A stretch of 64,000 nt of DNA, from IMG/VR virus record IMGVR_UViG_3300042900_000549, positions 1-64,000 of that record; one strand, given 5' to 3'. Position 1 is the first letter of the stretch, and each line of letters begins with the position of its first letter. The DNA comes from a virus. Below, one piece after another: positions 1 to 64,000 of the stretch. The position numbers and the translations under genes are program-made. The notes below the pieces were generated by a model. The model worked only from the letters and a program-made list of their open reading frames with translations, searched no databases and was not told where the DNA came from.

Positions 1-924
1 TACCTACATAAAGCAATAAAATCTCTCAATCAACTTCGGATGATTGAAGATTCTTTGGTAATTTATCGTATATCAAGAGCACCAGAACGTAGAATTTTCT
101 ATATTGATGTGGGTAATTTACCTAAAGTAAAAGCAGAACAATATCTCCGTGATGTTATGATGCGATATCGTAATAAACTTGTATATGATGCAAATACCGG
201 TGAAATACGTGATGATAAGAAATTTATGAGTATGATGGAAGATTTTTGGTTGCCACGTAGAGAAGGTGGACGTGGAACTGAAATCACTACACTTCCGGGC
301 GGACAAAATCTTGGAGAAATTACTGATATTAAGTATTTTCAAGAAAAACTCTACCGTTCACTAAATGTTCCGCCAACAAGAATAGGTGGAGAAGGTGGGT
401 TTAATCTTGGACGTTCATCTGAAATTTTAAGAGATGAATTAAAATTTACAAAATTTGTTGGGAGATTGAGAAAAAGATTTTCTAATATGTTCAGTGATAT
501 GCTGAGAACTCAATTAATTCTTAAAAATATAATTACTCCAGATGACTGGAAAATTATGAGAGAGCATATTCAATATGATTTCTTATACGATAATCATTTC
601 TCTGAGTTGAAAGAAGCAGAATTAATGACTGAAAGATTGAATATGGCAGCAACAGCAGAACCTTATATTGGTAAATACTATTCACAAGATTATGTAAGAA
701 GGAAAATTCTTCGTCAAACTGATGAAGAAATTGTGGAACAAGATATTTTAATTAAAAAAGAAATAGAAAGTGGTATTATTCCCGATCCAAATGCCCCAAT
801 TGATCCAAATACGGGAATGCCTATGGTGACAGGTGATTCTAGTAATGGATCATCTGGACAAGTTCCTATGGATCCGGGAATAGATGAAAAGAGTATGGAA
901 CCCCCAACAGAAAAAGGAATCTAA
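1..924 (+). CDS. 20: Portal vertex protein gp20 (C-terminal part, cut by window edge)
   Basis: The reading frame is open from base 1, so the first 307 residues seen are the C-terminal part of a longer protein. In T4-like phages gp20 forms the dodecameric portal through which DNA is packaged and to which the neck joins. Visible are the conserved portal stretch starting RISRAPERRIFYIDVGNLP and the segment with FWLPRREGGRGTEI and LPGGQNLGEI, both typical of cyanophage gp20. The last 40 residues are Pro/Gly/Ser-rich and probably flexible. The order 20-67-21-22-23 that follows supports the call. Confidence 0.96.
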   Translation, partial: YLHKAIKSLNQLRMIEDSLVIYRISRAPERRIFYIDVGNLPKVKAEQYLRDVMMRYRNKLVYDANTGEIRDDKKFMSMMEDFWLPRREGGRGTEITTLPGGQNLGEITDIKYFQEKLYRSLNVPPTRIGGEGGFNLGRSSEILRDELKFTKFVGRLRKRFSNMFSDMLRTQLILKNIITPDDWKIMREHIQYDFLYDNHFSELKEAELMTERLNMAATAEPYIGKYYSQDYVRRKILRQTDEEIVEQDILIKKEIESGIIPDPNAPIDPNTGMPMVTGDSSNGSSGQVPMDPGIDEKSMEPPTEKGI

Positions 925-954
925 ATAAAGTATAGTTAATTATTTTTTAAAACT

Positions 955-1110
955 ATGGATGAATTAATGGATATGATTCTGACAGATGAATCGCCGTCAC
1001 AAATTAGTGATAAAATTAAAGATATTTTATTTGCTAAGTCTACAGAAAAAATAGATTCTTTTAGACCAGCAGTTGCTGCGTCATTATTTGATGGTGATGA
1101 AGGGGAATGA
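955..1110 (+). CDS. 67: Small acidic prohead core protein, gp67-like
   Basis: A 51-residue acidic protein (begins MDELMDMILTDESP, ends FDGDEGE) between the portal and the prohead protease, exactly where T4 encodes the core protein gp67. The segment ISDKIKDILFAKSTEKID would form an amphipathic helix. In T4, gp67 is a scaffold-core component degraded by gp21. The call rests on position, size and composition rather than on a diagnostic motif. Confidence 0.65.
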   Translation: MDELMDMILTDESPSQISDKIKDILFAKSTEKIDSFRPAVAASLFDGDEGE

Positions 1111-1145
1111 ATTTTGTTGGAGTTATAATCTAACTTAACTGAACA

Positions 1146-1152
1146 ATAAATA
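1146..1152 (+). promoter_or_regulatory. Late promoter motif ATAAATA
   Basis: A match to the T4-type late promoter core lies 24 nt before the start of the 88-residue gene at 1177. No sigma70-like -35 box sits at the usual distance. Confidence 0.5.
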
Positions 1153-1176
1153 TATAATATAAAACATTGTAAAATA

Positions 1177-1443
1177 ATGCAAAGAACTAAAATAATTGGA
1201 ACTGCAGTTCAAACCCAAACAAGTGCTGGATCCGCTACGAGCATTAGTGCTTCAACTTGCGTTCGTTTATTTAATAATACTGCTGGCGTTTCAACTGTAA
1301 GTATATCAACTTCAGTTGGGGCGGCAACTACCTTGTCATTTGCTATGCCCACAAATTCTGTTGAATTTATAGAAAAACTCCCAACAGATGTAATTTTTAC
1401 ATCTGTTGCTATTCAAGCAAACCAAGTAGGATTTACTAATTAA
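1177..1443 (+). CDS. Conserved small virion protein of unknown function
   Basis: An 88-residue protein rich in Thr, Ser, Ala and Val, with the alternating pattern of beta strands (for example VSTVSISTSVGAATTLSFAM). It sits between gp67 and gp21, where T4 has gp68, but does not look like T4 gp68, which is a charged helical core protein. The late promoter upstream and the location point to a head or virion component. No enzymatic motif is visible. Confidence 0.8.
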   Translation: MQRTKIIGTAVQTQTSAGSATSISASTCVRLFNNTAGVSTVSISTSVGAATTLSFAMPTNSVEFIEKLPTDVIFTSVAIQANQVGFTN

Positions 1444-1447
1444 GGCA

Positions 1448-2095
1448 ATGAAACTAATCACCGAAGAAATAGAAAAAGTTGAAGTTATTACCGAAGGAAC
1501 TGGTAGTAATAAAAGACTTTATATAACAGGACCTTTCTTACAATCAGAATGTGTAAATAGAAATGGTAGAATGTATCCTTTTTCTATTATGGAAAGGGAA
1601 GTAAAGCGTTATAATGAAAACTATATTCAAAAAGGTCGTGCTCTTGGGGAATTGGGACATCCAGAAGGACCTACTGTAAATTTAGATCGGGTTTCTCATA
1701 AAATTGTTTGTCTTGAGCAAAAAGGCAACACTTGGATTGGGAAAGCACAAATTTTATCAACTCCTATGGGTAAAATTGCCGAATCACTTCTTGGTGATGG
1801 CGTTTGTCTTGGAGTTTCCTCTCGTGGTATTGGATCACTAAGAGAGAACAATAAAGGTTACAAAGAAGTTGGTGAGGATTTTATGCTTGCCACCGCTGCT
1901 GACATTGTTGCAGACCCTTCTGCACCTGATGCTTTCGTCTCAGGAATTATGGAAGGTGTTGAGTGGATTTGGAATAATGGTGTTCTTGAGCAAAAAGTTT
2001 CAAGAATACATAAAAGAATTAATACTTTAGTAGATTCTAAACAACTAGAAGAGAACAAATTAAATTTATTCAATGACTTCTTAAATTCATTGTAA
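1448..2095 (+). CDS. 21: Prohead core protease gp21
   Basis: A 215-residue serine protease that matures the prohead by cleaving scaffold, core and capsid proteins after (I/L)-X-E. The family signatures are clear: RNGRMYP near 38-44, ALGELGHPEGP near 65-75 with the catalytic His at 71, GVSSRG at 122-127 with the nucleophilic Ser, and SAPDAF near 158-163. Length is close to T4 gp21. It lies immediately before the scaffold and capsid genes that encode its substrates. Confidence 0.95.
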   Translation: MKLITEEIEKVEVITEGTGSNKRLYITGPFLQSECVNRNGRMYPFSIMEREVKRYNENYIQKGRALGELGHPEGPTVNLDRVSHKIVCLEQKGNTWIGKAQILSTPMGKIAESLLGDGVCLGVSSRGIGSLRENNKGYKEVGEDFMLATAADIVADPSAPDAFVSGIMEGVEWIWNNGVLEQKVSRIHKRINTLVDSKQLEENKLNLFNDFLNSL

Positions 2096-2105
2096 TTTCT
2101 TAAAT

Positions 2106-2113
2106 TATAAATA
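2106..2113 (+). promoter_or_regulatory. Late promoter TATAAATA upstream of gp22
   Basis: An exact match to the T4 late consensus, immediately followed by a second overlapping ATAAATA (2111-2117), 38 nt before the gp22 start. It is the only late box seen before gp22 and gp23, so it may drive both. Confidence 0.75.
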
Positions 2114-2151
2114 AATATAGTTATTAACAAAGGTTAAAACGGAGAGTTCAA

Positions 2152-3354
2152 ATGTCTCGTGGTAAAAACTTACAGGAAATGGAATCAGGCACAAAGAAAT
2201 CCACAACTGCCGTAAATGCTAACGCAAAAGCAGGGGATGCAATGCCTAAACTTGCGTCTGGTGCAGTTGCTGGTCAAACTGGTAGTTGGGAAGATTTAGG
2301 TGGACCTACTCCAGATAATTATACATCGGATGAGAATGGTCCAGCAAAACTTAAGGATGCTGGTTCCGGCCTTAAGCAAGTTAAGGATGTAGTAAATAAA
2401 GGCGCAAAGTCTGCCGATCCTATGAAGGGTCTTAAGAAATCTGATGCCGTAAAGGAAGAAGAAGAATTGGGAGATGAAGATCTTATTTCAGAAGAAGATT
2501 CTGAAGATGAAGATCTAATCTCCGAGGAAGATGAAGATGAAGATGAAAAAGAAGATAAAGGTAAGAAAAAGTCCAAGAAAGATGATGAGGACGAAGAGGA
2601 TGATGATGAAGATGAAATGAAGGAGGAGTTTGATATTGAAGAAGATGTCAATGCTCTACTTCATGGAGAAGATCTCTCAGAAGAATTCCAAGAAAAAGCA
2701 AGGATGATTTTTGAATCTGCTCTTCGTTCAAAAGTTAATGAAATACGTGAGTCACTTGAAGTTCAATATGAAGAGAAACTCATAGAAGAAGTTCTAGTAA
2801 TCAAAGAAGAACTAGAAGAGCGTCTAGACGCTTATCTAGAGTATGTTGCTGAAGAGTGGGTAGATGAAAACACTCTTGCTATTGAGACCGGTCTCAAGGA
2901 AGAACTCACTGAGTCATTCCTTGGTGGTCTCAAGCAACTTTTTGAAGAACATTATGTAGAAATCCCTGAAGAAAAATATGATGTACTTGAGAATATGGTA
3001 GGAAAACTTGATGATATGGAGACTAAACTCAACGAGCAAATTGAAAGAAATATTCAACTCAACAAGCGTCTCTCAGAGTCGGTTGCTGATAGAATCTTTG
3101 ATGAAATTTCTGAAGGTCTTGCGACCACTCAGAAGGAAAAGCTCGCTTCACTTTCCGAAAGTGTAGAGTTTGAGAGTGAGACAGAATATCGTGGAAGACT
3201 AGAGACTTTGAAGGAATCATATTTTCCTTCAAGAGTAGTTTCTTCATCTGCAACAACTGAAACATTATCTGAAGGAGTAAACGTTGCAACTGAGTATCAC
3301 TCAGATTCAATGAATACTTACTTGAGGACTCTTTCAGCAGTTGTAAAACGCTGA
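2152..3354 (+). CDS. 22: Prohead scaffold (core) protein gp22
   Basis: A 400-residue highly acidic, helical protein. Residues about 100-165 are almost entirely Glu, Asp and Lys and include the motif LISEED twice, each containing an (I/L)-X-E gp21-type site. The C-terminal half is coiled-coil-like (EEKLIEEVLVIKEELEERL). In T4 gp22 is the main prohead core protein and is degraded by gp21 during maturation. GGAG lies just before the ATG. Position between gp21 and gp23 is canonical. Confidence 0.93.
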   Translation: MSRGKNLQEMESGTKKSTTAVNANAKAGDAMPKLASGAVAGQTGSWEDLGGPTPDNYTSDENGPAKLKDAGSGLKQVKDVVNKGAKSADPMKGLKKSDAVKEEEELGDEDLISEEDSEDEDLISEEDEDEDEKEDKGKKKSKKDDEDEEDDDEDEMKEEFDIEEDVNALLHGEDLSEEFQEKARMIFESALRSKVNEIRESLEVQYEEKLIEEVLVIKEELEERLDAYLEYVAEEWVDENTLAIETGLKEELTESFLGGLKQLFEEHYVEIPEEKYDVLENMVGKLDDMETKLNEQIERNIQLNKRLSESVADRIFDEISEGLATTQKEKLASLSESVEFESETEYRGRLETLKESYFPSRVVSSSATTETLSEGVNVATEYHSDSMNTYLRTLSAVVKR

Positions 3355-3408
3355 ATTTACTATTTAATCAAACAAAACAATTTCAATTTTTTACAGAGGT
3401 AAAAGGCA

Positions 3409-4821
3409 ATGTTTCAATCAGAAAGATTGCAAGAAAAGTGGGCACCACTTCTGAACTATGAGGGTCTTGATCCAATCAAAGATTCACACAGAAAGGCTGT
3501 AACTGCTGTCTTGCTAGAGAACCAAGAAAAATTTTTAAGAGAGCAAAGTTCTTTCTCTCACGGAGAGTTCCTTACTGAATCTCCAACTATGTCCGCTGGA
3601 ACCGGTGGATTTGGTGGAGACGCCTCTTCGGGTGGACCTGTTGCAGGTTTTGATCCAGTTCTAATTTCACTAATTAGACGCTCAATGCCTAACTTGGTCG
3701 CTTATGACCTCGCTGGCGTTCAACCAATGACCGGACCTACTGGTCTTATCTTTGCTATGCGTTCACGTTACGGCGATCAGCGCACTGGAGATAATGAGAC
3801 CTTCTACAACGAAGTAAATACCGCTTTCTCTGCTCAAAACAGCACTGGCACTGCAACTCAAGGTAATTATACCGGTGCAGCAGATGATGGTGCTTCTGTA
3901 GGTTTCGGTACTACTACTAACCAAAGTGGCGATAATCCAGGTCTTCTTAATCCCAATGGTCAGTTGTCTTATACAACTGGTCAGGGTATGCAAACTGCCG
4001 ATTCTGAGGCACTAGGTCAGGCTGGTGGTCCTCAGTTCAACGAAATGAATTTCTCTATTGAGAAAGTTCTAGTTGAAGCAAAGTCACGCGCCCTGAAAGC
4101 TGAGTACAGTCTTGAACTTGCTCAAGACCTCAAGGCAATTCACGGTCTAAACGCCGAGGCAGAACTTGCGAATATTCTTTCTACTGAAATCCTTGCGGAA
4201 ATCAATAGAGAAGTAATTCGTACCATCTACAAGGTTGCTAAGCCTGGCGCTCAAGCAAACGTAGCAACTGCTGGCGTATTTGACCTTGACGTTGACTCAA
4301 ACGGTCGTTGGAGCGTTGAGAAGTTCAAGGGTCTACTCTTCCAGATTGAGCGTGATGCTAACGCTATCGCCCAACAAACTCGTAGAGGAAAGGGTAATGT
4401 TATTATGTGTTCTGCTGACGTTGCTTCCGCACTAAGCATGGCTGGTGTACTTGATTACACTCCTGCTCTAAATGCAAACCTCAACGTAGATGACACTGGT
4501 AACACCTTTGCTGGTATTCTACTTGGCAAGTTCCGCGTCTATATTGATCCTTATGCTGCGAACGTAAGTTCCAACCAATATTATGTTGTTGGTTATAAGG
4601 GTTCTTCACCTTATGATGCTGGTCTATTCTATTGTCCTTATGTTCCTCTCCAGATGGTTCGCGCCGTTGGTGAGAATAGTTTCCAACCAAAAATTGGATT
4701 TAAGACTCGTTATGGTCTTGTTGCTAATCCATTCGCGGAAGGTTCTGCTCAAGGTCTTGGTAGAATTACTGCAAGTAGCAATACTTACTACCGTCGTGTA
4801 CTTGTTAAAAATCTTATGTGA
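3409..4821 (+). CDS. 23: Major capsid protein gp23
   Basis: A 470-residue major head protein of the HK97 fold. The N-terminal 57 residues are a scaffold-interacting peptide probably removed by gp21 at FLTE/SPTM (after Glu57). The mature N-arm then reads SPTMSAGTGGFGG...GPVAGFDPV. The conserved body segments SLIRRSMPNLVAYDLAGVQPMTGPTG and NEMNFSIEKVLVEAKSR are diagnostic. It is followed by a strong terminator. A second, unrelated gene (31499-31729) carries a copy of the N-arm sequence. Confidence 0.97.
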   Translation: MFQSERLQEKWAPLLNYEGLDPIKDSHRKAVTAVLLENQEKFLREQSSFSHGEFLTESPTMSAGTGGFGGDASSGGPVAGFDPVLISLIRRSMPNLVAYDLAGVQPMTGPTGLIFAMRSRYGDQRTGDNETFYNEVNTAFSAQNSTGTATQGNYTGAADDGASVGFGTTTNQSGDNPGLLNPNGQLSYTTGQGMQTADSEALGQAGGPQFNEMNFSIEKVLVEAKSRALKAEYSLELAQDLKAIHGLNAEAELANILSTEILAEINREVIRTIYKVAKPGAQANVATAGVFDLDVDSNGRWSVEKFKGLLFQIERDANAIAQQTRRGKGNVIMCSADVASALSMAGVLDYTPALNANLNVDDTGNTFAGILLGKFRVYIDPYAANVSSNQYYVVGYKGSSPYDAGLFYCPYVPLQMVRAVGENSFQPKIGFKTRYGLVANPFAEGSAQGLGRITASSNTYYRRVLVKNLM

Positions 4822-4847
4822 GTCTCATTTGAGATTAAACAATACTG

Positions 4848-4871
4848 GGGAGGAGAAATCCTCCCTTTTTT
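4848..4871 (+). terminator. Intrinsic terminator after gp23
   Basis: A 7-bp GC-rich stem GGGAGGA/TCCTCCC closes a GAAA tetraloop and is followed by TTTTTT. It lies 27 nt after the capsid stop codon and ends the head-gene transcript. Confidence 0.93.
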
Positions 4872-4894
4872 ATTGTAAATTTTTAAATTAAGAA

Positions 4895-4901
4895 CTAAAT
4901 A
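4895..4901 (+). promoter_or_regulatory. Possible late promoter CTAAATA
   Basis: A CTAAATA variant of the late box lies 11 nt before gp3, right after the gp23 terminator. The leader would be unusually short. Confidence 0.35.
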
Positions 4902-4912
4902 GTTAAAAAACA

Positions 4913-5473
4913 ATGTTTAAAGGTCAAATAGAAAATAGAAATTTTTTATCCTCAGTAGGATTTAAATTTACTCTCAATAGAGCACCTAAAGTTGCTTTTT
5001 TTTCAAATACTGCTAATATACCATCAATTACTTTAGGTGTAGCAGAGCAACCGAATTATTTAAATAATATTCCAATTCCTGGAGATAAAATGGAATTTGA
5101 AGATTTCACTCTACGATTTCTTGTAGATGAAAATCTTGAAAATTATATGGAAATTCAAAACTGGATGCGAGGTCTTGGATTCCCAGAATCACTCAAAGAA
5201 ATATATGATTGGCAAAATACAAATGAACAATTTGAGCAACCATACAATTCTCAAATGAATCTATACTCGGATGGCACTTTACTTGTTCTAAACAGTAATA
5301 AAAATTTTAATTTCAATATTAAATTCAGTTCAATGTTTCCATATCAATTAAGCACTTTACAGTTTGACGCTACAAATATTGATGAAGAATATTTTACTGC
5401 AGACGTATCATTTAAATATATGATGTATAATATAGTAGATAGAATAGGAAATCCATTAAATCCAACAAAATAA
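4913..5473 (+). CDS. 3: Tail completion and sheath stabilizer protein gp3
   Basis: A 186-residue protein resembling T4 gp3, which caps the tail tube terminus and stabilises the sheath. The match is in the segments NIPSITLGV, EFEDFTLRFLVDENLENYMEIQNWMRG and the strand-rich C-terminus. In cyanophages gp3 normally lies between gp23 and uvsY, as here. It is followed 3 nt later by uvsY. Confidence 0.85.
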   Translation: MFKGQIENRNFLSSVGFKFTLNRAPKVAFFSNTANIPSITLGVAEQPNYLNNIPIPGDKMEFEDFTLRFLVDENLENYMEIQNWMRGLGFPESLKEIYDWQNTNEQFEQPYNSQMNLYSDGTLLVLNSNKNFNFNIKFSSMFPYQLSTLQFDATNIDEEYFTADVSFKYMMYNIVDRIGNPLNPTK

Positions 5474-5476
5474 ATT

Positions 5477-5911
5477 ATGATTGATCTCGAAAAAATACAG
5501 GGAATGTGGGAAAAAGATTCAATAATAGATCCAGATAACTTGCACACAGAATCTTTAAACACTCCGGTACTTCATGCAAAGTATCACGATATGTTTAATA
5601 ATATATTACTTCTTAAGAAGAAAGCAGAACAACAGAAAAGAAATATAAGGCATCAAAAATATGAGTACTACACAGGAAAAGCAGATCCTGATGTTTATGT
5701 GGAAAATCCATTTCCTAAAAAAATAAGAGATAAAGACACCCTTCAAAAATATATGGATGCAGACGAAAGTCTTTCTCAATCATCTCTAAAAGTAGAATAT
5801 TATGATGTAATGTTAAGTTATCTTCAAGATATTCTGAAGATGATTCATAATAGAAACTACCAAATAAAAAATGCAATTGATTTTCAAAAATTTGCAAGTG
5901 GGTTAGGGTGA
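5477..5911 (+). CDS. uvsY: Recombination mediator UvsY
   Basis: A 144-residue, mostly helical protein close in length to T4 UvsY (137). UvsY loads the UvsX recombinase onto gp32-coated single-stranded DNA. Conserved features are the basic helix KKKAEQQKRNIRHQKYEYYTGKADP and the C-terminal segment DILKMIHNRNYQIKNAIDFQKFASG. It is next to uvsW, as in T4. Confidence 0.9.
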   Translation: MIDLEKIQGMWEKDSIIDPDNLHTESLNTPVLHAKYHDMFNNILLLKKKAEQQKRNIRHQKYEYYTGKADPDVYVENPFPKKIRDKDTLQKYMDADESLSQSSLKVEYYDVMLSYLQDILKMIHNRNYQIKNAIDFQKFASGLG

Positions 5912-5915
5912 TACA

Positions 5916-5922
5916 ATAAATA
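5916..5922 (+). promoter_or_regulatory. Late promoter motif ATAAATA before uvsW
   Basis: ATAAATA is 21 nt before the uvsW start and overlaps a -10-like TACAAT (5912-5917). No good -35 box lies at 17 nt, so only the late reading is supported. Confidence 0.5.
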
Positions 5923-5943
5923 CTCATAGAAATTGATTATTCT

Positions 5944-7419
5944 ATGAGTGACGTAGTTATATCTAAAAAGAATGAAGTTTTCATAAAGTTGGAATGCGAT
6001 CCTCATATCTTATATGAATTAGCACCATACTTTAGTTTTACTGTGGAATCGGCAAAGTTTATGCCACAGTATAGAGGAAAGAGGTGGGATGGAGAAATAA
6101 GACTACTAAGTACTGCTACTGGCGAAATATATGCGGGTCTTTTAGATAAGGTTATAGCAAAAATTAAAAATCATGGATATACTTATGAATTTAAGTCTAA
6201 TAAGTATTATGGTGCTCCTTTTGAAATAAATGAAGAAATATCACCAGATGGAGTATCTGGTTATATGAATCATATTTGCAATTTTACGCCATATGATTAT
6301 CAAATCAATGCTGTATATGAATGTTTGAGGTATAATAGAAAAACAATTATATCAGCAACATCTTCAGGTAAATCTTATATGATTTACTCAATTGTAAGAT
6401 ACTATGCAACAAAAGGGTTTAAAACATTAGTTGTATTTCCCACAACATCTTTGATTCATCAAATGTTTAAAGATTGGTCTGAGTATGGGTGGGATCCAGA
6501 AAATCATTGTCATATGATTTATTCAGGTCAAGAAAAGGATACAAATTTACCAATTACTCTTTCAACTTGGCAAAGTATTCATAAGTTAGATAAATCTTTT
6601 TTTGAAAATTATGATTGCGTGATTGTTGATGAATGTCACGGATGTAAAAGTAAAAGTCTTATTGACATTATGAAGAAGTCTCATAATGCAAAGTATCGCT
6701 TCGGATTTACCGGAACACTTTCTAATGGAGGAAAAGACTCACAAACTCACGAGTGGGTTATCTCTGGGTTATTTGGTCCATCATATAAAGCAGTAGGAAC
6801 AAAAGAACTAATTGAAAAGGGAAGGGCATCTGAATTGGATATTCATTGCCTAGTACTAAAGCATAATCCACAAAAATTTGATAAGTATGAGGATGAAATT
6901 CAATTTCTTATTACGAATGAGAAGAGAAACAATTTCATCAAAAATCTTGCTCTTGATATCAAAGGAAATACTCTAATTTTATTTTCAAGAGTAGAAACTC
7001 ATGGACTACCTTTATACGAACTCATAAATAATGGTAGTGATAATAATCGTAAAATATTTTTTGTTCACGGTGGAGTTGATGTTAAAGAACGAGAGCAAGT
7101 AAGGGAGATTACTGAAAGAGAAAACAACGCAATAATCGTTGCTTCTTATGGTGTGTTTAGTACAGGTATTTCAATCAAAAATTTACATAATGTAATTTTT
7201 GCTTCTCCAAGTAAGTCAAGAATTCGTAATTTACAGTCAATCGGTAGAGTTTTAAGAAAAGGAAGTAATAAAGATAAAGCAACTCTTTATGATATTTCTG
7301 ACGATTGTACTTATAATTCAAGAAAAAACTATACATTAAATCACTTTATAGAAAGGATTAAGATTTATACTGAAGAAGATTTTAATTACGAAATAATAAC
7401 AATCAATCTAAAAGAATAA
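5944..7419 (+). CDS. uvsW: RNA-DNA and DNA helicase UvsW
   Basis: A 491-residue SF2 helicase that unwinds R-loops and branched recombination intermediates; in T4 it switches replication from origin- to recombination-dependent. An N-terminal UvsW-type domain (about 1-115, with RGKRWDGEIRLL) precedes the helicase core: Q-like region TPYDYQ, Walker A ATSSGKS at 138-144, DECH box at 229-232, SAT-like GFTGTL near 253, and motif VI QSIGRVLRKG. Full length. Confidence 0.95.
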   Translation: MSDVVISKKNEVFIKLECDPHILYELAPYFSFTVESAKFMPQYRGKRWDGEIRLLSTATGEIYAGLLDKVIAKIKNHGYTYEFKSNKYYGAPFEINEEISPDGVSGYMNHICNFTPYDYQINAVYECLRYNRKTIISATSSGKSYMIYSIVRYYATKGFKTLVVFPTTSLIHQMFKDWSEYGWDPENHCHMIYSGQEKDTNLPITLSTWQSIHKLDKSFFENYDCVIVDECHGCKSKSLIDIMKKSHNAKYRFGFTGTLSNGGKDSQTHEWVISGLFGPSYKAVGTKELIEKGRASELDIHCLVLKHNPQKFDKYEDEIQFLITNEKRNNFIKNLALDIKGNTLILFSRVETHGLPLYELINNGSDNNRKIFFVHGGVDVKEREQVREITERENNAIIVASYGVFSTGISIKNLHNVIFASPSKSRIRNLQSIGRVLRKGSNKDKATLYDISDDCTYNSRKNYTLNHFIERIKIYTEEDFNYEIITINLKE

Positions 7420-7420
7420 T

Positions 7421-7810
7421 ATGGAAGATGACTTTTATGCTTCAATTAAGTTAAAGACTGGAGAAGAGATATTTGCTCGTGTTCTCCCGTGTGATGAAGA
7501 AAATAAAATAACATTAATTGTTACAAATCCAATTATAATTACAAGTGTCAAAGGTCGTGGAGATTCCTCTGGTTACAAAATAGAACCATGGATGAAAACA
7601 ACAACTGAAGATATGTTTATAATTCATATGAATAATGTAATAACTATGACTGAAACAAACGATTTAGAGATAATTATGATACATCAATCATTTGTAAGAA
7701 GAATTGAGGATATGAAAAATAACAGACATAGTGTATCACGTAAAATGGGATACATTGCAAATGTAAATGATGCTAAAGAACTATTAGAAAAGATTTATAA
7801 CAACTCATAG
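7421..7810 (+). CDS. Sm-like (LSm-fold) phage protein, paralogue A
   Basis: A 129-residue protein beginning FYASIKLKTGEEIFARVLP, the pattern of an Sm1 motif (strand, KxGEE, strand). A NPIII segment follows, then KIEPWMKTTTEDMFIIHMNNVITMTE, which would be the closing strands. Two more proteins of the same plan are at 20799 and 21100. Sm/Hfq folds usually bind RNA; that function here is inference. It overlaps nothing and starts one base after the uvsW stop. Confidence 0.7.
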   Translation: MEDDFYASIKLKTGEEIFARVLPCDEENKITLIVTNPIIITSVKGRGDSSGYKIEPWMKTTTEDMFIIHMNNVITMTETNDLEIIMIHQSFVRRIEDMKNNRHSVSRKMGYIANVNDAKELLEKIYNNS

Positions 7811-7811
7811 A

Positions 7812-7842
7812 TATCACTTCGTGATAGTTTCCTTCGGAAACT
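7812..7842 (+). other. Two adjoining perfect hairpins
   Basis: TATCAC-TTC-GTGATA (7812-7826) directly abuts AGTTTCC-TTC-GGAAACT (7826-7842). They start two bases after the stop codon of the Sm-like gene. No T-run follows, so they look more like an mRNA 3'-end or processing structure than an intrinsic terminator. Confidence 0.6.
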
Positions 7843-7941
7843 AATCTTGTTATATAATTATTCTAGTAATATAGAAGCTTTAACTCACTCTCAAAACCCA
7901 CAAGCCTATTATACATACATTCGTATAGGTCTGTCAAGTGG

Positions 7942-7970
7942 TTGTTATTTCAGCAATTACGTGTTATAAT
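7942..7970 (+). promoter_or_regulatory. Early (sigma70-type) promoter upstream of gp55
   Basis: TTGTTA (7942-7947), 17-nt spacer, TATAAT (7965-7970). It lies 26 nt before the gp55 start, in a 186-nt gap with no gene. Confidence 0.75.
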
Positions 7971-7996
7971 ATCTACATAATAAATTAGAAATACTT

Positions 7997-8536
7997 ATGA
8001 TTTCAACTGAAGTAATGGCAAAGAGAAAAAGGTCTGTTCATTATGTGAACAATAAAGAATTTTTAGAAGCACTCATTGTTTATAAAAAGAAATTAAGGGA
8101 CGCAGCAGAAAAAGAAATACCCAATATTACTGATGATGAATTAAAAAAATGGGTTAGTCCAAATAGACCTCCAATTCCAAATTATATTGGTGAATGTATT
8201 CTTAAAATTGCTACGCACCTATCCTTTAAACCTAATTTTGTAAATTATATGTTTAAAGATGACATGATTTCCGATGGCATCGAAAATTGCATTCAATATC
8301 TTCATAACTTTAATCCAGAGAAATCTCAAAATCCTTTTGCATACTTTACTCAAATTATTCACTTTGCATTTCTTCGTCGTATTCAAAAAGAAAAACGTCA
8401 ATTAGAAATCAAAAATAAAATTTTAGAAAGAACTGGGTTTGATGAAGTCTTTACAGATGATAATCATATTGACGGTACAAACTATTCGGATTATAATTCT
8501 ATTAAAGATAATGTACATATCCGAATGAATTCTTGA
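7997..8536 (+). CDS. 55: Late transcription sigma factor gp55
   Basis: A 179-residue homologue of the T4 late sigma factor, which directs host RNA polymerase to TATAAATA promoters. Family segments: VHYVNNKEFLEALIVYKKKL near 15-34, DDMISDGIENCIQYLHNFNPEKSQNPFAYFTQI (sigma region-2-like helix) and FLRRIQKEKRQ. It has its own early promoter, as expected since it must be made before late genes. An internal ATG at 8015 could be the true start; neither has a clear ribosome site. Confidence 0.92.
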   Translation: MISTEVMAKRKRSVHYVNNKEFLEALIVYKKKLRDAAEKEIPNITDDELKKWVSPNRPPIPNYIGECILKIATHLSFKPNFVNYMFKDDMISDGIENCIQYLHNFNPEKSQNPFAYFTQIIHFAFLRRIQKEKRQLEIKNKILERTGFDEVFTDDNHIDGTNYSDYNSIKDNVHIRMNS

Positions 8537-8538
8537 AT

Positions 8539-9576
8539 ATGCGCGTAGCAATTTTAACAGACACCCACTGGTCTGCCAGAAAGTCTTCCAGATTATTTCA
8601 AGATTATTTTGAGCAATTCTATAAAAATGTGTTTTTCCCGACGCTGGAACAGTACGGGATTGATACAGTTATTCATATGGGTGATGCTTTTGATAGTCGT
8701 AAATCAATTGATTTTGCTGGACTTGATTGGACTCGTAAAGTTGTACTTGAACCACTTTCAAAATATAAGGTTCATCTAATTACTGGAAATCACGATGTTT
8801 ATTTTAAGAATTCTAATAAAGTAAATTCTCCTGAACTTTTACTTAAAGATTATGGGAATATAACAACTTACTCTGAACCAACTGAGGTTAATATTGGGGG
8901 TTTAAATATTCTTCTTCTTCCCTGGATTAATTCTGAAAATCAAGATAAATCATTTAAATTGATTAAGAATACTAAAGCAAAGGTTGTAATGGGGCACCTT
9001 GAACTTCAAGGATTTAGAGTAAATAAAAACTTAGTAATGAATGAACATGGATTGGAAGCAAATATTTTTTCAAACTTCGCAAAGGTATTTTCTGGTCATT
9101 ACCACACTCGTTCTGATAATGGAACTGTCTTCTATCTGGGTAATCCTTACGAGATATACTGGAATGATGTAAATGATCCTCGTGGATTTACTATTTTTGA
9201 TACTGAAACATTAGAACATTTTCATATAGATAACCCCTATCGTATGTTCTATAACATATATTATGAGGACACTCCATATCAGACATTTGATGTGAGGGAG
9301 TATGAGAATAAAATTGTTCGGGTAATTGTTCGTAAAAAAACAGATATTAAGCAATTTGAAAGATTTGTTGATAAACTTTATACTGCGAATATTAGTGAAA
9401 TTAAAATTGTTGAAAATTTTCAAATTATAAACTTGGAAGAGTTTGAGGCATTTGAATCTGAAGATACTTTTTCTATTCTCCAAAGATATGTGACTGAAAG
9501 TGAATGTGAACTGGATAAAACTACTATAATTAATATACTGGAAGAAGTATACAAAGAAGCATTAGAGATGGTATAA
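8539..9576 (+). CDS. 47: Recombination endonuclease subunit gp47 (Mre11-like)
   Basis: A 346-residue metallophosphatase that forms the Mre11/Rad50-type complex with gp46 and resects DNA ends. Motifs: ILTDTHWS (metal motif I), HMGDAFDSR (II), TGNHDVY (III), GHLELQ and SGHYHTR (IV-V). I place the start at ATG 8539 rather than the in-frame TTG at 8533, since the ATG gives MRVAILTDTHW; it lies 2 nt after the gp55 stop. The stop overlaps the next ATG by one base. Confidence 0.95.
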   Translation: MRVAILTDTHWSARKSSRLFQDYFEQFYKNVFFPTLEQYGIDTVIHMGDAFDSRKSIDFAGLDWTRKVVLEPLSKYKVHLITGNHDVYFKNSNKVNSPELLLKDYGNITTYSEPTEVNIGGLNILLLPWINSENQDKSFKLIKNTKAKVVMGHLELQGFRVNKNLVMNEHGLEANIFSNFAKVFSGHYHTRSDNGTVFYLGNPYEIYWNDVNDPRGFTIFDTETLEHFHIDNPYRMFYNIYYEDTPYQTFDVREYENKIVRVIVRKKTDIKQFERFVDKLYTANISEIKIVENFQIINLEEFEAFESEDTFSILQRYVTESECELDKTTIINILEEVYKEALEMV

Positions 9577-9851
9577 TGTATCTCATAACACTTGAAGGGA
9601 ACGAAGACGAAGGTGTCTATGCTGCCGTGGATGAGTTAGGTAATAATATTGTTTATATCTTTGAAGAAAGAGATGATGCTGTTAGATTTGCAATGTTATT
9701 AGAAGAAGATGATTATCCTAAAATGAGTGTAGTTGAAGTTGAAGAAAAAGTTGTTGTGAAATCATGTGAAATACGTGATTATGAGTATAGAATCTTCACT
9801 CCAAACGATATTGTAATTCCACCTCAACCAGAAAATACTGATTTTATTTAA
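9576..9851 (+). CDS. DUF3110-like protein between gp47 and gp46
   Basis: A 91-residue acidic protein. The segment NIVYIFEERDDAVRFAMLLEEDDYP matches the pattern of the cyanobacterial DUF3110 family (FEDEDDATRYAxLLEAQDFP-type). That family is widespread in cyanobacteria and plastids and has no known function. The gene overlaps the gp47 stop by one base (TAATG) and ends 2 nt before gp46, so it is co-translated with both recombination nuclease subunits. Confidence 0.75.
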   Translation: MYLITLEGNEDEGVYAAVDELGNNIVYIFEERDDAVRFAMLLEEDDYPKMSVVEVEEKVVVKSCEIRDYEYRIFTPNDIVIPPQPENTDFI

Positions 9852-9853
9852 AA

Positions 9854-11563
9854 ATGATTGATTTTGAAAAAATAAAGTTCAAAAACTTTTTAGGTGTTGG
9901 AAATCAATTTACTGAAATTGATTTTAAGAAATCTGCAACTACATTGATTATTGGTTCAAATGGTGCTGGAAAAACTACACTTTTGGATGCTCTTACTTTT
10001 GTTCTTTTTGGTAAGTCATTTCGTGGCATTAATAAACCACAATTAATTAATGCCACCAACGAACGTGATTGTGTCGTAGAAGTTGAATTTAAAATTGCAA
10101 CAACTGCATATAAAGTTCGCAGAGGAATTAAACCAAATATTTTTGAGATATATCGTAATGGATCCTTATTAGACCAAAGTTCTTCTGCGGTAGACCAACA
10201 AAAATGGTTTGAGCAATCAGTTCTTAAAATGAACTATAAGTCATTTACTCAAATTGTAATTATTGGTAGTAGTAACTTCGTTCCTTTTATGCAACTTTCC
10301 TCTACTCATCGTAGAGAAGTAATTGAAGATTTGCTTGATATTAAAATCTTCTCGTCTATGAATACCATTATTAAGGATAAAATTCGTCAAATTAAAGATG
10401 AGATCCGAACTCTAGATTTGAAGAAACAAACCCTCAAAGATAAAGTTGAAATGCAAAAAAACTTTATTGATGAACTTGAAAATCGTGGAAAAGAGAATAT
10501 CAAGCAGAGAAAAAGTAAAATCAATATTTTAATTGATGAAGTTGAAGTTTATATAAATGAAAACTCATTGCTTGATCAGAATATTTTTTCTCTGAATAAA
10601 AACCTCGAGGAAGTAAATGATGCTTCTATTAAATTAAAAAAACTCGGTAATCTTAAAGGTAAAATTTCACAAAAAGTATCAACTATTACTACTGAGTATA
10701 AATTTTTCAAAGAGAATACGGTATGCCCTACTTGCACTCAAGAAATTGGGGAAAAATTTAGGTTAAATAAGATTAGTGATGCTGAAAAAAAAGCAAAAGA
10801 ACTTCGTGATGGATATAGTGAACTTGAACAAGTAATTCAAGATGAGGAAGAACGAGAAAGACAATTTCTTATGCTTTCAAAAGAATTATCAAAACTATCA
10901 AATGAAATTTCCCAGAATAACACTCGCATCTCTAGTCATCAAAGACAAATTCGGGATTTTGAATCAGAAGTTCAAACAATTGCCGAACAACTTGAAAATA
11001 GAAATACTGAACATGAAAAACTAAAAGTATATATTGAAACTCTTAAAAATATTTTTGATGAACTATCTTCCAAAAAAGAGTTAGTTACTTATCACGATTT
11101 TACATATTCTCTTCTCAAAGATAGTGGAGTTAAGTCAAAGATTATTACAAAATATCTTCCATTAATTAATCAACAAATTAATCGTTATCTTCAGATGATG
11201 GATTTTTATATTAATTTTACTCTGGATGAAGAGTTTAATGAGAAGGTACAATCACCAATTTATGAAGACTTTTCTTATAATTCATTTAGTGAGGGTGAAA
11301 AGTCTAGGATAAATCTTGCGTTATTGTTTGCCTGGAGAGAAGTAGCAAAGTTAAAAAATTCCGTTTCTTGCAATCTTATTATTTTTGATGAAGTATTTGA
11401 TAGTTCATTAGATAGTTCGGGAACTGATGAATTTTTGAAAATTATTCGTTATGTGATTAGTGATGCTAATATATTTGTAATTTCTCATAAGAGTGGCTTG
11501 GAGGACAAATTTGAAAGTGTCATAAGAGTTGAGAAGAGAAAGAATTTTTCACATATACTCTAA
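9854..11563 (+). CDS. 46: Recombination endonuclease subunit gp46 (Rad50-like)
   Basis: A 569-residue SMC/Rad50-type ATPase partner of gp47. Walker A GSNGAGKT at 34-41; two long coiled coils flank a zinc hook CPTC at 291-294; C-terminal lobe has the signature SFSEGEKSRINLALL and Walker B LIIFDEVFD near 508-516. The arrangement is complete and typical in length. Confidence 0.96.
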   Translation: MIDFEKIKFKNFLGVGNQFTEIDFKKSATTLIIGSNGAGKTTLLDALTFVLFGKSFRGINKPQLINATNERDCVVEVEFKIATTAYKVRRGIKPNIFEIYRNGSLLDQSSSAVDQQKWFEQSVLKMNYKSFTQIVIIGSSNFVPFMQLSSTHRREVIEDLLDIKIFSSMNTIIKDKIRQIKDEIRTLDLKKQTLKDKVEMQKNFIDELENRGKENIKQRKSKINILIDEVEVYINENSLLDQNIFSLNKNLEEVNDASIKLKKLGNLKGKISQKVSTITTEYKFFKENTVCPTCTQEIGEKFRLNKISDAEKKAKELRDGYSELEQVIQDEEERERQFLMLSKELSKLSNEISQNNTRISSHQRQIRDFESEVQTIAEQLENRNTEHEKLKVYIETLKNIFDELSSKKELVTYHDFTYSLLKDSGVKSKIITKYLPLINQQINRYLQMMDFYINFTLDEEFNEKVQSPIYEDFSYNSFSEGEKSRINLALLFAWREVAKLKNSVSCNLIIFDEVFDSSLDSSGTDEFLKIIRYVISDANIFVISHKSGLEDKFESVIRVEKRKNFSHIL

Positions 11564-11585
11564 ATACTTCAAACCAGTAAGACCG

Positions 11586-11732
11586 ATGCAAGTTCCAAAC
11601 CGATTTCATCATTCCAAAAAGGATCAGAAGCGAAAACTGAAACCTCAAGCACTCCGACAAGCGAGAGAACGACTCGCCCAGTTCAAAAAGCGTCACAGTA
11701 CCTCCCCCAAAAAGGGAGGTTCTTTTGTATGA
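11586..11732 (+). CDS. Small, very basic protein after gp46
   Basis: A 48-residue protein beginning MQVPNRFHHSKKDQKR with about one third Lys and Arg. The frame is open from 11529 inside gp46, but the ATG at 11586 follows the gp46 stop and gives the compact form. The last residues (SPKKGGSFV) are encoded by the stem and T-run of a terminator, so gene end and terminator coincide. It may bind nucleic acid; no motif shows this. Confidence 0.65.
   Translation: MQVPNRFHHSKKDQKRKLKPQALRQARERLAQFKKRHSTSPKKGGSFV
11700..11726 (+). terminator. Intrinsic terminator overlapping the 3' end of a gene
   Basis: ACCTCCC (11700-11706), 7-nt loop, GGGAGGT (11714-11720), then TTCTTTTG. It is read as codons for the last residues of the preceding protein and ends the gp47-gp46 transcript. 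Confidence 0.85.
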
Positions 11733-11756
11733 TGAATTCAATTCAACAAAATTCAA

Positions 11757-13940
11757 ATGTCAGTCAATTTTGAAATTAAAGGAATGCTCGCTCGTCTTCT
11801 TGCAACAGAAGATCTGATTGTTGAACATAAGAAAGTTGATACCGCATGTTTTAATGTTCACACTCGGGTTCTTACTCTTCCTATGTGGGAGAAGGCAAGT
11901 AATGTAGTTTACGATATGCTTGTTGCTCATGAAGTATCACACGCACTTTATACTCCTGATGAGGATATGTCCCCTATGGGAGTACCTCACCAGTTCGTAA
12001 ATATCGTTGAGGATGCCCGTGTAGAGAAACTTGTTAAACGCCGCTATATGGGTCTCTCAAAGACCTTCTACGGTGCATATAAGGAGCTCCAAGAACAAGA
12101 TTTCTTTTCTCTTGATGATGAAGATGTTCCTACAATGAATCTTGCTGACCGCGTAAATTTATATTTTAAGGTTGGAAATTTTATTGACCTTGAGTTTAAT
12201 GAACCCGAACAAGAAATTGTAAATGAAATTGCAAATATCGAAACTTTTGATGATACAATCGTCGCTGCTAAAAAACTATACGAATATTGTAAGCAAGAGC
12301 AAGAAAATATAGAGTCAAAACTTCCTGAAATTAACGCTCACGAACAAAGCAATTCTGATGAAGGTACAGAACCCGATCAACAAACTGAAATGCTTAATGA
12401 TGGAGATCAGGAAGATGGCGCTGGTGAAAGTCAACCTCAAGAATCTCCTCTGCGAGAAGATTTGACTAATCCATCTTCACAAACAGGTGGAACTGCATCC
12501 TCTATTGGACAAGAGAAAGAAGATCCTACAGTGAAAACAATGGATTCTCTTCAAAAATCTATTGAGAGTCTTGTAAATCAAAGTGGTTATGAAAATAATT
12601 ATGTTGAGATTCCTTTACTAAATCTGGAAACAGTGATTGTAAGTAACAAAGAGATTCATTCTTATATTGAGGAGTTTTACCATGAAGAACAAAGATTTCA
12701 AGACGAAAAATTGGCAAAATATTCCCACATTACTCATCCTAATATTTTTGAAGAATGTGACTCTAGTTATCAAAAGTTCAAAAAGTCTGCTCAAAAAGAA
12801 GTCAATTATTTAGTGAAAGAGTTTGAGTGCAAAAAGGCAGCAGATTCTTATGCTAGAGCAACAACATCTCGCACCGGAGTATTGGATTGCTCTAAACTCC
12901 ATACCTATAAATTTAATGATGACATTTTTCGTAAGGTAACAACTCTGTCTGATGGAAAAAATCACGGATTGATTTTTATTCTTGACTGGAGTGGATCAAT
13001 GTCGTCGGTAATGTTGGACACTATCAAACAACTGTATAATTTGATTTGGTTTTGTAAGAAAGTATCAATTCCGTTTGAAGTTTATGCATTCACTGGTGAT
13101 TGGGCACAGGTTTCTTATGATAAAAATGGTAAACCAAGTTACCCTCAACCACACTACGAAAAAAAATCTGGAATGTTTAATGTAGATGAACGATTTAATC
13201 TACTCAACCTTCTGACGAGCAGTGTAAACGGAAAGACTCTGGAAGAGCATATGGTGAACCTGTGGCGGGTTGTTTCATCTCTTAGGGGATATACTGGGTT
13301 TTCCAATCCTCCCCGTCTAACGTTCTCTGGGACGCCTCTGAATGAGAGTATGATTTCTCTTCATGCAGTTATTCCTAATTTTCAAAAAAATAATAAAGTT
13401 CAAAAAGTTCAGTGTGTAGTTTTGACTGATGGTGAAGCACCAGTTCTTAATTATCACTTAGAAATTAAACGTTATGTTGATTCCGAACCTTATATGGGAA
13501 CTCGTAGACTCAATCCTTCAACTACTTTCATTCGTGATCGTAAGTTAGGAACAACTTATAAAATTGGCAATGAATCTTACCAGTTTACTGATGCTCTTCT
13601 TCAAAATCTCCGTGATTGGTTTTGTGATGTAAACTTTATTAGTATGCGAATTATGAATGGCCGAGATGCCGGAGAGATCATCAAGCGTTATTGTGGTTAT
13701 CGTGGTAATGAACACGATAAGGTAATGTCTGATTGGAAAAAAAATAAGAGTTTTACTATTACCAATAGTGCATATAATGGGTACTTTGGTATGTCTTCTA
13801 ATTCTCTGTCTCAAAATAGTGAGTTTGAAGTTTTGGATGACGCAACTAAAACTCAAATCAAATCTGCTTTTGTAAAATCCTTGAAAACAAAGAAACTGAA
13901 CAAGAAAATTCTTGGAGAATTTGTAGAACTTATTGCTTGA
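11757..13940 (+). CDS. HEXXH metallopeptidase-like and VWA-domain protein, CobT-like partner of CobS
   Basis: A 727-residue protein. Near the N-terminus AHEVSHALY gives an HEXXH zinc-binding motif at 58-62, with EDARVEKL further on as a likely third-ligand helix. A low-complexity acidic linker (about 195-260) follows. The C-terminal half is a von Willebrand A domain with the MIDAS motif DWSGS at 410-414 and a later VVLTDGEAP. HEXXH plus VWA resembles the CobT and MoxR-associated VWA proteins that work with AAA+ partners, and cobS lies two genes downstream. Whether it is an active peptidase is not known. Confidence 0.8.
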   Translation: MSVNFEIKGMLARLLATEDLIVEHKKVDTACFNVHTRVLTLPMWEKASNVVYDMLVAHEVSHALYTPDEDMSPMGVPHQFVNIVEDARVEKLVKRRYMGLSKTFYGAYKELQEQDFFSLDDEDVPTMNLADRVNLYFKVGNFIDLEFNEPEQEIVNEIANIETFDDTIVAAKKLYEYCKQEQENIESKLPEINAHEQSNSDEGTEPDQQTEMLNDGDQEDGAGESQPQESPLREDLTNPSSQTGGTASSIGQEKEDPTVKTMDSLQKSIESLVNQSGYENNYVEIPLLNLETVIVSNKEIHSYIEEFYHEEQRFQDEKLAKYSHITHPNIFEECDSSYQKFKKSAQKEVNYLVKEFECKKAADSYARATTSRTGVLDCSKLHTYKFNDDIFRKVTTLSDGKNHGLIFILDWSGSMSSVMLDTIKQLYNLIWFCKKVSIPFEVYAFTGDWAQVSYDKNGKPSYPQPHYEKKSGMFNVDERFNLLNLLTSSVNGKTLEEHMVNLWRVVSSLRGYTGFSNPPRLTFSGTPLNESMISLHAVIPNFQKNNKVQKVQCVVLTDGEAPVLNYHLEIKRYVDSEPYMGTRRLNPSTTFIRDRKLGTTYKIGNESYQFTDALLQNLRDWFCDVNFISMRIMNGRDAGEIIKRYCGYRGNEHDKVMSDWKKNKSFTITNSAYNGYFGMSSNSLSQNSEFEVLDDATKTQIKSAFVKSLKTKKLNKKILGEFVELIA

Positions 13941-13947
13941 TAAATAC
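13941..13947 (+). promoter_or_regulatory. Late promoter motif ATAAATA
   Basis: ATAAATA begins one base after the preceding stop codon and 16 nt before the capsid-targeted protein at 13964. Confidence 0.55.
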
Positions 13948-13963
13948 CTAAAAAGTTTATACA

Positions 13964-14401
13964 ATGAAAACTTTTAAGCAGTTCATTCAAATATCTGATC
14001 AAATTGCAGAAAAAATTGATGGTAAATCTGCAAAAGATCCAGGATATTCTCTTAAGGATTGGTTTAAGGGTGGTGGATGGGTTCAGACTGGTGGTAAATA
14101 CGATGGAAAACCTTGTGCAAAACAACCAGGACAAACTACAAAACCATATTGTAGAGACCCGGATGATCGTGTATCCCTAGATAAAGATGAAAGAGAAAAG
14201 AGAGCAAAGAAAAAACGCAGGGAAGATCCAAATCCAAATAGAACAGGATCTGCAAAAATTGTAACTCAAGAGGAAGTAGGTGAAAAAGATAATTGTTATA
14301 AAAAAGTAAAATCCCGTTATCGTGTTTGGCCTTCGGCCTATGCTTCAGGGGCTCTTGTAAAATGTCGTAAAGTTGGTGCCGATAATTGGGGCAATAAATG
14401 A
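13964..14401 (+). CDS. DUF5872-like protein with a capsid-targeting-like N-terminus
   Basis: A 145-residue basic protein. It begins MKTFKQFIQ, closely matching the MKTYQEFIAEA capsid-targeting peptide of T4 internal proteins, and has an (I/L)-X-E site (IAE/K, residues 14-16) where gp21 could cut. The C-terminus holds the block RYRVWPSAYASGALVKCRKVGA, typical of the DUF5872 family in phages and bacteria. Late promoter upstream. Likely packaged in the head and possibly injected; inference. Confidence 0.75.
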   Translation: MKTFKQFIQISDQIAEKIDGKSAKDPGYSLKDWFKGGGWVQTGGKYDGKPCAKQPGQTTKPYCRDPDDRVSLDKDEREKRAKKKRREDPNPNRTGSAKIVTQEEVGEKDNCYKKVKSRYRVWPSAYASGALVKCRKVGADNWGNK

Positions 14402-14454
14402 AAGACCAGTTGGTAAACTGACCACTGAGTGCGTAGTGAGCAGCATTTTTCTTA

Positions 14455-14460
14455 TATAAT
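14455..14460 (+). promoter_or_regulatory. Possible -10 box before cobS
   Basis: TATAAT lies 27 nt upstream of the cobS start in an 86-nt gap. There is no recognisable -35 box, so it would need an activator or be a weak promoter. Confidence 0.35.
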
Positions 14461-14487
14461 AACTTCAGTTGAAACAAAACATTCATC

Positions 14488-15612
14488 ATGTCTCGCACCA
14501 AAATGACTGACGATCAAATTGTCAATGCACTCAAAGAAACTTTTGGTTTAGAACTAACCTCTGCTGATATTAAAGGTTTTTGTGCTTCTAAAAATCTATC
14601 TTATCCCACAGTTACTCGCCGCCTAGAGCAATTTAAAACCAATCGTGGACGTTGGAACCTAGAAGTGACTCAACAAAAAGTTGAACAAATTGAGCGTTCT
14701 TACGCTAATATTACAGTTCTACCTGAGGTTCATCAAAACCTTATTCCAGATAAAGATGATACATTTGTCAAGTTTGGCAATTTTAGCGATATTAAACGTA
14801 TTATTCAATCCCGTATTTTTTATCCTACGTTCATTACGGGTCTTTCCGGTAATGGTAAAACGCTTAGTGTTGAACAAGCGTGTTCTCAACTCAACCGTGA
14901 ATTGATTCGTGTAAATGTTACAGTAGAAACTGATGAAGATGATCTTATTGGGGGTTTTCGCCTTGTTAATGGCGAAACAGTGTGGCACAATGGACCCGTC
15001 ATTGAAGCACTTGAACGTGGCGCAATCCTACTTCTCGATGAGATTGATCTTGCATCTAATAAAATCCTCTGTCTTCAGTCAGTTCTAGAAGGTAAAGGTG
15101 TCTTCCTGAAAAAGATTGGTCGTTTTGCGAAACCTGCCGTTGGGTTTAATGTGATTGCAACTGCTAACACTAAGGGTAAGGGTAGTGAGGATGGTAGATT
15201 CATCGGTACTAATATTTTGAATGAGGCTTTTCTAGAACGTTTCCCAGTGACTTTTGAGCAACAGTATCCTTCCACTTCTATTGAAGTTAAGATCCTTGAA
15301 GGTGTTGCATCTCAACTGAATGTGAAAGATTCTGATTTCTGTAAGAGGCTTGCTGATTGGGGTGATATTATTCGTAAGACATTCTACGATGGTGGAATTG
15401 ATGAAATCATCAGCACTCGTCGTCTAGTTCATATCATTCGTGCTTACAGTATCTTTGGTGATAAAGCAAAAGCGATTCAAGTATGTGTAAACCGATTTGA
15501 TGATGAGACCAAGACTGCCTTCTTGGAACTGTATGATAAGATTGATGCCGACTTTGTAATGCCTATTGAAGTTCATTGGACTGATGATCTTGACAACATC
15601 CCGCAATTCTGA
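14488..15612 (+). CDS. cobS: CobS-like AAA+ ATPase
   Basis: A 374-residue MoxR/CobS-type ATPase. Walker A GLSGNGKT at 118-125, Walker B LLLDEID at 181-187, sensor region VIATANTKGKG, and the DDLIGGFRLVNGETVWHNGP segment typical of CobS. In aerobic cobalamin synthesis CobS works with CobN and CobT to insert cobalt; cyanophages carry cobS without cobN. Here a HEXXH-VWA protein upstream is the more likely partner. The 3' end of the gene contains a promoter for the next gene. Confidence 0.9.
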   Translation: MSRTKMTDDQIVNALKETFGLELTSADIKGFCASKNLSYPTVTRRLEQFKTNRGRWNLEVTQQKVEQIERSYANITVLPEVHQNLIPDKDDTFVKFGNFSDIKRIIQSRIFYPTFITGLSGNGKTLSVEQACSQLNRELIRVNVTVETDEDDLIGGFRLVNGETVWHNGPVIEALERGAILLLDEIDLASNKILCLQSVLEGKGVFLKKIGRFAKPAVGFNVIATANTKGKGSEDGRFIGTNILNEAFLERFPVTFEQQYPSTSIEVKILEGVASQLNVKDSDFCKRLADWGDIIRKTFYDGGIDEIISTRRLVHIIRAYSIFGDKAKAIQVCVNRFDDETKTAFLELYDKIDADFVMPIEVHWTDDLDNIPQF

Positions 15613-15618
15613 TATAAT
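15590..15618 (+). promoter_or_regulatory. Perfect-consensus early promoter inside the end of cobS
   Basis: TTGACA (15590-15595), 17-nt spacer, TATAAT (15613-15618). The -35 box encodes residues near the cobS C-terminus and the -10 box spans the stop codon. Predicted start of transcription is near 15625. Confidence 0.85.
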
Positions 15619-15654
15619 GAGGGGTAGGTAAAACTATGACCTTCCCCTCATTAT
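15614..15654 (+). promoter_or_regulatory. 11-bp inverted repeat covering a -10 box and a start codon
   Basis: ATAATGAGGGG (15614-15624) and CCCCTCATTAT (15644-15654) are perfectly complementary with a 19-nt loop. The left arm overlaps the -10 box; the right arm reaches the ATG at 15653. RNA started at the local promoter would lack the left arm, while read-through RNA from cobS would form the hairpin. Confidence 0.8.
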
Positions 15655-16099
15655 GGATGATCAAATTAAAATAGACAACGACTGGAGACCAATGCCAAAT
15701 ATAGTTGAATCCGCTATGTCTATTAACGAACATAGTGGGTACTTTGACCTTACAAAAACTTCTTTTACTATGACTGATAAAACAAATCATCTTTGGAAAT
15801 ATAACGAAGATAAAATTTTGAAAGAAATTCAGGATTATGTGACCAGCACCTATCACGGACATTATTGTGGCGATAGTGATGGTTATGCTGATATTCAGAC
15901 TATTGATCTGATGGCAGCAAAGAAACTGGCAGCAGGTTTCTGTCAGGCAAACATCCTCAAATATGGTTCTCGTTATGGAGACAAGGATGGACGCAATAAG
16001 CGTGACTTGATGAAGGTCATTCACTATGCTATGCTACTTCTCCACTTTGACGGGCATTATACTCGTAAAGATAATGGACTTACTGAATTCACACGCTGA
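15653..16099 (+). CDS. DUF3310-like protein
   Basis: A 148-residue protein whose C-terminal half (TIDLMAAKKLAAGFCQANILKYGSRYGDKDGRNKRDLMKVIHYAMLL) follows the DUF3310/SaV pattern found in phage nucleotide-kinase-type proteins: TID, N/ILKY-SR, K-G, DL-K-I-Y. The ATG at 15653 lies in a hairpin and lacks a ribosome site; ATG 15692 is preceded by TGGAG and is an alternative start. Function unknown. Confidence 0.65.
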   Translation: MDDQIKIDNDWRPMPNIVESAMSINEHSGYFDLTKTSFTMTDKTNHLWKYNEDKILKEIQDYVTSTYHGHYCGDSDGYADIQTIDLMAAKKLAAGFCQANILKYGSRYGDKDGRNKRDLMKVIHYAMLLLHFDGHYTRKDNGLTEFTR

Positions 16100-16108
16100 T
16101 TAATTATT

Positions 16109-16774
16109 ATGAAACTATCTGACAATACTATTTCTATTCTCAAAAACTTTTCTGGAATCAACCAGTCACTTCTGTTCAAGCAAGGCAATACACTAAAAAC
16201 AATTAGTGTGATGAAAAATATTCTTGCAGAAGCAACTATTGAGGAGGATTTTCCTAAAGATTTCGGTATCTATGATCTCAATCAATTTCTAAATGGTCTT
16301 TCTATTCATAAGAATGCTGAACTTGACTTTGGGAACGATAACTATATTGTGATTCGTGAGGGTAAATCACGATCCAAGTATTTTTTTGCTGACCCTAGCG
16401 TGATTATTACTCCTCCTGATAAGTCAATTAATCTTCCTAGTCAAGATGTCTGCTTTCTTCTAGATACCAAAGAACTAGATCGCCTACTCAAAGCGGCTGC
16501 AGTGTATCAACTTCCAGATTTTTCCGTAGTAGGAGAAGCGGGTGTTGTGAAACTAGTTGTTCGTGATAAGAAGAATGACACTTCAAATGATTTTTCTGTA
16601 GTTGTAGGAGAGACTGATGATGTATTCACCTTCAACTTTAAAGTAGAAAATCTTAGAATTCTACCAGGGAATTATGATGTGGTGATCTCTCAAAAACTTC
16701 TCGCACAGTTTAAAAATACAAATATTGATGTATCTTATTGGGTTGCTCTAGAACCTGATAGTACTTTTGGTTGA
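16109..16774 (+). CDS. 45: Sliding clamp gp45
   Basis: A 221-residue homotrimeric DNA polymerase processivity clamp, close to T4 gp45 (228). Recognised by MKLSDNTISILKNFSGINQSLLF, KDFGIYDLNQFLNGLS and the two-domain beta/alpha repeat. In T4 it also activates late transcription with gp33 and gp55. It begins the gp45-44-62-regA-43 replication block. Confidence 0.93.
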   Translation: MKLSDNTISILKNFSGINQSLLFKQGNTLKTISVMKNILAEATIEEDFPKDFGIYDLNQFLNGLSIHKNAELDFGNDNYIVIREGKSRSKYFFADPSVIITPPDKSINLPSQDVCFLLDTKELDRLLKAAAVYQLPDFSVVGEAGVVKLVVRDKKNDTSNDFSVVVGETDDVFTFNFKVENLRILPGNYDVVISQKLLAQFKNTNIDVSYWVALEPDSTFG

Positions 16775-16792
16775 TAACATTATTACTTTATT

Positions 16793-17323
16793 ATGAATAT
16801 TTTTGCAGTGGATTCACATCCACAACTAGCTGCACAACAACTTCCAGACCGCCACATTTGCAAGATGAGTCTTGAAATGTGTCAAATGGTTTCTATTATT
16901 TACTCTAATTGGTATCATAATTGGGGGGAAGTCTATAAAGCAGATGGAACTCCTTATAAAACTGAAAAAGGTGCCTTTAGGAACCATCCTTGTACTATTT
17001 GGTTGAGTGAATCCTATGAAAACCTTGCCTGGGGAATCTCCCACGGACTTGCTCTTACTGCAGAATATAATTTTCGCTACGGAAAAATACATTCTTGCGC
17101 CAAAACTTTGTTTGAAGCAAAAAAACTCTTTCACAAAAAAGTTGGAAAATCAATTGTAATGCATCGTATGGTCAGTGACTTTGCTCGTGCAATGCCAGAT
17201 GATTTGAAGTATAATAATACTATTGATACGATTACCGCATATCAAAGGTATGTTGCAACCAAACCTTGGGTGAAAGACAACTACCTTCGTACTCCTGAAA
17301 GAAAACCTAATTGGGTAAATTAA
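16793..17323 (+). CDS. Conserved phage protein in the clamp-loader operon, function unassigned
   Basis: A 176-residue protein beginning NIFAVDSHPQLAAQQLPDRHICKM, with NHPCTIWLSES, LALTAEYNFRYGK and a Pro-rich end. This pattern (NIFVLD-DPxxAA..CDKHVVKM..NHPCTxW) recurs in many tailed phages. Some databases link it loosely to pyrimidine-dimer glycosylases, which I cannot confirm by reading. Location between gp45 and gp44 suggests a DNA metabolism role. Confidence 0.7.
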   Translation: MNIFAVDSHPQLAAQQLPDRHICKMSLEMCQMVSIIYSNWYHNWGEVYKADGTPYKTEKGAFRNHPCTIWLSESYENLAWGISHGLALTAEYNFRYGKIHSCAKTLFEAKKLFHKKVGKSIVMHRMVSDFARAMPDDLKYNNTIDTITAYQRYVATKPWVKDNYLRTPERKPNWVN

Positions 17324-17326
17324 ATT

Positions 17327-18271
17327 ATGACAAGTGAATTCCTTTTTGTGGAAAAGTACAGGCCTCAAGTAATTGATGACTGCATTCTTCCTGATGATAC
17401 TAAAAAAACATTTAAAGAGTTTGTGGCAAAGGGTGAAATCCCAAATCTACTCCTGTCTGGACCTCCTGGTATTGGTAAAACTACAATTGCAAAAGCACTC
17501 TGTAATGAACTTGGAGCAGATTTTTATATAATCAATGGATCTGATGAAGGTCGGTTCTTAGATACTGTGAGAAATCAAGCAAAGAACTTTGCATCTACAA
17601 TGTCCCTGACTGGTTCTTCTAAACACAAAGTCATTATTATTGACGAAGCAGATAATACGGGCAATGATGTTCAAATGCTTCTACGTGCAAATATTGAGGC
17701 ATTTTATAACAACTGCCGATTTATCTTCACCTGCAACTACAAGAACAAAATCATTGAACCATTGCATTCACGTTGTGCTTGTATTGATTTTACTATTAGG
17801 GGAAAGCAAAAAGCACAACTCGCGGCAAACTTCTTCAATCGCCTTCAAACAATTCTAAATCTAGAAAGAATTGAATATGATCAAAAAGTTCTTGCTGAAT
17901 TAGTATCAACGTACTTTCCAGATTTTCGTAGAGTTCTTAATGAGTGTCAACGGTATGCGACAAGTGGAAAGATTGATGCTGGGATTTTAGCATCATTTTC
18001 TGATATTTCTATAAATGAGTTGATTAAAAACTTGAAAGATAAAAACTTTACTGAAGTTAGGAAATGGGTTGTATCTAATCTAGATAACGACACAACTACA
18101 ATTCTCCGTAAGATTTATGATTCTCTGTATGATAATCTAGTTCCCGCATCTATTCCAGCGGCAGTTCTTATTATTGCTAAGTATCAGTATCAGGGAAGTT
18201 TTGTAGCGGACCAGGAAATCAATCTTCTGGCCGCTCTTACTGAATTAATGTGTGAATGTGAGTTCAAGTGA
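17327..18271 (+). CDS. 44: Clamp loader large subunit gp44
   Basis: A 314-residue AAA+ ATPase that loads gp45 onto DNA together with gp62. Walker A GPPGIGKT at 45-52, DEAD box at 106-109, sensor 1 FIFTCNY, and the clamp-loader SRC motif at 148-150. Full length. Its stop overlaps the next start (GTGAG). Confidence 0.96.
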   Translation: MTSEFLFVEKYRPQVIDDCILPDDTKKTFKEFVAKGEIPNLLLSGPPGIGKTTIAKALCNELGADFYIINGSDEGRFLDTVRNQAKNFASTMSLTGSSKHKVIIIDEADNTGNDVQMLLRANIEAFYNNCRFIFTCNYKNKIIEPLHSRCACIDFTIRGKQKAQLAANFFNRLQTILNLERIEYDQKVLAELVSTYFPDFRRVLNECQRYATSGKIDAGILASFSDISINELIKNLKDKNFTEVRKWVVSNLDNDTTTILRKIYDSLYDNLVPASIPAAVLIIAKYQYQGSFVADQEINLLAALTELMCECEFK

Positions 18272-19332
18272 GTTTAATTCTTTCTGATAAAGACGCAGTT
18301 TACGCTGCGAATAAGTTTATAAATTATTATTCCCAATTTAATAGGATTGATGATTATCTTCGTTTTGTAAAAAAGGATAGAATTTCTTCTCGTCCCGGAT
18401 CATTATTTGGTGCAGAAACAGAAATGTTTGACCAATTTGATATTCATCCAAAAGATATGAGTATTCGTATTCATATTGTAGATACTGATCCAAAACCATC
18501 TTCGCGGTTTAATCAATGGTTGTATTCGGAAACACTTAATCTAACTGCATCAAATGCGGTGGAGGAAGCAATTCCAGGAAGAACTCATAAGTGGATTGTG
18601 GAAGAAACAAACACTCAAAAGGTTTTGGGAGTAGTTCGTTTTGGTTCTCCAACTATTAATTCAAAACCAAGAAACGATCACTTCAGTAAAGTTCTTCCTC
18701 TTGATGTAATTAATGATGAGTTTGTGATGGGATTTAATATAGTTCCTGTGCAACCATTTGGATACAATTATCTGGGAGGTAAACTTCTTGCTCTTCTTGC
18801 TTGCTCTAATGAATTAAAGAGACAATTTGATCAAAAGTATGGAACTGATTTAAAATACTTTGAAACAACCTCTTTGTATGGAACTACGAAGGGGATGTCT
18901 ATGTATGACGGATTAAAACCATATCTTCGCCACATTGGAGATACTGAAAGTAATTTTCTGCCCTTGTTTCACGATGGTGAGTTTCGTGATTTCTTCTGGT
19001 GGTTTAATGAAAGGAACGGTGGGGAACGTTTGATTTCTGCTGATAAATCATCCAAAAAACTCAAAATTCAACAAAAGATGATTGCGATTATTCGTAAGTC
19101 TCTTAATAGTGAAGAAAAACTTAAGGAGTTTAATGATGTAATTGATAAGGCAAAAACCCTTACAGAAAAGAAAAGGTACTACCTCTCGAAATTTGGTCAC
19201 GAAGTTGATGATGTGATTGAGTGGTGGAAAAGAAAAGCATCTAACCGATATGAAAAACTAAAGTCTGAAGGAAGATTAAGAACTAAACTTGAGATATGGG
19301 AACCTGGTTCTAACTTGGAGATTATACGATGA
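18268..19332 (+). CDS. DUF4338/DruA-like protein inserted between gp44 and gp62
   Basis: A 354-residue protein of unassigned function. The central region (about 110-230) has the order WIVEE..VLGVVRFGSP, FNIVPVQPFGYNYLGGKLLALLACS, YGTDLKYFETTSLYG, resembling DUF4338 proteins, where a 'similar to itself' domain is followed by LASRVLSL..WxxRYG..P.LLETF. DUF4338 includes DruA of the Druantia defence system. The C-terminus is basic and helical. It overlaps both gp44 and gp62 by 4 bases, so is tightly coupled to the clamp loader. Confidence 0.5.
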   Translation: MSLILSDKDAVYAANKFINYYSQFNRIDDYLRFVKKDRISSRPGSLFGAETEMFDQFDIHPKDMSIRIHIVDTDPKPSSRFNQWLYSETLNLTASNAVEEAIPGRTHKWIVEETNTQKVLGVVRFGSPTINSKPRNDHFSKVLPLDVINDEFVMGFNIVPVQPFGYNYLGGKLLALLACSNELKRQFDQKYGTDLKYFETTSLYGTTKGMSMYDGLKPYLRHIGDTESNFLPLFHDGEFRDFFWWFNERNGGERLISADKSSKKLKIQQKMIAIIRKSLNSEEKLKEFNDVIDKAKTLTEKKRYYLSKFGHEVDDVIEWWKRKASNRYEKLKSEGRLRTKLEIWEPGSNLEIIR

Positions 19333-19715
19333 CTTATGAGTTGAAAGATTGGTTGAATTCCATTAATTTTACTAAAGAAAATTTAATGGAAGAAGATAAA
19401 ACTTCAAAAAAAGATTATGCACCATATATCATTAATAAATGTTTGTCTGCACATATTGAATGCATTCTTTTTGCAAATGAAATGAATATGAATCATTCAT
19501 TAGACAAAGATATGCAATATTCATTTTATCTAAATACTTTGAGGAAACGGAAGAGATTTTCTCCCTGGATCCGTAAAGATAAAGTTCAAGATTTAGAGTA
19601 TGTAAAACGTTACTATGGTTATAGTAATGATAAGGCAATTCAAGCTTTAAAAATTCTAAACAAAACTCAATTGAACTTCATAAAACAACGACTTGAAACT
19701 GGCGGAATGAAATGA
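19329..19715 (+). CDS. 62: Clamp loader small subunit gp62
   Basis: A 128-residue protein, shorter than T4 gp62 (187) but usual for cyanophages. Key segment: DYAPYIINKCLSAHIECILFANEMNMNHSLDKDMQYSFYLNTLRKRKRFSPW. It forms the clamp loader with gp44. It overlaps genes on both sides by 4 bases. Confidence 0.88.
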   Translation: MTYELKDWLNSINFTKENLMEEDKTSKKDYAPYIINKCLSAHIECILFANEMNMNHSLDKDMQYSFYLNTLRKRKRFSPWIRKDKVQDLEYVKRYYGYSNDKAIQALKILNKTQLNFIKQRLETGGMK

Positions 19716-20155
19716 CTAACCAAACAATTGAACCACAAGTAAACTGGTCTCCCGATATGATGGTGGAGGTTATTCTTAATGAACCAGATGACTTTTTAAA
19801 AGTACGTGAAACTCTAACACGTATTGGAGTTGCATCAAGAAAAGAAAAAAAACTATACCAGAGTGCTCATATTCTCCATAAACAAGGACGATATTATATT
19901 GTAAGTTTTAAAGAACTTTTCGCTCTTGATGGCAAACATGCAAATCTTACTGTAAATGATATACAACGTCGTAACAGAATTGTTCATCTTCTCGCTGATT
20001 GGGGACTTGTGTCTGTAGTAAATCCAGACAAAATTGCTGATATAGCACCTCTAAATCAAATTAAAGTTCTTCCTTTTAAAGAAAAGGGTGAGTGGGAATT
20101 AGAACAAAAATATAATATTGGATCTAAGAAACGATCTCAGGAAGTAGGGGAGTAA
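19712..20155 (+). CDS. regA: Translational repressor RegA
   Basis: A 147-residue homologue of T4 RegA (122), with about 20 extra N-terminal residues. RegA binds the initiation region of early mRNAs and represses their translation. Conserved: EPDDFLKVRETLTRIG, LYQSAHILHKQGRYYIVSFKELF, RIVHLLADWGL, KEKGEWELEQKYNIG. It ends the clamp operon and is followed by a strong terminator. Confidence 0.95.
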   Translation: MTNQTIEPQVNWSPDMMVEVILNEPDDFLKVRETLTRIGVASRKEKKLYQSAHILHKQGRYYIVSFKELFALDGKHANLTVNDIQRRNRIVHLLADWGLVSVVNPDKIADIAPLNQIKVLPFKEKGEWELEQKYNIGSKKRSQEVGE

Positions 20156-20169
20156 ACCGAATAAAAATG

Positions 20170-20195
20170 GTGGGAAATTACATCCCACTTTTTTT
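20170..20195 (+). terminator. Intrinsic terminator after regA
   Basis: GTGGGA (20170-20175), 7-nt loop, TCCCAC (20183-20188), then seven T. Confidence 0.92.
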
Positions 20196-20204
20196 ATGAT
20201 CTTG

Positions 20205-20243
20205 TATAATTAATAATGTCAAATGCTTCGGGTTTGACATTAT
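20205..20243 (+). promoter_or_regulatory. -10 box and 11-bp inverted repeat upstream of hsp20
   Basis: TATAAT at 20205-20210 has no good -35 box. It is followed at once by ATAATGTCAAA (20213-20223) and TTTGACATTAT (20233-20243), a perfect inverted repeat with the loop TGCTTCGGG. The repeat ends 27 nt before the hsp20 start and could be an operator or a 5'-leader hairpin. Confidence 0.7.
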
Positions 20244-20270
20244 AAACCTCGCTTTTTAAGGAGAAAACAA

Positions 20271-20699
20271 ATGAATTTACTTGCAAAGTATCAAACTGAC
20301 AATGTTGAAAAATTTTTAAGAGATGTTGACAGGTATTCAATTGGTATGGACGAATGGTTTCATAGAATGGGAAGCTTGCATCAAACTGAATCAAATTATC
20401 CACCGTACAATTTAGTTAAAGAAAATAACATTACTTTTAGATTGGAAGTTGCTCTCGCAGGATTTAAAAAAGAAGAAATTTTTGTAACTACCGAATCAGG
20501 TAAACTCTTCGTTGAAGGGCAAACTGAAAAGGAAGATGTTGAATATGTACATCAGGGATTGGCAAAAAGGGCATTCACCCGATCTTGGACTTTATCAGAC
20601 GATGTAGAAGTCTGTAATGTAGTTTTTGAGGATGGATTATTGACTATTGAGTTGAAACGAATTATTCCGGAACATCAGCAAAAGAAAGTTTGGTTTTAA
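20271..20699 (+). CDS. hsp20: Small heat-shock protein Hsp20
   Basis: A 142-residue alpha-crystallin-domain chaperone, a hallmark of T4-like cyanophages. The domain runs from about 40 to 135: YPPYNLVKENNITFRLEVALAGFKKEEIFVTTESGKLFVEGQTE, then AKRAFTRSWTLSDDVEV and VFEDGLLTIELKR. AAGGAG sits 8 nt before the ATG. Some cyanophage Hsp20 proteins are found in virions. It has its own transcription unit, with terminators on both sides. Confidence 0.95.
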   Translation: MNLLAKYQTDNVEKFLRDVDRYSIGMDEWFHRMGSLHQTESNYPPYNLVKENNITFRLEVALAGFKKEEIFVTTESGKLFVEGQTEKEDVEYVHQGLAKRAFTRSWTLSDDVEVCNVVFEDGLLTIELKRIIPEHQQKKVWF

Positions 20700-20723
20700 A
20701 TAGTATTTAATATCATTATCGCT

Positions 20724-20767
20724 AGAGGGGTGAACTGGCAAAATTCAGTTGACATCCCTCTTTTTTT
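20724..20767 (+). terminator. Intrinsic terminator after hsp20
   Basis: AGAGGG (20724-20729) pairs with CCCTCT (20756-20761), with an inner AACTG/CAGTT stem, and is followed by TTTTTTT. Confidence 0.9.
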
Positions 20768-20777
20768 ATGTTAAAGT
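20749..20777 (+). promoter_or_regulatory. Early promoter embedded in the hsp20 terminator
   Basis: TTGACA (20749-20754) within the right side of the terminator stem, 17-nt spacer, TAAAGT (20772-20777). It could drive the Sm-like pair and DNA polymerase that follow. The -10 box is poor. Confidence 0.5.
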
Positions 20778-20798
20778 GCATACACGTATGAGAGTATT

Positions 20799-21155
20799 AT
20801 GACTGTAAAACTTGTAATCTTCAAATCTGGAGAAAATATAATTTCAGATGTTAAAGAAGGTTTTTATGGAGAAAAACTTGCTTGCTATATTCTAGAAAAT
20901 CCATGCAAAGTGTTTGTCAATGGATCTTATAAAGTAATTGATGATGATCAAGATGCTGGAAATATGGTAAGTATTTCATTGCATCAATGGCCTTCACTGT
21001 CTAAAGATACAACAATAGAAATTGTTCCTGAGTGGATTGTTACTCTTGTGGAACCAAATTCTCAACTTAAAGAAATGTATGAAACTCAGGTATTAGAAAA
21101 TGGAAACGAAATTGATAGTATTACAGAACAACTTGATGTTAGTAACACAGATTGA
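20799..21155 (+). CDS. Sm-like phage protein, paralogue B
   Basis: A 118-residue protein with the Sm1-like start KLVIFKSGENIISDVKEG, then LENPCKVFV, a variable acidic insert, and ISLHQWPSLSKDTTIEIVPEWIVTLVEP. The plan (strand, K-SGE, strand, NP, PW-type turn, closing strands) matches paralogues at 7421 and 21100. RNA binding is possible but inferred. Confidence 0.7.
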   Translation: MTVKLVIFKSGENIISDVKEGFYGEKLACYILENPCKVFVNGSYKVIDDDQDAGNMVSISLHQWPSLSKDTTIEIVPEWIVTLVEPNSQLKEMYETQVLENGNEIDSITEQLDVSNTD

Positions 21156-21351
21156 GGAAGTTGGTGTAGATATTGGTGAACCCGATTGTAAGTTAATTAA
21201 ACCATTTGTCCTTCATAAAGATGAAACATTGTCTCCTTGGTTAATTGATGTTACTAGTGAAACTACTTTTATGATTAGTTCCGAAAAGATACTAACTCTT
21301 ACTAATCCAAAACCAACTCTTCTTGAAAAATATCAAAATCTTACTAAATAA
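21100..21351 (+). CDS. Sm-like phage protein, paralogue C
   Basis: An 83-residue protein: KLIVLQNNLMLVTQIEEVG, CKLIKPFVL, DETLSPWLIDVTSETTFMISSEKILTLTNP, and a C-terminal EKYQNL. The first segment aligns with KLVIFKSGENIISDVKEG of paralogue B, which supports the start at 21100 despite a 56-nt overlap with that gene; ATG 21136 would cut off the first strand. The stop overlaps the DNA polymerase start by one base. Confidence 0.7.
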   Translation: METKLIVLQNNLMLVTQIEEVGVDIGEPDCKLIKPFVLHKDETLSPWLIDVTSETTFMISSEKILTLTNPKPTLLEKYQNLTK

Positions 21352-23849
21352 TGCGCTTTTACACAAACGTACAAATGATCGGGAATAAGTTTCTCGTTCG
21401 CGGTTATGATAATGGTGAACACGTTATGTTTAAAGAAGAGTATTCACCTACTCTTTTTGTAAAATCAAAAAATGAATCAAAATACAAAACTCTAGAAGGA
21501 GAATATGTAGAACCAATTCAACCTGGTTCAGTGAAAGATTGTCGTGAATTTTATAAAAAGTATGACGGTATAGAAAATTTTAAGATTTATGGAAATGAAC
21601 GATATGTGTACCAGTACATATCAGACAAATATCCAGAAGATGAAATTAAGTTTGATACTACTAAAATTAAATTGGTGACTCTTGATATTGAAACCACTTC
21701 AGAAAATGGATTTCCTGATCCAAAAGAGTGTGTTGAAGAAATACTATTAATTACAATTCAAGATTACACCACTAAGCAGATTATTACTTGGGGAACAAGA
21801 TCTTTTAATAATACTCAAAAGAATGTAAAGTATATTGAATGTGAATCTGAATATGCTCTTCTTAATTCATTTCTTCATTATTGGGAAAATAATACTCCAG
21901 AGGTAGTAACTGGGTGGAACATTGAATTTTTTGATATTCCTTATATTTGCGGAAGATTGAATAGAGTTCTTGGTGATAAGAGAGCAAAATGTTTTTCTCC
22001 TTGGGGACTAGTTTCTCAAAATGAAGTGTGGGTAAATAATCGTCAACAGATTTGTTATGATATTAAGGGAATATCTCAACTAGATTATTTAAAACTTTAT
22101 AAGTGGTCTCCAGCAACTTCTAATCAGGAATCGTATCGTCTAGATCATATTGCAAGCGTAGAACTGGGGCAGAAAAAATTAGATCACTCCGAGTTTGATA
22201 CTTTCAAGGACTTTTATACCAGGGGGTGGCAAAAGTTTGTAGAATATAATATTGTTGACGTAGAACTTGTTGACCGTTTGGAAGACAAGATGAAACTGAT
22301 TGAACTTGCTCTTACGATGGCATATGATGGTAAAGTGAACTATGAGGATGTGTTTTCACAGGTTAGAATGTGGGACACTATTATCTACAATTACTTGAAG
22401 AAGAGAAATACGGTTATTCCACCAAAAGAAAAAACTGATAAAAATGAGAAGTATGCTGGTGCTTATGTAAAAGAACCTGTTCCGGGTGTTTATGATTGGG
22501 TTGTTAATTTCGATTTAAACAGTCTATATCCACATTTAATTATGCAATTCAATCTGAGTCCAGAAACTCTTGTTGATGAAAGGCACCCTACTGTAACTGT
22601 AGATAAGATTCTTAATCAAGAACTTACTTTTGAGAAGTATGGTGATTATGCAGTGTGCCCTAATGGTGCTATGTATCGCAAGGATATCCGTGGATTTCTT
22701 CCGGAACTAATGGAAAAAATGTACAATGATCGTGTCATTTTTAAGGAAAAAATGATTGATGCAAAAAAACAGTATGAGAAGAAAAAAACAAAAGAATTGG
22801 AGAAGGAAATTTCCAGATGCAATAACATTCAAATGGCAAAAAAGATCTCTCTTAACTCTGCTTATGGAGCCATTGGAAATGAATGGTTCAGGTACTTTAA
22901 ATTAGCAAATGCTGAAGCAATTACTTTGTCTGGACAAGTTGCAATTCGTTGGATTGAGAGTAAAATGAATATATATTTCAATAAACTACTCAAAACTGAG
23001 GATGTGGATTATGTTATTGCTTCTGACACTGACTCCATTTATCTTCATATGGGTCCTCTGGTTGAAACTATATACAAAGGACGAGAGAAAACTACTGAAA
23101 GCGTTGTTTCGTTCCTTGATAAGATCTGTCAAGTGGAACTTGAAAAGTATATTGAAGGTTGCTACCAAGAACTGGCGGAGTATATGAATGCATATGACCA
23201 GAAAATGCAGATGAAGCGGGAGAATATTGCTGACCGTGGAATTTGGACTGCCAAGAAACGCTATATTATGAACGTTTGGGATAGTGAGGGTGTTCGCTAT
23301 ACTGAACCAAAACTTAAAATTATGGGTATTGAAGCAATTAAATCTTCAACTCCAGCACCTTGCCGTCAGATGATTAAAAATGCTTTAAAACTAATGATGA
23401 ATGGAACCGAAACTGATATTATAAATTTCATTGAAAAATGCAGAGTTGACTTTTACAAATTATCTCCAGAAGAAATTTCATTTCCTCGATCAGTTTCTGA
23501 TGTAATAAAATATAAATGTTCAAACGGCATTTATGGTAAAGGAACTCCAATTAATGTTCGTGGGGCATTGCTTTTCAATCATCATATTAAAGAAAAAAAA
23601 TTAACAAACAAATATTCTTTGATACAAAATGGAGAGAAAATTAAATATTGTTACTTAAAAAAACCAAATCCAATCTATGAAAATGTTATATCATTCATTC
23701 AAGATTTTCCTAAAGAATTGGGTCTAAATTCTTATATTGATTATGATACTCAATTTGAAAAAGGATTTCTTGAACCACTCAAAGTAATTTTAAATGCTAT
23801 CGGGTGGGATGATGAGAAAAAAGTTACACTTGATTCTTTCTTCTCTTAG
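21351..23849 (+). CDS. 43: DNA polymerase gp43 (family B)
   Basis: An 832-residue replicative polymerase with proofreading. Exo I LDIETT with D112/E114; Exo II GWNIEFFDIPY; Exo III YNIVDVELV; motif A NFDLNSLYPHL with D388; motif B KKISLNSAYGAIGNEWFRY; motif C SDTDSIY with D559 and D561. The polymerase appears intact, with no intein or split. Confidence 0.97.
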   Translation: MRFYTNVQMIGNKFLVRGYDNGEHVMFKEEYSPTLFVKSKNESKYKTLEGEYVEPIQPGSVKDCREFYKKYDGIENFKIYGNERYVYQYISDKYPEDEIKFDTTKIKLVTLDIETTSENGFPDPKECVEEILLITIQDYTTKQIITWGTRSFNNTQKNVKYIECESEYALLNSFLHYWENNTPEVVTGWNIEFFDIPYICGRLNRVLGDKRAKCFSPWGLVSQNEVWVNNRQQICYDIKGISQLDYLKLYKWSPATSNQESYRLDHIASVELGQKKLDHSEFDTFKDFYTRGWQKFVEYNIVDVELVDRLEDKMKLIELALTMAYDGKVNYEDVFSQVRMWDTIIYNYLKKRNTVIPPKEKTDKNEKYAGAYVKEPVPGVYDWVVNFDLNSLYPHLIMQFNLSPETLVDERHPTVTVDKILNQELTFEKYGDYAVCPNGAMYRKDIRGFLPELMEKMYNDRVIFKEKMIDAKKQYEKKKTKELEKEISRCNNIQMAKKISLNSAYGAIGNEWFRYFKLANAEAITLSGQVAIRWIESKMNIYFNKLLKTEDVDYVIASDTDSIYLHMGPLVETIYKGREKTTESVVSFLDKICQVELEKYIEGCYQELAEYMNAYDQKMQMKRENIADRGIWTAKKRYIMNVWDSEGVRYTEPKLKIMGIEAIKSSTPAPCRQMIKNALKLMMNGTETDIINFIEKCRVDFYKLSPEEISFPRSVSDVIKYKCSNGIYGKGTPINVRGALLFNHHIKEKKLTNKYSLIQNGEKIKYCYLKKPNPIYENVISFIQDFPKELGLNSYIDYDTQFEKGFLEPLKVILNAIGWDDEKKVTLDSFFS

Positions 23850-23856
23850 TGATAGA

Positions 23857-23979
23857 ATGAATCTACCTATTTCAGAAAAAGAACTCAAGTATATACTTGA
23901 AAGGGTAAAAGAAAATCGAAAACTTTATAATAAATTATGGAGTTTTTGGATTGAATACACACATCAAAATAGCAAATAA
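23857..23979 (+). CDS. Small helical protein between gp43 and uvsX
   Basis: A 40-residue protein (begins MNLPISEKELKYILERVKEN, ends WIEYTHQNSK). The frame is open from inside gp43 (23794), but the ATG at 23857 follows the polymerase stop by 7 nt. It ends 2 nt before uvsX. A single amphipathic helix is likely. Function unknown. Confidence 0.6.
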   Translation: MNLPISEKELKYILERVKENRKLYNKLWSFWIEYTHQNSK

Positions 23980-23981
23980 AT

Positions 23982-24983
23982 ATGGACTTTCTTAAAGATA
24001 TTGTAAAAGAAATTGGTGGAGAATACACCCAACTTGCTTCGGATATTGATGAAACTGAAACTTATGTGGATACGGGTTCGTACGTTTTTAACGCTCTTGT
24101 ATCTGGTAGTATATTTGGTGGTGTATCTGGGAATAAGATTACTGCAATCGCTGGAGAAACTTCTACTGGAAAAACTTTCTTCAGTCTTGCCGTCGTTAAA
24201 AATTTCCTTGATAATAATCCTACTGGATATTGTCTGTATTTTGATACTGAAGCAGCAGTCACAAAGTCCCTTCTGGAAAGTAGGGGAGTTGACACAAATC
24301 GTTTGGTGGTTGTCAATGTAGTTACGGTAGAAGAATTCCGCACAAAAGCACTTAAGGCAGTTGATATTTACCTAAAGAAAAAAGAGGATGAAAGAAATCC
24401 TTGTATTTTGGTATTGGACTCTCTGGGAATGCTTTCAACGAATAAAGAGATTAATGATGCCTTGGCTGAGAAAGATACGCGGGATATGACTAAGGCACAA
24501 CTTATCAAAGGTGCCTTTCGTATGCTGACTCTCAAATTGGGACAGGCAAAGATTCCTATGCTAGTTACAAATCACACATATGATAGTATGAGTCTTTATG
24601 GTGGAAAGCAAATGTCGGGTGGTTCTGGACTACAATATGCAGCGTCTACAATCATCTATCTTTCTAAGTCAAAGGAGAAAGATGGAACCGAAGTAATTGG
24701 AAACATTATCAAGGCAAAGACTCACAAATCACGTTTAAGTAAGGAAAATCAACAAGTAGAAATTCGTCTATTCTATGATTCACGGGGTCTTGACCGTCAC
24801 TATGGTCTTCTTGAACTTGGTGAATTGGGTGAACTCTGGAAGAACGTAGCAGGTCGTTATGAGATTGATGGTAAGAAAATCTATGCCAAAGAGATTCTTA
24901 AAAGTCCAGAAAAGTATTTTACTGATGAGGTAATGGAAAAACTTGATGTAATTGCTAAAGGCGAATTTAGTTACGGAGCATAA
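23982..24983 (+). CDS. uvsX: RecA-like recombinase UvsX
   Basis: A 333-residue strand-exchange ATPase. Walker A GETSTGKT at 58-65; Walker B region CILVLDSLGML; L2-type region QMSGGSGLQYAAS. Works with UvsY (5477) and feeds recombination-dependent replication. Length is slightly shorter than T4 UvsX (391), as usual in cyanophages. Confidence 0.95.
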   Translation: MDFLKDIVKEIGGEYTQLASDIDETETYVDTGSYVFNALVSGSIFGGVSGNKITAIAGETSTGKTFFSLAVVKNFLDNNPTGYCLYFDTEAAVTKSLLESRGVDTNRLVVVNVVTVEEFRTKALKAVDIYLKKKEDERNPCILVLDSLGMLSTNKEINDALAEKDTRDMTKAQLIKGAFRMLTLKLGQAKIPMLVTNHTYDSMSLYGGKQMSGGSGLQYAASTIIYLSKSKEKDGTEVIGNIIKAKTHKSRLSKENQQVEIRLFYDSRGLDRHYGLLELGELGELWKNVAGRYEIDGKKIYAKEILKSPEKYFTDEVMEKLDVIAKGEFSYGA

Positions 24984-24989
24984 AATTAA

Positions 24990-26375
24990 ATGGAGAAAAT
25001 TGAGTTTCTAATTTTGAGAAACCTATTATATAATGAAGATTATACTAGGAAAGTATTACCGTTTATTAAAGCAGATTATTTCCAAGATTCTAATCAAAGA
25101 ATTGTATTTGAAGAAATATACTCCTTTATTTCAGAATATAATAAACTCGCTACCAAAGAAGTTCTCTGTATTGAATTAGAAAAAAGAAATGACTTAAATG
25201 AAGAAACCTTTAAAGAAACTCTGAATGTAGTTTTTGCTCTCGAAGATGTTCCTGTTGAGAAGAACTGGGTTGTTGATACTACCGAAAAGTGGTGTCGTGA
25301 TAGGGCAATCTATCTTGCACTTATGGAATCTATTCATATTGCGGATGGTGGTGATGGTAAGAAAAATCGTGATTCAATTCCATCAATTCTTTCCGATGCT
25401 CTTGCAGTAAGTTTTGATAATCACGTTGGACACGATTATCTTCAGGATTATGAAGAACGTTATGAATCTTATAGAAGAAAGGAGGATAAAATTGAATTTG
25501 ATCTTGAGTATTTTAACAAAATCACCAAAGGCGGTCTCCCCAACAAAACTCTTAATATTTGTTTAGCTGGAACAGGAGCTGGAAAAAGTTTGTTTATGTG
25601 TCACGTGGCAGCATCAGTTCTTCTACAAGGTAAAAATGTTCTGTACATTACGCTTGAAATGTCGGAAGAAAAAATTGCTGAAAGAATTGATGCAAATCTC
25701 TTAAATGTCAATATTCAAGATATTGCAGAACTTCCTAAAAGTGTATTTGAATCTAAAGTTAATAGTATTGCTAAAAAAACTCAAGGTACTTTGATCATCA
25801 AAGAGTATCCTACTGCTTCTGCTCACTCTGGTCATTTTAAGGGATTAATTAATGAACTTGCTCTCAAGAAATCATTTAAACCTGATATTATCTTTATTGA
25901 TTATTTGAATATTTGCTCCTCGTCTAGATTTAAAGGTGGGAGTAATATAAATTCCTATACACTAGTTAAGTCTATTGCGGAAGAACTTCGTGGTCTTGCT
26001 GTGGAATTTAATATTCCTATTGTCAGTGCAACACAGACTACCAGATCCGGTTTTGGATCATCTGATGTTGAACTAACGGATACTTCAGAATCTTTCGGTC
26101 TTCCTGCGACTGCTGACCTTATGTTTGCTCTGATTAGTACTGAAGAACTTGAAGAACTTGGGCAAATTATGGTTAAACAACTTAAAAATCGGTATAATGA
26201 CCCAACACTATATAAAAGATTTGTTGTTGGAATAGATAGGGCAAAAATGAGACTTTATGATGTAGAACAAAGTGCTCAGAAAGATATACTTGACTCTGGT
26301 AAAGAAGAAGAGTATAATTACGAAGAAACTAAAAATTCATCACTAAAAGAAAAATTTGGACAATTTAAATACTAA
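24990..26375 (+). CDS. 41: Replicative DNA helicase gp41 (DnaB-like)
   Basis: A 461-residue hexameric 5'-3' helicase that pairs with primase gp61. N-terminal helical domain; RecA-like domain with Walker A GTGAGKS at 194-200, ITLEMSEEKIAERIDANLL (DnaB motif H1a), Walker B IIFIDYLNI, and SATQTTRSGF (H3). Starts 6 nt after uvsX. Confidence 0.95.
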   Translation: MEKIEFLILRNLLYNEDYTRKVLPFIKADYFQDSNQRIVFEEIYSFISEYNKLATKEVLCIELEKRNDLNEETFKETLNVVFALEDVPVEKNWVVDTTEKWCRDRAIYLALMESIHIADGGDGKKNRDSIPSILSDALAVSFDNHVGHDYLQDYEERYESYRRKEDKIEFDLEYFNKITKGGLPNKTLNICLAGTGAGKSLFMCHVAASVLLQGKNVLYITLEMSEEKIAERIDANLLNVNIQDIAELPKSVFESKVNSIAKKTQGTLIIKEYPTASAHSGHFKGLINELALKKSFKPDIIFIDYLNICSSSRFKGGSNINSYTLVKSIAEELRGLAVEFNIPIVSATQTTRSGFGSSDVELTDTSESFGLPATADLMFALISTEELEELGQIMVKQLKNRYNDPTLYKRFVVGIDRAKMRLYDVEQSAQKDILDSGKEEEYNYEETKNSSLKEKFGQFKY

Positions 26376-26376
26376 T

Positions 26377-26790
26377 ATGACACAAGTAATTGATACAAAC
26401 AAATATATTGAATTTGTTCGTCAGACTACAAGTCCTGCAAGCAGTGACTTCGCAGCACTTCTTACACGACTAACAGAGCTTGAGGTATCTGCTAACGCTG
26501 ATGTTCCTCGTCTTATGACTGCTGCTTTTGGTATCAGTGCAGAAGCGGGAGAGTTCACTGAAGTTATTAAAAAAATCTTCTTGCAGGGTAAACCTTATAA
26601 TGAAAATAATGTCTTTCACCTAAAACGAGAATTGGGTGATATTTGTTGGTACATTGCACAAGCATGTATGGCTCTTGATACTACTTTTGAGGAGGTTCTA
26701 CAAATGAACTATGAAAAATTGAGTGCTCGTTACCCAGAAGGAACTTTTGATGTATTTCGAAGTGAAAATCGTGTAGAAGGAGATTTGTGA
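26377..26790 (+). CDS. mazG: MazG nucleotide pyrophosphohydrolase
   Basis: A 137-residue all-helical NTP pyrophosphohydrolase. Metal-binding pattern EXXE in SAEAGEFTEVIKK and EXXD in ELGDICWYIAQACMALD. Cyanophage MazG has been linked to (d)NTP hydrolysis and ppGpp metabolism in infected cells. I take the ATG at 26377 rather than the TTG at 26356, which lies inside gp41. Confidence 0.9.
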   Translation: MTQVIDTNKYIEFVRQTTSPASSDFAALLTRLTELEVSANADVPRLMTAAFGISAEAGEFTEVIKKIFLQGKPYNENNVFHLKRELGDICWYIAQACMALDTTFEEVLQMNYEKLSARYPEGTFDVFRSENRVEGDL

Positions 26791-26815
26791 AATAAAATGA
26801 TCTAAATATAATGCA

Positions 26816-26847
26816 ATAGGATAGTTTTTAAACTGTCCTATTTTTTT
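26816..26847 (+). terminator. Intrinsic terminator after mazG
   Basis: ATAGGATAGTTT pairs with AAACTGTCCTAT across a near-perfect 12-bp stem (one T-G pair; the tip opens to form the loop), followed by seven T. It ends the polymerase-helicase transcript. Confidence 0.9.
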
Positions 26848-26878
26848 ATAGCATAAATTTTCAAAAAAATTAGAACAA

Positions 26879-26885
26879 ATAAATA
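26879..26885 (+). promoter_or_regulatory. Late promoter motif ATAAATA
   Basis: Lies 19 nt before the capsid-targeted protein at 26905 and directly after the mazG terminator. Confidence 0.6.
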
Positions 26886-26904
26886 TAATTATATCTAACT
26901 ACAT

Positions 26905-27546
26905 ATGAAAAAGTTCTCTCAATTCATTCAAGAAGCAAATAATACCTTGTCTGAGTTTGTTGACAAGAATAAAAATCTTGCTGTCTTTAATGCAAAAAGA
27001 GTTCGTCTTCCTAGTGGTGGAAGATTAGTTCCCAATGGTCATGGTGATTATCACGATAGTGTAACTGGCGAATTTATTGCAAAATCAAAAGTTACTTCTG
27101 GAGGAACAGTTGCTTTAAAATTTTCCAATCAAAATCAAAGAATTGGAAAAAGAGATCGTGATCAAGATAGATCTAAACTTTCACCACTTGTCCCACCATC
27201 ACACCAAGTTGCAGAAGAGTTTGAAAAACAATTACGAGATAAGTATGTTCGTGGAGAAATATTCAATGAGGGGGATTGGGTGGAAAATCCCAATACTGGT
27301 TTAACTGGAAAGATTATTCGTAGAGGAACAAATTATCTTATCTGTGTTACGGAAGATAATGTGATGTTTAAACCTTGGATTAGAGATGTTGTGGAATGGA
27401 CGAATAAATCTGGAGTTCCCGCAAATCAAAGAGAAGTTGGAACTGACGCTCTACGCAAATATGTTATGTCAGTTTCCGATACTAAGGCAATTGATAATTT
27501 TAGTATTAAAAAATTCATAAATAAGTATAAAGTAAAAAGAACATAA
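26905..27546 (+). CDS. Capsid-targeted internal protein candidate
   Basis: A 213-residue basic protein starting MKKFSQFIQEANN, nearly identical to the T4 internal-protein targeting peptide MKTYQEFIAEA, with a gp21-type cut site FIQE/A after residue 10. Next comes RVRLPSGGRLVPNGHGDYHDSVTGEFI, and later a small strand module (EGDWVENPNTGLTGKIIRRGTNYLICVTEDNVMFKPWIRDV) like the KOW-type loops of many phage head proteins. Late promoter upstream. Packaging is inferred from the peptide. Confidence 0.75.
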   Translation: MKKFSQFIQEANNTLSEFVDKNKNLAVFNAKRVRLPSGGRLVPNGHGDYHDSVTGEFIAKSKVTSGGTVALKFSNQNQRIGKRDRDQDRSKLSPLVPPSHQVAEEFEKQLRDKYVRGEIFNEGDWVENPNTGLTGKIIRRGTNYLICVTEDNVMFKPWIRDVVEWTNKSGVPANQREVGTDALRKYVMSVSDTKAIDNFSIKKFINKYKVKRT

Positions 27547-27550
27547 GAAA

Positions 27551-29608
27551 ATGCTATCTCATATCACGACCGATTTACATCAAGTATATCTTGAAGAAGT
27601 TTTTACTCCTCAATTAGGGAAACCTGGGGCATCTACTCCAGCAAAATCCAAATCTTCTTCAGATATTGATGGTGACGGAGATGTTGACTCTTTTGAGAAA
27701 AAAGTTCGTCAAGTAGTTTATGATGTTCGTCATATAATGAAAGAAAAGAAAGTTCCTGCTGAAAAAGCATTTGAACTGAGAACCTCAAAAACTAACTATG
27801 GTGCAGAAGTAATTAATACCGCGAAAGAAAAACTTGGCATTAGAGGTGGATCAGTAACTTCTGTGTCTGAAGAATCTTCTACAAGAATGGTGAAAGTAAC
27901 TATAAATTATAAAAATGGTACAATTGATAGGAGGAATGTACCTTATGGTGAAATCTCTCAATTAAGAAGTAAACCGACAATTAGTTCTGTTGAAATAAGT
28001 TCAAATAAAGTTTCTTATTCCAATTCTAGCAAAGGATTAGATCCAGTAGGTCAAGAAGACTCTGATATTAATAATGATGGTAAGGTAAATAAAACTGATG
28101 GATACCTTAAAAAAAGGAGAAGTGCAATTGGAGGCGCTATTGCATCAAGAACTTCTAAAAAGAAATTGAAAACTTATGGTGTAAGTGAAGAATTTTCAAA
28201 TTGGAGAGAAGATCTTAAGGAAGTAGTTTCTAATGTTTCTGATGAAATTGCTTCAAGAAAGGAAAAGCAAATAAAAGAAAAACCTGTAAATAATTATAAA
28301 GATAAAATTGTTGTTATTAATCCAACCTTTAGTGAAAAAAATGACATTCTTGGTGGTACAATATTAGAAGCATTTGAACTTAATGAAGACTATCTTAATG
28401 AGGCAGTAGATATTGCTACTGAGTTTTTCTGTAACTGCGGACTAAATGAGAATGGAGTTTATAGTGTTATTGAAGAACTTGGGGAAGAAAAATTCACTGA
28501 ATTTGTTTTTGATCTTGCTGAAGAATATTTCTTAAGTGAATCTAGAACTTTAATTGGAAAGAAAAAATCTCCTGCAACTGGAAAACAATTAGGAATTTCT
28601 AGAAAAGCAGCACCAGGAAAAACAACAAAAGCAGCAGTTGAAAAGGGTGGAACTACTTCTAAAATGCAATCAGCACCTCGCTCCGGAACTATTAAGAAAA
28701 AAGATATTGGAAAAGCAATAGATGCAGATAAAGCAAAACAGGCAGTAGATACCGCAAAAAAAACTCAAGCACCTTCATCCGAAAAATCTAGGCCTGCCGG
28801 ACAAGAAAAAATTCGTCAAACAGCGAAGTCGGCAATTGCAAGAGCAACATCACCCGAAGCAAAAAAAACTGTTGGTAATATCGCAAAAGGTGCTGCCGAT
28901 ACTGTTGCTAGAGTTGGACTTTCTGCTTGGGAAGGTCATAAGAAAGCAATGGAAACTAAAAAGAAAGGTGGATCTGTTGCACAACAACTTGGTTCAGGTG
29001 CTGGAAAGGCATTGAAAAGTTTTTTCACAAGGGGAACTAAACAATTTAAAGAATGGGTTGAGTACTTGATTAGTGAAGGATATGATCTTTCTGATTCGAC
29101 TACTGAAGAACTCTATGAAGAATATGGATACTTATGTGAGAAGGCGGAAAGTGAGCAACAGCAAAAACTTTTTGGACTTGCTCTCTCAGTAAAGCGTGGC
29201 GACACACCAAGATCTGAAGCAAGTGCTGAAGTTATTAAAATTGTTGATACTATGAGTGAAAAGAAAATACGTGATTTTGCATCAACTTCTCATAGTGAAG
29301 TTCCTAAAAAAAAAGTAACTGAAGCGATTTCTAGAGTAAGACCTGGCCGCCGCACGGATACCGAAAGCCGACAGAGGGAGATTATGAAAATACAAACGGA
29401 TAATGCAAGAGAAAAAATTGGTGAAGATATAGATTCTTTTGCAACGGCCAATCCAAATATATCTACATTGAATGTGAGAATTGCTAGATTGAAAGCGTTA
29501 AATGATCCGAATAAGGAAAAACTACTAAAGACGTTAATTACTCAACAACAAAGACTTGAATTGCAGGCATCGACAAAAAAAACTAAGGTATCCGAACCTC
29601 AAACATAA
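27551..29608 (+). CDS. Large Lys-rich virion or internal protein with two EF-hand/dockerin-like loops
   Basis: A 685-residue protein with no enzymatic motif. Two calcium-loop patterns are visible: DIDGDGDVDSFEKK (about residue 39) and DINNDGKVNKTDGYLKKRR (about 173). Acidic helical segments (EELGEEKFTEFVFDLAEEYFLSE, EWVEYLISEGYDLSDSTTEEL) alternate with long Lys/Ala/Ser/Thr-rich stretches resembling histone H1 tails. Similar architecture occurs in the protein at 36770. Encoded right after a capsid-targeted protein under a late promoter, so probably virion-associated. The frame continues as readable sequence after the stop. Confidence 0.7.
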   Translation: MLSHITTDLHQVYLEEVFTPQLGKPGASTPAKSKSSSDIDGDGDVDSFEKKVRQVVYDVRHIMKEKKVPAEKAFELRTSKTNYGAEVINTAKEKLGIRGGSVTSVSEESSTRMVKVTINYKNGTIDRRNVPYGEISQLRSKPTISSVEISSNKVSYSNSSKGLDPVGQEDSDINNDGKVNKTDGYLKKRRSAIGGAIASRTSKKKLKTYGVSEEFSNWREDLKEVVSNVSDEIASRKEKQIKEKPVNNYKDKIVVINPTFSEKNDILGGTILEAFELNEDYLNEAVDIATEFFCNCGLNENGVYSVIEELGEEKFTEFVFDLAEEYFLSESRTLIGKKKSPATGKQLGISRKAAPGKTTKAAVEKGGTTSKMQSAPRSGTIKKKDIGKAIDADKAKQAVDTAKKTQAPSSEKSRPAGQEKIRQTAKSAIARATSPEAKKTVGNIAKGAADTVARVGLSAWEGHKKAMETKKKGGSVAQQLGSGAGKALKSFFTRGTKQFKEWVEYLISEGYDLSDSTTEELYEEYGYLCEKAESEQQQKLFGLALSVKRGDTPRSEASAEVIKIVDTMSEKKIRDFASTSHSEVPKKKVTEAISRVRPGRRTDTESRQREIMKIQTDNAREKIGEDIDSFATANPNISTLNVRIARLKALNDPNKEKLLKTLITQQQRLELQASTKKTKVSEPQT

Positions 29609-29803
29609 AATGTTTTTTATGAACCAGAAGGCGATGTAATTTGTGAAAAAATAAGATAATAAAAATTTACGAACAAAAACTACCCCCCATCTCCGACAGA
29701 TCATAGACTAAGATTTGGAAAATTTGATGAATTGTTAAAATAAGTAAAATCTCTAAATATATTAGGATACAAAATCTCAAACAAATTCATTCGGGAGAAA
29801 ACA
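29609..29803 (+). other. 195-nt gap between the large virion protein and a small-gene pair
   Basis: No gene is supported. The first 17 codons continue the previous frame beyond its stop (reading ...YEPEGDVICEKIR). The rest is A-rich, with a CTAAATA late box near its end and GGGAG just before the next ATG. No terminator hairpin is seen. Confidence 0.5.
29753..29759 (+). promoter_or_regulatory. Possible late promoter CTAAATA
   Basis: 44 nt before the small gene at 29804; variant late box. Confidence 0.4.
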
Positions 29804-29986
29804 ATGAAATTCAATGTATTAATTAAACTCGGTGAAAATCTTGTCGAAATGTTCTGGGAGAGTTGCGAAGTTAAAAGATTCGTAGTACGTCTTCTTGAAA
29901 AGTATGCAAAAAGTACCGATAATGATATTGATGATGTTGCGGTGAACTTAGTGAAAACAAAACTTCTCAATAACTGCCCAGAGTGA
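29804..29986 (+). CDS. Small conserved-type protein, unknown function
   Basis: A 60-residue protein starting MKFNVLIKLGENLVEMFWES with a helical centre (VKRFVVRLLEKYAKSTDND). GGGAG is 8 nt before the ATG, an unusually good ribosome site for this genome. Its stop overlaps the next start as TGATG, so the two are coupled. Confidence 0.6.
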   Translation: MKFNVLIKLGENLVEMFWESCEVKRFVVRLLEKYAKSTDNDIDDVAVNLVKTKLLNNCPE

Positions 29987-30156
29987 TGTTGGAGTGTTTT
30001 CTTCTTAACTGGGGAATTGCTCTTATTCTGGCTTTATTATTAGGATTGTCCGAAGCACTAGATGAAATTCCAAGTGTGAAGGCAAATAGTGTTCATAGAT
30101 TAATTAAAAATATTTTAATATCATTAGTCAAAAAAGATAAAACAAAGGAGAAGTGA
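29986..30156 (+). CDS. Small single-pass membrane protein
   Basis: A 56-residue protein: residues 5-22 (FLLNWGIALILALLLGLS) form one transmembrane helix, followed by a basic tail ending in KKDKTKEK. The ATG overlaps the preceding stop. The stop codon lies inside the stem of a terminator. Function unknown. Confidence 0.6.
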   Translation: MLECFLLNWGIALILALLLGLSEALDEIPSVKANSVHRLIKNILISLVKKDKTKEK

Positions 30157-30172
30157 GAACTTCTCTTTTTTT
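30148..30172 (+). terminator. Intrinsic terminator
   Basis: GAGAAGT (30148-30154), GAGA loop, ACTTCTC (30159-30165), then seven T. It overlaps the end of the small membrane protein gene. Confidence 0.92.
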
Positions 30173-30179
30173 ATAAATA
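30172..30179 (+). promoter_or_regulatory. Late promoter TATAAATA
   Basis: Exact late consensus starting at the last T of the terminator, 34 nt before the structural gene at 30214. Confidence 0.75.
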
Positions 30180-30213
30180 CTCATAGCAAAAAAAATAGTA
30201 AAAGGTAAAAAGA

Positions 30214-31113
30214 ATGGCACTCTGGGGAACTGCAGATAGTCTTTATTCGGTAGGAATTGTAACAGTAAACTACTCAACAAAACAAGTTATTGGATCTGGT
30301 ACATCATTTACTGCTGTTGGAATTTCTACTGGTGATGTAATTACTATTGGAGCAGGTGGAACTTTTGGTTCAGCAGTAATTTCTGGAATTACTTCTGATA
30401 CACTTATTTCAATTGCTACAACGCAATATTTAAGTGGTGCTGTTATTTCTGGAGTTGCTTATACACTTTCTGAGAGACCAGTATATACTCTTGAAGATTC
30501 AAACTACTCTTCAAATGTTGTTGGTCTAACTTCAACGGTTCCAACTCATAACATTTATGGTGTTGACATCTATGAAATGGCATCACTGACACCTGGTAAT
30601 AGTGGTCTTGCTACACAATACGGTGGATTCCATGCGGGATGGGTTGGTATTCATACTTATATTGATATGCATGGTAATCTAAGAGTTAAATCAGAAACTC
30701 TTGTAGCAATGTCAGGAATTACAACTCTAGGGCAAGCGACATTTACTGCTGCTGGAGATGCTCTTGATGATTCTATATTCCCAGATCGTTATATTACTAT
30801 TACTACTCAACCGGTAAGTTTGGTTGGCGTTGCTACAACTTCTACACAATCATTCTCAGTTGTTGCATCAGCAACACCAGATGCTACTCTTGCTTATCAA
30901 TGGCAGTATTCATCCAATGCGGGTGTTGCATATACTGCAATTACCAGTCCTCTTAATAATATCGTTTATACTGGAACGACTGGAACTACCTTGGGAATTG
31001 GAAGCACAACAGTTGGCGCAAATAGACCAGATGGTTTCTACTACCGTGTTGGAGTATCTACAACTGGCGTAGCAACTGTATTCTCCAATGGTGTAATTCT
31101 TGACTATGTTTGA
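30214..31113 (+). CDS. Virion structural protein with a C-terminal Ig-like domain
   Basis: A 299-residue protein beginning MALWGTADSLYS, the start shared by a family of cyanophage structural proteins. The N-terminal half is rich in Gly, Thr and Ile strands (GSGTSFTAVGISTGDVITIG). Residues about 195-299 follow the Ig-like pattern ITTQPVSL..FSVVASATPDATLAYQWQYSSN with the core Trp. Such domains on phage heads and tails can bind cell-surface glycans. Strong late promoter. Confidence 0.8.
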   Translation: MALWGTADSLYSVGIVTVNYSTKQVIGSGTSFTAVGISTGDVITIGAGGTFGSAVISGITSDTLISIATTQYLSGAVISGVAYTLSERPVYTLEDSNYSSNVVGLTSTVPTHNIYGVDIYEMASLTPGNSGLATQYGGFHAGWVGIHTYIDMHGNLRVKSETLVAMSGITTLGQATFTAAGDALDDSIFPDRYITITTQPVSLVGVATTSTQSFSVVASATPDATLAYQWQYSSNAGVAYTAITSPLNNIVYTGTTGTTLGIGSTTVGANRPDGFYYRVGVSTTGVATVFSNGVILDYV

Positions 31114-31119
31114 TAATAT

Positions 31120-31506
31120 ATGATATTCAATGAACTAAATGAAGACAACTTTTTATTATTTGCTATTAAGAATTATGAAAATCCTCAAGCAGTCGCTAAA
31201 GAAGATTTTGATAAAGACTTAAATCATTTCAAATATATTAAAAGACTTTTAAAAAGGTATAAAAAAACAGGTGAATTAAAAACTCACCTGTTAATTAATC
31301 ACTTTATTGTTTTGTATAATATATTTGGTGAGGCAACTACTCCTATGTTATTTTTTAAATTGGAAAGAGAAATGTGGTCTCAAGTAAAAACTTTTATAAT
31401 GTTTTTAAATCGTTTACCTGAGTTTCCAAAGTCTTATCTTAATGATATTCAAGTAGATTTAAATTGTTTAGAGCAACTTCAAAAAATTTACATTAAAGAT
31501 GAATAA
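31120..31506 (+). CDS. Conserved T4-like phage protein, unknown function
   Basis: A 128-residue helical protein with the block HFKYIKRLLKRYKKTGELKTHLLINHFIVLYNIFG, followed by MLFFKLE and KTFIMFLNRLPEFP. This pattern is common in T4-like phages of cyanobacteria and other hosts. It overlaps the next gene by 8 bases. Confidence 0.75.
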   Translation: MIFNELNEDNFLLFAIKNYENPQAVAKEDFDKDLNHFKYIKRLLKRYKKTGELKTHLLINHFIVLYNIFGEATTPMLFFKLEREMWSQVKTFIMFLNRLPEFPKSYLNDIQVDLNCLEQLQKIYIKDE

Positions 31507-31729
31507 GATTGATAGGGTTATACAATATTTTAGAAATCTTAAAGAGGAAGCGCCAACAATGTCTTCTGGAAATGGAGGATTTAGTGGATCTTCTTCTTCT
31601 CAAGGTCCAACTGCAGGATTTGATCCCGTAATTGGATTTAGAAAAAGAATAGGTGGAAAAATTGATGGCAGATCTGTAGCAAAAAAATATAAAAATTGGA
31701 TGAAATCTTTGGGATTACTTGAAAGATAA
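31499..31729 (+). CDS. Small protein carrying a gp23 N-arm-like segment
   Basis: A 76-residue protein. Residues about 16-46 read EEAPTMSSGNGGFSG...GPTAGFDPVI and match the gp21 cut site and mature N-arm of gp23 (TESPTMSAGTGGFGG...GPVAGFDPVL) at about 20 of 30 positions. A helix with LKEE precedes it and a basic C-terminus (GFRKRIGGKIDGRSVAKKYKN) follows. It may be cut by gp21 and bound in the capsid; inference from the shared segment. Confidence 0.7.
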   Translation: MNKIDRVIQYFRNLKEEAPTMSSGNGGFSGSSSSQGPTAGFDPVIGFRKRIGGKIDGRSVAKKYKNWMKSLGLLER

Positions 31730-31732
31730 ATA
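31726..31732 (+). promoter_or_regulatory. Late promoter motif ATAAATA
   Basis: Overlaps the stop codon of the preceding gene, 69 nt before the membrane protein gene at 31802. Confidence 0.45.
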
Positions 31733-31801
31733 TAATTAATAGAAGTTTATTCTATGCTAAGGTGAGTTACAGGATACTAAACACTTACCCAAAGCAACGT
31801 C

Positions 31802-32188
31802 ATGTCCGAAGAATCCGTAAAGATCGCCGTGTTGGAACAAAAATTGGTAGATCTTAAAGATATAGTATTAAAAATTGATGATGCTATTGAAAAATTAAGT
31901 GAAGTAAACATTAACGTAGGAAAAATGCTTGCCGTCCATGAGCAAAAAATTGCAAAACAAGAAACTACGGACGAGATACTATTTGCAAAAATTGACAAAC
32001 TCCGTGATAAAATGGACGGCGATCATAACAAGGTATTGTCTAGAATACAAGAAATAGAAAAGCGTATTTGGGTTGGCGTAGGAGCAATTGCTACACTCTC
32101 ATTTTTAATTAATCATTCTTCTCTTGTTGGAAAATTCTTGACTCCAGAACCAGCACCTGTTATAATACAGGAGAATATTAAGAACTAG
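31802..32188 (+). CDS. Coiled-coil membrane-anchored phage protein
   Basis: A 128-residue protein. Residues 8-90 are continuous heptad-like coiled coil (IAVLEQKLVDLKDIVLKIDDAIEKLSEVN, MLAVHEQKIAKQE), then IWVGVGAIATLSFLINHSSLV forms a transmembrane helix near 90-110, and a short Pro-rich tail. This plan (LSEVN, MLAVHE, DxLFxKIDKLR) recurs in many tailed phages. Function unknown. Its 3' end holds the promoter of the primase gene. Confidence 0.75.
   Translation: MSEESVKIAVLEQKLVDLKDIVLKIDDAIEKLSEVNINVGKMLAVHEQKIAKQETTDEILFAKIDKLRDKMDGDHNKVLSRIQEIEKRIWVGVGAIATLSFLINHSSLVGKFLTPEPAPVIIQENIKN
32138..32166 (+). promoter_or_regulatory. Early promoter for primase inside the upstream gene
   Basis: TTGACT (32138-32143), 17-nt spacer, TATAAT (32161-32166), 25 nt before the gp61 start and within the end of the coiled-coil gene. 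Confidence 0.8.
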
Positions 32189-32190
32189 TT

Positions 32191-33159
32191 ATGAATTTGA
32201 TTGAGGATAAGTTTATCAATCTTTTATCTCTTCGTTTAGAAAAATTTAAAAAGATTAAACCGGGACTTTATAATTGCCGTTGTCCTATTTGTGGAGACTC
32301 CCAAAAAAATAAATCAAAAGCAAGAGGATATTTTTATGATGTAAAAAATAACACTAATTTTAAGTGTCATAATTGTGGTGTAAACATATCTTTTAATAAT
32401 TTTTTAAAACAAATTGACCCAATTTTATATCGGCAATTTTCTATTGAGAAATTTAAAACTGGAACTACTGGGAAGAATTTTGTAGTTGAAGAACCCAAGT
32501 TTCACTTTGAAAAACCGAAGTTTCAAATTAAATTGAATCTTCCGAAAGCAACAGAAAATGAGGAAGCAAAAAAATATTTGGAAAGTAGAAAATTAAATCC
32601 TAATAAATTTTATTACAGTGAAAAATTTAAATCCTGGGTCAACTCAATACAACACACATTTTCAGATTTAAAGTATGAAGAACCAAGAATAGTAATCCCA
32701 CTACTTTATAATAATAAGTTTGTGGGACTTCAAGGAAGATCTTTAAATTTAAAGTCTATTAAATATATTACTATAATGTTTGATGATGACGCACCAAAAA
32801 TCTATGGTCTCGATGAAGTCCAAAAAAACAAAACTGTCTACATCGTGGAAGGTCCATTTGATTCCACATTCATTCTCAATTCAATTGCTTTATGTGGAGC
32901 TGATGGTGATCTTGATAAGTGGAATATTCACAATCGTGTTTGGATATACGATAACGAACCTCGTAATGCCGAGATTCACAAACGAATCGCAAAATGTATT
33001 GATAATGAAGAGAGAGTCGTAATTTGGCCCGAAACAATTAAATGTAAGGACATTAACGATATGGTTTTATCTGGACTTAATGTTCAGTCTGTGATAGAAT
33101 CAAATACTTACTCTGGTTTAGAAGCAAAACTTAAATTCACTACCTGGAAGAAAATATGA
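32191..33159 (+). CDS. 61: DNA primase gp61
   Basis: A 322-residue primase that makes primers with helicase gp41. N-terminal zinc ribbon CPIC (31-34) and CHNC (59-62); TOPRIM domain with YIVEGPFDSTFI and VWIYDNEPRN. Full length relative to T4 gp61 (342). It overlaps nrdA by 4 bases. Confidence 0.95.
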   Translation: MNLIEDKFINLLSLRLEKFKKIKPGLYNCRCPICGDSQKNKSKARGYFYDVKNNTNFKCHNCGVNISFNNFLKQIDPILYRQFSIEKFKTGTTGKNFVVEEPKFHFEKPKFQIKLNLPKATENEEAKKYLESRKLNPNKFYYSEKFKSWVNSIQHTFSDLKYEEPRIVIPLLYNNKFVGLQGRSLNLKSIKYITIMFDDDAPKIYGLDEVQKNKTVYIVEGPFDSTFILNSIALCGADGDLDKWNIHNRVWIYDNEPRNAEIHKRIAKCIDNEERVVIWPETIKCKDINDMVLSGLNVQSVIESNTYSGLEAKLKFTTWKKI

Positions 33160-35459
33160 GCAATGGAACAAACGTAGTCAAGAGAAATGGTTTAATTGAA
33201 TCTCTTGACCTAGATAAGATGCACTTGATGGTTGAAGAGGCATGTAAGGGTCTTGCAGGTGTCTCTGCGAGTCAAGTTGAGATGACCTCTGGTATTCAAT
33301 TCTATAGTGGAATCTCCACTCAAGAAATACAAGAAATTCTTATTCGCAGTGCAAGTGATCTTATTGATTTGGATCATCCAAACTATCAATTTGTTGCCGC
33401 CCGACTTCTTTTATTTTCTGTTCGCAAGCAACTTTATGGGAAGATGAAGGAACTTCCTAATCTTGAGCAACACATTTACCAGTGTGTTAATCATGAAGTT
33501 TATGATAAGGATATTTTCAACAAATACTCCAAAGAAGAAATTGAACGTGCGGATTCTTATATTGATCACGACCGAGACTACCTGTTCACTTATGCAGGTC
33601 TTCGTCAAGTAGTTGATAAGTATTTGGTTCAAGATCGTAGTAGTGGTGGAGTATATGAAACACCACAATTCATGTATATAATGATTGCTCTGACTATCTT
33701 TGCAGAGTATCCGAAAGAAACTAGAATGTCTTACGTCAAGAGGTATTATGACGCAATATCCAAACACAAAATCAACATTCCCACACCAATCATGGCGGGT
33801 GTTAGAACCCCACTTCGTCAATTTGCATCTTGTGTTTTGGTTGATGTTGATGACACCCTCGATAGCATCTTTAGCAGCGATATGGCTATTGGCAGGTATA
33901 TCTCACAGAGGGCTGGTATTGGTATCAACGCAGGCCGAATCCGTGGTATCAACTCTAAAATCCGAGGTGGAGAAGTTCAGCACACTGGTGTTGTTCCTTT
34001 CCTTAAAAAGTTTGAATCCACTGTACGATGCTGCACCCAAAATGGAATCCGGGGTGGATCTGCTACGGTTCATTTTCCAATCTGGCACCAAGAAATAGGG
34101 GATATTCTTGTACTGAAAAATAACAAGGGAACTGAAGATAATCGTGTTCGCAAACTTGATTATTCAATTCAACTTAGTAAAATCTTTTATGAAAGGTTCA
34201 TTCAAGATGGTGAGATTACTTTGTTCTCTCCGCATGATGTACCTAGACTTTATGATTCTTTTGGTCTTCCTGAGTTTGATTCTCTTTATGTAGAATATGA
34301 GAATAATTCATCCATTCCAAAGAAAACTATTCGGGCACAAGACCTCATTCTCAGTCTCCTCAAAGAACGTGCTGAAACTGGTCGTATCTACATTATGAAT
34401 ATTGATCATTGTAATTCACATAGTTCCTATAAGGACCAAATTACAATGAGTAATCTTTGTCAAGAAATTACAGAACCCACAACACCAATCCAACATATTG
34501 ATGATGATGGACCTCAAGAAATTGCCACTTGTATTCTATCTGCAATAAATGTTGGTAAAGTAAAATCTGATGAGGAACTTGAGGAACTTTGCAATCTCTC
34601 TATTCGTTCTTTAGAGGAACTTATTGATTATCAAAACTATCCTGTCAAGGCAGCGGAAAACTTTACCAAGCGCCGTAGATCTCTTGGAATAGGTTATATT
34701 GGTCTTGCGCACTACCTTGCTAAACTTGGGTTCAACTACGACTCACAAGAGGCGTGGGATGCCGTTCACGGTCTTTCTGAGTCCTTCCAGTATTACCTTC
34801 TTAAAGTATCCAATCAGATTGCTAAAGAGAAGGGTCATTGTGAATATTTTGGTCGTACTAAGTATGCTGATGGCATTCTTCCTATTGATACATATAAAAA
34901 AGACGTAGATCAAATTTCATCCACACCACTTCAACATGATTGGGAAAGTCTTAGGGCATCTATCCTGGAACACGGTCTCCGGCACTCAACACTGTCCGCA
35001 CAGATGCCTTCTGAGAGCAGTTCCGTTGTGTCAAATGCAACAAATGGAATTGAACCACCTCGTGGATACTTGTCCATTAAAAAGTCCAAGAAAGGACCAC
35101 TTAAGCAAATTGTACCTCAGTATCAATCACTTAAAAATAATTATACGCTTCTTTGGAATATGCCTAGCAATCGGGGTTATATTAATATTGTTGCTGTTAT
35201 GCAAAAGTTCTTCGATCAAGCAATTTCTGGAAACTGGTCGTATAACCCAGAAAATTATGCCGATAATGAGGTTCCTGTTAGCGTAATGGCACAAGATATG
35301 CTCACTTGTTTTAAGTTGGGACATAAAACCGCCTACTATCAAAACACTTATGATATTAAGACTGATGAGGTAGTTGAAGAATCAAAACCAGAACTTCAAT
35401 CTCTTCTAAATGATATTATAAGTTCTGATGAAGATGCGTGTGAAAGTTGTGCGATCTAA
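33156..35459 (+). CDS. nrdA: Ribonucleotide reductase alpha subunit NrdA
   Basis: A 767-residue class Ia large subunit, converting ribonucleotide to deoxyribonucleotide diphosphates. N-terminal ATP-cone (KRNGLIESLDLDKMH); SCVLVDVDDTLDS and EIATCILSAINVG (redox cysteines); the catalytic block MSNLCQEI with Asn, Cys and Glu; LWNMPSNRGYINIV with radical-transfer region; and a C-terminal CESC pair for rereduction. Coupled to gp61 by overlap and followed by nrdB. Confidence 0.96.
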   Translation: MSNGTNVVKRNGLIESLDLDKMHLMVEEACKGLAGVSASQVEMTSGIQFYSGISTQEIQEILIRSASDLIDLDHPNYQFVAARLLLFSVRKQLYGKMKELPNLEQHIYQCVNHEVYDKDIFNKYSKEEIERADSYIDHDRDYLFTYAGLRQVVDKYLVQDRSSGGVYETPQFMYIMIALTIFAEYPKETRMSYVKRYYDAISKHKINIPTPIMAGVRTPLRQFASCVLVDVDDTLDSIFSSDMAIGRYISQRAGIGINAGRIRGINSKIRGGEVQHTGVVPFLKKFESTVRCCTQNGIRGGSATVHFPIWHQEIGDILVLKNNKGTEDNRVRKLDYSIQLSKIFYERFIQDGEITLFSPHDVPRLYDSFGLPEFDSLYVEYENNSSIPKKTIRAQDLILSLLKERAETGRIYIMNIDHCNSHSSYKDQITMSNLCQEITEPTTPIQHIDDDGPQEIATCILSAINVGKVKSDEELEELCNLSIRSLEELIDYQNYPVKAAENFTKRRRSLGIGYIGLAHYLAKLGFNYDSQEAWDAVHGLSESFQYYLLKVSNQIAKEKGHCEYFGRTKYADGILPIDTYKKDVDQISSTPLQHDWESLRASILEHGLRHSTLSAQMPSESSSVVSNATNGIEPPRGYLSIKKSKKGPLKQIVPQYQSLKNNYTLLWNMPSNRGYINIVAVMQKFFDQAISGNWSYNPENYADNEVPVSVMAQDMLTCFKLGHKTAYYQNTYDIKTDEVVEESKPELQSLLNDIISSDEDACESCAI

Positions 35460-35527
35460 GTTTCATAACAATTAAAAACCTTAAATATGTTAGGGTGAGT
35501 TGAGTTCAAATTAATTAAAGAAAAAGT

Positions 35528-36703
35528 ATGCAGTACAATTTTATGGCACCAGAAGAGCAAAACATTAAAGGAATGACGGTTTTTAATACTAAAGAAGTGG
35601 ATACTAAAAAGCAACCAATGTTTTTTGGTGCTCCTCTAGGAGTTCAAAGATATGACTCATATAAGTATCCAGTTTTTGATAAATTAACCCAACAACAATT
35701 AAGTTATTTTTGGAGACCCGAAGAAATCTCACTTCAAAAAGATCGCGGAGATTATCAAACTCTCCGTTCAGAACAGAAGCATATTTTTACTTCTAATTTG
35801 AAGTATCAGATTATGCTTGATTCTATTCAAGGTCGTGGTCCCGGTATGGCATTTTTACCATATTGTTCGCTTCCTGAACTAGAGGCATGTATGACTGTGT
35901 GGGAATTTATGGAGATGATCCATAGTCGCTCATACACTTATATTATCAAAAATATCTATTCAGATCCTTGCGAAATTTTTGATACAATTATTCATGATGA
36001 GCGTATTCTAGAACGCGCCGCAAGTATTACTGAATCTTATGATGAATTTATTCAATCAGCACAAAGTTATGGTACTTCTGAATCTTGGAAGCACAGACTT
36101 GAAGGAGTTAATTACGCAAAGGAGAATCTCAACGATGTTAAAAGAAAACTTTACAGAGCAGTCGCAAACGTTAATATTCTTGAAGGTATTCGCTTCTACG
36201 TTAGTTTTGCTTGCAGTTTCGCCTTTGGTGAACTCAAACTTATGGAAGGATCTGCGAAAATCATATCACTCATCGCAAGAGATGAATCACAACATTTAGC
36301 ACTCACACAAAACATTCTAAACAAATGGAAAGAGGGTGATGATCCTGAAATGCAACAGATTGCAAAAGAAGAAGAGGAGTGGGTTTATGCGATGTTTGAT
36401 CGTGCGGTAAATGAAGAAAAGAAGTGGGCAGACTATCTTTTCAAAGATGGGTCTATGATTGGTCTTAATGATAAACTTCTTCAGAGATATGTTGAATGGA
36501 TTGCAAATCGCCGTATGAAAGCAATTGGCCTCAAACCAGTTTATGATATTCCTGCGAATAATAACCCACTTCCTTGGACTTCTCACTGGTTGAATTCGAA
36601 AGGTCTTCAGGTGGCCCCTCAGGAAGTGGAAGTTGAAGCATATTTGATTGGTGGAATCAAACAGGATGTTAAGACAGATACATTTAGTGGATTTAAACTT
36701 TAA
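35528..36703 (+). CDS. nrdB: Ribonucleotide reductase beta subunit NrdB
   Basis: A 391-residue diiron-tyrosyl radical subunit. Metal and radical motifs are intact: WEFMEMIHSRSYTYII (Glu, His and the radical Tyr), IARDESQHLALT (Glu/His ligands) and a helical C-terminal tail for NrdA docking. It pairs with NrdA to supply dNTPs from host RNA breakdown. There is no clear sigma70 or late box in the 68-nt gap; it is probably co-transcribed with nrdA. Confidence 0.95.
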   Translation: MQYNFMAPEEQNIKGMTVFNTKEVDTKKQPMFFGAPLGVQRYDSYKYPVFDKLTQQQLSYFWRPEEISLQKDRGDYQTLRSEQKHIFTSNLKYQIMLDSIQGRGPGMAFLPYCSLPELEACMTVWEFMEMIHSRSYTYIIKNIYSDPCEIFDTIIHDERILERAASITESYDEFIQSAQSYGTSESWKHRLEGVNYAKENLNDVKRKLYRAVANVNILEGIRFYVSFACSFAFGELKLMEGSAKIISLIARDESQHLALTQNILNKWKEGDDPEMQQIAKEEEEWVYAMFDRAVNEEKKWADYLFKDGSMIGLNDKLLQRYVEWIANRRMKAIGLKPVYDIPANNNPLPWTSHWLNSKGLQVAPQEVEVEAYLIGGIKQDVKTDTFSGFKL

Positions 36704-36709
36704 TGTATT

Positions 36710-36733
36710 GGGAGTTTCTAACTCCCTTTTTTT
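36710..36733 (+). terminator. Intrinsic terminator after nrdB
   Basis: GGGAGTT (36710-36716), TCT loop, AACTCCC (36720-36726), then seven T. Confidence 0.93.
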
Positions 36734-36740
36734 ATAAATA
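36733..36740 (+). promoter_or_regulatory. Late promoter TATAAATA
   Basis: Exact consensus directly at the end of the nrdB terminator, 29 nt before the structural gene at 36770. Confidence 0.75.
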
Positions 36741-36769
36741 AATATAAATTGTAAGACTTTAAAATTAAA

Positions 36770-38098
36770 ATGACCTCTTTCAACATTTACGAAGCATACG
36801 CTGCTGTTTATAATGAAGACCTTAGAGAAGATATTCTTTCTGTTGATGAAGAATTTGAATTCATTGATGGGTTGAGTGATAATGAACTTGATGAAGTAAT
36901 GGAAGAAATAATTTCAGAAGGAACCGATATTTCTGAATGTTTTGAAGTATTTGATGAAATTATTTCGGAAGCAAAAGTAACTATTGGTGCTGGTTCAGGT
37001 GGAGAAGGAGTTGAACCTAGAACAGTAAAATATGGTTCTGCCAAAGTTACCTCAGGAAGAGGTTCTGTAATGGCAGCAAAAGAAAGGCAATCTGCAAGAA
37101 AAGCATCAAGAAGAGCAGAAAGAGTAGAAAGAATCAAATCTTCTGTAAAAAGAGCAGCAGAAAAGGTAAAAACAAAATCTGCTGGTGTAGTATCTGCTGC
37201 TGCTGGTGGTGCTGCTGAAGCAGGTAGATCTGCTAAAGGTGCTGCTAGTGCAGCTAAGAAAAAAGTAACTGGAAAACTTGCTGCAGCAAAGGAAAGAATT
37301 AAAGGTGCTGTTAAATCTGGTAGAAGTGCCGTTGCTGGTGGTCTTCGCAAAGCAGCATCAAAAATTGAACCAAAAGAAACCGAGAAAAAAGGTAAGGAAA
37401 TAAAAGATGCTGCTAAAGAAAGAATTTCCACAATTCGCCCAAATCTAGGTGTAGGAAGAAAAGAACGTGTATCTTCCGCTGGAATTAGATCAACTGGTGG
37501 ACCAATAGGTCGTTCGGGGAGTCAAGGTAGAGCACTTCCTCCTGTAGGAAAAACAAAATCTGGAAAGACTTTAACATCTTCTCAGAGATCTACTCAAACT
37601 TCAGCACAGAATAGGAGACTTTCATCAAGACTTGGTGAAAATTTTGATCTTCTTGCTGGAATAATTCTTGAGGATTTAATCAACGAAGGTTATGCAGAAA
37701 CCTTTGAAGAAGCACTTTATGTTCTTGAATCAATGTCTGATTATGCTGTAGGTGATATTGCAGAATCTTATCTTGCAGAAGAAGTTGAAACTGTTGATCT
37801 GTATGATGTAGTTCTAGAGCACCTACTTGATGAAGGTTATGCGGATACTGAAGATGAAGCTTCTGTAATCATGGCAAATATGAGTGAGGAGTGGAGAGAT
37901 GAAATTCTTGAAACCAAACTTGATCCAAGAGGTCGCCCCGCTTCTGGTCCAATGAATGCATATTCCAAACCAAAATCAAAACCAGACCAAGCACATTTAG
38001 ATGCTATCAAATCATATGAAGAGAAGCAGAAAAAGAAAACTCCAGAGCAAAAAGCAGCGGAACTAAAGGCTTACAGGGAAAGACAAGAAAATAGATGA
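36770..38098 (+). CDS. Virion-type protein with a histone H1-like basic core and acidic repeats
   Basis: A 442-residue protein of three parts. Residues 1-70 are acidic with repeated ISE tripeptides (EIISEGTDISE, EIISEAKV), which fit gp21 cut sites. Residues 95-280 are Lys/Ala/Ser-rich with AAEKVKTK, AAKKKVTGKLAAAKERIKGAVK and similar, resembling histone H1 tails. The C-terminal part has two copies of an acidic module (LEDLINEGYAETFEEALYVLESMS and LEHLLDEGYADTEDEASVIMANMS). Probably packaged with DNA; inferred from composition, cut sites and late promoter. Confidence 0.7.
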   Translation: MTSFNIYEAYAAVYNEDLREDILSVDEEFEFIDGLSDNELDEVMEEIISEGTDISECFEVFDEIISEAKVTIGAGSGGEGVEPRTVKYGSAKVTSGRGSVMAAKERQSARKASRRAERVERIKSSVKRAAEKVKTKSAGVVSAAAGGAAEAGRSAKGAASAAKKKVTGKLAAAKERIKGAVKSGRSAVAGGLRKAASKIEPKETEKKGKEIKDAAKERISTIRPNLGVGRKERVSSAGIRSTGGPIGRSGSQGRALPPVGKTKSGKTLTSSQRSTQTSAQNRRLSSRLGENFDLLAGIILEDLINEGYAETFEEALYVLESMSDYAVGDIAESYLAEEVETVDLYDVVLEHLLDEGYADTEDEASVIMANMSEEWRDEILETKLDPRGRPASGPMNAYSKPKSKPDQAHLDAIKSYEEKQKKKTPEQKAAELKAYRERQENR

Positions 38099-38119
38099 GT
38101 TAAATATTAAATTATAAGT

Positions 38120-38144
38120 GAGGGTCTTTATGACCCTCTTTTTT
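38120..38144 (+). terminator. Intrinsic terminator
   Basis: GAGGGTC (38120-38126), TTTAT loop, GACCCTC (38132-38138), then six T. It lies between two converging genes. Confidence 0.92.
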
Positions 38145-38568
38145 ATTCTATTAATAAACTTTTTTCAACAATACTATAAAGGTTTCCAACTTCACTACTA
38201 AAAAATTTACCTTCCACATTCGTATTGTAGTAATCTTCTCTTAAGATTACATCTCTTTTAAATTGTTCCATAGTCTCGTAAAAACTCATAGATTTCTTAT
38301 GAGGGCAAAGATATAATATTTCTCTTAAGAACTTATCTTCTCCTAATACTTTTACATCTGAGATTAATTCATCGCAAGATCCGTAATATGTTTGCCATTC
38401 ACTTTCTTTGGTTTTTCTTCTTCCTGTTTTACGATCTTTTTGGCGAGTCCAGAAGTGTTTTTTGCCAATATATTTCTTATTGTTCACCAGATTTGTAATT
38501 AGATATACAAACCCTTCCATACCTTTAGGAACTTCTACAAAATCTATATTATTGTACTTCCAAGTCAT
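38143..38568 (-). CDS. GIY-YIG homing endonuclease-like protein
   Basis: A 141-residue protein, one of very few genes on this strand. GFVYLITNLVNNKKYIGKKHF (about 19-39) is the GIY-YIG core, followed by a basic Arg-rich segment and a conserved downstream Glu region. It resembles the free-standing Seg/Mob-type endonucleases of T4-like phages, which spread by cutting related genomes. Its opposite orientation and position between a structural gene and the accessory region suggest insertion. Confidence 0.75.
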   Translation of the reverse strand: MTWKYNNIDFVEVPKGMEGFVYLITNLVNNKKYIGKKHFWTRQKDRKTGRRKTKESEWQTYYGSCDELISDVKVLGEDKFLREILYLCPHKKSMSFYETMEQFKRDVILREDYYNTNVEGKFFSSEVGNLYSIVEKSLLIE

Positions 38569-38643
38569 TCTATAAGCATTACTAATAAGACTATGTATGC
38601 TATGAGTTTTTGTGGTATGCTGGATATATAGTTTAAAATTCTT

Positions 38644-39000
38644 ATGAAAATTTTTAGAGCACTATCAAAACTCTATAACTACTTGACAAAAGAAAAATCC
38701 TCAGTAGACTATGAAGAACCTCAAGTTCACAAAGAACCTGAAACCCAAATTATTGAGGAAGAAGAAATCTTGGAATCAACAATTGAAAACTGTTATGTAT
38801 CTGATGTGCGCGATTGGGCTATAAAAAAGATTGAACTTCTTCACGAAGCAGATCGTCATAGAAATGCAAAAGCACTTCTTGCTGAGTTTGCCGAATGGAT
38901 TAATATTCCAGAAGGTACTGAAGAACTGGATTATCTTTGTATAGAAGATAATGAGTGGACTGATGAGAAAGAAGTGGATGTGAGGAAACCGAACCCTTGA
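38644..39000 (+). CDS. Acidic protein, unknown function
   Basis: A 118-residue protein with a basic N-terminal helix (MKIFRALSKLYNYLTKEK), a Glu-rich linker and a C-terminal helical region (AIKKIELLHEADRHRNAKALLAEFAEWI). No family recognised. Its stop codon TGA is bases 2-4 of the next -35 box, TTGACA. Confidence 0.6.
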   Translation: MKIFRALSKLYNYLTKEKSSVDYEEPQVHKEPETQIIEEEEILESTIENCYVSDVRDWAIKKIELLHEADRHRNAKALLAEFAEWINIPEGTEELDYLCIEDNEWTDEKEVDVRKPNP

Positions 39001-39025
39001 CAAAACCTAAATAACCTCATATAAT
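38997..39025 (+). promoter_or_regulatory. Perfect-consensus early promoter sharing a stop codon
   Basis: TTGACA (38997-39002), 17-nt spacer, TATAAT (39020-39025). The TGA stop of the preceding gene is inside the -35 box. A terminator-like hairpin begins 8 nt after the -10 box. Confidence 0.88.
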
Positions 39026-39032
39026 GCAAAGG

Positions 39033-39055
39033 AACCCACTCAAAAAGTGGGTTTT
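39033..39055 (+). terminator. Terminator-like hairpin at the promoter's start site
   Basis: AACCCACT (39033-39040), CAAAA loop, AGTGGGTT (39046-39053), with TTTTG overlapping. It could end upstream transcripts or be the first structure of RNA begun near 39032. Confidence 0.75.
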
Positions 39056-39158
39056 GTCATAATGAGTCTGTGACGTGACACTTAGAGCCGTGGAAGATGC
39101 CCTTCGAGAGAGGTGGTATACCCCTCTTCTATACGGATGCCGAATTCTATTAAACTAA
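39056..39158 (+). ncRNA. Structured RNA candidate in the leader of the lysozyme gene
   Basis: About 100 nt without a gene. CCGT...ACGG with an inner GAAGA/TCTTC pairing encloses about 50 nt, and GAGAGG/CCTCT offers an alternative pairing. GC content is visibly higher than in the flanking genes. It is downstream of a perfect promoter. Not matched to a known RNA family. Confidence 0.4.
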
Positions 39159-39803
39159 ATGCAACAATTTTTTACTGTATCCTTTCCCCTTCTGGCGATG
39201 GTTACAACCAGCACAGTAACACTGCCCCAAGTGTTTCCTCCTCCCCCCGTGAATGGTCCGCCACCATTCTCTATTATACGAGAGGAACCTACACCAAAGA
39301 CAGCGACCAGAGAGGTTGCTCCAGTTAAACCAAAAGAAAAAAGACTGATTTGTAAAGGATGCAATACTAATGAAACTAAGACTGTAGAATTTTTACAGGA
39401 ACGTGGAATTACTGACAAAAACGCCCTAGCTACCATTATGGGTAATATCCGACAAGAGTCTACCTTCACACCTAATGTATGTGAGGGTGGTGCTAGAGTG
39501 TCTTATAGTGCTTGTAGGAGTGGTGGTTTTGGAATTATACAATGGACTAATGCTCCAAGGTATAATGGATTAGGAAATCATGCTGCCCGTACTGGTGGTG
39601 ACCCATCAACTCTTGATACTCAATTGCAATATATGATGTATGAAGGTGATTGGAAGATGATTGAGAACCAAATGAAAACTCCTGGTAAGTCCATTACTGA
39701 TTATATGAGACTTGCTAGAAAATGGATCCGTTGGGGACATACTGGAGCAAGAGTTGATTATGCTTATAACTATGCAAATAAGTTAGTTCTTACTGAAGTC
39801 TAA
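39159..39803 (+). CDS. Lysozyme-domain protein (Phage_lysozyme2-like) with a signal-like N-terminus
   Basis: A 214-residue protein. Residues 1-24 are hydrophobic and signal-peptide-like, followed by a Pro-rich linker (PPPPVNGPPP) and CKGC. The catalytic region starts TVEFLQERGITDKNALATIMGNIRQESTF, with the Glu of RQES, then GGFGIIQWTNAPRY, as in phage tail-lysozyme domains that cut peptidoglycan. It is likely involved in lysis or wall penetration. Confidence 0.8.
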   Translation: MQQFFTVSFPLLAMVTTSTVTLPQVFPPPPVNGPPPFSIIREEPTPKTATREVAPVKPKEKRLICKGCNTNETKTVEFLQERGITDKNALATIMGNIRQESTFTPNVCEGGARVSYSACRSGGFGIIQWTNAPRYNGLGNHAARTGGDPSTLDTQLQYMMYEGDWKMIENQMKTPGKSITDYMRLARKWIRWGHTGARVDYAYNYANKLVLTEV

Positions 39804-39819
39804 AAACACATACAATAGA

Positions 39820-39826
39820 ATAAATA
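39820..39826 (+). promoter_or_regulatory. Possible late promoter ATAAATA
   Basis: 29 nt before the gene at 39856, but a terminator hairpin lies between box and start codon. Confidence 0.3.
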
Positions 39827-39828
39827 TT

Positions 39829-39855
39829 GGGGATTGTTACATTTCCCCTTTTTTT
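39829..39855 (+). terminator. Intrinsic terminator after the lysozyme gene
   Basis: GGGGA (39829-39833), 10-nt loop, TCCCC (39844-39848), then seven T running to the next ATG. Confidence 0.85.
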
Positions 39856-40257
39856 ATGTTTAATTTTAATTTTGGAAAGAAGAAACCAAGTATAAAACAA
39901 TATGCAATTATAGGGATTGTATTATCTTCCACAATTGCAATACTCTCACAGTGCTCTAGCATACCTAGCAATCAACTCTGGGATTTACTGGATGAAATAC
40001 AGAGAAAATATTTTCCGCAAACTATATTGAATGAGTTTATTATTAAAGATGATAAGAAACTCGAAAGAAGAATTGTTCGGGATGTTGATAGAGCAATTGA
40101 TGATTATTGGAAACAATCTGAAGAGAAACCCGTAGAAGTTCCTGCTCCAATATTTTCAGAAAAACCTATTGATGAATCCGCGTGTTATACCAAAGAATGT
40201 AAGTCACTCGGAGGAGAAATGCGTTTATGTGCCCCCTGGGTTGATGACTGTAAGTAA
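39856..40257 (+). CDS. Membrane-anchored protein next to the lysozyme gene
   Basis: A 133-residue protein: a basic start, then a transmembrane or lipoprotein-like segment YAIIGIVLSSTIAILSQC at 16-33, then an acidic ectodomain with paired cysteines (CYTKECKSLGG, CAPWVDDC). The lipobox is imperfect (LSQC). Position after a lysozyme would suit a spanin or lysis accessory role, but no spanin signature is seen. Confidence 0.55.
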   Translation: MFNFNFGKKKPSIKQYAIIGIVLSSTIAILSQCSSIPSNQLWDLLDEIQRKYFPQTILNEFIIKDDKKLERRIVRDVDRAIDDYWKQSEEKPVEVPAPIFSEKPIDESACYTKECKSLGGEMRLCAPWVDDCK

Positions 40258-40270
40258 AAAATGTTATATA
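40241..40270 (+). promoter_or_regulatory. Weak early promoter candidate
   Basis: TTGATG (40241-40246), 18-nt spacer, TATATA (40265-40270), upstream of the gene at 40301 and partly inside the preceding gene. Confidence 0.35.
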
Positions 40271-40300
40271 TAAGCATATCTTATTTTTATGGAGATTATT

Positions 40301-40495
40301 ATGTCACAAACATCACAAGAACTACTTAATGCTATTGAAGAGTGGAAAGTAGAAGACGAAAAGTTTACTGCTGGCAATAATGCCGCTGGTACTCGTGCCC
40401 GTAAGGCGCTACAAGAGGTTGGTAAACTGGTTAAGACCCGTAGAGGTGAGATTACCGAGGAGAAGAGCGCTCGTAAGGCGGCAAAGGGGGGTTGA
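40301..40495 (+). CDS. Small basic cyanophage protein, histone-like composition
   Basis: A 64-residue protein beginning MSQTSQELLNAIEEWKVEDEK, then NNAAGTRARKALQEVGKLVKTRRGEI, ending in a Lys/Ala-rich tail. I choose ATG 40301 rather than 40289 because GGAG (40290-40293) then sits as the ribosome site. It could bind nucleic acid or host proteins; no motif shows this. Its stop TGA lies inside the next promoter's -35 box. Confidence 0.7.
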   Translation: MSQTSQELLNAIEEWKVEDEKFTAGNNAAGTRARKALQEVGKLVKTRRGEITEEKSARKAAKGG

Positions 40496-40520
40496 CAAAC
40501 CAAGAGGATCCTGGTATTCT
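40492..40520 (+). promoter_or_regulatory. Early promoter of the tRNA region
   Basis: TTGACA (40492-40497), 17-nt spacer, TATTCT (40515-40520) with an extended TGG before the -10 box. The -35 box includes the stop codon of the preceding gene. Confidence 0.85.
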
Positions 40521-40528
40521 TAGGAAGT

Positions 40529-40597
40529 GAGAGTGATGCCAAAAGCACGGCACCCCGATAAGGGATACAGTAGAAGAACGCAAAGTCTTCCACTCTC
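40529..40597 (+). ncRNA. tRNA-like structure at the 5' end of the tRNA transcript
   Basis: A 7-bp outer stem GAGAGTG/CACTCTC (40529-40535/40591-40597), a D-arm-like GCC/GGC stem with an 8-nt loop, a short CCC/GGG arm at the anticodon place, and a 5-bp GAAGA/TCTTC arm at the T-arm place joined directly to the outer stem. The T-loop and anticodon arm are not canonical, so it is not a normal tRNA. It starts 9 nt after the -10 box. Confidence 0.55.
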
Positions 40598-40600
40598 TAT

Positions 40601-40673
40601 GGGTCAATAACTCAGTTGGTAGAGTAGCGGGCTTTTAACCTGTAAGTCGTGAGTTCGAGTCTCACTTGACCCA
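40601..40673 (+). tRNA. trnK-UUU: tRNA-Lys (anticodon UUU)
   Basis: Cloverleaf with acceptor GGGTCAA/TTGACCC, D-loop TCAGTTGGTAGA, anticodon loop CTTTTAA, T-loop TTCGAGT, discriminator A. CCA is not encoded. It reads AAA, a favoured codon in AT-rich genes. Confidence 0.95.
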
Positions 40674-40674
40674 C

Positions 40675-40703
40675 TTGACAATTGGATCCAGAGATGGTAT
40701 GAT
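40675..40703 (+). promoter_or_regulatory. Early promoter of tRNA-Arg
   Basis: TTGACA (40675-40680) two bases after tRNA-Lys, 17-nt spacer, TATGAT (40698-40703) with extended TGG. Confidence 0.8.
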
Positions 40704-40711
40704 TGTCTTAT

Positions 40712-40784
40712 GGGCACGTAGCATAATGGATAATGCATCATCCTTCTAAGATGTCGATTGCTGGTTCGACCCCAGCCGTGCCTG
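40712..40784 (+). tRNA. trnR-UCU: tRNA-Arg (anticodon UCU)
   Basis: Acceptor GGGCACG/CGTGCCT with a G-U first pair, anticodon loop CTTCTAA, T-loop TTCGACC, discriminator G, no encoded CCA. Reads AGA, a codon much commoner in this phage than in a GC-richer host. Confidence 0.94.
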
Positions 40785-40832
40785 TTGAAGTAGTCGTTAT
40801 GCACATAGCATAGAAAGACGCTTCATATATAA

Positions 40833-40983
40833 AAGGATAGAGGTTAAGTCCCTGTTATATCCTTATGAGATATATCACACCTAATCCATCAAATCAAGAA
40901 AGTGCTGGGCAAACTTTGGAGGTTTTCTCCACTACCATTTGTGGGCTTCTGAGAACAGGAGAAATAAGGTTTGGTACTTTCTT
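40833..40983 (+). ncRNA. Structured RNA candidate between tRNA-Arg and tRNA-Gly
   Basis: No gene lies between 40785 and 41029. A hairpin AAGGATA/TATCCTT (40833-40839/40858-40864) is followed by a branched element closed by AAGAAAGT/ACTTTCTT (40896-40903/40976-40983) and CAAAC/GTTTG (40910-40914/40969-40973), enclosing GGAG/CTCC and CAC/GTG hairpins. The long-range pairing resembles a folded RNA, but no known family is recognised. Confidence 0.45.
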
Positions 40984-40991
40984 CAAAACAC

Positions 40992-41020
40992 TTGACAATC
41001 TAAGATTTATGTCTTATGAT
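40992..41020 (+). promoter_or_regulatory. Early promoter of tRNA-Gly
   Basis: TTGACA (40992-40997), 17-nt spacer, TATGAT (41015-41020). Confidence 0.8.
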
Positions 41021-41029
41021 TGTCTTATT

Positions 41030-41100
41030 GCGGGTATGGTGTAGTGGCAACACAAGAGTTTTCCAAACTTTTATCCTCGGTTCAAATCCGTGTACCCGCT
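41030..41100 (+). tRNA. trnG-UCC: tRNA-Gly (anticodon UCC)
   Basis: Acceptor GCGGGTA/TACCCGC, anticodon loop TTTCCAA, T-loop TTCAAAT, discriminator T. 71 nt, usual for tRNA-Gly. A small GAACC-ATAA-GGTTC hairpin follows at 41102-41115. Confidence 0.93.
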
Positions 41101-41119
41101 TGAACCATAAGGTTCCTAT

Positions 41120-41191
41120 TCCACAATAGTTCAGTGGTAGAACTCAAAACTGTTAATTTTGCTGTCCCTGGTTCGAATCCAGGTTGTGGAG
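41120..41191 (+). tRNA. trnN-GUU: tRNA-Asn (anticodon GUU)
   Basis: Acceptor TCCACAA/TTGTGGA, anticodon stem CAAAA/TTTTG with loop CTGTTAA, T-loop TTCGAAT, discriminator G. No own promoter is seen; it shares the tRNA-Gly transcript. Confidence 0.95.
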
Positions 41192-41193
41192 TT

Positions 41194-41201
41194 TATAAAT
41201 A
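41194..41201 (+). promoter_or_regulatory. Late promoter TATAAATA
   Basis: Exact late consensus two bases after tRNA-Asn and 22 nt before the zinc-ribbon gene at 41224. Confidence 0.65.
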
Positions 41202-41223
41202 CCCAAAGAAATATGAAAATATT

Positions 41224-41484
41224 ATGGAAAACTTACGAATTAGATGTAAATCTTGTAATAGAGAACTGGAGGGTCACCCATCAAAAACAGTTTCTTGTGG
41301 ATGTTCTAATATGGCAACTATAGTAAACAATAATAAAATTACTGCACTTAATTTGTCTAATGTGGTGATGTTAAACTCTCCACATACAAAACAAACCAAT
41401 AATGTCCTTACTAATGATGATATTATGTGGCAGGAAGCTCGAAGACAACGTAAAGTTCGCCGTTTAGACTTTGAGATTCGTTGA
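41224..41484 (+). CDS. Small zinc-ribbon-like cyanophage protein
   Basis: An 86-residue protein: MENLRIRCKSCNRELEGHPSKTVSCGC gives CxxC...CGC, a zinc-knuckle-like arrangement, followed by ALNLSNVVMLNS and a basic C-terminus. The frame is open from inside tRNA-Asn; ATG 41224, after the late promoter, is the sensible start. Function unknown. Confidence 0.7.
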   Translation: MENLRIRCKSCNRELEGHPSKTVSCGCSNMATIVNNNKITALNLSNVVMLNSPHTKQTNNVLTNDDIMWQEARRQRKVRRLDFEIR

Positions 41485-41495
41485 TGATTTTTATT

Positions 41496-41580
41496 GGAAA
41501 GGTGACCGAGCGGTTTATGGTGTTTGTCTTGAAAACAAAAGATGTGGAAGCATCCGGAGGTTCGAATCCTCTCCTTTCCG
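41496..41580 (+). tRNA. trnS-UGA: tRNA-Ser (anticodon UGA)
   Basis: Acceptor GGAAAGG/CCTTTCC, anticodon loop CTTGAAA, long variable arm GATGTGGAAGCATC as in class II tRNAs, T-loop TTCGAAT, discriminator G. Confidence 0.95.
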
Positions 41581-41637
41581 TTACATAAGATACTAAAACT
41601 CATTTAATATTATAATGTCAACACATAATACTCATAG

Positions 41638-41672
41638 TTAGTATAATAATTATACTAAATTATTAGTATAAA
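41638..41672 (+). promoter_or_regulatory. Operator-like palindrome with a third half-site
   Basis: TTAGTATAAT (41638-41647) and ATTATACTAA (41649-41658) form a perfect 21-bp palindrome; a third copy TTAGTATAAA follows at 41663-41672. The elements contain -10-like TATAAT/TATAAA but no -35 box, and lie just before the gene at 41686. Confidence 0.55.
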
Positions 41673-41685
41673 CGCACAAAACTCA

Positions 41686-41847
41686 ATGGACGATCACACT
41701 TACCAAAATTGGGTTAAGATCAAAGAAACTTTTGAATCATCCGGTAATACTAATAATATGTTTTACACAAGAGCGTGTGAAATAGTTAAAACTAAAAGAG
41801 ATCCTATGGATAAATTTTGGAATAAAAATAAACACTTGACAAATTAA
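41686..41847 (+). CDS. Small conserved-type cyanophage protein
   Basis: A 53-residue protein: MDDHTYQNWVKIKETFESSGNTNNMFYTRACEI, then KRDPMDKFW. The pattern YxNWxKxKExFExxGxTxxxFYxRA recurs in small proteins of T4-like cyanophages. Its 3' end contains the tRNA-Pro promoter -35 box. Function unknown. Confidence 0.65.
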   Translation: MDDHTYQNWVKIKETFESSGNTNNMFYTRACEIVKTKRDPMDKFWNKNKHLTN

Positions 41848-41864
41848 AGTTTTACTGCTATTAT
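41836..41864 (+). promoter_or_regulatory. Early promoter of tRNA-Pro
   Basis: TTGACA (41836-41841), 17-nt spacer, TATTAT (41859-41864) with extended TGC; the -35 box lies in the end of the preceding gene. Confidence 0.82.
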
Positions 41865-41877
41865 ACATAAAGAAATA

Positions 41878-41951
41878 CGGGCATTAGCGCAGTTTGGTAG
41901 CGCGTTCCGTTTGGGGCGGAAAAGTCAGAGGTTCAAATCCTCTATGCCCGA
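41878..41951 (+). tRNA. trnP-UGG: tRNA-Pro (anticodon UGG)
   Basis: Acceptor CGGGCAT/ATGCCCG, anticodon stem TTCCG/CGGAA with loop TTTGGGG, T-loop TTCAAAT, discriminator A. A TGCCAG/CTGGCA hairpin follows at 41953-41972. Confidence 0.95.
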
Positions 41952-42007
41952 TTGCCAGAAATTAAACTGGCACACTCAAATTTAAAACTCTTATAAATTC
42001 TATTATA

Positions 42008-42202
42008 ATGTCTACAACAATTGCTCGAGGAATGGAAAGTTTCACCGTAGAAGATTTTCAAAAACACTTTGATGAATTAATGGAACGAGTTGAGAATGGA
42101 GAGTCTTTTCTCATTACAAGCGAATATGGAAATGCAGTAATGATACCATATTGTGAATTTGACGAAGGTAGTTCTTTTTGTAATCACGACGATGGTTGCT
42201 GA
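42008..42202 (+). CDS. Phd/YefM antitoxin-like protein without a toxin
   Basis: A 64-residue protein. FTVEDFQKHFDELMERVENGESFLITSEYGNAVMIPY follows the Phd/YefM pattern (beta strand, helix ending ERVxxGE, then ITxxGxxVxVxPY). These proteins bind DNA as repressors and neutralise toxins. No toxin gene is adjacent: tRNA genes lie on both sides. It may act as an orphan repressor or block a host toxin. Confidence 0.65.
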   Translation: MSTTIARGMESFTVEDFQKHFDELMERVENGESFLITSEYGNAVMIPYCEFDEGSSFCNHDDGC

Positions 42203-42211
42203 TCCTTTTGT

Positions 42212-42285
42212 GGGAATGTAGCTCAATTGGTTAGAGCACAGACCTTATAAGTCTGAGGTTCTGGGTTCAATCCCCAGCGTTCCTA
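42212..42285 (+). tRNA. trnI-UAU: tRNA-Ile (anticodon UAU)
   Basis: Acceptor GGGAATG/CGTTCCT, anticodon stem CAGAC/GTCTG with loop CTTATAA, T-loop TTCAATC, discriminator A. UAU reads AUA, rare in most hosts but frequent in AT-rich genes. A CAU-lysidine reading is excluded since the anticodon is TAT. Confidence 0.92.
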
Positions 42286-42310
42286 TTGGACACTTTTTTC
42301 AGTGTTCTAC

Positions 42311-42339
42311 TTGACTATAAAACAACAATCTAGTATAAT
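42311..42339 (+). promoter_or_regulatory. Early promoter
   Basis: TTGACT (42311-42316), 17-nt spacer, TATAAT (42334-42339), 22 nt before the gene at 42362. Confidence 0.88.
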
Positions 42340-42361
42340 TACAGAGTCAACTTAAAAAACA

Positions 42362-42574
42362 ATGTCTCTTACTTTAAAATTCAAAAAAGATCTTCAAACA
42401 CTTCGTGCTGCAGCAAAGGGTGATTTTTATCTTGATGTAAAGAATCCGAAACTTTACAAAAAAGTCCGTAAGTTCTATCAAAATGAAGGAGTTATTTTTT
42501 CTGATGATCCTCTTGACAATTATGATATTCTAATTGATTATCTTGTTCAAGATCTTGAGACCGTTGAAGCATAG
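42362..42574 (+). CDS. Small protein, unknown function
   Basis: A 70-residue protein: basic N-terminal helix (SLTLKFKKDLQTLRAAAKGDF), central YKKVRKFYQNEGV and an acidic C-terminus (YDILIDYLVQDLETVEA). Strong early promoter, and a long structured 3' region. No family recognised. Confidence 0.6.
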   Translation: MSLTLKFKKDLQTLRAAAKGDFYLDVKNPKLYKKVRKFYQNEGVIFSDDPLDNYDILIDYLVQDLETVEA

Positions 42575-42785
42575 TAATTCTAAAGACACGGACGGTCTAT
42601 AACAGCACTGGTCGGGAGCAACCCCCTTTAGTCACGGAGAGACTCTAAAAGTACTGGTGGATCCAAAATGACCCCTCAATAGGTTTCCAATTTCCTTCAA
42701 AAATTGGTGGTGCGGATGGGATCTTACTCCCGCCTGGTTTCCAATTTCCAGTTAAAGAATTGGTGGCGAGCCTGGTAAAAACCTA
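42575..42785 (+). ncRNA. Repeat-built structured RNA candidate
   Basis: About 210 nt with no gene. The segment GGTTTCCAATTTCC...AATTGGTGG occurs twice (42682-42710 and 42737-42766), each able to fold as CCAATT/AATTGG. A GCGG...CCGC stem with inner GGGA/TCCC lies between them. TGGT(C/G)G recurs four times about 50 nt apart. It ends in a strong terminator and is read from the promoter at 42311. Confidence 0.5.
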
Positions 42786-42814
42786 AAGGAGAGTTGCATA
42801 AACTCTCCTTTTTT
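42786..42814 (+). terminator. Intrinsic terminator
   Basis: AAGGAGAGTT (42786-42795), GCATA loop, AACTCTCCTT (42801-42810), with six T. Ten perfect pairs. Confidence 0.95.
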
Positions 42815-42822
42815 AGTATAAT
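42794..42822 (+). promoter_or_regulatory. Early promoter embedded in a terminator
   Basis: TTGCAT (42794-42799, in the hairpin tip), 17-nt spacer, TATAAT (42817-42822), 26 nt before the epimerase gene that heads the glycan cluster. Confidence 0.65.
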
Positions 42823-42848
42823 ATATAAGAGGAGATTTAAAGCATTTT

Positions 42849-43889
42849 ATGAGTGAATATACAAAAACAGCACTAGTTCTGGGTGCTGGTGGTTTCATTG
42901 GAAGTCACATGGTTAAAAGACTACGATCAGAAGGATATTGGGTTCGTGGAGTGGATCTTAAATACCCAGAGTTCTCTAATCATCAATGCAACGAGTTTAT
43001 TATTGGAGATCTTAGAGATCCTCTCTTTGTGGAAAGAGTCATTCTGTTCAAAGGAGAATTGGGAAACTTTTATAATCATGTTCCATCTCGTTATCTGCAG
43101 GGATTTGATGAAATCTATCAGTTTGCTGCTGATATGGGTGGAGCAGGATTTGTTTTTACTGGAGAGAATGATGCAGATATTATGCATAATTCAGTAACGA
43201 TTAATCTGAATGTTTTGGAATCAGTTCGTAAGTTTAATGACTTTAAGGATACAAATAGGACTAAAATTTTCTACTCTGGTTCTGCTTGTATGTACCCAGA
43301 GTATAACCAATTAGATCCTGATAATCCCGACTGTCGTGAAGAATCCGCATACCCCGCAGCACCAGATTCAGAATATGGATGGGAAAAACTCTTTTCTGAA
43401 CGATTGTTTTTCGCATATCATCGTAACTACGGGATTGATGTTAGGGTTGCTCGCTATCATAATATCTTTGGACCTGAAGGAACCTGGGAAGGTGGGAGAG
43501 AAAAATCCCCCGCAGCAATCTGTAGAAAGGTTGCATACCTCCCAGAAACAGGTGGTGCGATAGAAGTATGGGGTGATGGTCTTCAGACTCGTTCATTCCT
43601 TTATATTGATGAGTGTATTGAAGCAACTCGTCGTATGATGGAATCCGAATTTATTGGACCAGTAAATATTGGTTCTGAAGAAATGGTCACCATCAATCAA
43701 CTTGTGGAGACTGCTGCAAAGGTCTCTGGTAAAGTAGTTCAGAAAGTATATAAATTAGATGCACCTCTTGGTGTTCGTGGTCGCAACTCAAATAATGATC
43801 TTATCCGTAAAGAACTTGGATGGGATTATTCACAGACACTTGAAGAAGGTATTCATAAGACTTATGAGTGGATTTTAGATCAAATTTGA
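42849..43889 (+). CDS. GDP-mannose 3,5-epimerase-like SDR enzyme
   Basis: A 346-residue short-chain dehydrogenase/epimerase. NAD motif LVLGAGGFIGS at 9-19, GSACMYPEYNQLDP, active-site YGWEK, and RYHNIFGPEGTWEGGREKSPAAICRK followed by WGDGLQTRSFLYIDECI. The last blocks are near-diagnostic for plant and bacterial GDP-mannose 3,5-epimerase, which makes GDP-L-galactose (and GDP-L-gulose). It heads the glycan cluster with its own promoter and would supply an activated sugar for the following transferases. Confidence 0.85.
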   Translation: MSEYTKTALVLGAGGFIGSHMVKRLRSEGYWVRGVDLKYPEFSNHQCNEFIIGDLRDPLFVERVILFKGELGNFYNHVPSRYLQGFDEIYQFAADMGGAGFVFTGENDADIMHNSVTINLNVLESVRKFNDFKDTNRTKIFYSGSACMYPEYNQLDPDNPDCREESAYPAAPDSEYGWEKLFSERLFFAYHRNYGIDVRVARYHNIFGPEGTWEGGREKSPAAICRKVAYLPETGGAIEVWGDGLQTRSFLYIDECIEATRRMMESEFIGPVNIGSEEMVTINQLVETAAKVSGKVVQKVYKLDAPLGVRGRNSNNDLIRKELGWDYSQTLEEGIHKTYEWILDQI

Positions 43890-43940
43890 TACCTCTGCTA
43901 CTGACAATTTTAATATCAAATTAATTTTTGTAAAAGTAAA

Positions 43941-44744
43941 ATGATTGGATTTAATCACTTAGGTAAGGTAGGACAACTAGGAAACCAGATGTTCCAGTAT
44001 GCTGCCACCAAATCTATCGCTAGAAAGATTGGAACAGACTTTATGATTCCTGATCATAGAGAAGTTGTTGTTGATGTTCTTGGTAATAAACTTTATGTAG
44101 AACTTTTTAAGGTATTTACCTTGGATCCAGTTAATCGAGGATACTTAAATATTAAACAGGAAGATTATCTACACGAATCCACTTTTGAATTTGATGAAAA
44201 GTTCTTTGAATTGGATCCTAATAAGGATATCTCTCTATTTGGATACTTTCAAACTGAAAAGTATTTCAAGCATATTGAGAGTGAAATTCGTGAAGACTTT
44301 ACCTTTCAAGATCAATATGTAAATGAATGTGCCGACATTTTGGATCAGTTTGACACCCCAATTGCTTTACACATTCGTAGAGGAGACTTTCTAATTAATT
44401 CATTAAATCATGCTAATCTACCAATTGAATATTATGAGACAGCACTTCAACAGTTTGATCATAATCGTCAAGTTGTAATCTTTTCTGATGACCCATTTTG
44501 GTGTAAAAATCAATCACTTTTTACTGATGATAGATTCTTGGTCTCTGACGGGAATAGTTCATATCATGATCTTTACTTGATGTCTAAGTGCTCTGATTTT
44601 ATTATTTCTAACAGCACTTTTAGTTGGTGGGGATCTTGGTTAGCAAATACTGGAAAGGTTGTTGCTCCATCTCTCTGGTTTGGACCCAATAATTCCAGTA
44701 AGAATGTAAAAGATCTTTATTGTGATGGGTGGACAATCCAATGA
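43941..44744 (+). CDS. GT11 family alpha-1,2-fucosyltransferase-like protein
   Basis: A 267-residue glycosyltransferase. GQLGNQMFQYAATKSIA near 12-28, IALHIRRGDF (the HxRRGD nucleotide-sugar motif), and SNSTFSWWGSWLA are the GT11 hallmarks. GT11 enzymes use GDP-L-fucose; GDP-L-galactose is its close analogue and could come from the epimerase upstream. The stop overlaps the next start (ATGA). Confidence 0.88.
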   Translation: MIGFNHLGKVGQLGNQMFQYAATKSIARKIGTDFMIPDHREVVVDVLGNKLYVELFKVFTLDPVNRGYLNIKQEDYLHESTFEFDEKFFELDPNKDISLFGYFQTEKYFKHIESEIREDFTFQDQYVNECADILDQFDTPIALHIRRGDFLINSLNHANLPIEYYETALQQFDHNRQVVIFSDDPFWCKNQSLFTDDRFLVSDGNSSYHDLYLMSKCSDFIISNSTFSWWGSWLANTGKVVAPSLWFGPNNSSKNVKDLYCDGWTIQ

Positions 44745-45451
44745 AAATGTCTATTGCCATTCCTACATATGAATCTAAAAGTAGAGGTGGTGAATTTTTA
44801 AATGATTTACTTCGAACAATTGAAATACAGACATTTAAAGATTTTGAAGTAGTTATTTCTGATCATAGTATCAATAATAAATTATTAAAAGTTGTTGATC
44901 AATATGTACAAAAATTTAAAATTGTTTATGTTAAGAATGAAGAACTTAGAGGAAATGGTCCTGCAAATACAAATAATTCTATTGAAAATTGTTCAGGTAA
45001 AATTATTAAGGTAATGTTTCAGGATGACTTTTTTTATGATGATGAGGCATTAGAAAAGATTTACAATGCCTTTGAATCTGATACAAAGTGGTTGTTATGT
45101 GCTTGTAACCACACAAGAAATGATGGTAATTCTTTTTATGGTGACTTGTATCCTGCTTGGAATAATGATATACTTAATGGAGTGAATACAATTAGTTCTC
45201 CGTCTGTCTTGGCAACAAGGCGTGAAGTTTTTGAAAAGGTTAAATTTGATCCAAATTTAGTGATGATGATGGATTGCGAATTCTATTATCATGTTAAAGA
45301 AATTTATGGAGACCCAGTTTATTATCATGATGTGTTAGTGTCTAATAGAGTTCATAATGATCAAATATCTTCTATGTATTTAAAAGAAGATTATCAAAAA
45401 AAATTTAATAGTGAACTTTTATATTGTAAAAAAAAGCATGGAGTTAAGTAA
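44741..45451 (+). CDS. GT2 family glycosyltransferase
   Basis: A 236-residue GT-A fold transferase: MSIAIPTYESKSRGGEFLNDLLRTIEIQTFKDFEVVISD at the N-terminus, VMFQDDFF as the DxD-like motif, then acceptor region. I take ATG 44741, overlapping the preceding stop, over the GTG at 44729. Acceptor and sugar unknown. Confidence 0.85.
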   Translation: MKMSIAIPTYESKSRGGEFLNDLLRTIEIQTFKDFEVVISDHSINNKLLKVVDQYVQKFKIVYVKNEELRGNGPANTNNSIENCSGKIIKVMFQDDFFYDDEALEKIYNAFESDTKWLLCACNHTRNDGNSFYGDLYPAWNNDILNGVNTISSPSVLATRREVFEKVKFDPNLVMMMDCEFYYHVKEIYGDPVYYHDVLVSNRVHNDQISSMYLKEDYQKKFNSELLYCKKKHGVK

Positions 45452-45452
45452 A

Positions 45453-45503
45453 ATGCCTAAAGTTTTGATTGTTGAATTTGGATTTGTTGGATCTGTAAAA
45501 TAA
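45453..45503 (+). pseudogene. Remnant start of an NAD-dependent sugar dehydrogenase gene
   Basis: Seventeen codons read MPKVLIVEFGFVGSVK then stop. KVLIVxFGFVGS is the first strand and glycine loop of UDP-glucose/GDP-mannose dehydrogenase-type proteins (usual KxLIVGFGFVG). One glycine is replaced by Glu and the rest of the gene is missing. It lies in the gap between two sugar genes, where a deletion would leave such a scar. Confidence 0.45.
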
Positions 45504-45509
45504 TAAACC

Positions 45510-46211
45510 ATGAAAATTGCTGTTATAACTGCTTCAATAGGAACAAATAAACTATTACCTCAACAAAAGTATGATGGTGTTGATTATCATGCTTTTGTTG
45601 ATAATAGTGAAAATAATAACGATTGGGTTGAACATCCAGATCTTCAATATTGGAATCAACATTCTGCTATTCAATTTTCTTCAGACCCAGTTTATGCAAA
45701 TCGAAGAAATGCAAAGATTTATAAGATAATTCCTTTTGCATTTCTTCCAGATTATGATTATTATTTTTGGATTGATTCGACTCATATTTTAGAACAAAAT
45801 CCAAATAATCTTGTAGAAACTTATCTTAAAGATGCTGACGTTGCAGTTTTTAAACATCAACAACGGGAATGTATTTACAAAGAGGGTGAGTTTATCAAAC
45901 AAATTAAATTTGATTATTCAAATTTAATTGATGATCAACTTGCTTTTTATAAGAATATGTGCTATCCTGAAGGTAATGGATTGTATGAACTTCCGGTAAG
46001 ATTTCAACGCAATAATGAATTAACACAAAAAATGGGATTGATGTGGTGGGAGCAAATTTGTATGTTTTCATCTAGAGATCAATTAAGTTTCCCTTTTGTA
46101 TGCCATCAACTTAATATTAATTTATCAATATTACCTGGTGCTGCTAATACAATCCGAGGTAATTCTATCGCACCTCAAGTAATTATGTCCAATCATAGTA
46201 GAATATTCTAA
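45510..46211 (+). CDS. DUF616-like glycosyltransferase
   Basis: A 233-residue protein: MKIAVITASIGTNK, DYHAFVDN, NRRNAKIYKIIPFAFLPDYDYYFWIDSTHIL, VFKHQQRECIY, and MGLMWWEQICMFSSRDQLSFPF. This order is typical of DUF616/TOD1-MUCI70-like transferases. WIDST is the DxD-like metal site. Its stop shares a base with the next start (TAATG). Confidence 0.75.
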   Translation: MKIAVITASIGTNKLLPQQKYDGVDYHAFVDNSENNNDWVEHPDLQYWNQHSAIQFSSDPVYANRRNAKIYKIIPFAFLPDYDYYFWIDSTHILEQNPNNLVETYLKDADVAVFKHQQRECIYKEGEFIKQIKFDYSNLIDDQLAFYKNMCYPEGNGLYELPVRFQRNNELTQKMGLMWWEQICMFSSRDQLSFPFVCHQLNINLSILPGAANTIRGNSIAPQVIMSNHSRIF

Positions 46212-47533
46212 TGTGTAGTTTTCTTTTTACTGATAAAGATATAAATGATTTAGATCACGTTAATCATTTTATGAAGTTTCGTGGACCAGATTTGACTAAA
46301 ACTATTGAGATTAATGAATATACATTTATTCATAATATTTTGTCAATTACCGGAACGTTCTCTGAACAACCTTTTGTGAATCATGATGATCAAATTGTTT
46401 GTATTTATAATGGCGAAATCTATAACTATCTAGAATTTGGTGAATACAATTCTGATGGTGAATGTCTCATTCCATTATATAAAAAATATGGGGATAAGTT
46501 TGTAAAAGAACTTGATGGTGAGTTTGCTATCGTCCTTGTTGACTTTAAGAATAATAAAATCATTATATCTACTGATGTATTTTCCACAAAACCATTATGG
46601 TTTTCGATTGGAGATCAACTTGCTGTAGCAACGTATGAGTCTGCAGTAAAAGCATTAGGATTTAGAAAGGCAACTAAACTTGATGCAAATACCACACAAG
46701 TTTTTGATTTGGAAACCAGAAAATTACTTCAAGAATTTTGTGTTTATGAATTTGATTTAATACAACATAAAACCGACTTTTCTGATTGGATTATTTCATT
46801 TGAAAATTCTATTCGAAAGCGTACATCCAATCTTAGAGAAAATATCTTTATTGGACTTTCGAGTGGATATGATAGTGGTGGAATTGCTTGTGAATTGAAT
46901 AAACAAAATGTTCCGTATAAAGCATATACTGTAGTTGGAAGTGAAAATAAGGAAATCTTGGATAAGAGATTTTCTATGTTTAATGAAAATTGTTCTGGGC
47001 AATATCTTGAAGATAATCGTTGGCAATATAGAGATTACATTAATCGGAATGTGGAAGAATTTAAATATAGAATTTATTCTTCAAGTAACGACTATAATGA
47101 GTTTGATAGGAGACTTCAGGATGATAACGGATCTTGTGGTCTATCTATGATTTGTGATAATGCTAAAAGGGAAGGAAAAAAAGTATATCTTTCTGGATCT
47201 GGGTCCGATGAAATTTTTTCTGACTATGGATTTAATGGTGAGAAAAAGTTTCTCCACAGTAATTTTGGTGGATTATTTCCAGAAGATCTAACTACAATCT
47301 TTCCATGGGCATCTTTTTATGGAAGTACAATGGTTTCATACTTGGCAAAGGAAGAATATGTTGCTGGATCTTATGGTATAGAAACTAGGTATCCATATCT
47401 GGATACATATGTCGTACAAGAATTTTTATGGTTAAATTGCAATCTTAAAAATTTAAAATACAAATCAGTTTTGGATGAATATTTAACTAAATCAAACTAT
47501 CCATTTGAAAAAAATATTAAAAGAGGATTTTGA
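46211..47533 (+). CDS. Asparagine-synthetase-like glutamine amidotransferase
   Basis: A 440-residue protein with the N-terminal Ntn-type glutaminase (catalytic Cys2 in MCSFLF, FRGPD, YNGEIYN) and a C-terminal ATP-pyrophosphatase domain with the PP-loop LSSGYDSGG (from residue 216) and YLSGSGSDEIFSDY. It is shorter than AsnB (about 550), mainly at the C-terminus. In glycan clusters such enzymes amidate sugars or amino-acid substituents; here that role is inferred. Confidence 0.85.
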   Translation: MCSFLFTDKDINDLDHVNHFMKFRGPDLTKTIEINEYTFIHNILSITGTFSEQPFVNHDDQIVCIYNGEIYNYLEFGEYNSDGECLIPLYKKYGDKFVKELDGEFAIVLVDFKNNKIIISTDVFSTKPLWFSIGDQLAVATYESAVKALGFRKATKLDANTTQVFDLETRKLLQEFCVYEFDLIQHKTDFSDWIISFENSIRKRTSNLRENIFIGLSSGYDSGGIACELNKQNVPYKAYTVVGSENKEILDKRFSMFNENCSGQYLEDNRWQYRDYINRNVEEFKYRIYSSSNDYNEFDRRLQDDNGSCGLSMICDNAKREGKKVYLSGSGSDEIFSDYGFNGEKKFLHSNFGGLFPEDLTTIFPWASFYGSTMVSYLAKEEYVAGSYGIETRYPYLDTYVVQEFLWLNCNLKNLKYKSVLDEYLTKSNYPFEKNIKRGF

Positions 47534-47535
47534 TA

Positions 47536-48159
47536 ATGGACAATGAATTAAAAAATACATTTACTCAAATATACAAGACTAAAATTTGGGGAGAAGGATC
47601 TGGGCAAGGATCAACAGATGAACTTATTGTTAATACTTATATTAATGATATTTCTGCTTTTTTAAAATCTTTTAATAACAAACCAAAAATCATAGATCTT
47701 GGATGTGGAGATTTTAATGTTGGATCTAAAATTATTGAATATTCTTCTGAATATATTGCTTGTGATATAGTGGAGTTTATTATAAAAGAAAATAAAAAAA
47801 AATATTTTGATGCAAATGTAGAATTTCAAGTATTGGATATATCTAAGGACGATCTTCCCTTAGGTGATATTGCAATTATTCGGCAAGTTCTTCAACATTT
47901 ATCCAATAGAAAAATAAATAATATACTAAAAAATATATACGATACTTACCAGTACGTTATAATTACGGAGCATATTCCAAAAGATAAATTTATACCCAAT
48001 ATTGATATGTCTTCTGGGAATAAAACTAGAATTGAATTGAATAGTGGGGTTGTTGTAACTGAAAGTCCATTTTCATTAAAAATAAAGGATCAGAAACTTA
48101 TAAGTTCAATTACACTTGGGGATACGGTATTAAAAACATTAGTGTATCAATTACACTAA
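47536..48159 (+). CDS. SAM-dependent methyltransferase
   Basis: A 207-residue class I methyltransferase: motif I KIIDLGCGDFNVGSK, acidic turn ACDIVEF, and IAIIRQVLQHLSN as motif IV/V. I start at ATG 47536, since the TTG at 47530 lies in the previous gene. A glycan or protein acceptor is likely from context. Confidence 0.82.
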   Translation: MDNELKNTFTQIYKTKIWGEGSGQGSTDELIVNTYINDISAFLKSFNNKPKIIDLGCGDFNVGSKIIEYSSEYIACDIVEFIIKENKKKYFDANVEFQVLDISKDDLPLGDIAIIRQVLQHLSNRKINNILKNIYDTYQYVIITEHIPKDKFIPNIDMSSGNKTRIELNSGVVVTESPFSLKIKDQKLISSITLGDTVLKTLVYQLH

Positions 48160-48163
48160 TGTT
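48135..48163 (+). promoter_or_regulatory. 12-bp inverted repeat at a gene end
   Basis: AACATTAGTGTA (48135-48146) and TACACTAATGTT (48152-48163), loop TCAAT. No T-run follows. Its end touches the next -35 box (48162), so it could be a non-canonical terminator or an operator. Confidence 0.55.
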
Positions 48164-48190
48164 GACATTAAATAAATAATGTTTTAAAAT
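48162..48190 (+). promoter_or_regulatory. Early promoter within the glycan cluster
   Basis: TTGACA (48162-48167), 17-nt spacer, TAAAAT (48185-48190); a late box ATAAATA lies in the spacer at 48172-48178. It is 26 nt before the gene at 48217. Confidence 0.7.
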
Positions 48191-48216
48191 AAAATTAAAA
48201 TTGGAGATTTAAACAA

Positions 48217-48786
48217 ATGGCAACATATGATGGTAATGGAAATATGATTAGTACTTTATCTGTTGAAGTTCTAAAAAAATATCCAAATGAAATATTTGTA
48301 GAAACTGGAACTCAAAATGGTCATGGTACTCAAATTGCTCTAGATTGTGGATTTAAAAAAATTCTGACAATCGAAATTGATCATGAACAAATTTTGCGTA
48401 CTAGTAAAAGGTTTGAAAAAGAAATTGAATTGGGAATTATTGAAATTATTGAGGGCGATACTTTTAAAGTCTTTGAAGATGTTCTGAATAAGGTTGATAA
48501 ACAAGCTACATTTTGGTTAGATGCCCATTGGGATGGTGGACCTACAAAAGGTGAATATAAATGTCCTCTTCCATTTGAATTAGAATTACTATTGAATCAT
48601 ACAATTAAAACTCATACAATATTAGTTGATGATAAGAGGATTATTGGAAATCCAAATAGTACATGGGGAGATGATCTAGATCTTAATTTAATTATTGAAT
48701 CGATGATGGACATTAATCCTGATTATAAAATTTCTTTTGAGGATGGATGTATTCCGGATGATATTATTGTTGCCTGCTTGAAATGA
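48217..48786 (+). CDS. Methyltransferase-fold protein
   Basis: A 189-residue protein with FVETGTQNGHGTQIALDCGFKKILTIEID (SAM-site-like motif I and following acidic residue), TFWLDAHWDGG and ILVDDKRIIG. It resembles small class I methyltransferase-fold proteins in surface-polysaccharide clusters. The DAHWDGG block is characteristic of a subgroup whose activity is not established. Confidence 0.65.
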   Translation: MATYDGNGNMISTLSVEVLKKYPNEIFVETGTQNGHGTQIALDCGFKKILTIEIDHEQILRTSKRFEKEIELGIIEIIEGDTFKVFEDVLNKVDKQATFWLDAHWDGGPTKGEYKCPLPFELELLLNHTIKTHTILVDDKRIIGNPNSTWGDDLDLNLIIESMMDINPDYKISFEDGCIPDDIIVACLK

Positions 48787-49538
48787 GTAAAAATTTAGCA
48801 ATAACTTGCTTATCAAAGGGATACTCTAACCATGATGAATATGTAGAGATAATTTCTAGAAATAAAAGTATACTTAAATATATTGGAAAAGACTATCCAA
48901 TTCTTATATTTAACGAAGGAAATATTTCGATAAATCATCAAAATTACATCTCCAGTTTTACTCCGGAGTTAAAATTTGAATTTATAAACATAGAAGAGAT
49001 CTGGAATTCTCAATATCCATATTCTTCTATGTGTAGATTTTTTTCATATTATATATGGAATTATTGTAAACATTACGATTATGTTATGAGAATTGATACT
49101 GATTGTGAGATTATACAAGGCGAGAATGTTCTTTCTAACTTAGAAAATAAAAATGTTTATTATAAAACAGTATCTTGGCCATGGGGAGAAAATCATCCAA
49201 TGACAAATATCAGTCTCCCTCAATTTATTGAGTCAATAACTAATATTGATAGGAATAATTTTTATCATAAATTTCCATATACGAATGTTTATCTAAGTCA
49301 AGTTAATTTTTGGTTGGATAGTGAAGTTAATAGGATTTTAAAAAATATCTGCTTATCAGATTTACAATTGATTAATAGATGGGGAGATCTTCCAATTTTG
49401 GGATCATTATTAAATATTTTTGCAAAAGAAAATATTGGAACTTTGCAATTAAAATATAAACATAAATCTCATAATTGCATAGTTGATTGTATTAATCAAA
49501 AAGTTATTGATGGTAATAATATTGTTTGGAATTGTTGA
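48783..49538 (+). CDS. GT15-like glycosyltransferase
   Basis: A 251-residue protein. YSSMCRFFSYYIWNYCKHYDYVMRIDTDCEI matches the core of GT15 (fungal Kre2/Mnt1-type) mannosyltransferases, with the metal motif DTD. NRWGDLPILG near the C-terminus fits the family's acceptor region. These enzymes use GDP-mannose, the same donor pool as the epimerase. Overlaps the preceding gene by 4 bases. Confidence 0.7.
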   Translation: MSKNLAITCLSKGYSNHDEYVEIISRNKSILKYIGKDYPILIFNEGNISINHQNYISSFTPELKFEFINIEEIWNSQYPYSSMCRFFSYYIWNYCKHYDYVMRIDTDCEIIQGENVLSNLENKNVYYKTVSWPWGENHPMTNISLPQFIESITNIDRNNFYHKFPYTNVYLSQVNFWLDSEVNRILKNICLSDLQLINRWGDLPILGSLLNIFAKENIGTLQLKYKHKSHNCIVDCINQKVIDGNNIVWNC

Positions 49539-49539
49539 T

Positions 49540-50343
49540 ATGAAATATAGTATTTTTACAACAGCAAATAAATCTTATTACCCTTTTCTGGATATATTTA
49601 CAGGTTCTGCTTTAGCAAATTGTAAAAATCTTGATAAAATTTACGTTGCAGATAGTGGACTTGGAAAATACCAAAAAACTATTAAAGATAAAAATAAAGT
49701 TAGTATTTTGGATACTGATTGTATTGATGAATATCGCGGTGTTCATTCTGATGGATGGGTAAAAGCAACTCAAATAAAAACCAAATATCTCAATAAGATT
49801 TTTCATGTAATTGATTTTGATCATCCAGTCATTATGATTGATAGTGATGTTTGTATTTTACAAGATATAGAACCAATCATTTCACCACACTATGATATTC
49901 AAGTTACAACAATGAGTACTGGTGGTCATACAAGAGATGATGGTATTTACATTAGTGAGATTGCAAGTTTTGTTATTTTTAATAATATTCCAAAATGTAA
50001 AAGATTTATTCAACGATGGATTAGACAAATGGAAAAATTTTCCGAAAATAAAACTTCTTTTCCACATGAAACTCCGGCATTAAATATTACTCTTAAAAAT
50101 AATTTTGATAATTTAAATATTGGATATTTGGATGAGATAAAAGTATGTGCGGATTTGGAAATTGTAGATGGCACTTATTCTGTACATTTTAAAAGTAATG
50201 GATCTACCAAAGATAATCCAGTAGTTAATTTTGAAAAAAGAATTTTTTCAGTACAAAATAAAACAAATAATGATTTGGAACTTGATGGTTATTTGAATGA
50301 GCAAGTTTATGCTGATTGGAGAAATGAACATGAAACTAACTGA
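49540..50343 (+). CDS. Glycosyltransferase (GT-A type)
   Basis: A 267-residue protein: KYSIFTTANKSYYPFLDIFTGSAL at the N-terminus and VIMIDSDVCIL as DxD motif, then PHETPALNITLK. I start at ATG 49540, directly after the previous stop; the upstream ATG at 49483 lies in that gene. Specific family unclear. Confidence 0.75.
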   Translation: MKYSIFTTANKSYYPFLDIFTGSALANCKNLDKIYVADSGLGKYQKTIKDKNKVSILDTDCIDEYRGVHSDGWVKATQIKTKYLNKIFHVIDFDHPVIMIDSDVCILQDIEPIISPHYDIQVTTMSTGGHTRDDGIYISEIASFVIFNNIPKCKRFIQRWIRQMEKFSENKTSFPHETPALNITLKNNFDNLNIGYLDEIKVCADLEIVDGTYSVHFKSNGSTKDNPVVNFEKRIFSVQNKTNNDLELDGYLNEQVYADWRNEHETN

Positions 50344-51214
50344 TAATAGACATTCCCTTTACATTTATTGTGATGGTGGATTTGGAAACCGATTTAATTC
50401 TTTAGTTTCCGGTCTTCTTATATCTAAATTTACTAAAATTGATCCCGTTATTGTGTGGCCCATTACAAATTGGTGTAGATCAAAATTTTCAACTTTGTTT
50501 GACAATGAATTTGATGTAGTTGAATATAATCTCAATTATTTTGGCATTAATACTCATGAATATGAATTCTTAATGCATGGTAATTTTTTAAATTTTAACA
50601 CTCAAGTTCATCATCCACAAAATTTTAGATCTATTGATGATATATGTGCATTTTGTCTTGATTCATCAAAGAATAAAATAGTCTACAACAATGATGCAAT
50701 TCCATATTATATTGGTAAAGATTTAATTGGTATGGTAATAAAAGACTTGATATTTAATAAAAATATAATTAGAGAAGCAAACAATTATATACAGAATAAT
50801 TTGGGAGAAGAATTTGTTGGAATTCATTTAAGAAATACTGATTTCTTTGATCCCCACAAACCAAATTTCAATCAAATTTATCAATACGTATTAGAGAATA
50901 GAAATAAAAAATATTTTGTATGTTCTGATGATAAAGAAATGGAGGACATGTTTAATGAATTAGAAAATGTATTTGTCTATCCAAAAACAAGTTATGTAAA
51001 AAAGTTGACTGAAGATGGTGAATGGAGATCTATTATCGTTGATGATACTGGAATTGAATATCCCTTCAATGTAGAAAGGTCAGATGAGAGTGTGCAGCAA
51101 GCAATTGTAGACTTGTACATCTTGTCAAAATCTGATATAATGAAAACTTCTGACAGTTCATTTTTACAGACATCCATTTTATTAAAAAACTCATACGAAA
51201 ATGGACAAAAATAA
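50330..51214 (+). CDS. Fucosyltransferase-like protein (HxRxTD motif)
   Basis: A 294-residue protein: LYIYCDGGFGNRFNSLVSGLLIS at the start and VGIHLRNTDFFD in the middle. Together these resemble GDP-fucose-using GT-B transferases (alpha-1,2, alpha-1,6 and O-fucosyltransferases share HxRxxD). ATG 50330 is chosen; it overlaps the previous gene by 14 bases. It would be the second fucosyl-type enzyme in the cluster. Confidence 0.7.
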   Translation: MKLTDNRHSLYIYCDGGFGNRFNSLVSGLLISKFTKIDPVIVWPITNWCRSKFSTLFDNEFDVVEYNLNYFGINTHEYEFLMHGNFLNFNTQVHHPQNFRSIDDICAFCLDSSKNKIVYNNDAIPYYIGKDLIGMVIKDLIFNKNIIREANNYIQNNLGEEFVGIHLRNTDFFDPHKPNFNQIYQYVLENRNKKYFVCSDDKEMEDMFNELENVFVYPKTSYVKKLTEDGEWRSIIVDDTGIEYPFNVERSDESVQQAIVDLYILSKSDIMKTSDSSFLQTSILLKNSYENGQK

Positions 51215-51992
51215 ATCATCATATAAACTCAAAAACTTTGGTCCCATATATTACCTAAATCTGGACGGTCAACCGGAAAGAAAAGAGTATATGGAAGATC
51301 AATTTGAATATTGGGAAATTGAAAATTATACACGTATCTCTGCATATGATGGTCGTGAAGATGATCTAAGTGATATTCTTAAAGGTAAGTATCCAGATAT
51401 GATGTCTTCAGGTGAGATTGGATGCGTAACATCTCATCTTAAGGCAATCAGACACTGGATGGAAACCTCTGATAGTCCATATGCAGTTATTATGGAAGAT
51501 GATTGTGATATAGGTGTTGCTAAGTACTGGAACTTTACCTGGCAAGATTTTATTGCTCGTGCTCCTTATGCTTGGGATGTAATTCAACTTGCAATTATTT
51601 GTACAGGAGATATTGTAGTTCCTGTTCATAATCGGTTTGTGAATGATTTTTCTACTGCGTGTTATGTAATTACTCGTCATCATGCTCAGAAATTAATTAA
51701 TAATCACATCCGTGCTGATAAGTACAAACTTGATAATGGTGTAAAACCAAGAGCAGTTGCTGATGATTTAATTTATAATTCTGGATGTACTTATGCTACT
51801 CCTATGCTCTTATATAAAACAGATCTAGGATCCACTATACATCCAGAGCATGTGGATATTTTTCATAAGAATAGTTATAATGCAATATTAAATTTTTGGG
51901 AAACTCAAGGAAGTCAGTTGACATTAGATCAAATTACGAGTTATGACCCTTATCTGGGTAGGATAACCGAACCTTCTCAAAAGTCCGCTTGA
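51201..51992 (+). CDS. GT25 family (LPS-type) glycosyltransferase
   Basis: A 263-residue protein: IYYLNLDGQPERKEYMEDQFE, SSGEIGCVTSHLKAIRHW, YAVIMEDDCDIG and STACYVITRHHAQKLI are the GT25 hallmarks. GT25 enzymes add galactose or similar sugars to LPS or collagen. Ends the glycan cluster; its TGA stop lies inside the porin promoter -35 box. Confidence 0.88.
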   Translation: MDKNKSSYKLKNFGPIYYLNLDGQPERKEYMEDQFEYWEIENYTRISAYDGREDDLSDILKGKYPDMMSSGEIGCVTSHLKAIRHWMETSDSPYAVIMEDDCDIGVAKYWNFTWQDFIARAPYAWDVIQLAIICTGDIVVPVHNRFVNDFSTACYVITRHHAQKLINNHIRADKYKLDNGVKPRAVADDLIYNSGCTYATPMLLYKTDLGSTIHPEHVDIFHKNSYNAILNFWETQGSQLTLDQITSYDPYLGRITEPSQKSA

Positions 51993-52022
51993 CAAATTCA
52001 AAATTCTGGTCTATCATAAATA
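51989..52022 (+). promoter_or_regulatory. Composite early and late promoter of the porin gene
   Basis: TTGACA (51989-51994), 17-nt spacer, TATCAT (52012-52017), fused to the late box ATAAATA (52016-52022). The preceding stop codon is in the -35 box. Such a promoter could be used in both phases of infection. Confidence 0.75.
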
Positions 52023-52086
52023 TGTTCTTAGAATCCCTTGTTGGAATTCTTAACACTTGTCCTTTAGTATAAAAACAAAAAACTTT

Positions 52087-53613
52087 ATGAAAATCGAACA
52101 ACTGATGCTTGCGCCCGTTGCTCTTGGTATGATTGCTCCCATTGCCGCAAATGCTGCAGAAATGAATCTTGTAGCAGTCAATCAATATGCCACCAGCGAT
52201 CAGGTTACAAGTGTCACACAGTTCTCTGATGTTCGTCCAAGTGATTGGGCATATCAGGCACTTTCAAATCTTGTAGAACAATACGGTTGCGTTGCTGGTT
52301 ATCCTAATGGCACCTTTAAAGGTGGTCAGGCAATGACCCGTTATGAGGCAGCAGCACTTCTGAATGCTTGCCTAGATCGTGTTACTGAAGTCACTGACGA
52401 ACTCAAGAAACTTCTGAATGAATTTCAGGGTGAACTTGCGATTCTTCGTGGTCGTGTAGATGGTCTAGAAGCAAAGGTGGGTGAACTGGAGGCAAATCAA
52501 TTCTCTACCACCACCAAACTTCGTGGTGATACTCGTTGGGTTCTTGGCGGTATTTCCTACGGTGGAGACAGTAAGGACAACTACAAGAATCTTCGTGAAT
52601 CTGTATCCTTTAATTATGATGTTCGTCTGAACTTTGATACTTCATTCACTGGTAAGGATCTACTTCGCACTCAACTTCGTGCTGGTAACTTTAGGGATAG
52701 TGCCTTTGGTGCCGCTCCTACGCCTCTTACCAAACTAGATGCTGGATTTGAAGAGAACATCGGTAATGCTGATGGTGGTGATGTAGTTGCGATTAATCGT
52801 CTCTACTACAAGTTCCCTGTTGGCAAAGAGTTTACTGTTGTTGGTGGTCCAGTAGTTCGTCAGGATGATCTGCTTGCTGTGTGGCCTTCTGTATACACCT
52901 CTGATAAGATCCTGAAGGTCTTCCAGTTTGCCGGTGCTCCAGGTGCCTACAATCAGATCCTGGGTGGCGGTGCTGGTGCTTATTGGAAGAGGGGTGGTTG
53001 GTCTGTCGGTGCCGCTTATGTTGCCGGTAATGCTGACCAAGGTAATAGTGCAACTGGTGGTATTGCTAACGGGAACTCTGCTGCTTCTAGCACAGTTCAA
53101 CTTGCATACACTGGAAAGAACTGGAACCTGACTGGTGCTTACAACTACTCCAACTATGGTGTAAGTAATGCTGGTACTTCTTTTGAAACCAGTCTTCTTC
53201 CTAATGCAACTACTGGTGGTCAGACTAACTCTGTCTCTCTTGCTGGTTATTGGCAACCCATTAAGTCTGGATGGGCACCTTCTGTTTCCGCTGGTTGGGG
53301 TTACAATGCAATCGGTTATAATGAAGGTGATGGTGTAACTTCTCAATCTTGGTACACTGGTCTGGTTTGGAAAGATGTGATTGCAAAGGGTAATGCTCTT
53401 GGTGTTGCAGTTGGTCAACCTACCTTTGTTACTAATGTCGATAATGGAAACGCTAATGATGGTCAGTATGCTCTTGAGGCATACTACAAGATGCAGGTAA
53501 CTGATAATATTTCAGTTACGCCAGCAATTTTCTATCTGTCTGCACCTCGTGGAGAGACTGATAAGAACCTGGATGCATTTGGTGCATTAGTGCAAACAAC
53601 TTTCCGTTTTTGA
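52087..53613 (+). CDS. Cyanobacterial-type outer-membrane porin with SLH domain
   Basis: A 508-residue protein of host type (SomA/SomB-like, 'iron uptake porin' group). Signal peptide MKIEQLMLAPVALGMIAPIAANA; SLH domain near 46-95 (FSDVRPSDWAYQALSNLVEQYG...YPNGTFKGG...TRYEAAALLNACL); short coiled coil (ELKKLLNEFQGELAILRGRVDGLE); then a beta-barrel ending in Phe (TTFRF). ATG 52087 is used because the frame upstream has only a TTG and no signal. GC and codon use look richer than the neighbouring glycan genes, suggesting host origin. Role in infection unknown: outer-membrane nutrient entry or receptor masking. Confidence 0.88.
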   Translation: MKIEQLMLAPVALGMIAPIAANAAEMNLVAVNQYATSDQVTSVTQFSDVRPSDWAYQALSNLVEQYGCVAGYPNGTFKGGQAMTRYEAAALLNACLDRVTEVTDELKKLLNEFQGELAILRGRVDGLEAKVGELEANQFSTTTKLRGDTRWVLGGISYGGDSKDNYKNLRESVSFNYDVRLNFDTSFTGKDLLRTQLRAGNFRDSAFGAAPTPLTKLDAGFEENIGNADGGDVVAINRLYYKFPVGKEFTVVGGPVVRQDDLLAVWPSVYTSDKILKVFQFAGAPGAYNQILGGGAGAYWKRGGWSVGAAYVAGNADQGNSATGGIANGNSAASSTVQLAYTGKNWNLTGAYNYSNYGVSNAGTSFETSLLPNATTGGQTNSVSLAGYWQPIKSGWAPSVSAGWGYNAIGYNEGDGVTSQSWYTGLVWKDVIAKGNALGVAVGQPTFVTNVDNGNANDGQYALEAYYKMQVTDNISVTPAIFYLSAPRGETDKNLDAFGALVQTTFRF

Positions 53614-53663
53614 GGTTATAAATAAAATCACCTGACTTGTTGGCGCTTTTCAGGTAAAGATTG

Positions 53664-53685
53664 GGGGGCAGTAATGCCCTCTTTT
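53664..53685 (+). terminator. Intrinsic terminator after the porin gene
   Basis: GGGGGCA (53664-53670), GTAA loop, TGCCCTC (53675-53681), then TTTTC. Confidence 0.85.
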
Positions 53686-53689
53686 CTTG

Positions 53690-53697
53690 TATAAATA
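53690..53697 (+). promoter_or_regulatory. Late promoter TATAAATA
   Basis: Exact consensus, 27 nt before the endonuclease-like gene at 53725. Confidence 0.7.
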
Positions 53698-53724
53698 GTT
53701 TCGCCAACAAGTTAGAGAATAACA

Positions 53725-54441
53725 ATGACTTCACAAAGTCCAAGAATTTACACATATAAAATCACATTTGAAGAAGTTCCTTATTATTACTATGGGGTTC
53801 ATAAGGAACAAGGATTTGATGAAGAGTATTGGGGAACTCCCGTAACAAACCGCTGGTGTTGGGAATTTTATACTCCAGAGAAACAAATATTGGAACTATT
53901 TGAATATAGTGATGAAGGTTGGATAGAAGCGCAAGAAGTTGAAAAAAGAATAATTAAACCAATCCTTAATAATAAATGGTGCCTTAATGAAAATTGTAAA
54001 GGGATAATTTCTATAGAAGGATGTAAAAAAGGTGGGAGGATTATGGGAAACTATCTTTATAAAAATGGATTAGGTATTCACGCATTAACAAAAGAACAGC
54101 AGATTGAAAATGGAAAGAAGGGAAATAAGGAGGGTAAAAGAAGAAGTGGAAAAAATGCATATCTTATGAAAACTGGAATTCACGCTTTTACTGCCGAAGA
54201 AAAAAAAGAACTTGGAAGAAAGAGTGGTCGTATTAATTTTGAGATGGGACTTGGAATTCATTCTTTAACCCCAGAGCAAAGAGTTGAAAATGGAAAAAAG
54301 GGTGGAAAAATTGCAGGAAGAATAGTTTCCTCTCAAAGATGGAGATGTTTAGTGACCGGATATATTGCTGCCGCTGGTCCGCTAGCATCTTATCAAAAAG
54401 CAAGAGGTATTGATAAGAGTTTAAGAGAAAGATTGTCTTAA
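53725..54441 (+). CDS. GIY-YIG-like putative homing endonuclease with three DNA-binding-type repeats
   Basis: A 238-residue protein. The N-terminus (YTYKITFEEVPYYYYGVHKE...EEYWGTPVT) is a divergent GIY-YIG nuclease seen in phages, followed by a CLNENC zinc-like site. Three repeats then begin GIHALTKEQQIENGKKG, GIHAFTAEEKKELGRKS and GIHSLTPEQRVENGKKG, like the NUMOD-type modules of homing endonucleases. The end reads CLVTGYIAAAGPLASYQKARGID. Inserted between porin and pstS. Confidence 0.65.
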   Translation: MTSQSPRIYTYKITFEEVPYYYYGVHKEQGFDEEYWGTPVTNRWCWEFYTPEKQILELFEYSDEGWIEAQEVEKRIIKPILNNKWCLNENCKGIISIEGCKKGGRIMGNYLYKNGLGIHALTKEQQIENGKKGNKEGKRRSGKNAYLMKTGIHAFTAEEKKELGRKSGRINFEMGLGIHSLTPEQRVENGKKGGKIAGRIVSSQRWRCLVTGYIAAAGPLASYQKARGIDKSLRERLS

Positions 54442-54481
54442 CCAAATCTTAGTTGACTCCAAACTTTATTTGCGATAGACT
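54437..54481 (+). promoter_or_regulatory. Pho-box-like element and early promoter of pstS
   Basis: CTTAACCA (54437-54444) matches one half of the cyanobacterial Pho box; after 3 nt CTTAGTTG (54448-54455) matches the second half only in CTTA. TTGACT (54453-54458), 17-nt spacer and TAGACT (54476-54481) form the promoter. Host PhoB control under phosphate limitation is known for cyanophage pstS; here it is suggested by the half-site. Confidence 0.6.
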
Positions 54482-54515
54482 GTTTATGAAGTTTATTTTA
54501 TCTTCAAAATTTTTT

Positions 54516-55484
54516 ATGAAAATTAAAAATCTATTTGCTATTGGTCTAATTGTTGCTACCCCGGTTGCGGCAATTGCGGGGACTACTCTAAACGGTGCGG
54601 GAGCCTCCTTTCCATTTTCCATCTACAGTAGATGGTTTAATGATTATGCACGAACTTCTGGGAATAGGGTTAATTATCAGTCCGTTGGTTCTGGTGCTGG
54701 TGTTCGTCAATTCATTGCGGGAACTGTTGATTTCGCAGCATCCGACGAACCAATCAAATCCTCCGAAGCCGCCAAAGTAAAGCGTGGAGTTGTTCAAATT
54801 CCAATGGTTGGAGGTACGATTGCAATTGCTTACAATAAACCCGGTTGTACTCTTAAACTGACTCAACAACAAACCGTAGATGTATTTCTCAGTAAGATTA
54901 ATGACTGGAAGCAACTCAAGTGTGCTCCCGGTAAAATCACTACAGTTCATCGTTCTGATGGTTCCGGCACTACATTCGCCTTCACTAACTCCCTAGAAGC
55001 ATTCTCATCCTCTTGGACCCCAGGTGTAGGCAAGAGTGTTAAATGGCCTGTAGGGGTTGGAGGAAAGGGTAATGAGGGTGTTTCGGGTATCATCAAGAAT
55101 ACTCCTGGTTCTCTTGGTTATGTCTCTTATTCCTTTGTGAAGTCTCAAAATCTTCAAGTAGCGCAACTTCAAAATAAATCTGGAAAGTTTGTTCCTCCAA
55201 ATGCATCAAGTGGTTCTGCTGCTCTAAATCAAATTAAACTGGATTCAAATCTTGCTGGAGAAAATCCAAACCCATCAGGTGTGAATTCTTATCCAATTTC
55301 AACCCTAACTTGGGTTCTTGCTTATAAGAATGGGAATGGTGCAAAGACTGATGAAATTCGTGGAGTTCTGAACTATGCTTTGGGTTCTAAAGCACAAATG
55401 ATTGCTGATGATTTGGGTTATGTTCCTTTGAGTGGTAGTGTTCTGAATAAGGCACGACTTGCAGTGAATCGTATCAGCAAGTGA
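54516..55484 (+). CDS. pstS: Phosphate-binding protein PstS
   Basis: A 322-residue periplasmic phosphate-binding protein. Signal peptide MKIKNLFAIGLIVATPVAAIAG; LNGAGASFPFSIYSRW, YQSVGSGAGVRQFIAGTVDFAASDEP and HRSDGSGTTFAFT contact phosphate. Upstream ATGs at 54486 and earlier would fall at or before the predicted transcription start near 54488, so 54516 is preferred. It probably boosts host phosphate uptake during infection. Confidence 0.93.
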   Translation: MKIKNLFAIGLIVATPVAAIAGTTLNGAGASFPFSIYSRWFNDYARTSGNRVNYQSVGSGAGVRQFIAGTVDFAASDEPIKSSEAAKVKRGVVQIPMVGGTIAIAYNKPGCTLKLTQQQTVDVFLSKINDWKQLKCAPGKITTVHRSDGSGTTFAFTNSLEAFSSSWTPGVGKSVKWPVGVGGKGNEGVSGIIKNTPGSLGYVSYSFVKSQNLQVAQLQNKSGKFVPPNASSGSAALNQIKLDSNLAGENPNPSGVNSYPISTLTWVLAYKNGNGAKTDEIRGVLNYALGSKAQMIADDLGYVPLSGSVLNKARLAVNRISK

Positions 55485-55528
55485 TCTAAGAACAGTTAGG
55501 AAACTGGCACATTACGGTTTCCCAATGC

Positions 55529-55557
55529 TTGACTTCAAACAAAATTTCATATATAAT
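55529..55557 (+). promoter_or_regulatory. Early promoter of the hli operon
   Basis: TTGACT (55529-55534), 17-nt spacer, TATAAT (55552-55557), 24 nt before the first hli start. Confidence 0.88.
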
Positions 55558-55581
55558 GACATAGTTCTTTATAAGACTACA

Positions 55582-55791
55582 ATGACCGTTACGACCAATG
55601 AGCACGGACAGCAAAACCTGTTCGCAAAGGAACCTGAGATGTATGTGTCTCCAACAGATGCAGAGCGTTATGCACTTGAGACTTATGCTGAAAAAGCAGA
55701 AAAAATGAATGGAAAATTTGCTATGTTAGGATTTGTTGCCGCAGTTGTTTCTTATGCACTCACCGGGAATCTCTTCTTTGGTGTAATCTGA
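55582..55791 (+). CDS. hli: High-light-inducible protein (longer form)
   Basis: A 69-residue one-helix chlorophyll-binding protein. The core AEKMNGKFAMLGFVAAVVSY carries the conserved Glu, Asn and the small-residue helix, and ALTGNLFFGVI ends it. Hli proteins protect photosystems from excess light. ATG 55582 is chosen because the frame upstream overlaps the promoter. TGA overlaps the next ATG. Confidence 0.93.
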   Translation: MTVTTNEHGQQNLFAKEPEMYVSPTDAERYALETYAEKAEKMNGKFAMLGFVAAVVSYALTGNLFFGVI

Positions 55792-55877
55792 TGAACGAAC
55801 TCATTTTTACCGTAACGAGCATTTCTTTTCTTGTGCTTCTGGCACACTCTATCAATCAACTTTCCGACACTTACTAA
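55791..55877 (+). CDS. 28-residue membrane micro-protein between two hli genes
   Basis: MNELIFTVTSISFLVLLAHS then INQLSDTY: one hydrophobic helix (about 4-20) and a short polar tail. Its start overlaps the hli stop (TGATG), suggesting coupled translation. The size resembles small photosystem or cytochrome b6f subunits, but it matches none that I recognise. Confidence 0.5.
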   Translation: MNELIFTVTSISFLVLLAHSINQLSDTY

Positions 55878-55889
55878 GGAGAAACAAAA

Positions 55890-56009
55890 ATGAAATTTGG
55901 ATTTACGCCCGAGGCAGAAATTTTAAATGGCAGACTTGCTATGTTAGGATTTGTAATTGCCGTTGGTACTTATCTCACTACCGGGCAATTGCTTCCCGGA
56001 GTATGGTGA
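55890..56009 (+). CDS. hli: High-light-inducible protein (short form)
   Basis: A 39-residue Hli: MKFGFTPEAEILNGRLAMLGFVIAV and ending YLTTGQLLPGVW. It contains the full chlorophyll-binding core ExLNGRLAMLG. AAGGAG lies 10 nt before the start. Confidence 0.92.
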   Translation: MKFGFTPEAEILNGRLAMLGFVIAVGTYLTTGQLLPGVW

Positions 56010-56092
56010 CTTCTGATATTATCCCAATATTCTGTGGAATATTTGTATCATCAATCGCTCTGACTGTATTGAAATTCTCAAATAAAAAATAA
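56003..56092 (+). CDS. 29-residue membrane micro-protein after the second hli gene
   Basis: MVTSDIIPIFCGIFVSSIAL then TVLKFSNKK: one hydrophobic helix with a basic end. The ATG lies 7 bases inside the hli gene. Same arrangement as the micro-protein after the first hli gene. Unrecognised. Confidence 0.4.
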   Translation: MVTSDIIPIFCGIFVSSIALTVLKFSNKK

Positions 56093-56104
56093 CAATATCA
56101 ATGT

Positions 56105-56138
56105 ACTCCTCCTAAATATTGGGAGGAGTTTTTTTTTA
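56105..56138 (+). terminator. Intrinsic terminator of the hli operon
   Basis: ACTCCTCC (56105-56112), 9-nt loop, GGAGGAGT (56122-56129), then a run of ten T. Confidence 0.95.
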
Positions 56139-56142
56139 TTAT

Positions 56143-56298
56143 ATGCCTAGGGGTCAGATCACAAAGGATCATTTTAAGGTTTTGATTCTTGAGCAAAAAA
56201 ATAAAGTACAACATGAATCTTATAGAGATGAGTATAAGAATTTAGTACATAAACACCTTAATGAACTTATAGATAGATTAGAAGAATTCCGGTATTAA
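56143..56298 (+). CDS. Small cyanophage protein (MPRG-type)
   Basis: A 51-residue charged helical protein starting MPRGQITKDHFKVLILEQKN and ending LIDRLEEFRY. Short proteins with an MPRG start and this plan recur in T4-like cyanophages. It ends one base before the next ATG. Function unknown. Confidence 0.6.
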   Translation: MPRGQITKDHFKVLILEQKNKVQHESYRDEYKNLVHKHLNELIDRLEEFRY

Positions 56299-56299
56299 A

Positions 56300-56995
56300 A
56301 TGCAAATAGATATACATAACTTTTTTCTGCATTATGACCCAAAGAATCCAAAACACGTTGCAGCAGTAGAGAAACTTGAAAAGGATTTGGAACAAAAGCA
56401 ACCAGATTTAATTCAAGATAATTCTGGATGGGTAGAAATATTCAGAGAAAAAGCACCAGTTCCTGCACAGACAGGAGTTCTATCAGTTCCATATTACCCA
56501 CAAACTGATAATTACAGAGATGCTAACCGTACTTGTAACAGTTCTAGTTGTGCTATGTGTCTTGAATATCTTAAACCAGGCACGTTAAAGGGAGTAAAAG
56601 GTGACGATGCTTACGTTCAAAAAGTATTCGCAATTGGTGATTCAACAGACCATACAGTTCAAACCAAAGTTCTTGAGAGCTATGGTGTTAAGTCGCAGTT
56701 TAGTTACAATCTTTCTTTTGCTGATATTGATAAGAGTTTATCTGCTGGAAAACCTGTTGTTATTGGTATTCTGCACAGGGGGTCTCTTTCTTCACCTACT
56801 GGGGGGCACATGATTGTAGTCATCGGCAAGAAAGGTAGTGACTATGTGGTGAATGACCCCTACGGCAGTCTTAACGACGGTTACACGGGCGCGGTGACCA
56901 ATGGTAAGGGAGCAGTGTATAAAAAATCTGAACTTACTTACAGGTGGTTGGAGAATGGTAAGGATAAAACAGGTTGGGGAAGAATCTTTAAATGA
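56300..56995 (+). CDS. C39-like cysteine peptidase
   Basis: A 231-residue protein. After a linker, VPYYPQTDNYRDANRTCNSSSCAMCLEYL is the peptidase C39-like entry with the nucleophilic Cys, GGHMIVVIG supplies the His and VNDPYGS the Asn/Asp. No signal peptide. It overlaps the lysozyme gene by 4 bases, so may cut the peptide part of peptidoglycan while the lysozyme cuts the sugar chain; that pairing is inference. Confidence 0.8.
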   Translation: MQIDIHNFFLHYDPKNPKHVAAVEKLEKDLEQKQPDLIQDNSGWVEIFREKAPVPAQTGVLSVPYYPQTDNYRDANRTCNSSSCAMCLEYLKPGTLKGVKGDDAYVQKVFAIGDSTDHTVQTKVLESYGVKSQFSYNLSFADIDKSLSAGKPVVIGILHRGSLSSPTGGHMIVVIGKKGSDYVVNDPYGSLNDGYTGAVTNGKGAVYKKSELTYRWLENGKDKTGWGRIFK

Positions 56996-57453
56996 CTTTA
57001 AAGGCAGGAATAGATTTAATTAAAAAGTTTGAGGGATGTCATCTTAAATCATATCCAGACCCACTATCTGGGGGTCTTCCAATCACTATTGGTTGGGGAT
57101 CTACTCGTAAGAAAGATGGGTCTTCATTTAAACTTGGTGACACCATTACTCAAAAGGAAGCAGATGAATTGTTGATTGCTCAATGTGAGAATCAGTTCTT
57201 ACCATCACTTTCTAAAATCCCATATTGGAGAGAAATGAATGACAATCAACGCGGAGCACTTTTATCCTTTGCTTACAATCTCGGTGCTGGCTTTTACGGC
57301 GGAAGTGGGTTTAATAGTATCACTCGTAACCTTCGTGAAAAAAATTGGGCAGCAATCCCAAAAACATTAGAGATGTATCGCAATCCTGGCAGCAATGTTG
57401 AGGTAGGATTATTGAGACGCAGAAAAGCAGAAGGTAAATTATGGTCAACCTAA
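56992..57453 (+). CDS. GH24 lysozyme (T4 lysozyme-like endolysin)
   Basis: A 153-residue muramidase, nearly the size of T4 lysozyme (164). The catalytic triad order is visible: KKFEGCHLKSY (Glu), YPDPLSGG (Asp) and ITIGWGST (Thr). NQRGALLSFAYNLGAG is the conserved C-lobe helix. Likely endolysin; its 3' end overlaps the minus-strand nuclease gene tail to tail by 9 bases. Confidence 0.93.
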   Translation: MTLKAGIDLIKKFEGCHLKSYPDPLSGGLPITIGWGSTRKKDGSSFKLGDTITQKEADELLIAQCENQFLPSLSKIPYWREMNDNQRGALLSFAYNLGAGFYGGSGFNSITRNLREKNWAAIPKTLEMYRNPGSNVEVGLLRRRKAEGKLWST

Positions 57454-57786
57454 GTAAGGTCCCGCAATTCCATCATTCAACATTCTTTCATTGATCGTAA
57501 CAGGATCTCCAACACAATAAAGAGTTCCCAAAAATCTTCCATACTTATCTTCTTTGGAAGTTTCAATAATCCACTCTCCTTCACGGGAGAGTTCTTTTTT
57601 TAGCCATTCTTTTGCTGCCAGACCTTTTACCTTCTCCACTGTATCGGTGGTTCTGGTTTCAGCAGCATCAATACCATTAAGTCTAACTCTATGAGATATT
57701 GTAATACCAAAACCTAAATCGATATCAACATCAATAGTATCACCATCAACTATTTTTTTGATGGCCTTGATCTTATAACTATACAT
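57445..57786 (-). CDS. Staphylococcal-nuclease-like (thermonuclease) protein
   Basis: A 113-residue SNase-fold nuclease: IKKIVDGDTIDVDIDLGF, RVRLNGIDAAETR (Arg and Asp), KGLAAKEWL, and KEDKYGRFLGTLY with the second Arg. The catalytic Arg, Asp and Glu set is present. No signal peptide. Last gene of a four-gene minus-strand operon. Confidence 0.9.
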   Translation of the reverse strand: MYSYKIKAIKKIVDGDTIDVDIDLGFGITISHRVRLNGIDAAETRTTDTVEKVKGLAAKEWLKKELSREGEWIIETSKEDKYGRFLGTLYCVGDPVTINERMLNDGIAGPYLG

Positions 57787-57934
57787 TTTTACCTCCTTTT
57801 TTCCAAATTCTACGAATTGCTGAACGAACTTCTGGTGCTTGCTGTTTTATTTTGATGTTTCGGTTCTCATTGAAGAAACCATCATTAGTCAGTAATCTAA
57901 TGAGTATGAGTATCGGAAGAATTATTTTCGTCAT
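57779..57934 (-). CDS. Small membrane protein, minus-strand operon
   Basis: 51 residues: MTKIILPILILIRLLTNDGF gives a hydrophobic N-terminal helix, followed by a basic tail (RSAIRRIWKKGGKNV). The frame is open further upstream to 57976, but ATG 57934 gives the clear membrane start. It overlaps genes on both sides. Function unknown. Confidence 0.55.
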   Translation of the reverse strand: MTKIILPILILIRLLTNDGFFNENRNIKIKQQAPEVRSAIRRIWKKGGKNV

Positions 57935-58025
57935 TATCCCAGTTAAGAATTTTGTAAATGCACCATAGGGATCCAATCAGTCCAATACCTAATAGTATAT
58001 TTACACTCCATACTGGGTCAGTCAT
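57897..58025 (-). CDS. 42-residue single-pass membrane protein
   Basis: MTDPVWSVNILLGIGLIGSL then WCIYKILNWDNDENNSSDTHTH: one transmembrane helix with an acidic, His-containing tail. The start overlaps the stop of the gene before it (TATGA). Function unknown. Confidence 0.55.
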   Translation of the reverse strand: MTDPVWSVNILLGIGLIGSLWCIYKILNWDNDENNSSDTHTH

Positions 58026-58216
58026 AATCTTCCTTCTGTTTTATGTATCCATTCCTTCAACTCAGCAACATATTTTCTAAGTTCCTGTGCCTTATTTAGA
58101 TGCCATTCATCACCACTCTTGAAGTACTCCTGAGTATGATTATCTATTGCCTTCAGAATATTGTGTATGGGAGTATTCCAATGCTCTCTATGGGGAGTAT
58201 TCCATTCCCGTGGCAT
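58022..58216 (-). CDS. Small cyanophage protein heading the minus-strand operon
   Basis: 64 residues: MPREWNTPHREHWNTPIHNI, then a helical region (AIDNHTQEYFKSGDEWHLNKAQELRKYVAELKEWI). The pattern MPREWNTP...HLxxAxxLRxYVxELKxWI occurs in other cyanophages. A minus-strand CTAAATA late box lies 21 nt upstream. Confidence 0.6.
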   Translation of the reverse strand: MPREWNTPHREHWNTPIHNILKAIDNHTQEYFKSGDEWHLNKAQELRKYVAELKEWIHKTEGRL

Positions 58217-58237
58217 TTTTTGGGAAGCAGTTTGAAG

Positions 58238-58244
58238 TATTTAG
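58238..58244 (-). promoter_or_regulatory. Late promoter CTAAATA for the minus-strand operon
   Basis: Read on the minus strand, 21 nt before the start of the gene ending the operon's 5' side (58216). Confidence 0.5.
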
Positions 58245-58305
58245 ATTAGTGAAATCCACAATTGGTCCAGAAAAAAATAAACGACGAGATATTTGAGAAA
58301 AGGGG

Positions 58306-58339
58306 TTGACAGCAGGTTCTGATGGTGCTATGATAAATA
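58306..58339 (+). promoter_or_regulatory. psbA: Composite early and late promoter of psbA
   Basis: TTGACA (58306-58311), 17-nt spacer, TATGAT (58329-58334), fused to the late box ATAAATA (58333-58339). A second late box lies at 58396-58402. The leader to the psbA start is about 145 nt and holds no gene. Confidence 0.8.
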
Positions 58340-58395
58340 CATAAGCAAGTCAGGGAATCCTCACATTGCTCCCGTGCTTACCGAGACTTTGCACG

Positions 58396-58402
58396 ATAAA
58401 TA
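58396..58402 (+). promoter_or_regulatory. Second late promoter motif of psbA
   Basis: ATAAATA within the psbA leader, 85 nt before the start codon. Confidence 0.4.
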
Positions 58403-58487
58403 CGTCTCTCATATCTTCTCTAGGGGTGAGAAGAAATACTGATCCTATTCGTCTCCCTACGAATTATTACTTAACCCTTTTTTACAA

Positions 58488-59807
58488 ATGACTGCTACAA
58501 TTGCTACACGCTCTAATACTAATCTATGGAATGATTTCTGTTCCTGGATTACTTCAACGAATAACAGGTTATATGTTGGGTGGTTCGGAGTCCTTATGAT
58601 TCCCTGCCTTCTCGCAGCGACTACTTGCTTCATTATTGCTTTTATTGGTGCTCCCCCTGTTGATATTGATGGGATCAGAGAACCAGTTGCTGGGTCTCTT
58701 ATGTACGGAAACAACATCATCTCTGGTGCCGTTGTTCCTTCTTCTAATGCTATCGGACTTCACTTTTATCCTATCTGGGAAGCAGCAAGTCTTGATGAAT
58801 GGCTCTATAATGGTGGTCCTTTTCAACTTGTTGTATTTCACTTCCTCATCGGCATTTATGCTTATATGGGTCGTGAATGGGAACTCTCCTATCGTCTAGG
58901 AATGCGTCCCTGGATTATGGTTGCTTACAGTGCTCCTGTTGCTGCTGCTACTGCCGTATTCCTAGTCTATCCCTTTGGTCAAGGTTCTTTCTCTGATGCT
59001 ATGCCTCTTGGAATTTCTGGAACCTTTAATTATATGCTTGTCTTCCAGGCAGAACATAACATCCTTATGCACCCCTTTCACATGTTAGGCGTCGCAGGTG
59101 TCTTCGGCGGATCACTTTTTAGCGCCATGCACGGTTCACTGGTGACTTCTTCACTGGTTCGTGAGACTACTGAAACTGAATCCCAAAACTACGGATATAA
59201 GTTCGGTCAAGAAGAAGAGACTTACAACATTGTTGCTGCACACGGTTACTTCGGTCGTCTTATTTTCCAATATGCGTCTTTCAATAACTCACGCAGTCTC
59301 CACTTCTTTCTGGCTGCCTGGCCAGTAGTTGGTATTTGGTTTACTGCTCTTGGCGTAAGCACAATGGCATTTAATCTGAACGGTTTTAATTTTAACCAGT
59401 CCATCGTTGATAGTCAAAACCGAGTAGTTCCTACTTGGGCGGACATTTTAACACGAGCAGGATTGGGTATGGAAGTGATGCACGAAAGGAACGCACATTA
59501 GTAAAATAGTGTCCTTACTGAGAAATTGGTAAGTGTAAATCGGATGAATTGCTGGAAACCCTCCAAATATAAGGGCAATCAGCATCCAAGTCTCAGATAC
59601 ATCTGAGAAAGGTTCAACGACTACCTGAGGGATATAGTTCCCTTAATAACAGGCAAGAGCGTCCGACACCTAAGTTCTAATAGAATACGGTGATGATATA
59701 GTCTTCTCCATAAGAATGGTAAACTTATGGGTCCAGAGAACTTTCCTTTAGATCTTGCATTTTTAGAATCAACCCCAGTTGCTCTAACGGCACCTACAGT
59801 AGGTTGA
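58488..59807 (+). CDS. psbA: Photosystem II D1 protein, split by a group I intron (58488-59498 and 59739-59807)
   Basis: Exon 1 encodes 337 residues to ...EVMHERNAH; exon 2 encodes [22 protein letters not shown] and stop. Joined length is 359, as for cyanobacterial D1. Key residues are present: Tyr161, His190, Asp170, and Glu130 (GREWEL), the high-light D1 form. The phage copy keeps photosystem II repaired during infection. In the unspliced reading frame a TAG follows His directly (59499-59501), so splicing is needed for the C-terminus that must bind the manganese cluster. Confidence 0.95.
59499..59738 (+). other. Group I intron in psbA
   Basis: A 240-nt intron. P1 pairs ACAT (exon end) plus TA with TAGTGT, giving the U-G pair at the 5' splice site; the last intron base is G59738. 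Conserved elements occur in order: P GAATTGCTGGAAA (59546), Q AATCAGCATCC (59577), R GTTCAACGACTA (59612), S GATATAGTCT (59695). P2 is CTTAC/GTAAG, P5 CCCT/AGGG, and P9 CCATAAG/CTTATGG. There is no reading frame inside. Confidence 0.92.
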
Positions 59808-59832
59808 TATAACTTCCAACTAATGGTATAAT
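59804..59832 (+). promoter_or_regulatory. Early promoter overlapping the psbA stop codon
   Basis: TTGATA (59804-59809, containing the psbA TGA), 17-nt spacer, TATAAT (59827-59832) with extended TGG. A terminator hairpin starts 5 nt later. Confidence 0.65.
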
Positions 59833-59836
59833 ATTG

Positions 59837-59861
59837 AGGAACTCTTCGGGGTTCCTTTTTT
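59837..59861 (+). terminator. Intrinsic terminator of psbA
   Basis: AGGAACTC (59837-59844), TTCG tetraloop, GGGTTCCT (59849-59856), then a T-run. Confidence 0.93.
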
Positions 59862-59862
59862 G

Positions 59863-59870
59863 TATAAATA
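59863..59870 (+). promoter_or_regulatory. Late promoter TATAAATA
   Basis: Exact consensus two bases after the psbA terminator T-run, 29 nt before the endonuclease gene. Confidence 0.72.
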
Positions 59871-59899
59871 ACTATAGCACTAACTTTGGATTAGAAGTA

Positions 59900-60634
59900 A
59901 TGAAAAATGTATTTTACACTTATGCTTATTTGAGGGAGGATGGAACTCCTTATTATATTGGTAAGGGTAAAGGTAAAAGAGCATATGATAGAAAAAGGCA
60001 TAGTGCTTATGTCCCATCAAGAAATAGGATTTTAATATTAAAGAAAAATCTTACTGAAGATGAAGCATTTATTCACGAAATTTATATGATTTCAATCTTT
60101 GGTAGAAAAGATTTGGAAACTGGTATTCTTTATAATCTAACAGATGGTGGAGATGGACCTTCTGGATATGTTTATACAGAAGAACAAAGGAAAAAAATGG
60201 GAGATATGCGTAGAGGAAAGAAGAGACCAAGACAAAGTAAGATTATGAAGGAAAAAAATCATTTACAAATAGTGAATGAAAATAAAATAAACGAATTGAG
60301 AAAAAATTGTCCACCAGAAAAAATTGCTGAACTTTATATTGAGGGTAAAACTCTTAGAGAAATAAAATCAATTTTGGGATGTGGGATGGTTTGGATTAGA
60401 AAATCATTGGATGAAATGGAAGTTAAAATAAGACATAGAAACGACTATGGAAATCCTATGAACGACAAAGAAGTTAGAGATAAAATTTCTCAAAAAGCAA
60501 TAGAAAGAGGTGCTTGGTCTGGGGATAAAAATCCAAATTCAGGGGAAGGTATTTGTAGGGATAAAATAATACAAAGAACAAAAGAAGTAAATACTGGAAA
60601 ACAAAATTGGAAGTATAGGAAACCTAAAAACTAA
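59900..60634 (+). CDS. GIY-YIG homing endonuclease downstream of psbA
   Basis: A 244-residue protein. [30 protein letters not shown] is the GIY-YIG core, with the Glu-containing helix ([17 protein letters not shown]) and a C-terminal DNA-binding part with NUMOD3-like Gly/Lys-rich segments ([22 protein letters not shown]). ATG 59900 follows the late promoter; an upstream TTG lies in the terminator. In another cyanophage a psbA-linked endonuclease (F-CphI) drives spread of the psbA intron; this gene could do the same but is GIY-YIG type by sequence. Confidence 0.82.
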
Positions 60635-60635
60635 A

Positions 60636-60704
60636 ATGCTAATAATCCTCACAGTCTTCCAAGTATTCGGATTCTTCCTCTTCATAATGTCTCTGCTCTC
60701 TTGA
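60636..60704 (+). CDS. 22-residue hydrophobic micro-ORF
   Basis: MLIILTVFQVFGFFLFIMSL then LS: almost wholly a transmembrane helix. It starts one base after the endonuclease stop, and its TGA lies inside the next -35 box (TTGACG). No ribosome site; could be chance. Confidence 0.3.
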   Translation: MLIILTVFQVFGFFLFIMSLLS

Positions 60705-60729
60705 CGCCATTCAATAAGACTGCTATAAT
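60701..60729 (+). promoter_or_regulatory. Early promoter of the terminase fragment (repeat copy 1)
   Basis: TTGACG (60701-60706), 17-nt spacer, TATAAT (60724-60729) with extended TGC. Nearly the same sequence recurs at 61517-61570. Confidence 0.85.
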
Positions 60730-60755
60730 ACGCACAAAGACACAAAACAATTATG
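60701..60755 (+). repeat. Direct repeat copy 1 (promoter and leader)
   Basis: About 54 bp from TTGACGCCATTCAATAAGAC through TATAATAC, CACAAAG and CAAAACAATTATG. Copy 2 at 61517-61570 differs at few positions. The two copies bracket the terminase fragment. Confidence 0.85.
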
Positions 60756-61520
60756 ACTGAATTCACACAAGAACAAGTAGAAGAATTTAATAAATGCAAA
60801 AATGACCCAGTATATTTCATTAACAATTATGTGAAATTTGTAACTATTGATAAGGGACTCACAGACTTCAAACTCTATCCCTATCAAGAAGACCTGATTA
60901 ATAAGTATCATAACAACCGCTTCAATATATGTAAAAGTTCAAGACAAGTAGGTAAAACTTCAACTGGTCTCTTCTATGTTTTACATCACATAATTTTTAA
61001 TGATAATGTGACTGATGGGATATTCTCCTTTAATACATTAAATGCTCGTAATAGTTTACAAAGATTAATGACTGCTTATGAAAATCTTCCAGAATGGATG
61101 CAACATAAGGTTATCATTAAGAATAAGTCCACATTAGAATTGGAGAATGGTTCTAGAGTTATTGTAGGTAATACAACATATAATAGTTTCAAGGGTCGGA
61201 TGTTTAATCTTACCTTCCTAGATGAGTTTGCATTTGTTCCAGATAAAGATGCACAGAGCGTAGTAGATATAATGCTCCCTATGTTTACTGCAAATAAATC
61301 TAGTAAAGTCGTCATTGCATCTTCATTTAAACCTAAAGATAACTGCTTCAATAAAATCTGGAAAGACTCTGAAGATGGTAAGAATTCTTTTGTAAGAACT
61401 ACAATCAAATGGTATGAGATTCCAGGGAGGGATGAAGAATGGAAAGAACAGATGATTGCTAATATAGGTATTGATGCCTGGAATCAGGAATTTGAATGTG
61501 AGTCTGCAGAGAACCCTTGA
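60753..61520 (+). CDS. ATPase-only fragment of a gp17-like terminase large subunit
   Basis: A 255-residue protein matching only the N-terminal ATPase half of T4-like terminase (usually about 540-600 residues). DPVYFINNYVKFVTIDKGLTDFKLYPYQEDLI, Walker A SSRQVGKTS, the coupling region SFKGRMFNLTFLDEFAF (Walker B) and SSFKPKDNCF are seen. It stops after QEFECES, before the nuclease domain. Full gp17 normally lies upstream of gp18-19-20, outside this window, so this is an extra copy or domesticated fragment. Stop TGA lies in the next -35 box. Confidence 0.85.
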   Translation: MTEFTQEQVEEFNKCKNDPVYFINNYVKFVTIDKGLTDFKLYPYQEDLINKYHNNRFNICKSSRQVGKTSTGLFYVLHHIIFNDNVTDGIFSFNTLNARNSLQRLMTAYENLPEWMQHKVIIKNKSTLELENGSRVIVGNTTYNSFKGRMFNLTFLDEFAFVPDKDAQSVVDIMLPMFTANKSSKVVIASSFKPKDNCFNKIWKDSEDGKNSFVRTTIKWYEIPGRDEEWKEQMIANIGIDAWNQEFECESAENP

Positions 61521-61570
61521 CGCCATTCAATAAGACGCCTATAATACTCACAAAGTCGCAAAACATTATG
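61517..61570 (+). repeat. Direct repeat copy 2 (promoter and leader)
   Basis: Second copy, with TTGACG (61517-61522), 17-nt spacer and TATAAT (61540-61545). It is the promoter of the gene at 61568 and shares the first 20 bases exactly with copy 1. Confidence 0.85.
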
Positions 61571-61786
61571 AAAGCAACAGAATTTTGCTATTGGTTACAG
61601 GGTTATTTTGAACTGGACCAGGCATCCTCAAAACCTGGGAACTCCCTCTCAGACGAGCAAGTAGAGGTCATTCGGAGGCATCTTGCACTAGTCTTTAAGC
61701 ACGACATTGACCCACAAGCAGGACCATCAAAATATCAGGCAGCGTTGAATGATATTCATGGTGGTAATGGAATGTATAGGTGTTGA
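61568..61786 (+). CDS. Small conserved-type cyanophage protein (FCYWLQG family)
   Basis: A 72-residue protein: MKATEFCYWLQGYFELDQAS, then LSDEQVEVIRRHLALVFKHDIDP. The FCYWLQGYFEL...QxxxIxxHLxxVFxHxIDP pattern recurs in T4-like cyanophages. Start chosen at ATG 61568, after the promoter. Function unknown. Confidence 0.7.
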   Translation: MKATEFCYWLQGYFELDQASSKPGNSLSDEQVEVIRRHLALVFKHDIDPQAGPSKYQAALNDIHGGNGMYRC

Positions 61787-61798
61787 TAAAAATTAATT

Positions 61799-62158
61799 AT
61801 GGATTGGTTAGAACCCCTTAGACAAGATACTGAAAGAATCCGCCAGGAAAACATAAAAATCAGAGAAGAGACTGAAAAACTTAGAGAGAGTAACCGAAAA
61901 CTTAAAGAATTAAATCAAAACCCAGAAAGACTATCAAAAATCGTTGAAAAGACAACTATGACTGAAAAAACATTTGACCCAAACCCAACAACTGAATGTG
62001 TAGCAAAAGAACCTACAGAAAGTCAGATTAGAAAGCGTATGGAATTAACTCAAGAAAGTTATTATACTGCTAGAGAAAATCTCCGAGAAGAAGCATACAA
62101 AACAACACATAGCAAACCACCAGGACAATCTTGGGGGGATTACTGGAAAAGTTATTGA
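61799..62158 (+). CDS. Coiled-coil protein, unknown function
   Basis: A 119-residue protein. Residues 5-55 are a charged coiled coil (LRQDTERIRQENIKIREETEKLRES), followed by ECVAKEPTESQIRKRMELTQESYYTARENL and a WGDYWKSY end. It is followed by AGGAGAAA for the next gene. Confidence 0.6.
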   Translation: MDWLEPLRQDTERIRQENIKIREETEKLRESNRKLKELNQNPERLSKIVEKTTMTEKTFDPNPTTECVAKEPTESQIRKRMELTQESYYTARENLREEAYKTTHSKPPGQSWGDYWKSY

Positions 62159-62174
62159 AATTAGGAGAAACTAA

Positions 62175-62315
62175 ATGAAAGAAGAACAGAATGAAAAAAC
62201 ACCAGAACAACTTTTTGAAGAAGTTCTAATGGATAGGAATGGACTATCTCTTATGGATTTATTGGTACATCCAGATTTAAAAACCTTTGTTGATAATTTT
62301 GAGGATAACAAATGA
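62175..62315 (+). CDS. Small acidic protein
   Basis: 46 residues: MKEEQNEKTPEQLFEEVLMD, then GLSLMDLLVHPDLKTFVDNFEDNK. AGGAG lies 7 nt before the ATG. The stop overlaps the next start (ATGA). Function unknown. Confidence 0.6.
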   Translation: MKEEQNEKTPEQLFEEVLMDRNGLSLMDLLVHPDLKTFVDNFEDNK

Positions 62316-62671
62316 CTTTCTCAAGAGCAATTCTAGGAACCGATAAGACCAAAATGAACTGGTGGCAGTATTGGGTCGGTCACTGTTTTATGACTGGATG
62401 GACTTCAATGTATTACAATTTTCATACCTGGATGGATCTTGTATGGTTTGAGGACAATCAAAAGAACTATACACTCCTAAAAGACGATGAACCCTTTGAG
62501 CAGTGCTATCTGACTTTCTGGTGTGATTTGAATGATGACGACACTTATCCGCAAGAATTCTTGGAATCTCTAATGGGACTTGTAGATAGAATAAAGCGAG
62601 GTGAAGAAGAGATAATTCCAATTGATGAAAATTACTTGGATAATATAAAAAGAGAGTTATATGGCGAATAA
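62312..62671 (+). CDS. Aromatic-rich protein, unknown function
   Basis: A 119-residue protein, rich in Trp, Tyr and Phe at the N-terminus (MNWWQYWVGHCFMTGWTSMYYNFHTWMDLVWFED) and acidic in the C-terminal half. The hydrophobic part could bury in a membrane or protein core. Overlaps neighbours on both sides. Confidence 0.6.
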   Translation: MTFSRAILGTDKTKMNWWQYWVGHCFMTGWTSMYYNFHTWMDLVWFEDNQKNYTLLKDDEPFEQCYLTFWCDLNDDDTYPQEFLESLMGLVDRIKRGEEEIIPIDENYLDNIKRELYGE

Positions 62672-62819
62672 ATATGCCGTCATTCTTCATAGTCTTGTAG
62701 ATAATGCAACAGTCTCTATTCAAGTTTTGGTGAATAGTGAAATGACTGCAAGACAACTGAAGACTTATTATCAATCTTTAAGTATTACTATTTCTAATGT
62801 GGAGGTGATTTCAGTATGA
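62661..62819 (+). CDS. Small protein, unknown function
   Basis: 52 residues: MANKYAVILHSLVDNATVSIQ, then MTARQLKTYYQSLSITISNVEVISV. A beta-alpha-beta pattern is likely. Overlaps the preceding gene by 11 bases. Confidence 0.5.
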   Translation: MANKYAVILHSLVDNATVSIQVLVNSEMTARQLKTYYQSLSITISNVEVISV

Positions 62820-62849
62820 TGGGACCAGAACTCATAAGACCCATAACAA

Positions 62850-62857
62850 TATAAATA
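62850..62857 (+). promoter_or_regulatory. Late promoter TATAAATA
   Basis: Exact consensus 20 nt before the structural gene at 62878; marks the return to late virion genes. Confidence 0.75.
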
Positions 62858-62877
62858 TATAAGAAATATAATTTTTG

Positions 62878-63654
62878 ATGGAAGAACTTTCAGAATTATT
62901 TAAAATAGTTGCAGAAGAAAAGAAAAAGAAAAAACTAGAGATGGAATCTTTAGTTGGTGATTCTTTTGAAAAACTTTTTATTGAGCAACTGAAACCTAAA
63001 AAGAAAAAAAATATTCTAAAGAAAATACAAGAACCCCAAATTGTTGAAGTAATAGAAGTAAAAAAAGATACTTTAATAGAAAAATCATTAGGTCTTCTTT
63101 CAGAACCCTCGGAAGTTAAACAGCAAACTGATCCCTTAACACCACTAGATCAAAACTTTGCAACACTTGATGATTTACAAAAGCATTATAGCACTTTCCT
63201 GTCTCGTATTCAGCAACAACTCTCTACAGTAGGTGGAGGTGGTGAAACTCGTCTTGAGTTCTTGGATGATATTGATAGGAACTCTGCAAAGACTGATAAT
63301 TACTTTCTCAAATATGATGCAACGCTCAATAAGTGGATAGGAGATCCTGCTGATGGCGTAGGTATTACAAGTATTGTATCCATTGCAGGAGTTACTACAT
63401 ACTATCAAGCAAATGCTGCTGATGATTATATTGGTGTAAGTGCTAATGTTCCTGTGACGATTGTATTACCACAAATACCTTCTTATGGTAAAAAACTGAT
63501 TGTAAAAGATGAGGGAAATCGAATAAATACATATAATATTACAGTTCAAGCAGGTATTGGTAAGAGTGTCGAGAATGATATTTCAGTCATTATGAGTAGC
63601 AATCACCAATCCTTTAGTTTTTTCTATAATGGTTCCAACTGGTATATCGTATAA
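62878..63654 (+). CDS. Virion structural protein, tail-fibre-like C-terminus
   Basis: A 258-residue protein. Residues 1-75 are Lys/Glu-rich and helical (ELSELFKIVAEEKKKKK). A short coiled coil (QKHYSTFLSRIQQQLSTVGGGGE) leads to strand-rich modules: NYFLKYDATLNKWIG, then TYYQANAADDYIGVSANVPVTIVLP..GKKLIVKDEGN..FSFFYNGSNWYIV, a repeat type common in cyanophage fibre and baseplate proteins. ATG 62878 is used. The stop overlaps the next start (TAATG). Confidence 0.8.
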   Translation: MEELSELFKIVAEEKKKKKLEMESLVGDSFEKLFIEQLKPKKKKNILKKIQEPQIVEVIEVKKDTLIEKSLGLLSEPSEVKQQTDPLTPLDQNFATLDDLQKHYSTFLSRIQQQLSTVGGGGETRLEFLDDIDRNSAKTDNYFLKYDATLNKWIGDPADGVGITSIVSIAGVTTYYQANAADDYIGVSANVPVTIVLPQIPSYGKKLIVKDEGNRINTYNITVQAGIGKSVENDISVIMSSNHQSFSFFYNGSNWYIV

Positions 63655-64000
63655 TGTCTTATAATCCTCTTCCACAACCAGCAGATGTAGTAGTTAATAC
63701 AGGGGTATCTACAAGTCCTGTAAGTTTTTCCAATCCATTTCCAGTATCTCTTGGTTCTTCCAATATTACAATTACTGGTGATGTAAATGTAGGTACAACA
63801 GTATCAGTCACAAGTACTCCACAAGACCCAGTTCATACGCACATCACAGAAGTTGGTTCAAGTGGTATTTTAGAGGATGAAAATATTCCTTATCTTCCAG
63901 TTGGCATTTCCTCATTACTGAATACTGTATCAATCTCAAATACAAGTTTTTATATTCTAAATCCAGTTACTTCGGTAACCGTAGGAGGAACTGTATCAAT
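63654..64000 (+). CDS. Virion structural protein (N-terminal part, cut by window edge)
   Basis: The first 115 residues of a Ser/Thr/Val-rich, strand-type protein (MSYNPLPQPADVVVNTGVST, repeated TVSVTSTP, TVSISNTSFYIL, SVTVGGTVSI). Such low-complexity beta segments are typical of tail-fibre or baseplate decoration proteins. It continues beyond the window. Confidence 0.75.
   Translation, partial: MSYNPLPQPADVVVNTGVSTSPVSFSNPFPVSLGSSNITITGDVNVGTTVSVTSTPQDPVHTHITEVGSSGILEDENIPYLPVGISSLLNTVSISNTSFYILNPVTSVTVGGTVS

What the first reader, a model, noticed from the sequence alone, without database searches (positions are those of the whole stretch)
60701..61570. Terminase ATPase fragment bracketed by direct repeats of its own promoter
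Seen: a 255-residue gp17-like protein with Walker A and B but no nuclease half, between two ~54-bp copies of the same promoter-leader (first 20 bases identical). Known: gp17 is two-domain and is normally encoded before gp18-20. Inference: this is a gene cassette that can be gained or lost by recombination between promoter copies, and the fragment may have a new role (packaging interference with rival phages, or motor regulation).
Basis: partly seen in the sequence, partly recalled or inferred. Interest (0 to 1): 0.68.

Follow-up and report, generated by a model that had tools for sequence, protein, structure and literature searches.

The report
Nuclease-less copy of phage packaging motor
A photosynthesis-gene-carrying cyanobacterial virus has, next to that gene, a shortened second copy of its DNA-packaging motor that keeps the ATP-burning half and lacks the DNA-cutting half; related viruses keep the same shortened gene under selection at the same place, so it is a real accessory protein of still unknown target.

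Summary
ORF 60753-61520 (255 aa) is a complete gp17-type ATPase domain (AlphaFold pLDDT 91.5; best structural match T4 gp17, 2o0h) with no nuclease half. It lies between two promoter copies (45/50 identical; only two in the 83.7-kb contig).

It is not a one-off. Four further phage lineages carry the same ATPase-only gene, always about 0.8-1.0 kb downstream of psbA. The five form one clade apart from 50 gp17 ATPase domains. dN/dS is 0.18-0.37. One of these phages also encodes an intact 562-aa gp17.

The recombination-cassette idea is partly supported. Relatives without the gene have a single promoter copy that looks like a hybrid of the two, and one relative keeps a decayed second copy at the same boundary. 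But three lineages keep the gene without flanking repeats, and no deletion variant was seen.

The paralogs end within 1-2 residues of the site (EFE|CEFLG) where a split intein plus endonuclease gene breaks gp17 in three other phages. I infer origin from a gp17 end broken at that homing site.

Best reading: a domesticated, probably early-expressed, translocation-incapable TerL ATPase acting as decoy or competitor for a TerL partner; the partner is untested.

The parts
60753..61520 (+). ATPase-only gp17 (TerL) paralog, 255 aa
   Evidence: AlphaFold pLDDT 91.5, best structural match T4 gp17 2o0h TMq 0.90
60939..60959 (+). Walker A SRQVGKT (residues 63-69) with the residue aligned to the T4 arginine finger (R64)
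   Evidence: invariant R64, G67, K68 in gp17 and all paralogs
61209..61226 (+). Walker B and catalytic carboxylate LTFLDE (residues 153-158)
61317..61325 (+). altered C-motif region: ASS where gp17 has STP(xG) / T4 has TTT
61497..61520 (+). end of gp17 homology (Cys249) and short tail ESAENP with the stop inside promoter 2; the gp17 split-intein insertion site of relatives lies at E248|C249
60701..60729 (+). promoter copy 1, TTGACG-17-TATAAT
61517..61545 (+). promoter copy 2, TTGACG-17-TATAAT
60700..60749 (+). direct repeat, copy 1 (50 nt)
61516..61565 (+). direct repeat, copy 2 (90% identical)
60636..60704 (+). 22-codon leader ORF (MLIILTVFQVFGFFLFIMSLLS) upstream of promoter 1; related leader elements recur in the contig at 65572 and in relatives L084, L085, L086, L006, L174
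61568..61786 (+). 72-aa gene served by promoter 2 (MKATEFCYWLQG...)
59900..60634 (+). GIY-YIG-like putative homing endonuclease gene between psbA and promoter 1 (PHROG hit to a homing endonuclease family; no Pfam hit)
58488..59501 (+). psbA exon 1 (short second exon near 59738-59806)
   Evidence: intron by Rfam; exon 2 read from the sequence
59489..59722 (+). group I intron near the 3' end of psbA
   Evidence: Rfam RF00028, E=3.6e-21

Best explanation
The gene is a domesticated, single-domain paralog of the gp17 packaging motor, not a broken gp17. Shown: it is a complete TerL ATPase domain; it forms one clade in five cyanophage lineages at the same place downstream of psbA; it is under purifying selection; it has a strong sigma-70-type promoter match. 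It keeps the nucleotide pocket (Q45, R64, G67, K68, D157, usually E158) and has lost the nuclease/translocation half, the conserved Asn-Lys at positions 93-94 and the P and G of the STPxG coupling motif. Inferred: it is made early, binds and perhaps hydrolyses ATP, cannot move or cut DNA, and works by occupying a TerL-binding partner (gp17 ring, TerS, portal, or a host receptor that senses TerL) as a decoy or competitor. Also inferred: it arose when a gp17 gene broken at the split-intein homing site in its linker was joined to the mobile leader-promoter module behind psbA, which left the promoter on both sides; recombination between such modules can later remove or exchange the gene.
For: One clade of the five psbA-locus paralogs (97/88), set apart from 50 gp17 domains (100/98). 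dN/dS 0.18-0.37 in all pairs, including the recent pair L174-L250 (dS 0.25). Same position in all five: the paralog starts about 0.84-1.04 kb after psbA. A paralog-specific DNA pattern finds exactly these lineages in IMG/VR. The L006 phage also has an intact 562-aa gp17, only 37% identical to its paralog, so the paralog is an extra gene. Fold complete. Motif losses. In T4 the isolated ATPase domain keeps ATPase activity but cannot translocate (PMC9958956), and inactive subunits slow and fail motors (PMC8589836), so a dud subunit would have an effect. Split intein plus endonuclease gene at the same linker residue in L239, G009 and Vibrio phage Va1. Shared junction tail in window and L174.
Against: No partner, expression or activity data. 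Early timing rests on a promoter consensus only. L250 has lost the last ~28 residues and L174 has D for the catalytic E, so activity may not be kept everywhere. The end point is also the natural domain boundary, so its match with the intein site may be coincidence. An accessory gene in few lineages could be near-neutral baggage with slow decay. The microhomology (AATGT; TCTGC) at the junction is short.
Confidence: 0.45

Rival explanations
1. Relic of selfish DNA: a gp17 5' piece carried along with homing endonucleases and promoter modules into the psbA region, with no present function.
For: An endonuclease gene adjoins the site in four of the five lineages (GIY-YIG-like, HNH or other); homology ends at a homing (split-intein) site; L250 is truncated; no homolog above 60% identity in 50,697 phage records.
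Against: dN/dS 0.18-0.37 over dS 0.25-1.4, intact frames of 230-301 aa in all five lineages, promoter-like site upstream, core ATP-site residues kept.
Confidence: 0.22
2. Packaging-motor regulator or partner of its own phage: a hetero-subunit in the gp17 ring or a TerS/portal-binding timing factor.
For: ATPase fold and arginine finger kept; T4 motors tolerate dud subunits with slower packaging (PMC8589836).
Against: Early-type promoter and location among psbA-linked genes, not beside gp16-gp18; found in few cyanophages; in T4 the portal-interacting region is associated with the hinge (PMC9958956), which the fragment lacks.
Confidence: 0.15
3. Half of a split terminase: the ATPase half is joined to a nuclease half by RNA or protein splicing.
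For: gp17 is split by trans-splicing inteins at this very residue in L239, G009 and Vibrio phage Va1.
Against: The tail is only ESAENP/KFT/KEL, with no intein-N segment; no nuclease half in the 83.7-kb contig; the L006 phage has an intact gp17; the true gp17N of L239 groups with gp17, not with the paralogs.
Confidence: 0.03
4. Plain early-promoter cassette shuffling: gene content between promoter copies is gained and lost by homologous recombination, whatever the gene does. (Not exclusive with the best explanation.)
For: Single-copy hybrid-like promoters in L084 and L086; the same promoter family in tandem in L177; leader repeats in L084 and L085.
Against: The gene is kept in three lineages without intact flanking repeats; no deletion variant among five near-identical contigs. 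Explains mobility, not retention.
Confidence: 0.3

Closest known systems
T4 gp17 / cyanophage gp17 (TerL), ATPase domain
   Same: Fold (TMq 0.90 to 2o0h), Walker A with arginine finger, Walker B, domain limits
   Different: No hinge, no RNase H-like nuclease, altered Asn-Lys and C-motif, elsewhere in the genome, separate clade
PeSL promoter-early stem-loop cassettes of T4-like phages (Arbiol 2010, Comeau 2014; known here only through PMC4503421)
   Same: Repeated early-type promoter at module boundaries in a plastic region
   Different: No stem-loop at either copy (z -0.13 and 0.18); a 22-codon leader ORF instead. A promoter plus hairpin does sit nearby at 59804-59857
Fractured genes with split inteins (Dassa 2009, cited in PMC10448857)
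   Same: ATPase half ends at the residue where gp17 is fractured in L239, G009 and Va1
   Different: No intein-N tail and no partner half
Collaborative homing / HEG islands near terminase (PMC10448857) and the cyanophage S-PM2 endonuclease F-CphI (PMC6083498)
   Same: Endonuclease gene just downstream of an intron-bearing psbA
   Different: The endonuclease here is GIY-YIG-like, and a terminase paralog follows
PHROG 5989 (347-column terminase large-subunit profile)
   Same: Best PHROG match; the profile covers gp17N to just past the linker
   Different: Members not inspected; it matches a true gp17 N-half better (L239 gp17N, E=1.1e-57)

Membership tests
TerL large terminase (T4 gp17 type) | N-terminal ATPase domain with Walker A, arginine finger, Walker B | tested here: met
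TerL large terminase (T4 gp17 type) | C-terminal RNase H-like nuclease/translocation domain | tested here: not met
   281 residues missing; none in the contig
TerL large terminase (T4 gp17 type) | coupling C-motif (TTT in T4, STPxG in cyanophage gp17) | tested here: inconclusive
   ASS or STK in paralogs; S190 kept, P and G lost
TerL large terminase (T4 gp17 type) | gene in the head/packaging module before gp18 | tested here: not met
   psbA region in all five lineages; only the distant L239b lies before gp18
TerL large terminase (T4 gp17 type) | ATPase activity and DNA packaging | not testable with these tools
   needs biochemistry
PeSL cassette | early promoter repeated at module boundaries | tested here: met
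   (promoter by consensus only)
PeSL cassette | stem-loop terminator joined to the promoter | tested here: not met
   no significant fold at either copy
PeSL cassette | recombination between copies exchanges modules | tested here: inconclusive
   single-copy hybrid-like sites in L084/L086; no direct recombinants
Fractured gp17 half | intein-N segment at the C-terminus | tested here: not met
   tail of 3-12 aa after the homology end versus ~26-33 aa in L239, L255 and Va1
Fractured gp17 half | partner half with intein-C in the same genome | tested here: inconclusive
   absent from the 83.7-kb contig, which is incomplete; intact gp17 in the L006 phage
Decoy for TerL-sensing immunity (Avs type) | binds the receptor without activating it | not testable with these tools
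   only a structural hint: the model matches the TerL bound by Avs3 in 8dgc; Avs1-4 recognise TerL, portal or another phage protein (PMC12931631)

The most novel reading that the evidence does not exclude
A new class of phage counter-defence or competition protein: a TerL ATPase domain born at a split-intein homing site, re-timed to early expression, which acts as a non-translocating TerL decoy against TerL-sensing host immune receptors (Avs type) or against the motors of co-infecting phages and satellites.
Probability: 0.13. Interest if true: 0.85.

Novelty: new variant of a known kind. Interest (0 to 1): 0.52.

Why it matters
TerL is one of the most conserved phage proteins, a motor and a target of bacterial immunity. 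A selected, translocation-incapable TerL domain kept as a separate gene by several cyanophages gives a natural dominant-negative or decoy to test. The coincidence of its end point with a split-intein homing site suggests a route by which homing endonucleases create new single-domain genes from essential multi-domain ones.

Tried and rejected
Chance repeat: rejected. Assembly artefact: rejected, five contigs agree. Duplicate of its own phage's gp17: not supported; in the L006 phage, paralog and gp17 share only 37%, and the tree separates them. Split terminase: see rivals. Promoter-leader in isolate phages: no blastn match. Known defence family: no PADLOC hit. GTDB genomes: no match to the paralog pattern. 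Alignment-based IMG/VR searches A1 and A3 were swamped by true gp17; paralog-specific DNA patterns worked better. The two PeSL papers were not held. The distant ATPase-only ORF L239b falls outside the clade on a very long branch, so it is not counted as a member.

Full report
What is there. ORF 60753-61520 (+) encodes 255 aa with a Terminase_6N domain. Against ~549-aa cyanophage gp17 it aligns from residue 3 to 250, and 281 more residues follow in gp17, so the whole nuclease half is absent. It matches T4 gp17 best (2o0h, TMq 0.90). The ORF lies between two 50-nt repeats, 45/50 identical, each with an 11/12 sigma-70-type promoter match. There is no third copy in the 83.7-kb contig, and chance is excluded. 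In both copies the TGA inside TTGAC ends the upstream reading frame: a 22-codon leader ORF at copy 1 and the terminase paralog at copy 2 (read from the sequence).

A family, not a lone fragment. IMG/VR holds four near-identical contigs of this phage and four more lineages with an ATPase-only ORF of the same clade: L006 (301 aa, 68% identical), L174 (261 aa), L177 (254 aa) and L250/L251 (230 aa, truncated). A paralog-specific DNA pattern recovers exactly these contigs. In all five the gene lies about 0.84-1.04 kb behind psbA (for L006 estimated from the alignment with the window). The tree puts the five together (97/88) and gp17 domains apart (100/98). Pairwise dN/dS is 0.18-0.37. The L006 phage also has an intact 562-aa gp17, so the paralog is additional. 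Compared with gp17, paralogs keep Q45, R64, G67, K68, D157 and mostly E158, but lose the conserved N93-K94 (K94 is kept in L006 only) and the P and G of STPxG; four of five have one extra residue in the P-loop. This is what a nucleotide-binding but non-translocating protein would look like (inference); the isolated T4 ATPase domain keeps ATPase activity but not translocation (PMC9958956).

Repeats and mobility. Relatives without the paralog carry the first 20 bases of the promoter once (L084, L085, L086, L089); in L085 and L089 the rest of the promoter differs. In L084 and L086 the single copy looks like copy 1 at its 5' side and copy 2 at its 3' side. L174 has the promoter upstream, and its ORF end runs through the same tail, GAGTCTGCAGAGA(A)CCCTTGA, into a decayed second copy. 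Bracketing is therefore probably ancestral to at least window and L174. L006, L177 and L250 lack an intact second copy. The leader element recurs elsewhere: at 65572 in this contig and twice each in L084 and L085. The picture is a plastic region in which leader-promoter units punctuate small genes and endonuclease genes. It works like the PeSL cassettes of T4-like phages but lacks their stem-loop here.

Where it came from (inference). In L239, G009 and Vibrio phage Va1, gp17 is itself fractured at the ATPase/nuclease linker by a split intein with an endonuclease gene between the halves. In G009 the joint is FKVEFE|CEFLGS. Paralog homology to gp17 ends at that C or one residue later. A gp17 end cut at the homing site and joined to the leader-promoter (short homologies AATGT and TCTGC) would give the observed structure. 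The same point is the domain boundary, so the coincidence is suggestive and not proof.

What it does. Rarity, a strong early-type promoter match and location among psbA-linked genes argue for an accessory, conditional role rather than a part of the normal motor. I favour a TerL decoy or competitor. Possible partners are a rival or own gp17/TerS/portal assembly (dud subunits impair T4 motors, PMC8589836) or a TerL-sensing receptor of the Avs type (PMC12931631; structural hit 8dgc). None was testable here. A selfish relic without function is the main rival and is disfavoured by dN/dS.

Noticed in passing
L239:10-3285; L338:3-3026 (G009); L339:1565-4982 (Vibrio phage Va1): gp17 fractured at the ATPase/nuclease linker by a split intein with an endonuclease gene between the halves, in three T4-like phages; in Va1 it is annotated as two separate terminases.
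   Followed up: partly
L255:488-2377 (G009): The same gp17 also carries what looks like a full intein inside the Walker A motif (MPRQTGKS|LALDTPI...FIPTHN|STT).
   Followed up: no
L239:3319-4089: A second, very divergent ATPase-only gp17-like ORF (256 aa) between gp17 and gp18; on a long branch outside the psbA-locus clade.
   Followed up: partly
window 59489-59722 and 59900-60634: Group I intron near the 3' end of psbA with a GIY-YIG-like endonuclease gene just downstream, a layout like the collaborative homing known at S-PM2 psbA but with another nuclease family; L006 psbA appears to carry several introns.
   Followed up: partly
window 59804-59857: A promoter-like site overlapping the psbA stop codon followed at once by a strong hairpin terminator (z -3.0): a PeSL-like element between psbA and the endonuclease gene.
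   Followed up: partly
L006:9622-10527: The paralog of this phage has a ~50-aa N-terminal extension (NAQRWAKEFVELYGGDEDLMLSWFANAIMCGWDN...), which may be a fused small cyanophage gene.
   Followed up: no
window 42679-42777 and 58361-58447: Rfam wcaG and PhotoRC-II cis-regulatory RNA motifs; seven tRNA genes at 40601-42286.
   Followed up: no
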